20,850 nt of DNA from the IMG/VR virus record IMGVR_UViG_3300042446_002065, positions 1 through 20,850 of that record, one strand, 5' to 3'. Both the position numbers and the translations under genes were made by a program. Of this stretch, positions 1 through 20,850 are shown piece by piece (position 1 is the stretch's first letter; each line of letters opens with the position of its first letter). Under the pieces are notes generated by a model. The model did not search any database, was not told the DNA's origin, and worked only from the letters and a program-made list of their open reading frames with translations. The stretch comes from a virus.

Positions 1-46
1 AGGTACTACCTTGAGGACAAACAAAGTTTACAAGCCCTGGGGTCAT
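1..46 (-). CDS. Partial CDS, N-terminus of an unidentified late protein
   Basis: Only the first 15 codons are inside the window; the gene continues leftward past base 1. The peptide reads MTPGLVNFVCPQGST. An AGGAG ribosome site ends about 9 bases before the ATG at 46, which makes the start convincing. It follows the holin-like gene in the same leftward direction, so it probably belongs to the late operon. The LVNFVCPQGST start resembles N-termini of small virion proteins, but that is too short to assign a function. Confidence 0.6.
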   Translation of the reverse strand, partial: MTPGLVNFVCPQGST

Positions 47-97
47 GTTGGGCACTCCTATTTAAATTTTCTTACTCTTTTATTATACCAAACTATT

Positions 98-412
98 TTA
101 TTTCTTATCTGCAATATATGCTACTAAAACATCATGAATTACTTTAACTTCACCAGTTAATTGCTTAAGATCTGATTTAATTTCACTTTGATTGGATTCA
201 AGATTATTTACCTTGTCTGCCATGCTAGATCCGCCATTGGGAAATATTTGATGCTCTACACGATCAAGGCGATCTGCTATTGTTCTACCTTTTTCATCTT
301 TACCAAGAATTCTTTCAAATTTTCTTACCGTTGCATATCCAACACCTAATATGGCGGTAAGAGATAAAAACATTTGCCAGTTTTCGACAAACATCGCTAT
401 TGAATTATTCAT
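98..412 (-). CDS. Small membrane protein, DUF2746/holin-like
   Basis: This 104-residue protein has one hydrophobic segment at about residues 8-26 (MFLSLTAILGVGYATV), then a charged region with FPNGGSSMADKVNNLE at about 57-72 and a heptad-like C-terminal half. The PNGGSS...D.V..LE motif after a single membrane span is common in actinophage proteins annotated as DUF2746 or holin-like, usually near tail or lysis genes. It lies at the downstream end of the leftward tail block, where lysis genes are expected. A TATACC hexamer lies 8 bases before the ATG and the only GGAG is farther away, so the start signal is weak. A role in the membrane or lysis is inferred; it could also be a tail accessory protein. 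Confidence 0.6.
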   Translation of the reverse strand: MNNSIAMFVENWQMFLSLTAILGVGYATVRKFERILGKDEKGRTIADRLDRVEHQIFPNGGSSMADKVNNLESNQSEIKSDLKQLTGEVKVIHDVLVAYIADKK

Positions 413-481
413 TGTTTTATGGTATACTCCAAAGTAAGACTTAAAAACAATTATAACATATAAATAACATAGGAGTAATAA

Positions 482-703
482 ATGCCTGATACTAAAGAAG
501 AAGTTAAAAAAGTATTGAAAATTTCAGATCGTTGTGATAGATGTGGTGCTCAAGCTTTTGTACTTGCTACTGGAGTTTCGGGGGATTTATATTTCTGTGG
601 TCATCATTATAATAAATATGAATATTCAATTACTCAATGGGCTTATAAAATTGTTAATGAATTAGACACTATTAATGAAAAGTCTGCAAGTAGTAATATT
701 TAA
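482..703 (+). CDS. DUF7455-type small zinc-ribbon protein
   Basis: This 73-residue protein carries DRCDRCGAQAFV (Cys18, Cys21) and LYFCGHHYNKYE (Cys39, His41, His42), which gives a likely zinc site. The DRCDRCGAQA...L.FCGHH arrangement is the signature of the DUF7455 family, found in many actinobacteria and their phages; its function is unknown. The start is well supported by AGGAG 7 bases before the ATG. It is the only rightward gene in the left 8 kb and it overlaps the 3' end of the glycine-rich adhesin gene by 4 bases, convergently. It therefore must have its own promoter in the 69-base divergent gap at 413-481. Confidence 0.75.
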   Translation: MPDTKEEVKKVLKISDRCDRCGAQAFVLATGVSGDLYFCGHHYNKYEYSITQWAYKIVNELDTINEKSASSNI

Positions 704-1545
704 ACTGCATATCTAATAACAACAATACCAGATCCACCATTTTTTCCAGAAGTGAAATCTCCAGCACTTCCTCCACCACCATTTCCAGAATTTGCTGGTC
801 CATTTACACCACTGCCTGTTGATGGTCCACCACCTACACCACCTGCTGCGTATACTACTGATGCACCAGTTGAATATGTGTTTGCCAAACCTGCTCCAGC
901 AGCACCACCACTATTTAAGTTTGCTGCATTTCCACCAGAGCCACCAGCACCGCCACCACCACCGCCAGCACAGTTAGTTTGAGTATATGTTCCAGCACCA
1001 GAGCCACCACTATTTCCTTGACCAGCAGTACCAGCAGAACCACCATTAGATCCATTACCACCACCACCACCAGAACCACCAGTGGTAGATGAACTTCCAT
1101 TAGTTGTAGTTCCACGACCACCACCAGTAGCTACAACTGAATTAAAACTACTATTTGAACCTGGATTGGATGCACCATTTAATACTCCTGTTCCACCATC
1201 ACCAACTACAATTGAGTAGGCTGTAGCAGTTACTGAAGATGTTCCAGTTAACATACCTCCAGCCCCACCTCCACCACCACCAACGCTGGATACGCCTCCG
1301 CCACCGCCTCCGCCACCTGCAACAATTAAATATTGAACAGATAAAGATTTTGATGGTGTAAAAGTTCCTGGAGATAAAAAAGTATGTGAGTAATATGTTA
1401 CTCCACCTTCAGTATAAGTGTTTATAACTCCTCCAGAAGCTTGCGGTGAAGAGCGAGAAGAAGTTATAATTTTTCCAGTATCATTCTGTCCAAACCATTC
1501 ACTTACTTGAGTAGATGCAAGCATTCTATATAAAGGATTAGCCAT
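700..1545 (-). CDS. Glycine-rich tail adhesin-like protein
   Basis: This 281-residue protein has three parts. Residues 1-22 form a short anchor (LYRMLASTQVSEWF) also present in the gene at 1680-2456. Residues about 45-75 are a beta segment (YYSHTFLSPGTFTPSKSLSVQYLIVAGG). The rest is dominated by glycine, with runs such as GGGGGGGG and a closing GKNGGSGIVVIRY. This is the layout of the glycine-rich domain found in phage tail adhesins, where polyglycine helices form a sandwich and the loops contact the receptor. A host-binding tail-tip role is inferred. The anti-sense proline- and leucine-rich open frames here are artefacts of the glycine codons. Its ATG directly follows the stop of the 45-residue Cys-rich gene, so it is translated as part of that operon. 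Confidence 0.75.
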   Translation of the reverse strand: MANPLYRMLASTQVSEWFGQNDTGKIITSSRSSPQASGGVINTYTEGGVTYYSHTFLSPGTFTPSKSLSVQYLIVAGGGGGGGGVSSVGGGGGGAGGMLTGTSSVTATAYSIVVGDGGTGVLNGASNPGSNSSFNSVVATGGGRGTTTNGSSSTTGGSGGGGGNGSNGGSAGTAGQGNSGGSGAGTYTQTNCAGGGGGGAGGSGGNAANLNSGGAAGAGLANTYSTGASVVYAAGGVGGGPSTGSGVNGPANSGNGGGGSAGDFTSGKNGGSGIVVIRYAV

Positions 1546-1683
1546 TTACCAGTTTCCTTCTGGACAAACTGCTTCTTCATTATTGTGTAACCATTCAGAT
1601 GGACAAGCACATTTTTCACAAGTACTATATTCAACTAAAAAGAAGGGACATTCTTTACAAATATTAACTCTTTCTTCAATCAT
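1546..1683 (-). CDS. 45-residue Cys-rich protein between two adhesin genes
   Basis: The reading frame runs from ATG at 1683 to TAA at 1546-1548. It encodes MIEERVNICKECPFF, then CEKCACPSEWLHNN and a closing EAVCPEGNW. Six cysteines, including CxxC and CxC groups, suggest a small metal-binding or disulfide-bonded protein. Its ATG overlaps the TGA of the upstream LamG-like gene (ATGA), and its TAA directly abuts the ATG of the downstream glycine-rich gene, so it is translationally coupled in the tail operon. Short proteins ending in CP.G.W occur among aquatic phage tail genes, but I know of no assigned function. It could be an assembly factor or a minor tail component. Confidence 0.7.
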   Translation of the reverse strand: MIEERVNICKECPFFLVEYSTCEKCACPSEWLHNNEEAVCPEGNW

Positions 1684-2456
1684 AATCCAACCTTTGATTT
1701 AAATGTATTAGTTACTGAAGTCATTTCAGTATCACTTAAAGATCTATTGTAAACTGCAAACTGTCCTATTCTAGCATTCCAGTTTGTGCCATATTCATCA
1801 CTATAACCAATATTTGCTGCGGTTGCTGACAAATCTATGTTTGCAATTCCAGAAGTATTAGTTGTAAGAATAGTTCCATTGTCCCAGATTGTTCTATTAG
1901 TTCCAGAATAATTACATCTTAATCCTATAACGTGCCAATTGCCAGTTGAATTTGGTAATCCAACGTTTGTTCTAGTATCTGCACCACAGCATCCACCCTG
2001 ATCCCAGTATATAGTTCCATCAACCCAAGTAGCGTGACTAAAAATACTACGACCATAACCAGCAGTACCATACCACTTAAAAGAACCAGTAGTATTTAAT
2101 GCATTTTGATACATTGTAAAAATAAAGGTATACCCAGAAGTATTATTTATTCCAAAAGAATTAGAAGCTGGTCCATTTGCTCCATATCCATTCGTATTAA
2201 AATATTTTATACCAGATGAGTTGTAGGATGGTGAGCTAGTCCAAGTAAAATTTTTACTATTTCCACTTATGTCATTCCAAGTAGTTCCAGTACCAGAATA
2301 TGAAGAAGGATTATTTGCATCTAAATATAGCTGTAGTCCAGTATTTGTAATATCTAGAGTTTTACCAATGCGAGATGGGACAGATAAATCTCCGTCTTGA
2401 TTAAACCAGTCAGATACTTGGCTAGAAGAAACCATTCTATGCAAGGCACTAGACAT
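1680..2456 (-). CDS. LamG/concanavalin-like tail adhesin protein
   Basis: This 258-residue protein begins with the anchor LHRMVSSSQVSDWFNQDG (about 1-23), which parallels the start of the glycine-rich protein. From residue about 37 it reads LQLYLDANNPSSYSGTGTTW, then WNDISGNSKNFTW, and ends with IGQFAVYNRSLSDTEM. That set (YLDA.NP.SY.G.GTTW.D.SGN, then ..Y.R.LS..E) is typical of LamG-like jelly-roll domains in phage tail proteins, which bind carbohydrates. The start overlaps the stop of the upstream gene by one base (TAATG). Receptor or glycan binding at the virion surface is inferred. A paired cysteine, GGCCGAD, is unusual for such a domain. Confidence 0.75.
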   Translation of the reverse strand: MSSALHRMVSSSQVSDWFNQDGDLSVPSRIGKTLDITNTGLQLYLDANNPSSYSGTGTTWNDISGNSKNFTWTSSPSYNSSGIKYFNTNGYGANGPASNSFGINNTSGYTFIFTMYQNALNTTGSFKWYGTAGYGRSIFSHATWVDGTIYWDQGGCCGADTRTNVGLPNSTGNWHVIGLRCNYSGTNRTIWDNGTILTTNTSGIANIDLSATAANIGYSDEYGTNWNARIGQFAVYNRSLSDTEMTSVTNTFKSKVGL

Positions 2457-2818
2457 TAGGTAATCCTATTTACATAACCTGAAATCGTAATGACATTTGT
2501 AGTTGCAGCATAAGCAGCAACTGTATTAGCAGCACTGCCAGTTCCAGTTAAAATTAAACCAGGAACAACTAAAGTTAATCCAGAAGTAGCAGGAATAGAT
2601 AATTTAATATCATTATCAACTGCTGTTGTTCCACCAAATTGAATTGTTAATACTACTGCTGCTGCTGAAGAATTATATGCATATAGCCAAATTTCATCTT
2701 GTATTGTTGCTGATGTTCCAGTTGCGTGAATAGTTGTACCAACTGAGGCAGTAGCAGCAACCTTAATTGCTTTACCTTGTGTTGATCCTGAAAGTTTTTC
2801 TTTTGAAAAAGTTGCCAT
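2456..2818 (-). CDS. Small beta-rich virion/tail protein
   Basis: This 120-residue protein is rich in Ala, Thr, Val and Ile with alternating beta-strand patterns (ATASVGTTIHATGTS, DEIWLYAYNSSAAAVVLTIQFGG) and no catalytic motif. Similar short proteins occur beside tail-fibre genes in aquatic phages and are called structural proteins. It lies between the collagen-like fibre gene and the LamG-like adhesin, and its stop overlaps the next ATG. No clear ribosome site is present; instead a TATAAT lies 6 bases before the ATG. Assignment as a virion component rests on context and composition. Confidence 0.6.
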   Translation of the reverse strand: MATFSKEKLSGSTQGKAIKVAATASVGTTIHATGTSATIQDEIWLYAYNSSAAAVVLTIQFGGTTAVDNDIKLSIPATSGLTLVVPGLILTGTGSAANTVAAYAATTNVITISGYVNRIT

Positions 2819-2824
2819 ATTTAT

Positions 2825-2830
2825 ATTATA
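2825..2830 (-). promoter_or_regulatory. Candidate leaderless -10 box
   Basis: On the minus strand TATAAT stands 6 bases before the ATG at 2818 with no Shine-Dalgarno between. It has no TG extension and no evident -35, and it lies just upstream of the end of the fibre gene. It is the weakest of the leaderless candidates. Confidence 0.35.
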
Positions 2831-2832
2831 CC

Positions 2833-4542
2833 TTATCCAAATACCTGTATTGCTATTATGAGCTGAGCGTCATCTGATGTTGGTGTTGGACCAGGATCTC
2901 CTTGTGGTCCCTGTGGTCCTTCTGCTCCATTTACTCCAGGTACTCCTTCTACTCCATTTAATCCAGGATCTCCTTGTGGTCCTTGTGGTCCTTGTGGTCC
3001 TTCTGGTCCCTGTGGTCCTTCTGCTCCAGCTGCTCCATTCATTCCACTTAATCCAACTTCTCCATTTAATCCAGTTAGGCTAACATCACAAGTATTTGAT
3101 TCCCACATAGCTGTAGGTTGTTGAATAATATCTACAGTATAGCTATTAGATCCAACACTTGATATATTTCCAATAATATTTCTAGATGCATTATAATATG
3201 TAGGTAATGGTGAATTAATAGTATCTCTTTCAAAAATCCAACTAGAAGTAACTGTTGGTGAGGCTGGAGCAGTTAGTGTCTGAGGGTATCCAGTAATTAC
3301 TGTTCCAGAGACAGTGTCTACAAAAAGTTGAATTACCCATCCAGATCCATTTGCAGCACTTGCTGTTATATATTGATTAGGATATATGTCCATAGGGGAA
3401 GAAGTATTAAATGTTACGGGTTGGTATTCTAAAGATGCTGAATTTAATGCACTAGCTGATGTTGCTGAAGCAGAAAGGACTGGATTAAGTTCTCCAACAT
3501 CATAAATATTTTTAAGTTTTACATTATCTCCTACTGAATATGCATAATCATTAACATCTACATAAACTAATACATCTGAACCAAAATATCCAGGTATAGT
3601 TCCAAGAGCTACATCCGTTGTAGCATTTAATAGATTAAATCCTTTTGCTGCAGACTGTGCCTCTAACTTTGTTGCATATATTGTAGAAGCATTTATTTGT
3701 GTTAAATATGTAGAAGAGGCATTTACCTGTGTTAGATAAGTTGAGGATGCTGTAGAAATATCTAATTTATTTCCAAGAGCTGTTGTAATTGTGGAAGCAT
3801 AGTTTGCATCGTCTCCAAGGGCTGCTGCAAGTTCGTTTAGAGTATTTAATGTAGATGGAGCTGAATCAACAATTGCTGCAACTGCTGCTGCTGATGCACT
3901 TGATAAATCAATATTATTCAATTCCGTTTTTGTTGCATATGTTGTTGAGGCAGAAGAAGCAGAAAGTTTAGAATCAATTTGGGTCTGAATGGCACTTGTA
4001 ACTCCATTAAGATATCCAATTTCTGTATCAGAGACATCTACTACCCTAAGTTGAACTGTTCCAGTTTGATCTGGAAGAGTAATTGTTCTATCAGCAGTTG
4101 GCTCACCTGGCTCTAAAGTTGTTTCAAATTCATTTGCTGTTGTACCTTCAAAAATAATATTATGTGGTGCTGGAAGATATATGCCGTGAATAGTTGGTGT
4201 TTGCCCAATAGCAGTAATTGCTGGTCCATTAATTGTTGGAGTAGTTAAAGTTTTATTTGTAAGTGTTTCTGTTTTTGAGGCAGTTGATTTATTATCTAAT
4301 TGTGTTTGAATGGCAGAAGTTACACCATCTAGGTATCCTATTTCAGTATTAGAAACATTTGCAACTATTGTTTGATATGTATTTGAAGCACTTACTTTAT
4401 TAAGATATATAGCACTTGCTGCGGAAGTTTCTAAATAATCAGCAGTTAAATCAATACCAACAATATCCCAAGCGGTTCCATTAAATTCATATCCATCAAA
4501 AATTTGACCAACAGAAGCGGATCCAGGAAATATTGTAGCCAT
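2833..4542 (-). CDS. Long tail fibre with collagen-like C-terminal region
   Basis: This 569-residue protein begins with a small virion-attachment-like segment ([20 protein letters not shown]). It then carries repeat motifs typical of marine and freshwater phage fibres: [19 protein letters not shown] and [19 protein letters not shown] (about 67 and 174), [15 protein letters not shown], and [20 protein letters not shown] with LAAALGDD. A low-similarity beta region follows. Residues about 491-553 form 21 uninterrupted Gly-X-Y triplets (GPQ, GPE, GDP, GLN and so on) predicted to fold as a collagen-like triple helix. The last 16 residues are a short beta tail. Fibres of this type are trimeric. The VDSAP...NELAAA repeat is shared with the Mtd_N protein at 5130-5687. 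The start has no ribosome site; TGATATAAT lies 9 bases upstream. Confidence 0.8.
2884..3072 (-). repeat. Collagen-like Gly-X-Y repeat coding region
   Basis: The stretch encodes 21 consecutive Gly-X-Y triplets. Proline occupies X in eight (GPQ x6, GPE, GPT) and Y in three (GDP, GVP, GDP). In the DNA it appears as repeated ggtcct/ggtccc units. Such tracts can expand or contract by recombination. Confidence 0.85.
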
Positions 4543-4551
4543 AGTAATCTA

Positions 4552-4560
4552 ATTATATCA
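4552..4560 (-). promoter_or_regulatory. Extended -10 promoter, leaderless, for the fibre gene
   Basis: On the minus strand TGATATAAT (TGn extended -10) ends 9 bases before the ATG at 4542. The 12-mer ATGATATAATTA that contains it is repeated before the gene at 5687. No Shine-Dalgarno is present, so the transcript would start about 3 bases before the ATG. No -35 match is seen at 17 bases. Confidence 0.55.
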
Positions 4561-4584
4561 TTATATAATTATATGGTATATAGA

Positions 4585-5130
4585 TTATCCAACTTTCCAA
4601 ACTGCAGTTTCTAATTCATTTAGGGTTGAATTTGCTCCACCGTTACTTGCTACAAAACCTATATTTGCTCCAGGGGCAGGAGGAGCAGACAAAGTTGTTT
4701 GAACTCCAGTAGTTAGCGTATGAGTTGTATTGCCAGCGTAATGATAATGACCCGAATAAGGATAGGTAACAGCTTGTCCATCAAAAGTACAAATATCTTG
4801 CGAACCATTGTAATACCATGAAGCCCAATTATTATTAGCTGGTCCAAGAGTCACTGTTGTTCTAAGTACATGAGATCCTGGAGCACAATAGTATCCAGCA
4901 CCATTTATGATTCCGTAACCAAGCCCATAAGTAAACGTTCCAGTTACAACATAATTTCCAGAAGGTAAATTTGGTTTTAATAAATAATCAACAGCCCAAG
5001 GATAAGAATTGCCGTAAATAGTAACAGGGTTAGTTTTTGTTAAAGCAGCTGTATTTCTTGTCCAAGTTCCAGAAACTTTAGACCAAATTTGAGAGACCCT
5101 GTTTATTGTTCCACTAACTTTTACATGCAT
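4585..5130 (-). CDS. Tail/virion protein, probable adhesin module
   Basis: This 181-residue protein begins MHVKVSGTINRVSQIWSKVS, followed by GTWTRNTA. The 'V.GT...VS.IWSKVSGTW' pattern resembles segments in phage tail proteins that mark the N-terminal boundary of fibre domains. The rest is aromatic- and glycine-rich beta sequence (YGLGYGIINGAGYYCAPG, YPYSGHYHYAGNTTH), consistent with an exposed binding domain. It ends in ELETAVWKVG. Its start overlaps the stop of the Mtd_N-type gene (TAATG), so the two are coupled. No enzymatic motif is visible; a receptor-binding role is inferred from location. Confidence 0.6.
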   Translation of the reverse strand: MHVKVSGTINRVSQIWSKVSGTWTRNTAALTKTNPVTIYGNSYPWAVDYLLKPNLPSGNYVVTGTFTYGLGYGIINGAGYYCAPGSHVLRTTVTLGPANNNWASWYYNGSQDICTFDGQAVTYPYSGHYHYAGNTTHTLTTGVQTTLSAPPAPGANIGFVASNGGANSTLNELETAVWKVG

Positions 5131-5687
5131 TAGTAGACCAGCCAGATGTCTCCGTTAGAACCGCCACTAGGGGCAGAAGAAGAGACTGTAATTAAAGATC
5201 CACCAGAAATTCTGGCTACTCCTACACCACCTTGTTGAAGTGTTGTTGCATTTACAGTTCCACCAGAAATTGTTTTATTAGTTAGAGTTTCTGTTCCAGA
5301 TAGTGATGCTTTTGATGCTAAAGCATTAGTAACCGTTGTTGCATAGCTTGAATCATCATTTATTGCTGCTGCTAATTCGTTTAAAGTATCTAGTGCTCCA
5401 GGAGCTGAGTCAACAAGGTATGCTACTGCTGCCGCTGATGCAGAAACAATTCCAGAATTTAAAGATCCTATTGTTGCATAGGTTGAAGAAGCGGATGAGG
5501 TAGTTAAATATCCTGAAAGATCAATATTAGCTTCAAAATAATCTAAAGCAGACCAAGCACTTGATCCATTTCCAATTTTAAATTTTCCAGTATTTGTTTC
5601 AAATCCAATTTCACCTGAAAAAAGGGTAGGATTGGCACTAGTCCAGTTTGCTGAAGTATCTCTTCTTAATTGAATCTTAGTTGTCAT
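5130..5687 (-). CDS. Tail fibre protein with Mtd_N-type N-terminal domain
   Basis: The N-terminal about 50 residues (IQLRRDTSANWTSANPTLF, then GEIGFETNTGKFKIGNGSSA and WSALDY) match the tail-attachment domain found at the start of many fibre proteins and named for the major tropism determinant (Mtd_N). Residues about 75-130 repeat the [20 protein letters not shown] and ETLTNKTISGG motifs seen in the 569-residue fibre. The C-terminus is short (SAPSGGSNGDIWLVY), so this 185-residue protein lacks a large distal domain and may be an adaptor between baseplate and longer fibre. It heads the leftward tail-fibre operon. It has no ribosome site but has TGATATAAT 9 bases upstream of ATG. Confidence 0.8.
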   Translation of the reverse strand: MTTKIQLRRDTSANWTSANPTLFSGEIGFETNTGKFKIGNGSSAWSALDYFEANIDLSGYLTTSSASSTYATIGSLNSGIVSASAAAVAYLVDSAPGALDTLNELAAAINDDSSYATTVTNALASKASLSGTETLTNKTISGGTVNATTLQQGGVGVARISGGSLITVSSSAPSGGSNGDIWLVY

Positions 5688-5696
5688 AATATTATA

Positions 5697-5705
5697 ATTA
5701 TATCA
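5697..5705 (-). promoter_or_regulatory. Extended -10 promoter, leaderless, for the tail-fibre operon
   Basis: On the minus strand TGATATAAT lies 9 bases before the ATG at 5687, within the same 12-mer ATGATATAATTA that precedes the fibre gene at 4542. A second TATAAT overlaps the first, closer to the ATG. There is no ribosome site. Confidence 0.55.
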
Positions 5706-5726
5706 TTTAAATAATCTTTATATAAT

Positions 5727-5775
5727 TAAAAAATTCGCAAAAATCCGCTCGCAAAAATCGGCAAAATAGTATACA
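5727..5775. repeat. Copy 1 of a dispersed inverted repeat
   Basis: The segment contains two direct CGCAAAAATC copies (5736 and 5750), then GGCAAAATAGTATACAT. Its reverse complement closely resembles 19451-19506: both share ATGTATACTA, then CCGATTTTT, a GC-rich break and TTTTTGCGAATTTTT. It lies in the leader or promoter region upstream of the tail-fibre operon. Confidence 0.6.
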
Positions 5776-5787
5776 TCTTCCACCCCT

Positions 5788-5802
5788 TATAACTCCGTTA
5801 TA
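5788..5802. repeat. Perfect 6-bp inverted repeat TATAAC/GTTATA
   Basis: TATAAC and GTTATA flank a 3-base TCC loop, the same 6-3-6 layout as the dyads at the early promoters, though here the first arm does not fit TAnnnT. It lies between the DUF6065 gene and the tail-fibre operon. It may be an operator or a weak stem-loop. Confidence 0.4.
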
Positions 5803-5858
5803 TATGTAGAATTTTTGGGGGGATTTATAAATATGCAGACTTATCCCTTATATGAAGG

Positions 5859-6620
5859 TTATAATCTTTTTTGATGATCTTTGAACTTTTGTCCGAATGC
5901 ATGAATTCCATTGAAATATTTTCTACCTGAAGTATGTGCTTTCTCTTTATCTTCATTAACTCTTTGACGACCTAGTTCATTTGCATCATTTTGTTCATTT
6001 TTAATTAAGTCTTCTGAAAAATATTTATTAACAGTATCTAATTCAAATTTATCTATAAAGTACCTTGGCATAGGAATAAAGGCAGCTAAGGTATCACCTT
6101 TTTTAAATTCTACTACCCTTCCTGGATCGGTTAGCTTTATATTAAAGGTAAAGTCTCGTCTTATCTGATCTGCCTCAATAACTGCTGTCATTGCTACAGC
6201 TCCTGGGGTAAACATGTTAGGAGCTTGAATTGTCATTAAATTTATTCCTGGAGGGGTTTTTAGTTGAAAGCTATTTTGAATAGTTAATACTCCTTCAGCA
6301 AATCCTGGATGAATGTTTTGCATGGAAAAAGAATCTCCTGGCTCGTATATGTTAATATGAATATCTTTAGGATTTCCTGATGAACCATCCCAGGTTGCAT
6401 CAAAATCATATGCTGCCTTGATAATAAATCCGTATTGATTTCCTATGTTAAGGGGTAAACAATAGTAAGCATGGTTATTAAACCAATCTCTTTTAATATT
6501 ACCCTTTAAAGATTCTACAATTTCTGGATATCTATCATACTGCTCTTCTCTACCAGGAAAAGGGATTATTAATATTTTATCCTCAGGGACTTCAAAACCA
6601 GGATCATTGATATAGTCCAA
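5859..6620 (-). CDS. DUF6065 family protein
   Basis: This 253-residue protein shows the order of motifs I associate with DUF6065: YYCLPLNIGNQYGF (about 52-65), a FDATWDG segment, TPPGINLMTIQAPN (about 122-135), TAVIEADQIRRDFTFNIKLT (about 145-164) and FKKGDTLAAFIPMPR. The family is widespread in aquatic phages and some bacteria; its function is unknown, although it often lies beside 2OG-Fe(II) oxygenase genes. The start is TTG at 6620, immediately after the TAA of the oxygenase gene; no in-frame ATG lies nearby. Adjacent placement suggests co-expression with the oxygenase. The C-terminal about 60 residues are highly charged. Confidence 0.75.
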   Translation of the reverse strand: MDYINDPGFEVPEDKILIIPFPGREEQYDRYPEIVESLKGNIKRDWFNNHAYYCLPLNIGNQYGFIIKAAYDFDATWDGSSGNPKDIHINIYEPGDSFSMQNIHPGFAEGVLTIQNSFQLKTPPGINLMTIQAPNMFTPGAVAMTAVIEADQIRRDFTFNIKLTDPGRVVEFKKGDTLAAFIPMPRYFIDKFELDTVNKYFSEDLIKNEQNDANELGRQRVNEDKEKAHTSGRKYFNGIHAFGQKFKDHQKRL

Positions 6621-7196
6621 TTAAATAACCCATCCATCAAAGTATTGGCTATCCTGAGTCCAGAACGAGGCAAGGGTATATCTAACACTATCTTCTATTT
6701 TAGATACGCCATGAAGGTGCTCTGGGTCTCCTGGGTGTATTGCAAGTTTTCCAACGGCAGGGGAAATGTCAAAATTATGATTTGGATAATATGTATGTCC
6801 ACCAGAGTAATCATCATTTAAATATATAATAGCTCCATACTCTCTATGATTAAACCATTCTAATGATTCTTTATGATCTTCGTGAGCATTTGTCATATCG
6901 TCACAATGTGGGGCTTGTTCCATTCCAGGAAACCAACGAATGACTTGAAATAGATCTGGATATATCTCTGATAGGTTATATGAGTCTTTTATTTGATTTC
7001 CCACTCTTTGACGAATATCATATAACATTTCCCCGATTTCTTTGTCATGAGAATAAAGATGTTGAGCATTTAAGCTTCTATTACTCCAGAACTCTGATCC
7101 ACCTTGTTCCCATGGTTCTATTCCTTTTACAAATTCTAAAATTTTATTAGATTCTTCTATAGATATAAAGTTATCTATTGTTTTTGCATTAAACAT
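6621..7196 (-). CDS. 2OG-Fe(II) dioxygenase, prolyl 4-hydroxylase-like
   Basis: This 191-residue protein has the double-stranded beta-helix residues of the family. Iron ligands are His97 and Asp99 (APHCDDMT) and His162 (HLHGVSKIED); Arg172 (SVRYTLASFW) is placed to bind 2-oxoglutarate. YGAIIYLNDDYSGGHTYYPN matches the strand that precedes the distal His in prolyl 4-hydroxylase-like enzymes. The reaction would be oxygen-dependent hydroxylation with decarboxylation of 2-oxoglutarate to succinate. The substrate is not shown by sequence; the collagen-like fibre in the same leftward block is a natural candidate. GGGAT four bases before the ATG at 7196 is a plausible ribosome site. Such enzymes are frequent in aquatic phages. 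Confidence 0.85.
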   Translation of the reverse strand: MFNAKTIDNFISIEESNKILEFVKGIEPWEQGGSEFWSNRSLNAQHLYSHDKEIGEMLYDIRQRVGNQIKDSYNLSEIYPDLFQVIRWFPGMEQAPHCDDMTNAHEDHKESLEWFNHREYGAIIYLNDDYSGGHTYYPNHNFDISPAVGKLAIHPGDPEHLHGVSKIEDSVRYTLASFWTQDSQYFDGWVI

Positions 7197-7220
7197 TTTT
7201 ATCCCTTCAAAAATAAAAAT

Positions 7221-7301
7221 TTAGCTACCAGAGAGTGTAGATACAACAATTACTGCTAATACAATCCAGAAGATGTATCTTATATAATCTTGATTATTCA
7301 T
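7221..7301 (-). CDS. 26-residue single-span membrane peptide
   Basis: The frame from ATG at 7301 to TAA at 7221-7223 encodes MNNQDYIRYIFWIVLAVIVV followed by STLSGS, a charged N-terminus and a single hydrophobic segment. It sits between a consensus-like leftward promoter (7390-7418) and the oxygenase gene. The ribosome site (GAGAGAAG) is poor. No function can be assigned. Confidence 0.5.
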   Translation of the reverse strand: MNNQDYIRYIFWIVLAVIVVSTLSGS

Positions 7302-7389
7302 TTGCTTCTCTCTTTGTTTTTTAATAATTCTATCCCCCTGCCCCCAACTTTTCTAAAACTTTTAGTTTTTTAAGATTCGCTGCACTCAT

Positions 7390-7418
7390 AGTGTAATTGC
7401 ATTTTTTATACTTGTCAA
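7390..7418 (-). promoter_or_regulatory. Sigma70-like leftward promoter for the oxygenase operon
   Basis: On the minus strand TTGACA, a 17-base spacer and TACACT form a near-consensus promoter. It would drive the 26-residue peptide, the oxygenase and DUF6065. A 35-residue frame overlaps it and is judged non-coding. Confidence 0.6.
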
Positions 7419-7509
7419 ATTGAGCTGCCAGAAACATTGAAATATTAAATTATTTGTTACTTAATTGTAACATATTGTCTCACATAATGAGATATATATT
7501 CATATCCCC

Positions 7510-7571
7510 GAAAATCTGAATATTTTTATATTTGCAGCTAGATCCCATTTTGAAGAAAATCTGAATATTTT
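7510..7571. repeat. 17-bp direct repeat, two copies
   Basis: GAAAATCTGAATATTTT occurs exactly at 7510-7526 and 7555-7571, starts 45 bases apart (about four helical turns), in a non-coding AT-rich stretch. Upstream at 7478-7492 is a TCTCA/TGAGA stem-loop. The rest of 7302-7671 holds no convincing gene. The repeats could be protein-binding sites on one face of the helix. Confidence 0.65.
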
Positions 7572-7598
7572 GTTAATGTGTATGATTCGTATATTTAG

Positions 7599-7625
7599 AA
7601 AAAGCTCACCTTTTTATTAGTGAGC
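7599..7625 (-). terminator. Rho-independent terminator of the small leftward operon
   Basis: On the minus strand GCTCAC, a 10-base loop and GTGAGC form a 6-bp stem followed by TTTTT. It closes the operon of the 62- and 46-residue genes before the late promoter at 7390-7418. Confidence 0.7.
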
Positions 7626-7671
7626 CCATTCTATTTTTATTTAGTTTTGACAAGTGCAAAAATTCTAGTTT

Positions 7672-7812
7672 TTAGAACTCATCTTCGAAATAGTTTTCTA
7701 TTTCTTGGTCACTCTCACACATGATACAGTAATTAATTTCCCATGCTGTTAGTTTATCATCACAGGTGATGCACTTATTTTTTGTAATGTTTTCAAATGC
7801 TAGTTCAGTCAT
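7672..7812 (-). CDS. 46-residue zinc-ribbon-like acidic protein
   Basis: From ATG at 7812 to TAA at 7672-7674 the frame encodes MTELAFENITKNKCITCDDK and then NYCIMCESDQEIENYFEDEF. Two CxxC pairs (Cys14/17 and Cys29/32) form a probable zinc ribbon, followed by a strongly acidic tail. GAGGGG stands upstream of the ATG. It directly follows the two-span membrane gene in the same leftward operon. The function is unknown. Confidence 0.65.
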   Translation of the reverse strand: MTELAFENITKNKCITCDDKLTAWEINYCIMCESDQEIENYFEDEF

Positions 7813-7817
7813 TGTTA

Positions 7818-8006
7818 TTACCCCTCAATCATTTCGATAACTACTGCACCTATTGCAGATAGTAGACCAATGATAGCCGTTGCTATCATCACATTGGCAG
7901 ACATAAAGTTAAAGCCAATCACTAGTAGTTGTAGTTCTAGTAGTAGTGCAGGTAGTGAGAATACTGCAACGAATACTAGTGGGGCTTGTAGGTTGAATAA
8001 AAACAT
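7818..8006 (-). CDS. 62-residue two-span membrane protein
   Basis: The protein is almost entirely hydrophobic, with spans at about residues 5-32 (LVFVAVFSLPALLLELQLLV) and 36-59 (ANVMIATAIIGLLSAIGAVV) and a short charged end (EMIEG). AAAGGAAA lies before the ATG at 8006. It is the first gene of the leftward operon from the TGTCAG-type promoter at 8102-8123. A small holin or an early membrane effector are both possible; nothing in the sequence decides between them. Confidence 0.65.
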   Translation of the reverse strand: MFLFNLQAPLVFVAVFSLPALLLELQLLVIGFNFMSANVMIATAIIGLLSAIGAVVIEMIEG

Positions 8007-8032
8007 TTTGTTTCCTTTGTTAGTGTTGAGAT

Positions 8033-8078
8033 TTATTTGCTAGGCTCATCCAATTTCTTGGCTTATTTGCTAGGCTCA
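8033..8078. repeat. 16-bp direct repeat in a 5' leader
   Basis: TTATTTGCTAGGCTCA occurs exactly at 8033-8048 and 8063-8078, a 30-base period. Both copies lie between the leftward promoter (8102-8123) and the start of the two-span membrane gene, so they would be in its transcript as TGAGCCTAGCAAATAA. They may be an operator pair or a leader RNA element. Confidence 0.65.
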
Positions 8079-8101
8079 CTCTCAACCTTTCTTATGTCTT
8101 T

Positions 8102-8123
8102 AGACTAGCAGATAACCCTGACA
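8102..8123 (-). promoter_or_regulatory. Leftward TGTCAG-class promoter
   Basis: On the minus strand TGTCAGGGT is followed after seven bases by TAGTCT, with TG at the extended -10 position (TGC TAGTCT). The 16-base start-to-start spacing equals that of the twelve rightward copies. A GTCT/AGAC dyad with a 2-base loop overlaps the -10. Confidence 0.65.
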
Positions 8124-8176
8124 ATTTCTACCTGAATCTCACTATTTGAGACAATATTTTTGTGATGTATGTCATA

Positions 8177-8313
8177 GAACATCTGTTCGAATGCCCGCGC
8201 CCCTGTGTATAACCTGTGTATAAGATGGGTATGAAATGCCCCTGAACCTGTGGATTATTGTTCACCTAATGTTAACCTAAACACACCCCCTAAATGACCA
8301 AAATTGTCAGACC
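8177..8313 (+). repeat. Composite boundary element, copy 1 (control region)
   Basis: It contains GAACA-tc-TGTTC (8177-8188), CCGCGCCC (8195-8202), two consensus DnaA-box-like 9-mers TGTGTATAA (8204-8212, 8215-8223), a near match TGTGGATTA (8249-8257), a CCCCTGAA box and finally TGTCAGACC. It is the longest copy and occupies the space between the divergent promoters, so it may be an origin or a master switch region. No gene is seen in it. Confidence 0.65.
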
Positions 8314-8326
8314 CCTAGTGTATGAT
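8305..8326 (+). promoter_or_regulatory. TGTCAGACC promoter P1
   Basis: TGTCAGACC (8305) is followed 16 bases later by TATGAT (8321). TATGAT-gaa-ATCATA forms a perfect 6-bp dyad over the -10 and the expected start site. It drives 8359-8694. Confidence 0.75.
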
Positions 8327-8358
8327 GAAATCATAAGACAAAAAGAAAGGGGTCAAAA

Positions 8359-8544
8359 ATGACTTACTTAGTAACAAACAAGAGAGACAACATCTCTAAC
8401 GAATACATCTCTATTCATTCCGCCTTGCAAATGGTTGCAAGTTGTTTTGACGGTGCAGGTATCACCTGCGAAATAGTAGACACCCAAACGGGTGAACAGG
8501 TAGAAATCTACCGTAATCCTCTAACAGGTTGGAAGGTGGCTTAA
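8359..8544 (+). CDS. Small early protein, unknown (61 aa)
   Basis: First gene of the rightward region, preceded by promoter P1 and by AAAGGGG as ribosome site. The protein begins MTYLVTNKRDNISNEYISIH and ends QVEIYRNPLTGWKVA. The alternating pattern CEIVDTQTGEQVEIYRN suggests a beta hairpin. It shares its MTYLV start with the gene at 15251, too little to prove kinship. TAA directly abuts the next ATG. I do not recognise the family. Confidence 0.7.
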   Translation: MTYLVTNKRDNISNEYISIHSALQMVASCFDGAGITCEIVDTQTGEQVEIYRNPLTGWKVA

Positions 8545-8694
8545 ATGGCTTACACTAAAATAAAGAATGCACGACTGCTAGTAGATGCAGTAAACGACCT
8601 AGAGCGTACTCTAAAGTATGACCCAACCAATCAGCGAATGATTGACCACTACAATCGCCAAATAAATCTTTTGACTAGGCGTGTCTACAGGTAA
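8545..8694 (+). CDS. Small helical basic protein (49 aa)
   Basis: The ATG at 8545 follows directly the TAA of the upstream gene. The product reads MAYTKIKNARLLVDAVNDLE with the C-terminal part MIDHYNRQINLLTRRVYR, predicted as two amphipathic helices with a basic end. Promoter P2 begins 4 bases after its stop. No family is recognised. Confidence 0.6.
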   Translation: MAYTKIKNARLLVDAVNDLERTLKYDPTNQRMIDHYNRQINLLTRRVYR

Positions 8695-8697
8695 AAC

Positions 8698-8719
8698 TGT
8701 CAGACCTCTAGTGTAAGAT
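8698..8719 (+). promoter_or_regulatory. TGTCAGACC promoter P2
   Basis: TGTCAGACC (8698) and TAAGAT (8714) have the standard 16-base offset; TG is adjacent to the hexamer (CTAGTG). There is no clear dyad. It starts right after a stop codon and drives the operon 8750-9318. Confidence 0.7.
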
Positions 8720-8749
8720 AAAACTAACAACAACAAGAAAGGGCATCTA

Positions 8750-8917
8750 ATGTCACTAATACAAATAGCACTAATCATCTTAATACCTAGCCTACTGGCT
8801 GGGGCGTTGGCTTACTTAGTCGTAAGCGTTACAGAACTAAAGGCTAATAAAAAAATGTGGGAACAAGCCTACACAAAATTAGCAATCGAATTTGAACTAT
8901 CTAAGGCAGGTAAATAA
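8750..8917 (+). CDS. Single-span membrane protein (55 aa)
   Basis: ATG at 8750 opens a frame with an N-terminal hydrophobic segment, residues about 3-27 (LIQIALIILIPSLLAGALAY), followed by a charged amphipathic tail (ELKANKKMWEQAYTKLAIEF). GAAAGGG precedes the start. It begins a four-gene operon with abutting or overlapping starts. The function is unknown; the layout fits a small inner-membrane early protein. Confidence 0.65.
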   Translation: MSLIQIALIILIPSLLAGALAYLVVSVTELKANKKMWEQAYTKLAIEFELSKAGK

Positions 8918-9085
8918 ATGATGACACGCAAAGACTATGTAGCAGTAGCAGAAATTCTAAACTCATACCACTTAGACATTGATGCACAAATCTTTGAGGA
9001 TTTACTTTCAGACTTTCAAGTATTTTTCAAAAGAGATAACTCTAACTTTGATTTAACACGATTCAGAAATGCGGTAATTAAATAA
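8918..9085 (+). CDS. TRKDY-type small actinophage protein (55 aa)
   Basis: The protein reads MMTRKDYVAVAEILNSYHLD, later FQVFFKRDNSNFDLTRFRNA. The TRKDYV..AEIL...F..DN..FD..RF..A pattern recurs in a very common family of short actinophage proteins with no known function. It is predicted helical. Two in-frame ATGs (8918, 8921) are possible; the first abuts the previous stop. Its TAA overlaps the next ATG. Confidence 0.7.
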   Translation: MMTRKDYVAVAEILNSYHLDIDAQIFEDLLSDFQVFFKRDNSNFDLTRFRNAVIK

Positions 9086-9237
9086 TGAAATTCGTTCACA
9101 ATAAAATTGACGGAACTTTTATTCTTGGAATTAGTTTCTCTAACTACTACAATAAAAAACTAGGTAGCAAAAATTCTTCCCTGATTTTTGACTTAGGAAA
9201 ACATTCAATCGCATTTATTTTTAGAGGTGAATACTAA
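9085..9237 (+). CDS. Small beta-rich protein (50 aa)
   Basis: The frame starts at the TAATG overlap and reads MKFVHNKIDGTFILGISFSN, ending SLIFDLGKHSIAFIFRGEY. Alternating hydrophobics indicate a beta-sheet fold. The next gene's ATG abuts its TAA. No family is recognised, but placement in a tight operon supports it as real. Confidence 0.55.
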   Translation: MKFVHNKIDGTFILGISFSNYYNKKLGSKNSSLIFDLGKHSIAFIFRGEY

Positions 9238-9318
9238 ATGAATAGTTTTTATTCTTGGGTTTTAATTTTATCCCTTGCCACTTTTATTTATTTGCTAGTG
9301 GATAATTTTACAGACTAA
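9238..9318 (+). CDS. 26-residue membrane peptide
   Basis: ATG at 9238 abuts the previous stop. The product is MNSFYSWVLILSLATFIYLL followed by VDNFTD, a single hydrophobic span with an acidic end. It closes the operon; boundary element copy 2 begins 15 bases later. Confidence 0.5.
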   Translation: MNSFYSWVLILSLATFIYLLVDNFTD

Positions 9319-9332
9319 AAAAACCGAGCTGA

Positions 9333-9453
9333 TCGAACACCTGTTCGAGAAGCCCGCGCCCCTTTATCCACAGGCTGTTAAGAAGTTGTGGAAAATCCCC
9401 CTGGAAAATTTCGTTATCTTTTTGTTATCAAAATAGGTAGAAATTGTCAGACC
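9333..9453 (+). repeat. Composite boundary element, copy 2
   Basis: It contains TCGAACA-cc-TGTTCGA (9333-9348), a perfect 7-bp dyad that also fits the Gram-positive LexA (SOS) box CGAAC-N4-GTTCG; then CCGCGCCC (9354-9361), the DnaA box TTATCCACA (9364-9372), TTAAGAA, CCCCCTGGAAAA and TGTCAGACC (9445). Confidence 0.7.
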
Positions 9454-9466
9454 CTTGTGGTAAGTT
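9445..9466 (+). promoter_or_regulatory. TGTCAGACC promoter P3
   Basis: TGTCAGACC and TAAGTT have the standard offset, with extended TGG. The palindrome AGTTATAACT overlaps the -10. It drives the IF2_N-like gene. Confidence 0.7.
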
Positions 9467-9491
9467 ATAACTATAACGAAAGAGGTTAAAA

Positions 9492-9683
9492 ATGAGAGTC
9501 TATGAAATTGCTAAGCAGTTAGACATTCCTTCAAAAGATGTCAAGATGTATTTAGAATACATTGGTCAGCCCGTCAAAAGTGCATCGTCAAGTGTTGAGC
9601 CAATGTTTGGTGAGATAGTTGTCAAGCGTATTAACGAGTCTTTCAAGGACTTTGTACCTTATTGGGTACACCCACCATTCTAA
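9492..9683 (+). CDS. Stand-alone IF2_N-like domain protein
   Basis: The first about 38 residues of this 63-residue protein (MRVYEIAKQLDIPSKDVKMY, then LEYIGQPVKSASSSVEP) match the IF2_N domain found at the N-terminus of bacterial translation initiation factor IF-2 (V.E.AKEL..S.K.....L...G..VKS..S.). The remainder reads MFGEIVVKRINESFKDFVPY. In IF-2 the domain is a small helical element thought to contact the ribosome or nucleic acid. No GTPase domain follows, so this cannot be an initiation factor itself. It stands alone between promoters P3 and P4, with AAAGAGG before the ATG. Interference with or tuning of host translation is a reasonable but unproven idea. Confidence 0.75.
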   Translation: MRVYEIAKQLDIPSKDVKMYLEYIGQPVKSASSSVEPMFGEIVVKRINESFKDFVPYWVHPPF

Positions 9684-9685
9684 AC

Positions 9686-9707
9686 TGTCAGACCTATCTG
9701 ATAAACT
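9686..9707 (+). promoter_or_regulatory. TGTCAGACC promoter P4
   Basis: TGTCAGACC (9686) and TAAACT (9702) have the standard offset with extended TGA. It starts 2 bases after the IF2_N-like stop. The leader holds CCTAC (9718-9722) and AAAAGAGAAA before the ATG. Confidence 0.7.
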
Positions 9708-9739
9708 AATTAAACAACCTACTAGAAAAGAGAAATACA

Positions 9740-10012
9740 ATGGGACTACAAACTACACTTGCAATTGCAGGACTAGAACTAACACTTGAAGAACAGGTTG
9801 GCATTCACTTGCGATCTAATCTTTATCCACCAGTACCACTTTCAATGGTTCAACCTTGCGTAGATGCTATTCATGCCTATGACAATGAGGACTATCATAC
9901 TGAAATACAATTGCCAGAGGGCGTTGAATGGCGTGGAAGTAACTTTGCACCTGCTTCAGCAATTGTTGAGGGACATCGCCTTGACGGATTCTTAATGGAA
10001 GATGAGTGGTAA
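9740..10012 (+). CDS. Conserved actinophage protein, EEQVGIHLR family (90 aa)
   Basis: The protein carries LTLEEQVGIHLRSNLYPPVP (about 15-34), SMVQPCVDAIHAYDNED and LPEGVEWRGSNFAPASAIVE with HRLDGFL near the end. This set (EEQV..HLR.N..PPVP..MV..C..AI and LPEGV.WRG...AP...IVE.H.LD.FL) is a common actinophage family of unknown function. At 90 residues it looks complete. It is the first gene of operon P4, followed after 2 bases by the next ATG. Confidence 0.75.
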   Translation: MGLQTTLAIAGLELTLEEQVGIHLRSNLYPPVPLSMVQPCVDAIHAYDNEDYHTEIQLPEGVEWRGSNFAPASAIVEGHRLDGFLMEDEW

Positions 10013-10014
10013 AG

Positions 10015-10152
10015 ATGAAATTTATAGCAACACCTGAACAACTTAGGGCAAGACTTGAGTTGCGTAGAAGTAACGCCTCTGCTAAGCACGTTAATAAAAA
10101 GAAATACAATCGTAAGAAAAAACACGTTGGCAAATCTACCTTTTGGGATTAG
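10015..10152 (+). CDS. Small basic protein (45 aa)
   Basis: ATG at 10015 lies 2 bases after the upstream stop. The product MKFIATPEQLRARLELRRSN continues as KHVNKKKYNRKKKHVGKSTF, very rich in Lys and Arg. Nucleic-acid binding is plausible from charge alone. No family is recognised. Confidence 0.6.
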   Translation: MKFIATPEQLRARLELRRSNASAKHVNKKKYNRKKKHVGKSTFWD

Positions 10153-10153
10153 T

Positions 10154-10285
10154 ATGAAATTTATCTTTGCACTATTTGTAATCGCACTTCTTGTATTGCC
10201 AGTCATTGGTTTTGTTGATGGGCTTGGTTATAAAAAAATGGATAACGAGTATTTGGATTCTGCAAGGTGGGTTGACGGAAAATAG
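10154..10285 (+). CDS. Small membrane or secreted protein (43 aa)
   Basis: ATG at 10154 lies one base after the upstream TAG. Residues 1-22 (MKFIFALFVIALLVLPVIGF) form a signal-anchor; the rest (VDGLGYKKMDNEYLDSARWV) is polar. An upstream in-frame ATG at 10055 would overlap the previous gene and is rejected. The function is unknown. Element copy 3 follows at once. Confidence 0.6.
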   Translation: MKFIFALFVIALLVLPVIGFVDGLGYKKMDNEYLDSARWVDGK

Positions 10286-10290
10286 GGGCA

Positions 10291-10372
10291 GCTCGAAAGA
10301 GCCGCGCCCTGTGGATAACTTTATTTAAGAACTTAAGAAAATAGCCTGGATCGTGTGGAAAAATGTCAGACC
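10291..10372 (+). repeat. Composite boundary element, copy 3
   Basis: It contains stem-loop GCTC-gaaa-GAGC (10291-10302), CCGCGCCC (10302-10309), DnaA-box-like TGTGGATAA (10310-10318), TTTAAGAACTTAAGAAA, GCCTGGA and TGTCAGACC (10364). Confidence 0.7.
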
Positions 10373-10385
10373 CTTATGCTATGCT
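10364..10385 (+). promoter_or_regulatory. TGTCAGACC promoter P5
   Basis: TGTCAGACC and TATGCT have the standard offset with extended TGC. TATGCT-atg-AGCATA (10380-10394) is a perfect 6-bp dyad. CCTAC follows at 10395-10399. Confidence 0.75.
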
Positions 10386-10415
10386 ATGAGCATACCTACT
10401 AAAGAAAGAAACACT

Positions 10416-10538
10416 ATGTCAGATACAGAACTAATCAAGGATTTATTCGAGGGTGTTATTGATGACAATGCCCTTGCAAAATTATCTAAAGAAGAATTAG
10501 ATGCTATTAACAAAATGCTAACGGAAGCAGGTTACTAA
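10416..10538 (+). CDS. Small acidic helical protein (40 aa)
   Basis: The start at 10416 is chosen because it follows promoter P5, CCTAC and AAAGAAAG; an upstream frame opening would overlap the promoter. The product reads MSDTELIKDLFEGVIDDNAL and ends LSKEELDAINKMLTEAGY, a likely helical pair. It is first in a five-gene operon with very tight spacing. The function is unknown. Confidence 0.65.
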   Translation: MSDTELIKDLFEGVIDDNALAKLSKEELDAINKMLTEAGY

Positions 10539-10539
10539 A

Positions 10540-10863
10540 ATGGGTGCAAGAGTAAATTACATCTTCGATGATGGTAGCGAAGCAATTACCGTATTGTATT
10601 CCCATTGGGGTGCAGATAGTATTGCAGAAGATTTAGACATGGCATTTGAACACGCACTAAAGCGTAAGGGTGACTATGGCTATTGGACAAGAATGGTTAT
10701 TAGTTATTTAATTAAAGACCAATTGCTAGAAGATACAGGATTTGCTATTTTTGCTATTCCTCGTACAGAAATAAGTGAACTTGACAACTGGGGTGAAAAT
10801 GTGGTAATCTCTTGTGAAACCGCTACCCACGACTATGAAAGGTCATACTCATACAATGGCTAA
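10540..10863 (+). CDS. Conserved actinophage protein, TVLYSHWGAD family (107 aa)
   Basis: The protein carries GARVNYIFDDGSEAITVLYS with HWGADSIAEDL and YWTRMVISYLIKDQLLEDTG. The DDGS...TVLYSHWGAD....DL..A...........Y.TRM.IS.LI.D...DTGF pattern is a widespread phage family of unknown function. The length fits the family. It lies one base after the previous stop, and the following gene starts inside its 3' end. Confidence 0.75.
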   Translation: MGARVNYIFDDGSEAITVLYSHWGADSIAEDLDMAFEHALKRKGDYGYWTRMVISYLIKDQLLEDTGFAIFAIPRTEISELDNWGENVVISCETATHDYERSYSYNG

Positions 10864-11005
10864 GATGAAAACAATAGAAATGATTCTAATGGAAAACCAC
10901 CCCAATGGAATCTTTAATGAAGACGATGTGTGGGAAGCCATTGCAGAAGCAACTGGTATGGACTATTCAGAAATAGCAGATGGAGATTTAACAGAATGGC
11001 TATAA
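10856..11005 (+). CDS. Small acidic protein (49 aa)
   Basis: ATG at 10856 overlaps the 3' end of the previous gene by 8 bases; an internal ATG at 10865 is an alternative. The product includes MAKMKTIEMILMENHPNGIF and DDVWEAIAEATGMDYSEIAD, helical and acidic. A longer upstream opening (10814) would overlap more and is less likely. No family is recognised. Confidence 0.6.
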   Translation: MAKMKTIEMILMENHPNGIFNEDDVWEAIAEATGMDYSEIADGDLTEWL

Positions 11006-11130
11006 AATTATTTAATAAGAAACCAGAATTAACAGAAGATGAAATATATTCTAAGTTAGATAAACTAATGGGAGAAATGTCTTCTATTGATATTTATCTT
11101 GAATACCTTGAACTAAGGGAAGGTATGTAA
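10996..11130 (+). CDS. Small helical protein (44 aa)
   Basis: ATG at 10996 overlaps the previous stop by 10 bases. The product MAIKLFNKKPELTEDEIYSK continues LDKLMGEMSSIDIYLEYLEL, mostly helix. Its TAA overlaps the following ATG (TAATG), indicating coupling. The function is unknown. Confidence 0.55.
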   Translation: MAIKLFNKKPELTEDEIYSKLDKLMGEMSSIDIYLEYLELREGM

Positions 11131-11213
11131 TGATTCTTGGATTCTTGTTAGTATTTTTTGTATATTCAATTACTGTAATGACAACCGTGTATATAAATAA
11201 TAAGCAGCTCTAA
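11130..11213 (+). CDS. 27-residue membrane peptide
   Basis: Coupled by TAATG, it encodes MILGFLLVFFVYSITVMTTV followed by YINNKQL. It is one hydrophobic span. Its stop codon lies inside the GCTC-taag-GAGC stem-loop of boundary element copy 4, so terminating ribosomes would melt that stem. Confidence 0.5.
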   Translation: MILGFLLVFFVYSITVMTTVYINNKQL

Positions 11214-11297
11214 GGAGCCGCGCCCCAAGATCCCACATTTGTCAAGGCTTAAGAATGTGATGTAAATCACCCTGAATGGATTTGATTTTGTCAGACC
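11207..11297 (+). repeat. Composite boundary element, copy 4
   Basis: Stem-loop GCTC-taag-GAGC (11207-11218), CCGCGCCC (11218-11225), CTTAAGAA, CACCCTGAA and TGTCAGACC (11289). This copy has no DnaA-box match. Confidence 0.65.
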
Positions 11298-11310
11298 TTT
11301 CTGGTATAGT
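11289..11310 (+). promoter_or_regulatory. TGTCAGACC promoter P6
   Basis: TGTCAGACC and TATAGT have the standard offset with extended TGG. ATAGT-aat-ACTAT (11306-11318) overlaps the -10. Confidence 0.75.
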
Positions 11311-11356
11311 AATACTATCAACAAGGGAACAATCCCACAAAAGAGAAGAGATGCAA

Positions 11357-11512
11357 ATGGCAAAGACAATCGCCCCAACTGTTGGCTCACAGTTCGTAAC
11401 AGCAAAGAGCAAGGTAACTGGAGTCGTTCAGGAAGTAATCAAGAACGCCAATGGTACTATGCGTATCCGTCTTGACGTAAATGGTCAAGACCGTTGGACT
11501 ACTGCTAAGTAG
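11357..11512 (+). CDS. Conserved small actinophage protein (51 aa)
   Basis: The product MAKTIAPTVGSQFVTAKSKV continues TGVVQEVIKNANGTMRIRLD and ends RWTTAK. The GS.FVT.KS.VTG.V.E......G..R.RLDVNG..RWTT pattern belongs to a common actinophage family; its beta-strand layout resembles a small SH3/KOW-like barrel. An ATG two codons upstream (11351) is an alternative start; the one at 11357 has GAGAAGAG closer to ideal spacing. It is a single-gene unit between promoter P6 and a strong stem-loop. The function is unknown. Confidence 0.7.
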   Translation: MAKTIAPTVGSQFVTAKSKVTGVVQEVIKNANGTMRIRLDVNGQDRWTTAK

Positions 11513-11525
11513 TTAAGACAAGTTT

Positions 11526-11559
11526 GGGTGGGGTGTTTACCTTCATTTTCGCCCCACCC
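11526..11559 (+). terminator. Strong stem-loop after the 51-aa gene
   Basis: GGGTGGGG and CCCCACCC form an 8-bp GC-rich stem with an 18-base loop. No long U tract follows (only TTAAA), so termination may be partial. Promoter P7 begins 7 bases later. Confidence 0.6.
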
Positions 11560-11565
11560 TTAAAC

Positions 11566-11587
11566 TGTCAGACCTCTATGATAAGAT
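11566..11587 (+). promoter_or_regulatory. TGTCAGACC promoter P7
   Basis: TGTCAGACC and TAAGAT have the standard offset with extended TGA. A short AGAT-aa-ATCT dyad overlaps the -10. CCTAC is at 11595-11599, then AAAGAAAG. Confidence 0.72.
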
Positions 11588-11617
11588 AAATCTACCTACA
11601 AAAGAAAGAAGAACAAA

Positions 11618-12094
11618 ATGGGCTTAGACATGTATCTTCGTGCCAACGAATACGTTTACCGTCACAACTTTAATCGTCAAACAGATGAAGACACGATTAA
11701 TCCAATCTTTAATGAAATTGTTAGTCGTCTTGAATTAGAAGATGTGATTGACAAAACTGGTTTTGCTGGATTGACTATTGATGTACCAATGGGCTACTGG
11801 CGTAAATCAAACATGATTCATCATTGGTTTGTAAATAACTTAGCAGATGGTGTTGATGAATGTCAGCCAATCACAGTTCGTAGAGAAGACCTAGAGCAGT
11901 TGAAAGAAACCTGCATTGAAGTAATTGCTAATCCAGAATCAGCAGAAGAATTATTGCCAACAGGTAGTGGATTCTTCTTTGGCTCTACTGACTATGATAA
12001 GTATTACTTTGGAGATTTGAACGATACTCTTGGCATTATTAATAGATGCCTTGATAGTAAGTTCGACTATTTTGAGTATCAAGCCTCTTGGTAA
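11618..12094 (+). CDS. MGLDMYL family conserved phage protein (158 aa)
   Basis: The N-terminus MGLDMYLRANEYVYR, the central GYWRKSNMIHHWFVNNLADG, and the C-terminal TGSGFFFGSTDYDKYYFGDL with FDYFEYQASW are the landmarks of a widespread phage and bacterial family of unknown function (GLDMYL, GYWRK.N.IH.WFV, GFFFGST.YD.YY, Y..SW). Conserved aromatic and histidine residues suggest a binding pocket, but no reaction is established. The length is typical. It stands alone under promoter P7 and is followed by 84 bases with a stem GCCAGG (12128)/CCTGGC (12165) and then tRNA-Asp. Confidence 0.75.
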   Translation: MGLDMYLRANEYVYRHNFNRQTDEDTINPIFNEIVSRLELEDVIDKTGFAGLTIDVPMGYWRKSNMIHHWFVNNLADGVDECQPITVRREDLEQLKETCIEVIANPESAEELLPTGSGFFFGSTDYDKYYFGDLNDTLGIINRCLDSKFDYFEYQASW

Positions 12095-12178
12095 GATAAC
12101 TCAATTAATTAAAAGGTAGCCAATACCGCCAGGTTGTTGGTGATTGAATGATAGAGATCTAAATCCTGGCACACCTTT

Positions 12179-12252
12179 GGTCTGGTGGCTCAGTTGGTTA
12201 GAGCACCGCCCTGTCACGGCGGAGGTCGTGGGTTCAAGTCCCATCCAGATCG
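12179..12252 (+). tRNA. tRNA-Asp (GUC)
   Basis: A 74-base cloverleaf: acceptor GGTCTGG/CCAGATC with one G-T pair, D-arm GCTC...GAGC, anticodon stem CCGCC/GGCGG with loop CTGTCAC (anticodon GTC), and T-arm with GGTTCAAGTCC. Discriminator is G; CCA is not encoded. Boundary element copy 5 begins 11 bases downstream. Confidence 0.95.
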
Positions 12253-12262
12253 CAAAGCTAAG

Positions 12263-12323
12263 CCGCGCCCCTGTGGATAACTTATTTAAGAAGTTTAAGA
12301 AATGCCCCTAAAAATGTCAGACC
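12263..12323 (+). repeat. Composite boundary element, copy 5
   Basis: CCGCGCCC (12263-12270), DnaA-box-like TGTGGATAA (12272-12280), TTTAAGAAGTTTAAGAAA, GCCCCTAAAA and TGTCAGACC (12315). It is the shortest copy; no clear stem-loop precedes it apart from the tRNA. Confidence 0.7.
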
Positions 12324-12336
12324 CCTGTGGTATGAT
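12315..12336 (+). promoter_or_regulatory. TGTCAGACC promoter P8
   Basis: TGTCAGACC and TATGAT have the standard offset with extended TGG. TATGAT-gaa-ATCATA (12331-12345) is identical to the P1 dyad. CCTAC at 12347-12351. Confidence 0.75.
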
Positions 12337-12366
12337 GAAATCATAACCTACTAGAAAGAAGTACAA

Positions 12367-13161
12367 ATGCCAAACTGGGTATTTAATTCACTTGTTGTAT
12401 CAGGTGAGAAATCAGAATTAGATAAGATGGTTGAGCAATTAAATCAACCCTTTGTAAAACATTTCCCTGAACATAAATTTGAGAACAATGAAATTGTTTG
12501 GGTTGCTGACGAACAGCACTATGACAATCCTGTCTTTGCTTTTTGGAACATTGTAAAGCCAACAGACCTTGAAGCATACTATGAAACAGATGTGCACAAG
12601 GGTAACAAGAACATCAAGAAAGATGATGATGGTAAATTTGATGGTGAATCTTTTATGCAAGAGTTTGTTCGCTCTATGAAAGAAGACCAAGACTGGTATC
12701 ATTGGAACTGCCGTAACTGGGGAACTAAGTGGGACGTAGCAGTAGATAATAATTCTCAGTATTCAGATACTAGAATGGAAATTACTGATGATGGTTCTGT
12801 TATGTATCACTTCAATACCGCTTGGAGTCCTATTGGTGAGGTTCTAATAAAACTATCAGAACAATACCCAACTCTTAACTTTGACTATGAGTATGAAGAA
12901 GAGCAAGGCTGGGGTGGCAGTTGTACATTCTTAGGTGGAGAAGACATTGCCTGTGGTGAGTATGACATTCCAATGTCTCACAGAGACTACAAAGACAGAG
13001 ACCAAGAATGTATCTGTGAGTATGGAGACCCTGAAAACGGGTATGAAGATTGCCCTATAGATACCACTAAATTCAAGTGGGATTCAGAACTAGAGGAATG
13101 GGTAGAATTGTCAGACCTCTCTGATACACTAGTTTCAACAACCAACCTACAAGGAGAATAA
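12367..13161 (+). CDS. Api92/DUF1281-like protein
   Basis: The 264-residue protein begins MPNWVFNSLVVSGEKSELDK, the MPNW..N.L.V.G start typical of Api92-like proteins with a ferredoxin-like fold. It also has WYHWNCRNWGTKWDVAVDNN and TAWSPIGEVLIKLSEQYPTL, then YEYEEEQGWGGS, all characteristic of that family (PNW start, NWGTKWD, T.WSPP....S...P.....Y.EE). The family is frequent in phages and plasmids; the molecular role is unknown. The acidic C-terminus (about 210-264) contains CICEYGDPENGYEDC, which could bind metal. The 3' end of the gene contains promoter P9, so its last codons are also regulatory DNA. Confidence 0.75.
   Translation: MPNWVFNSLVVSGEKSELDKMVEQLNQPFVKHFPEHKFENNEIVWVADEQHYDNPVFAFWNIVKPTDLEAYYETDVHKGNKNIKKDDDGKFDGESFMQEFVRSMKEDQDWYHWNCRNWGTKWDVAVDNNSQYSDTRMEITDDGSVMYHFNTAWSPIGEVLIKLSEQYPTLNFDYEYEEEQGWGGSCTFLGGEDIACGEYDIPMSHRDYKDRDQECICEYGDPENGYEDCPIDTTKFKWDSELEEWVELSDLSDTLVSTTNLQGE
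13109..13130 (+). promoter_or_regulatory. TGTCAGACC promoter P9, inside coding sequence
   Basis: TGTCAGACC and TACACT have the standard offset with extended TGA. It lies within the final codons of the Api92-like gene (encoding LSDLSDTL). CCTAC at 13146-13150 and AAGGAG follow, leading to the ATG at 13163. Confidence 0.7.
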
Positions 13162-13162
13162 A

Positions 13163-13672
13163 ATGGAATTCACAAGAAGCGAACCAACATTCGGAACACC
13201 AGCAACAATAACACCAATGTCAGAGCAAGTAGCAGTAACACCAGCGTATGACCCAAAGGCAACAATCCTTGTCAAAAAGGGTTACTATCACGAATCACCA
13301 GCAAACATAGAGTATGCAACAGAAAATGCAGATGACATCTCAAGAACTTATTGGAGAGTTGGTGCATTAACAGAAACTAACAACAGGAACTCACGAACAG
13401 TTGATGCTGTTAAAGAATACCTTGTTGAGAACTATGAAGACATTGGTGAAGAACACGCAACTGAAATTGCAAACATTCTTGGTATTGATTTAGCCAAGAC
13501 AATTGAAGTTGTATTTGATGTAACAATCAGAGCAACCATTTCTGTTCCACTTGGAAAAGATGTAGATGATTTAAGTGTCTATGACTTTGACATTGAGATT
13601 TCTTCAAATGAATCTGAATACGAGATTGAAGAATCAGAAGCAGACATTGATTCAATTAGGAACTACTTCTAG
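13163..13672 (+). CDS. Acidic protein of unknown function (169 aa)
   Basis: Residues 1-35 are Thr/Pro/Ala-rich and probably flexible (EPTFGTPATITPMSEQVAVT). The middle (about 75-115) is helical and acidic; the C-terminus has beta strands (TIEVVFDVTIRATISVPLGK) and an acidic end (ESEYEIEESEADIDSIRNYF). AAGGAG 8 bases before the ATG supports the start, one base after the previous stop. Its own promoter P9 allows expression independent of the Api92-like gene. I do not recognise the family. A structured 3' region follows. Confidence 0.65.
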   Translation: MEFTRSEPTFGTPATITPMSEQVAVTPAYDPKATILVKKGYYHESPANIEYATENADDISRTYWRVGALTETNNRNSRTVDAVKEYLVENYEDIGEEHATEIANILGIDLAKTIEVVFDVTIRATISVPLGKDVDDLSVYDFDIEISSNESEYEIEESEADIDSIRNYF

Positions 13673-13673
13673 A

Positions 13674-13720
13674 TTTCCTAGTAGGTAGGAAAAGTCCTGG
13701 GCATAGACAATAAACTGCCC
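13674..13720 (+). other. Two stem-loops after the stop codon, covarying copy A
   Basis: TTTCCTA-gtagg-TAGGAAA (13674-13692) is a perfect 7-bp hairpin. Next comes GTCCTG then GGGCA-12 bases-TGCCC (13699-13720). The second hairpin is related to the one at 14918-14944: same 12-base loop ending in TAAAC, with a G-C pair replaced by A-T. Confidence 0.6.
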
Positions 13721-13736
13721 CCTCTCAAAGCTTGAT

Positions 13737-13819
13737 CCGCGCCCCGTTATCAAATCGTTATTTAAGAGCTTTAAGAAAACCCCCTGAAACTCTCTGATAA
13801 ACTTGACAAATGTCAGACC
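13737..13819 (+). repeat. Composite boundary element, copy 6
   Basis: Preceded by TCAA-agc-TTGA (13725-13735); CCGCGCCC (13737-13744), CTTTAAGAAAA, CCCCCTGAAA, TTGACA and TGTCAGACC (13811). No DnaA-box match; GTTAT occurs twice. Confidence 0.65.
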
Positions 13820-13832
13820 TCTAGTGTATAGT
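13811..13832 (+). promoter_or_regulatory. TGTCAGACC promoter P10
   Basis: TGTCAGACC and TATAGT have the standard offset; TG is adjacent to the hexamer (CTAGTG). ATAGT-aag-ACTAT (13828-13840) overlaps the -10. A TTGACA lies 19 bases before the hexamer. Confidence 0.75.
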
Positions 13833-13865
13833 AAGACTATTAAACAAACTACCTAAGGAAACAAA

Positions 13866-14855
13866 ATGGCAGATGCAGTAGAAATTATAAACGGTGTTGG
13901 CTCTATGTACTCATTCAGAGAACCTGCTTGGCATGGTCTTGGAACTGTTGTTACAGAAGAACACACTACAAGTGAAGTTATGGACATAGCACACTTATCA
14001 AACTGGAATGTACGTCTTGAAGATGTGCAACTACCTGAGGGCTACACATCAAGCAAGTCTAACTATCTTGTTGTTCGTGACCACCCAGAAGATGGACATT
14101 CAGATGTTCTAGCAGTTGTTGGTGAGCGTTACCAAACTTTACAGAATGAAGAACTATTTGCTTTTGCAGATAATCTTCTTGACGGTGCTCGTTGGGAAAC
14201 TGCTGGCTCACTAAAGAATGGTCGTGTTGTATTTGGTTCTCTTGCTCTTGAGCGTGAGACCGTACTTGACCCTGATGGCGTGGCAGATGTTGTTAAGTCG
14301 TACTTGCTTGTAAATACATCACATGATGGTTCACTTGCTGTTCGTGCATCAGTAACTCCTGTTCGTGTTGTATGTGCAAATACTCTTGACCTTGCTCTAA
14401 AGGGTGTCAAGCAGTCTTTCAAGATGCGACACACATCAACACTTGAGGGTCGTATCTTAGTTGCTCGTGAAGCATTAGGTCTTGCAAATACTTACATGGA
14501 CGAATTTGACAAGATGGCTCAAGCACTTATTCAAAAGGAAATCACAAAAGATACTTTTAATAAGATTGTTGAAAAGGCTTACCCAATGCCAAACAAAGAT
14601 ACTAAGGGTGCTATGACCAAGTGGGAAACCAAAGTTGATTTGTTAGATGAGATTTTTGCATCAGACACAAACTCAATGATTAACAATACTGCTTGGGGTG
14701 CTTTCAACACATTGACTGAAAGACTTGACTGGTATCGCTCTGCCCGTAATGGCAACAACGAGGGAATCCTTGCAAGTGCATCAGGCTTTGACCCAGTTAT
14801 CACAGCAGAAAAGAACAAACTACTTTCCATTGTGAAAGAGGTTGCTTTCGCCTAG
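13866..14855 (+). CDS. DUF932 / phage-plasmid-like protein (TIGR03299 type)
   Basis: The 329-residue protein opens with MYSFREPAWHGLGTVVTEEH (about 14-33); WHGLG is the family landmark. It continues with SNYLVVRDHPEDG, VVGERYQTLQNEELFAFADN and VVKSYLLVNTSHDGSLAVRA with TPVRVVCANTLDLAL, all expected for DUF932 proteins, which are common on phages and plasmids and sometimes linked to replication or recombination. No catalytic function is established. The length is close to the family norm. It has CTAAGGAA before the ATG and is a single-gene unit between P10 and element 7. Its arginine codons are largely CGT, unlike the AGA-rich late genes. Confidence 0.85.
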   Translation: MADAVEIINGVGSMYSFREPAWHGLGTVVTEEHTTSEVMDIAHLSNWNVRLEDVQLPEGYTSSKSNYLVVRDHPEDGHSDVLAVVGERYQTLQNEELFAFADNLLDGARWETAGSLKNGRVVFGSLALERETVLDPDGVADVVKSYLLVNTSHDGSLAVRASVTPVRVVCANTLDLALKGVKQSFKMRHTSTLEGRILVAREALGLANTYMDEFDKMAQALIQKEITKDTFNKIVEKAYPMPNKDTKGAMTKWETKVDLLDEIFASDTNSMINNTAWGAFNTLTERLDWYRSARNGNNEGILASASGFDPVITAEKNKLLSIVKEVAFA

Positions 14856-14917
14856 TAGGATAAAATCCGAACAGTAGGAAACTCTCAGTTACACAGAGTA
14901 TAAATAAGGGTAGCACG

Positions 14918-14956
14918 GTCCTGAGCATGACCACTAAACTGCTCACTTCTCATGAG
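14918..14956 (+). other. Covarying stem-loop copy B with alternative pairing
   Basis: GTCCTG then GAGCA-12 bases-TGCTC (14923-14944) matches the hairpin at 13699-13720 with a compensatory A-T for G-C. The same GCTCA can instead pair with TGAGC at 14952-14956, so two exclusive structures are possible. The gap 14856-15038 holds no gene. Confidence 0.55.
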
Positions 14957-14965
14957 CTGCAAATC

Positions 14966-15047
14966 CCGCGCCCCCTAATTATCTTATTAATCATTTTATG
15001 ACGCATTAAGAAATCGTGTGGAATTGCCTGGGCAAAAATGTCAGACC
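14966..15047 (+). repeat. Composite boundary element, copy 7
   Basis: CCGCGCCC (14966-14973), an AT-rich stretch in place of the DnaA box, ATTAAGAAA, GCCTGGG and TGTCAGACC (15039). The stem GCTCA/TGAGC lies just upstream. Confidence 0.65.
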
Positions 15048-15060
15048 CTTATGATAGGAT
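15039..15060 (+). promoter_or_regulatory. TGTCAGACC promoter P11
   Basis: TGTCAGACC and TAGGAT have the standard offset with extended TGA. GATAC-aaa-GTATC (15058-15070) is shifted 2 bases downstream compared with the other dyads. CCTAC at 15073-15077. It drives the long operon 15090-17102. Confidence 0.72.
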
Positions 15061-15089
15061 ACAAAGTATCAGCCTACAAAAGGAACAAA

Positions 15090-15254
15090 ATGGATTACAA
15101 GACTCTTGCTAGTCAATTAGCAGATGATTTAGTAGAACTACATAATGTTGGTGGTATTGAATTAGAACAATGGCAAACTGCTTATGAATTTGTAAAGATT
15201 TATTACAATACAGAAGAAATGGTACAAATAGTAATTAGGGAGAAAAAGGTATGA
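15090..15254 (+). CDS. Small acidic helical protein (54 aa)
   Basis: The start at 15090 follows P11, CCTAC and AAAAGGAA; an upstream opening at 15018 would include the promoter and is rejected. The product MDYKTLASQLADDLVELHNV continues ELEQWQTAYEFVKIYYNTEE, helical. Its end overlaps the next gene (ATGA). It opens an operon of nine small genes. The function is unknown. Confidence 0.65.
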   Translation: MDYKTLASQLADDLVELHNVGGIELEQWQTAYEFVKIYYNTEEMVQIVIREKKV

Positions 15255-15508
15255 CCTATCTAGTAGCAACAACAGAAGTTATTTATCAAGAAGCAGATTT
15301 AATTAAAATGATGTTAGCAACAGGTGAGTATGGTATTCATGGACACCCTATTTCACATGAGGCTATGGTAGAGTTTGTTAAAGATCAAGAATGGCAGATA
15401 GAACATAATTTATTCCTTGACAAATTTGATGTACCTTGCCAGATTTCAATTAAAGATGAGGACGGCACAGATTTATTCTTTGCTAAGAACAAGTTGGAGA
15501 TAGTGTAA
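15251..15508 (+). CDS. Small early protein, unknown (85 aa)
   Basis: The start overlaps the previous stop (ATGA). The protein reads MTYLVATTEVIYQEADLIKM and later QISIKDEDGTDLFFAKNKLE. Central His residues (GIHGHPISHEAM) might bind metal, but no known motif is formed. The C-terminal part looks like a beta hairpin. Stop and next start overlap by one base. Confidence 0.65.
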   Translation: MTYLVATTEVIYQEADLIKMMLATGEYGIHGHPISHEAMVEFVKDQEWQIEHNLFLDKFDVPCQISIKDEDGTDLFFAKNKLEIV

Positions 15509-15711
15509 TGGATTTGTATTTCTATGATGTAGAGTTTGTATTTGAACACATGGTTATTTTAGTTAATGTTGGTTTTCCTACACCGCCAGATGAACTAGAA
15601 GATACAGATAGTTTTGTTATTGAATCAGCAACAGATAAATTAATTGACAACTATAAGATTGACCCGTCAGTTTTATACCTACAAGACATAATCGTACACG
15701 AAAGGGATTAG
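15508..15711 (+). CDS. Small early protein, unknown (67 aa)
   Basis: TAATG coupling joins it to the previous gene. The product MDLYFYDVEFVFEHMVILVN begins with beta-strand-like alternation and ends IDPSVLYLQDIIVHERD. It is acidic overall. No family is recognised. Confidence 0.6.
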   Translation: MDLYFYDVEFVFEHMVILVNVGFPTPPDELEDTDSFVIESATDKLIDNYKIDPSVLYLQDIIVHERD

Positions 15712-15713
15712 TA

Positions 15714-15962
15714 ATGAAACTAAGAGGAATCTTTGAGGGAACTTTTGAATCCGTGTGGAGTATGGAAGTTCCACAAGCAGAGTGGGACAAGTATCTAGAA
15801 GAGCACCCAGGAATTGATGAGACTGATAGTGACGACATTCAGCAGATGTGGGACTATTTCAAGAGCATTGGTTGTTATGATGAGATTGACGACACAGTAG
15901 ATACTGATGTAGTAATGATAGGTATAGAAACTTATGGAGTTGATGTAGATGTTAATGAATAA
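15714..15962 (+). CDS. Acidic early protein, unknown (82 aa)
   Basis: GAAAGGGAT stands before the ATG at 15714, giving a good start. The product begins MKLRGIFEGTFESVWSMEVP and contains a run of acidic residues (GIDETDSDDIQQMWDYFKSI), ending DVVMIGIETYGVDVDVNE. The high negative charge recalls DNA-mimic or inhibitor proteins of phages, but that is only a thought from composition. The next gene starts inside its last codons. Confidence 0.62.
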   Translation: MKLRGIFEGTFESVWSMEVPQAEWDKYLEEHPGIDETDSDDIQQMWDYFKSIGCYDEIDDTVDTDVVMIGIETYGVDVDVNE

Positions 15963-16080
15963 AGTAAAATGCTGTATGTGTGATGCTACCTTTTTAGAGT
16001 ATGAAGATGAAATGGCATTTAGTTGTATAGAGTGTGGCAAGGAAGACTATCTAATGGATTTAGGAGAAGTAGAAGTATGA
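15955..16080 (+). CDS. 41-residue zinc-ribbon protein
   Basis: ATG at 15955 overlaps the previous gene by 8 bases. The product MNKVKCCMCDATFLEYEDEM continues AFSCIECGKEDYLMDLGEVE. Cys6/Cys9 and Cys24/Cys27 form two CxxC knuckles, a classic small zinc ribbon. A regulator or protein-binding adaptor is plausible. Its stop overlaps the next start (ATGA). Confidence 0.68.
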   Translation: MNKVKCCMCDATFLEYEDEMAFSCIECGKEDYLMDLGEVEV

Positions 16081-16301
16081 GTAAGCAATACCATTGGGTA
16101 GTTGTGTATGATGAAGACTGGGGAGCCTTTATGGTAGATGCAGAGGGAGAACTGCTTGACCGTGATAGATTACTTTATAACAAGGAATCAGGTAAATGGG
16201 AGTATCTAGAAGAAGATACAGAACAAGAAGCTGAATATTACAGGCTAGAAGAAATCCTTGCTTATAACATAACAAGACTTGACTTAACAGAGAAAGTGTA
16301 G
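16077..16301 (+). CDS. Acidic early protein, unknown (74 aa)
   Basis: The start at 16077 overlaps the zinc-ribbon stop (ATGA); an earlier in-frame opening (16023) would run across that gene and is rejected. The product MSKQYHWVVVYDEDWGAFMV is beta-rich at the start, followed by an acidic helix (WEYLEEDTEQEAEYYRLEEI). No family is recognised. Confidence 0.63.
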   Translation: MSKQYHWVVVYDEDWGAFMVDAEGELLDRDRLLYNKESGKWEYLEEDTEQEAEYYRLEEILAYNITRLDLTEKV

Positions 16302-16313
16302 TAGGATACGACT

Positions 16314-16748
16314 ATGAAAACATTAGAAGGCGTTACAGTAGAATACACACAGACAATCCCTACAAGTAAGCAGATGCCAGAGTTTTATGTATGGCAAGAG
16401 GGCTATGAGTCTTATGCAACCATTACATACCTTGACCGTGTGGTAGAGATTGAACGTGGTGGTGAGATGCACCTAACAATACCAAACTTAGTTAATGGTG
16501 AACTAACAGATGAGTATGGAGTTATTGTTAGATACTCTGACGACTTAGAGGCTGCAGGTATCAACGATGACATTCAGTTGATGCAGTTTATTAAAACTAT
16601 TAGCAATAGTGGATTTGAAGTGTATCGTATGAATCCTTGGTGGGAAGTGTTTGCTCACAACGAGGACATGGGAGAAATTTACGAAACATTCTACGAAGCA
16701 ATTGATGCTGGCATTGATCACATCACAGACGACCAATGGTGGGACTAA
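16314..16748 (+). CDS. Conserved phage-type protein, unknown (144 aa)
   Basis: GTAGGAT precedes the ATG. The protein has a beta-rich N-terminal half (YATITYLDRVVEIERGGEMH) and a C-terminal segment GFEVYRMNPWWEVFAHNEDM with FYEAIDAGIDHITDDQWWD. The GFEVYR.NPWWEVF...D....ETFYEA.DA...ITD..W pattern is seen in actinophage hypothetical proteins. Aromatic residues cluster near the end. The function is unknown. Its stop overlaps the next ATG. Confidence 0.68.
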   Translation: MKTLEGVTVEYTQTIPTSKQMPEFYVWQEGYESYATITYLDRVVEIERGGEMHLTIPNLVNGELTDEYGVIVRYSDDLEAAGINDDIQLMQFIKTISNSGFEVYRMNPWWEVFAHNEDMGEIYETFYEAIDAGIDHITDDQWWD

Positions 16749-16909
16749 TGGATACAGCAATTAATAGATTTATTAAACATACAATAGCCAACCTTGAGGG
16801 GGCTTTAGAAAAAGATGAGCCGCAAATAACGTGGGCTGTTCTAAAGAATCTATCAAGTGTGATAGAATCCTATGTGGAGGCGATTGAGCATGAACTTGAA
16901 CTCGTATAG
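16748..16909 (+). CDS. Small helical protein (53 aa)
   Basis: TAATG coupling gives the start. The product MDTAINRFIKHTIANLEGAL continues TWAVLKNLSSVIESYVEAIE and looks like a two-helix bundle. The following gene starts within its 3' end. No family is recognised. Confidence 0.6.
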   Translation: MDTAINRFIKHTIANLEGALEKDEPQITWAVLKNLSSVIESYVEAIEHELELV

Positions 16910-17102
16910 TGCTTTTGACTTTGTTATCCCCAATTGCCTGGAGCCTGGGGATATCATTCAATGGCAAGAAGAAATCTACACAGTAAAAAGCTTTGACTTA
17001 CTATCTGATGGTTTTATTATATATGCCATAGATGAAATGGAAGAAGATGTAGAACTACTTATACCAGATAACACAGTACTATCATTAATGGAAGAACAAT
17101 AG
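16890..17102 (+). CDS. Small barrel-like protein (70 aa)
   Basis: The start at 16890 is chosen because GGAGG lies 9 bases upstream; the earlier ATG at 16872 has no such site. The product includes CLEPGDIIQWQEEIYTVKSF and GFIIYAIDEMEEDVELLIPD. The EPGDII...E.YTV....DGF.IY pattern suggests a small SH3-like beta barrel. It closes the P11 operon; a consensus promoter starts 3 bases after its stop. Confidence 0.63.
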   Translation: MNLNSYSAFDFVIPNCLEPGDIIQWQEEIYTVKSFDLLSDGFIIYAIDEMEEDVELLIPDNTVLSLMEEQ

Positions 17103-17104
17103 AT

Positions 17105-17133
17105 TTGACAATCCCTGTCAAAAATGGTAAGAT
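17105..17133 (+). promoter_or_regulatory. Consensus -35/-10 promoter, variant of the class
   Basis: TTGACA, a 17-base spacer and TAAGAT with extended TGG. The spacer includes TGTCA but not GACC, and 12 rather than 16 bases before the -10. It may be a constitutive or differently timed promoter. Confidence 0.7.
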
Positions 17134-17162
17134 AATAACAAGGTAACTCTTAAGGAGAGAAC

Positions 17163-17324
17163 ATGACAAGAGAGCAAATGCGTACTCTAAAGAAGCAACG
17201 TTTCACTTCACTTGAAAAGTGGGGAGACACAGAACGTGTAGTAATCCGTGACGGTTTGGGACATTTTATCCACAACGTCAATCTTACATCACTTCGCCGC
17301 AACAAGGTAGTTAAGTCCCGATAA
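17163..17324 (+). CDS. Small basic protein (53 aa)
   Basis: AAGGAGA before the ATG gives one of the best ribosome sites in the region. The product MTREQMRTLKKQRFTSLEKW continues RVVIRDGLGHFIHNVNLTSL and ends RRNKVVKSR. It is basic, with a helical N-terminus and beta-like middle, so nucleic-acid binding is possible. It is a single-gene unit between a consensus promoter and a strong terminator, which suggests steady high expression. Confidence 0.68.
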   Translation: MTREQMRTLKKQRFTSLEKWGDTERVVIRDGLGHFIHNVNLTSLRRNKVVKSR

Positions 17325-17334
17325 TGCTGGCTAG

Positions 17335-17361
17335 GGGGCAGGGAGAGTCTCTGCCCCTTTT
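17335..17361 (+). terminator. Rho-independent terminator
   Basis: GGGGCAG and CTGCCCC form a 7-bp stem with a 9-base loop, followed by TTTT. The U tract runs straight into promoter P12 (TTTTGTCAGACC). Confidence 0.85.
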
Positions 17362-17382
17362 GTCAGACCTCAATGCTAGAAT
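17361..17382 (+). promoter_or_regulatory. TGTCAGACC promoter P12, leaderless
   Basis: TGTCAGACC and TAGAAT have the standard offset with extended TGC. The ATG at 17391 is only 8 bases past the hexamer, so transcription should begin at or within 2 bases of the start codon. Confidence 0.72.
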
Positions 17383-17390
17383 GGGACACT

Positions 17391-17633
17391 ATGGGAAAAT
17401 CACAGACAGAAAGCGTAGCGGATAAAATCGTTGCACTTTTAGCAGACGGTAGAATTAGTCAGGCACAATGGAGACTTTGGATACCAAGACGAATAACAGA
17501 ACACAACAAAATGATAATTGCAAATGCTAAAAATTTGGCAGACGGAATCAACGAGATAATTGCAGACGAGCAAATTACACTTAGTAAAGAACTCATCTTT
17601 GATTACCAGACAGGACATGATAATGGACAATAG
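17391..17633 (+). CDS. Early protein, unknown (80 aa), leaderless start
   Basis: The start at 17391 is preferred: the upstream ATG at 17373 lies inside the -10 region of P12. The product MGKSQTESVADKIVALLADG continues RISQAQWRLWIPRRITEHNK and DGINEIIADEQITLSKELIF, mostly helical. It has no Shine-Dalgarno, fitting a leaderless mRNA. The next gene overlaps its end. No family is recognised. Confidence 0.65.
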   Translation: MGKSQTESVADKIVALLADGRISQAQWRLWIPRRITEHNKMIIANAKNLADGINEIIADEQITLSKELIFDYQTGHDNGQ

Positions 17634-17874
17634 AACTAAAGCAGAAATCTTAGTACAATTCACACAAGACTATTTCAATTCAGATGAGTATGATGAATTC
17701 TTTGACTATAATGATTTAGGAATTCCAATGTCAATTGCAATCACACAAGACATGGTTATTCTAACAGATAGTGGCGAACAACTACTTGAAGAAACTTGGA
17801 TTGAACTATGTAATTTATTTGAAGCAGACCCAAATGGTGAATACGAATCAATTGATGATTTAACTACTCAATAA
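17623..17874 (+). CDS. Conserved phage protein, YNDLGIP family (83 aa)
   Basis: The product includes FTQDYFNSDEYDEFFDYNDL, GIPMSIAITQDMVILTDSGE and LEETWIELCNLFEADPNGEY. The DYF....FDEF..YNDLGIP.......L...G..L.EETW..LC.L...DP...Y pattern is a common actinophage family of unknown function. Start choices are ATG at 17617 or 17623; both overlap the previous gene's end, with GGA nearby. It is acidic and ends six bases before a tRNA. Confidence 0.72.
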   Translation: MDNRTKAEILVQFTQDYFNSDEYDEFFDYNDLGIPMSIAITQDMVILTDSGEQLLEETWIELCNLFEADPNGEYESIDDLTTQ

Positions 17875-17880
17875 AAAGTT

Positions 17881-17957
17881 GGGGTGGTAGCTCAGTTGGT
17901 TAGAGCAGCAGACTCATAATCTGCCAGTCGTCAGTTCGAGCCTGACCCACCCCACCA
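17881..17957 (+). tRNA. tRNA with CAU anticodon (Met or Ile2)
   Basis: Acceptor GGGGTGG/CCACCCC, D-arm GCTC...GAGC, anticodon stem GCAGA/TCTGC with loop CTCATAA (anticodon CAT), T-arm GTCAGTTCGAGCCTGAC, discriminator A and encoded CCA. A CAU tRNA may be elongator Met or, with lysidine at C34, Ile2; the sequence alone does not decide. An inverted GGGCGCGG core follows 1 base later. Confidence 0.93.
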
Positions 17958-17958
17958 G

Positions 17959-18013
17959 GGGCGCGGATCGGTTCTAGCATACTATTACGAAGAAGTCAAA
18001 TTTCCCCTGGAAT
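17959..18013 (-). repeat. Inverted partial boundary element, copy 8
   Basis: GGGCGCGG (17959-17966) is the reverse complement of CCGCGCCC; with its flanks, GGGGCGCGGATC exactly reverses the GATCCGCGCCCC of copy 6. It is followed in plus orientation by TTCCCCTGGAATATTT. No TGTCAGACC is present here. Confidence 0.6.
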
Positions 18014-18032
18014 ATTTACACATTTTATATAT

Positions 18033-18061
18033 TTGAAAAAATCAAGGAAAGAAGGTATAAT
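18033..18061 (+). promoter_or_regulatory. Consensus promoter of the Ntn-hydrolase gene, leaderless
   Basis: TTGAAA, a 17-base spacer and a perfect TATAAT. The ATG at 18069 begins 8 bases after the hexamer ends, so the transcript should start at about the A of the ATG. Confidence 0.75.
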
Positions 18062-18068
18062 AGATATT

Positions 18069-18596
18069 ATGACTATTGTTATTGGACTCATAGATAATGG
18101 TATTGTATATATGGGATCAGATAGAGCTATGTCAGATGAATATTCTATATCTTCTCCTATTACCCCGAAAATAAAAAAGAATGGACAATTTTTAATTGGA
18201 TATGCTTCTTCAAGGGGATCTGGACAAGTAGCTCATTATATTGATTTTCCTAATGTACTTAAGAAAGATGTAGATAAGTATATGAGAACTGATTTTATTC
18301 TTACCCTGAAAAAAGCTATAGAGCCATATGGTATTGATATATCAGATGATGACAAGGCAGCTGCAGAATTTTTAGTGGGGGTACATGGAAGATTATTTAA
18401 TATATCTACTAATGACTGGCAAGTAAATGAATATGATAAATATACAGCTATTGGATCTGGTAATAGCTATGCAATAGGATCTCTTGATACTTCTTATACC
18501 TGGAAAGATCCTATAAAGAAAATAAAGACAGCTTTAGAATCAGCTATTAAAAATTCTCCTCAATGTGATTATCCAATAGATATTTTACATTCATGA
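18069..18596 (+). CDS. Proteasome/HslV-type Ntn hydrolase
   Basis: The 175-residue protein starts MTIVIGLIDNGIVYMGSDRA, as HslV and proteasome beta subunits do after their processing site. Removing the initiator Met leaves Thr as residue 1. In that numbering Asp17 (GSDRA), Lys33 (TPKIKK), Ser129 (AIGSGNSYAIGSL) and Asp166 (QCDYPIDIL) fall at the positions of the proteasomal active site; Ser169 is replaced by Ile. The KKNGQFLIGYASS and AIGSG.SYA motifs are also typical. It would be a threonine peptidase, probably oligomeric. No HslU/ClpX-type ATPase is visible in the window. An upstream TTG frame (18033) lies inside the promoter, so the short start is preferred. It overlaps the next gene (ATGA). 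Being only weakly similar to HslV, its assembly and partner are unknown. Confidence 0.8.
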   Translation: MTIVIGLIDNGIVYMGSDRAMSDEYSISSPITPKIKKNGQFLIGYASSRGSGQVAHYIDFPNVLKKDVDKYMRTDFILTLKKAIEPYGIDISDDDKAAAEFLVGVHGRLFNISTNDWQVNEYDKYTAIGSGNSYAIGSLDTSYTWKDPIKKIKTALESAIKNSPQCDYPIDILHS

Positions 18597-18922
18597 CTGA
18601 CTTTGTAGTTCCCCCTGTAGGTGGGCGTAAGCTTAAGGTACGCAATATTTGTTATGATCAAGAGCATGACTGGACAGGGCAGTATTACGATGGATGGCTA
18701 TTCTTAGATTGCACAATATGCGAGGCAAGAAATATCCAATATAGAGTAAGACCAAAACAAGCAAAGGCTTTATATCATGGATGGGATATTAACAAACTAT
18801 ATATATATCTAGATGAATGTGGAAATCATATAGATGCCCAAGGATTTTTAGAAATAGGATATTTAGAATATAAAAGATTTCAAGAACATCGTAAAGATTT
18901 TAAAATTGTTTCTGCCAAATAA
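18593..18922 (+). CDS. Partner gene of the Ntn hydrolase, unknown (109 aa)
   Basis: It is coupled by ATGA to the Ntn-hydrolase gene and must share its transcript. The product has HDWTGQYYDGWLFLDCTICE with a CxxC pair at 40/43, then RVRPKQAKALYHGWDINKLY and IDAQGFLEIGYLEYKRFQEH. The N-terminal Cys20 and Cys76 could add to a metal site, but this is uncertain. I do not recognise the family. The tight coupling suggests a related job, such as an adaptor, inhibitor or substrate of the peptidase. Confidence 0.62.
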   Translation: MTDFVVPPVGGRKLKVRNICYDQEHDWTGQYYDGWLFLDCTICEARNIQYRVRPKQAKALYHGWDINKLYIYLDECGNHIDAQGFLEIGYLEYKRFQEHRKDFKIVSAK

Positions 18923-19499
18923 AAAAGGGATTACGAAGGGGTAGAAAATACTCTGGAATAAATACCTATATAACTATATATAAAAATACTTTAAAAAGTA
19001 TTAAGAATGAGTTAAAAATACCCTGGAATATATTAAAAACTATTAAAAAGTATATAGAATATGGGAAAATAAAACCAGGTATATGTTATAAAAAAGGATT
19101 ACGATTAAGGTCGCAGGTCGCCAGTCACCCAATTCCCTCCACTATCATCCATTTCTATCCATTATTAATCAATATATATCATATAGAATAGCCAGACATA
19201 GTTATATTATGCTATTTAAAGGCTCTATAAGGCATTCTAAGAGACTTTCTTCTGGTTTATATGATCATATGCGAAGCATCAAGAAATGATCTAATAGGTG
19301 TTTATATATATAGTTAGATGTGTTGTTTATATAGGTAATAATGAGAAGATTTATTCATCCCCCCGAAATTTTACATAAGTTATAGCTTATGCTATTTAAT
19401 GTATATTAGGGGATATTCTTATATATAATATAGTTGCTCATGTTGAGCATATGTATACTAATTTCCGCCGATTTTTTTCGCCCAATTTTTTGCGAATTT
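18923..19499. other. AT-rich convergent intergenic region with repeats
   Basis: No convincing gene on either strand. It holds AATACTTT-aa-AAAGTATT (about 18986-19003), a good bidirectional stem; AAAAAAGGRATTACGA twice (about 18921 and 19089); AAAATAC.CTGGAATA twice (about 18945 and 19015); TTATGCTATTTAA twice (about 19207 and 19388); and GCTCA-tgt-TGAGC (about 19437-19449). It separates rightward from leftward genes and may contain terminators or an origin. Confidence 0.5.
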
Positions 19500-19506
19500 T
19501 TATTTT
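19451..19506. repeat. Copy 2 of a dispersed inverted repeat
   Basis: ATGTATACTA, CCGCCGATTTTTTTCG and TTTTTTGCGAATTTTTA reproduce, in opposite orientation, the segment at 5727-5775. It overlaps the 3' end of the 56-residue gene. Confidence 0.6.
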
Positions 19507-19670
19507 TTGCAATCGCAGCCAATAGATTCTATATATGCTTTTTTCTTGAGTCTGTAATGCTGATACGCCATAACAAAGTTCCAAGCAAACATAACTGCCA
19601 TAAGAACCCACATAATCTCCATCTCAGTAAGAGGAGACCCTGCTGTAAGAGTAGGGTGGTCGTGATTCAT
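19500..19670 (-). CDS. Single-span membrane protein (56 aa)
   Basis: From ATG at 19670 to TAA at 19500-19502. The product has a polar N-terminus MNHDHPTLTAGSPL, a hydrophobic segment EMEIMWVLMAVMFAWNFVMA, then a basic end RLKKKAYIESI and GCDCKK. GGAGG lies 8 bases before the ATG, a strong start signal. It follows the nuclease gene by 26 bases in the same leftward direction. The function is unknown. Confidence 0.7.
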   Translation of the reverse strand: MNHDHPTLTAGSPLTEMEIMWVLMAVMFAWNFVMAYQHYRLKKKAYIESIGCDCKK

Positions 19671-19696
19671 TGCGTCTGCCTCCGACTTATATTGTA

Positions 19697-20098
19697 TCAG
19701 GAATTGGCTCTTTTAGCAAGTAGGGAGTCAAAGTCTTTTTTCTTTGTTCCCCCGTCATATTCCCAGGCATAGCCTTCATTGATCATCTTTTCATTAAGAG
19801 AAGTTTCATCATCATTGATAAATAGCCATCCTAAAATACGACCATACTTTTCAGAGCTATCTGGCTTCTCTGTTTGAATTACTATATCTTCAGCACCCTC
19901 AAGTAAATGCTTAAGGTATTCTTTTACCTCTAGACCAAGTGCCTTTTCTTTAAGATCAGTAGTCCTAGACTCAGGAGTATCAATACCAGCAAGCCTTACC
20001 CTCTGTGTATACGAAACATTAAAGCCAAGATCAATGTCAACATCAATAGTGTCACCATCAACTACCCTCAATACTTTCTTTACTCGGTATTCATACAT
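19697..20098 (-). CDS. Staphylococcal nuclease (thermonuclease) family protein
   Basis: The 133-residue protein shows the SNase fold motifs in order: VKKVLRVVDGDTIDVDIDLG, RVRLAGIDTPESRT (catalytic Arg and Glu, with Asp for calcium), and SEKYGRILGWLF (second catalytic Arg). NEKMINEGYAWEYDGG is the usual C-terminal helix. These enzymes are calcium-dependent phosphodiesterases that cleave DNA and RNA. No signal peptide is present, so it would act inside the cell, perhaps on host DNA or in DNA repair. TATAAT is 9 bases before the ATG with no ribosome site. It lies downstream of two tRNA genes and an endonuclease-like gene. Confidence 0.88.
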   Translation of the reverse strand: MYEYRVKKVLRVVDGDTIDVDIDLGFNVSYTQRVRLAGIDTPESRTTDLKEKALGLEVKEYLKHLLEGAEDIVIQTEKPDSSEKYGRILGWLFINDDETSLNEKMINEGYAWEYDGGTKKKDFDSLLAKRANS

Positions 20099-20107
20099 AG
20101 TAATTCT

Positions 20108-20113
20108 ATTATA
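20108..20113 (-). promoter_or_regulatory. Candidate leaderless -10 box for the nuclease
   Basis: On the minus strand TATAAT lies 9 bases before the ATG at 20098; the 9-base gap (AGAATTACT) resembles that of the fibre gene at 4542 (TAGATTACT). No -35 is evident because tRNA sequence lies upstream. Confidence 0.45.
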
Positions 20114-20130
20114 TATGTGTATTTCTAAAG

Positions 20131-20203
20131 TCCCCGATAAGAGATTCGAACTCCTGACCTGTAGGGTAGAAACCTATCGCTCTATCCACTGAGCTAATCA
20201 GGG
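20131..20203 (-). tRNA. tRNA-Arg (UCU)
   Basis: Acceptor CCCTGAT/ATCGGGG pairs fully (one T-G); D-arm GCTC...GAGC; anticodon stem ATAGG/CCTAC with one A-C mismatch at its base; loop TTTCTAC gives anticodon TCT; T-arm with AGTTCGAAT. Discriminator A; no CCA encoded. It reads AGA and AGG, codons frequent in the late genes. Confidence 0.9.
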
Positions 20204-20267
20204 GGAGTCAGTTTGCCATGCCATATAACATGTGGGAGTATATGCAACTGACCAACATATACTGCTG

Positions 20268-20340
20268 CTCCCCAACCTAGACTTGAACTAGGAACATTCA
20301 AATTAACAGTTTGACGCTCTGCCGATTGAGCTATTGGGGA
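20268..20340 (-). tRNA. tRNA-Asn (GUU)
   Basis: Acceptor TCCCCAA/TTGGGGA, D-arm GCTC...GAGC, anticodon stem TCAAA/TTTGA with loop CTGTTAA (anticodon GTT), T-arm CCTAGTTCAAGTCTAGG. Discriminator G; no CCA encoded. It lies 11 bases after the endonuclease-like stop codon. Confidence 0.93.
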
Positions 20341-20351
20341 TTGATATTTAA

Positions 20352-20850
20352 TTATATTAAGTTAAGTTTGTTTCCAATGTTTTTTTCAACCAAGTTTATA
20401 TAGCGAGAGTCATCAACAATTAACAGTGTATTATTTAGTATCTTGGAGATGCCACTTTTATTAATGATTGAAACGCTAGTAGTACGCCCACCACCTTCCT
20501 TTGGCTGGACTATTTTGCCCCAATCGGTTTCTATTAGATTAGAAGCATATGAAGCCACCATTATTGCTGGAATTGAATCTTTAAAATCCCAAATTATTGA
20601 AAGTAGATTGTTGGTTTCACGATGATGTGCTTTCCAGCTAATCCCTGAGACCAACTGCACTCTAGTTTCGCCAATTTGAGGCTTTCTTAGCCCCTTTAAT
20701 GATAACTGCTTTTCGGATGGAACGTCTCCAACTGTTGCCTTTATTTCAATACCACCTGAATGAAATGGACTAAATGGCTCCTTGGCATATAATCTATCTT
20801 TAACCTTGTCAAACTCTTTTCTTCCAAATTCGTCTAACAGAAGTAAATCT
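20352..20850 (-). CDS. PD-(D/E)XK restriction-endonuclease-like protein, partial
   Basis: The frame is open to the window edge, so the N-terminus is missing; 165 codons are seen, ending at TAA 20352-20354. The visible part runs DLLLLDEFGRKEFDKVKDRL, then PFSPFHSGGIEIKATVGDVP, RKPQIGETRVQLVSGISWKA and HHRETNNLLSIIWDFKDSIP. GGIEIKAT fits the second half of a PD-(D/E)XK nuclease site (Glu-X-Lys), and the strand-helix pattern after it is like that of type II restriction enzymes. An internal GTG has no ribosome site and is not a start. It may degrade host DNA or protect the phage; a methyltransferase could lie beyond the window. The assignment is moderate. Confidence 0.55.
   Translation of the reverse strand, partial: DLLLLDEFGRKEFDKVKDRLYAKEPFSPFHSGGIEIKATVGDVPSEKQLSLKGLRKPQIGETRVQLVSGISWKAHHRETNNLLSIIWDFKDSIPAIMVASYASNLIETDWGKIVQPKEGGGRTTSVSIINKSGISKILNNTLLIVDDSRYINLVEKNIGNKLNLI

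Follow-up and report, generated by a model that had tools for sequence, protein, structure and literature searches.

A proteasome-like threonine peptidase of a probable actinophage, best named a divergent viral branch of AAH

What kind of proteasome homologue does this virus carry, and how might it act in an infected cell? The window, meaning the whole stretch of DNA analysed, is a 20.85-kb viral record, and at 18069..18596 (+) it holds an open reading frame for a protein of 175 aa, mature from Thr2 (Thr1 in the mature numbering used below). An earlier note had taken this frame for a real gene, coupled to the next one and encoding a phage proteasome-like threonine peptidase. Both claims were borne out: the frame overlaps the following one through an ATGA, and its product, with an intact catalytic triad and a proteasome-type predicted fold, matched PHROG 1040, 'peptidase HslV family' (E 2e-17), and barely exceeded the cut-off of the Pfam Proteasome model (22.5 against 22.4 bits). 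We list it as an AAH-type proteasome-like (Ntn) threonine peptidase on the basis of phrog_1040, AlphaFold2 (AF2) and fold matches, hhalign and 12 viral copies.

The peptidase gene, its predicted fold and active site

The 12 near copies of the peptidase were found in IMG/VR (81-100%), and their dN/dS against the window, ~0.04-0.22 where amino acids differ, indicates purifying selection. All together, the near copies and the low dN/dS argue for a conserved, functional gene and not a chance reading frame. A TTG at 18033, which would add 12 residues, was ruled out as an alternative start, because in-frame stops lie 6-10 codons 5' of the peptidase start in several close copies (L003, L005, L011 and L013). 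The nucleophile Thr directly follows the start codon in all members of alignment A4, and a conserved propeptide or N-terminal extension was found in none of the peptidase relatives.

Structure prediction had been set beforehand as the test of the assignment, a fold lacking the alpha-beta-beta-alpha arrangement being the outcome that would count against it. AlphaFold2, run on a 49-sequence alignment, returned a confident proteasome fold (pLDDT 92.2, pTM 0.89), and since its best solved matches were BPH (Z 20.3) and HslV (Z 20.0), followed by 20S beta (~19-20; matches within 1 Z being treated as tied), the alpha-beta-beta-alpha fold is the one predicted. The closest solved fold, BPH (PDB 5ovs/5ovt/5ovu), superposes at 2.5-2.8 A over 167 residues and shares an acidic loop with the window protein, whereas sequence identity is 18-19%. 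In the window protein the loop, residues 88-99, is less certain in the model and contains DISDDD, invariant in six close copies. HslV (ClpQ) is alike in fold, similar in length and has the GSG motif; the window protein differs in having Ser-Ser for Gly-Gly, and HslU was not detected.

The earlier note had placed five active-site residues at proteasomal positions. Three of them stood with their proteasomal numbers: Thr1, the expected nucleophile once Met is removed (codon 18072..18074, +), and the triad residues Asp17 (18120..18122, +) and Lys33 (18168..18170, +) are each present in 49/49 relatives. The other two, Ser129 and Asp166, did not hold. Position 129 is Cys in 33/49, Ser in 15/49 and Ala in 1/49, the Ala belonging to a close relative 81% identical to the window protein (L013), and position 166 reads D/D/N/I/K across the five closest alignment rows. 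Because position 129 is variable, and position 166 is so even among close copies, we regard the Ser129 and Asp166 matches as coincidences of numbering. The likeness of AIGSG.SYA to HslV was likewise reduced to its two glycines, which are invariant, and the following Ala (48/49). In the 49-member alignment only Met1, Thr1, Asp17, Lys33, Gly128 and Gly130 are invariant.

After strand S4, close to the oxyanion site usually provided by Gly47, most of the family have Ser-Ser at positions 46-47 (S46 in 41/49, S47 in 47/49) in place of the Gly-Gly of HslV and 20S. With Ser129 unconserved and Ser-Ser replacing Gly-Gly by the oxyanion hole, the chemistry could differ, as it does in connectase, a ligase. 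The variation at position 129 would also suit an inactive remnant or a binding protein, a reading to which we give almost no credence, given the three invariant catalytic residues and the low dN/dS. Taken with Ser-Ser at 46-47, it may instead point to a narrow-specificity Ntn enzyme that processes a specific phage or host protein, or joins or acylates peptides, and is not a degradative ring; connectase is a precedent within the same superfamily (PMC8665760). This we consider unlikely: the predicted fold is compact and BPH/HslV-like, and its strands S3-S4 are short, without a connectase-like helical insertion between them.

Placement among proteasome homologues

Profile searches did not bear out membership in HslV. 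The NCBIfam HslV models TIGR03692 and NF003964 gave no match to the peptidase up to E 1, so that HslV proper was rejected, and hhalign showed the protein to be AAH-like instead: the window-clade profile aligned with 22 cellular AAH-type proteins, recognised by taxonomy and likeness, at prob 99.7 and E 3.5e-27, with 35% identity over 170 columns. Two further families were discarded. For 20S beta (PrcB), TIGR03690 scored 13.8 bits against a cut-off of 191.9, and the peptidase has no cleaved propeptide; PPH proteins have ~140 residues and lack helix H2, whereas the window protein has 174 residues and, in the model, S4 and S5 are separated by two helices (49-57 and 65-87). Against one BPH the window-clade profile reached 19% probability, and the AAH-family profile matched a BPH at E 9.7e-9.

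Fuchs, Alva and Lupas described AAH and PPH in 2021 among phage-carried proteasome homologues, for which they reported no co-occurring AAA+, and defined AAH by a compact core of S1-S11 and H1-H4 without the C-terminal S12/H5 (PMC8665760). The AF2 model ends with strand E171-174, giving such a compact core without S12/H5. With AAH the window protein further shares Thr1/Asp17/Lys33, a Thr straight after Met and the lack of an AAA+ partner. It differs in its motifs, TIVIGL and SSRGSGQ where most AAH members have TCIVGL and SSFRMGQ, in forming a separate, long branch apart from the cellular AAH sampled, and in being encoded by a likely actinophage. In a quick tree the window clade, fully supported and long-stemmed, branched off immediately outside the cellular and other phage AAH (support 88), a point to set against AAH membership. 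The AAH profile match, the failure of HslV, 20S beta and PPH to fit and this position in the tree make a phage-borne AAH member, as a divergent viral branch, the safest name that sequence comparison offers.

A GTDB scan with the phage members gave 76 loci, mostly in alpha-proteobacteria (Azospirillum, rhizobia) and also in Frankia, Streptomyces and Bacillota, which is the distribution of AAH. A more distant family alignment (A1) proved too divergent to serve in such a scan. The window protein itself matched 1/296 Frankia-phylum genomes, that one being the Frankia used as centre. Among phages, tblastn with the window protein matched 32 records at 25-43% identity, 26 of them with coverage of at least 80%. 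These homologues are the PHROG 1040 phages (Psychrobacter, Moorella, Geobacillus, Vibrio, Aeromonas), which differ in gene context and for which an actinobacterial host is listed in 0/32 records.

A second actinophage group (L164, L165 and L166: DSL-LC01, Arthrobacter phages Pitbull and Hum25, Microbacterium phage Pumpernickel) encodes proteasome-like proteins annotated as protease or ATP-dependent protease subunit. They resemble the window protein in their Thr after Met, their Asp and Lys and their actinobacterial hosts, but form a separate tree group and gave no tblastn match to it at E 0.01.

Virus, host and gene surroundings

An actinobacterial host had been assumed for this virus, and its relatives agree. 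The gene whiB, an accepted actinophage marker (PMC6802176; PMC10202952), is present in all four long relatives (G001-G004, 56-102 kb); in the control set (n=14) it was found in Corynebacterium only. Three genes have their best matches in Streptomyces phages: the DnaE polymerase (~51%), the head maturation protease (~48%) and the DUF932 protein (13866..14855, +; ~53%). With whiB in the relatives and core genes closest to Streptomyces phages, an actinobacterial host is likely, and the virus is, judging from its genes, probably an actinophage. We take G002 for a nearly whole genome, because its DUF932 and AAH genes stand near opposite ends with the spacing seen in the window. In one close relative (L013, ~9916-10263, -), a HesB/ErpA-like Fe-S carrier gene of actinobacterial type lies near the AAH gene, with at most ~67% identity to Frankia-phylum genomes.

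AAH is thereby placed in a phage lineage that probably infects actinobacteria, while tblastn found the peptidase to be absent from those best-matching Streptomyces phages of laboratory hosts. The 2021 survey found AAH in 'many phage genomes', yet no Actinobacteria-specific phage encoding it, nor any transmission of AAH by phages in Actinobacteria (PMC8665760). Given this survey without AAH in actinophages, the window peptidase would be an AAH in a host group from which it was previously unreported.

A tRNA-Met (CAT; 17881..17957, +; ARAGORN) lies just 5' of the peptidase gene, and between the two stands a promoter-like TTGAAA-17-TATAAT (18033..18061, +) with 11/12 positions of the consensus, a consensus match only. 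Its TATAAT ends 6-7 nt before the peptidase ATG; TATAATAG is kept in 13/13 copies, the -35 part less so. In G002, TATAAT occurs 6-9 nt before the start of 10/108 ORFs of at least 80 aa, where ~0.5 would be expected from the genome average, the upstream background being AT-rich. The ten include tail-fibre-type genes and those for the head maturation protease, a nuclease and the peptidase itself. Such an arrangement suggests that the peptidase may be made from its own leaderless or near-leaderless transcript, and that the TATAAT set may mark a class of late promoter in these phages that is leaderless or phage-specific. The occurrence of this arrangement before structural genes of relatives (head maturation protease, tail fibres) would also be compatible with the narrow-specificity enzyme considered above.

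More broadly, TATAAT was seen 5-10 nt before starts in G002 (L026-L031), G001, G003, G004 and the window, for example at 18069 (+), 4542 (-), 5687 (-) and 20098 (-). The TATAAT-preceded set in this phage group also includes a tubulin-like gene. A 311-aa protein at L030:8429-9364, from a phage of ~100 kb, is weakly matched by the phage tubulin PhuZ (E 1.5e-5).

The coupled downstream gene (18593..18922, +) encodes 109 aa and has no family assigned; its product had no phage match and no PHROG or NCBIfam match. It had been suggested as a helper of the peptidase, an idea that its distribution contradicts: it occurs only in the window and in one relative (L005, 81%), and is missing from the others. 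In L002 and L009 the flanks align straight across its absence, as for a clean presence/absence cassette, and a role as conserved partner was therefore rejected. In the window group no neighbour gene of the peptidase is conserved, which argues further against a narrow-specificity enzyme.

In 14 prophage and viral loci from several phyla, TerL has an AAH or related gene no more than a few kb away (L050, L069, L086, L090, L091, L102, L103, L104, L135, L140, L144, L145, L149 and L150), including one in Streptomyces sp. SID3212 (L104), a case that contrasts with the lack of phage transmission in Actinobacteria in the 2021 survey. Among the gene neighbours of cellular AAH, a phage terminase group was the only one to turn up widely once antisense artefacts of the AAH gene were set aside. 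The presence of AAH relatives near the terminase gene in several prophages may be counted in favour of a narrow-specificity enzyme. Proximity to TerL would also fit a capsid maturation protease or packaging factor; such a role seems to us very improbable, since a separate gene of G002 is given over to head maturation protease (phrog_9427, E 1e-121), its AAH gene and head genes are ~45-55 kb apart, and a Peptidase_S78 is likewise present at the Pelosinus AAH locus. The head maturation role itself was rejected on the strength of the G002 protease.

On plasmid B of Sinorhizobium americanum (L168:7001-7546), an AAH gene is flanked by nifQ on one side and on the other by an iscA-like gene, after which comes nifS. 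A link of AAH to nitrogen fixation was discarded, as it was not general in the 76 genome loci (flanks of at most 4 kb).

A possible working of the peptidase

We favour, as somewhat better than an even chance, an AAH-group phage peptidase that acts as an ATP-independent, self-assembling ring and, needing no dedicated unfoldase, cleaves small or unfolded proteins. A (near-)leaderless transcript of its own would yield the phage protein. Met-Thr is a standard substrate of methionine aminopeptidase, and the host enzyme would take off Met1 and free Thr1, which, to judge from sequence and predicted fold, would form the Ntn active site with Asp17 and Lys33. Like those of BPH and HslV, the subunits may next form a ring or double ring by self-assembly, and this assembly would cleave small or unfolded proteins.

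That no ATPase partner is encoded nearby had been remarked from the window, and the long relatives, one of ~102 kb, confirm it with their lack of AAA_2 and AAA matches. An AAA_2 unfoldase (HslU included) was found in none of five records, one of them ~102 kb, against control rings in 14/14, a host HslU being possible; AAA and Pup were both absent from the long relatives. We propose unfoldase-free action because the phage has no AAA+ partner and because the invariant acidic DISDDD sits in the expected pore loop 88-99, recalling BPH, which is itself thought to work without an unfoldase (PMC8665760).

Alternatively, the peptidase might use Mpa/ARC, ClpX or ClpC of the host as its unfoldase, or replace or join the host 20S core, so that degradation is redirected in infection. 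The earlier note had likewise raised the possibility that a viral subunit replaces, poisons or specialises host protein degradation. The likely actinobacterial host would suit this, as would the need of HslV, the nearest well-studied relative, for an unfoldase. A 20S beta exceeded the cut-off in 66/149 sampled Frankia-phylum genomes, which counts in favour, and none did so in the other 83/149, which counts against. The likeness of the peptidase to 20S beta is very weak by TIGR03690, it has no propeptide and the phage has no unfoldase; we therefore hold the use of host machinery to be improbable.

A wider proposal unites several of these elements: an actinophage proteasome-type ring, made from a leaderless, separately promoted message, with which the phage would alter the infected cell's proteome, either unaided or via host 20S/Mpa. 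We put it forward as a long shot; if true, a viral proteasome would be working in bacteria that may also possess their own. In the literature searched we found no paper on a phage-encoded proteasome or a freshwater-actinophage proteasome, nor any that reports what a phage-encoded proteasome homologue does, the homologues being known from sequence. The window peptidase is encoded by a small, solitary gene for which no partner was detected, so its activity and its effect on infection can be tested directly.

As a separate observation, Aeromonas phage 2L372X (L047) carries two adjoining genes both annotated 'peptidase HslV family', possibly a tandem subunit pair.
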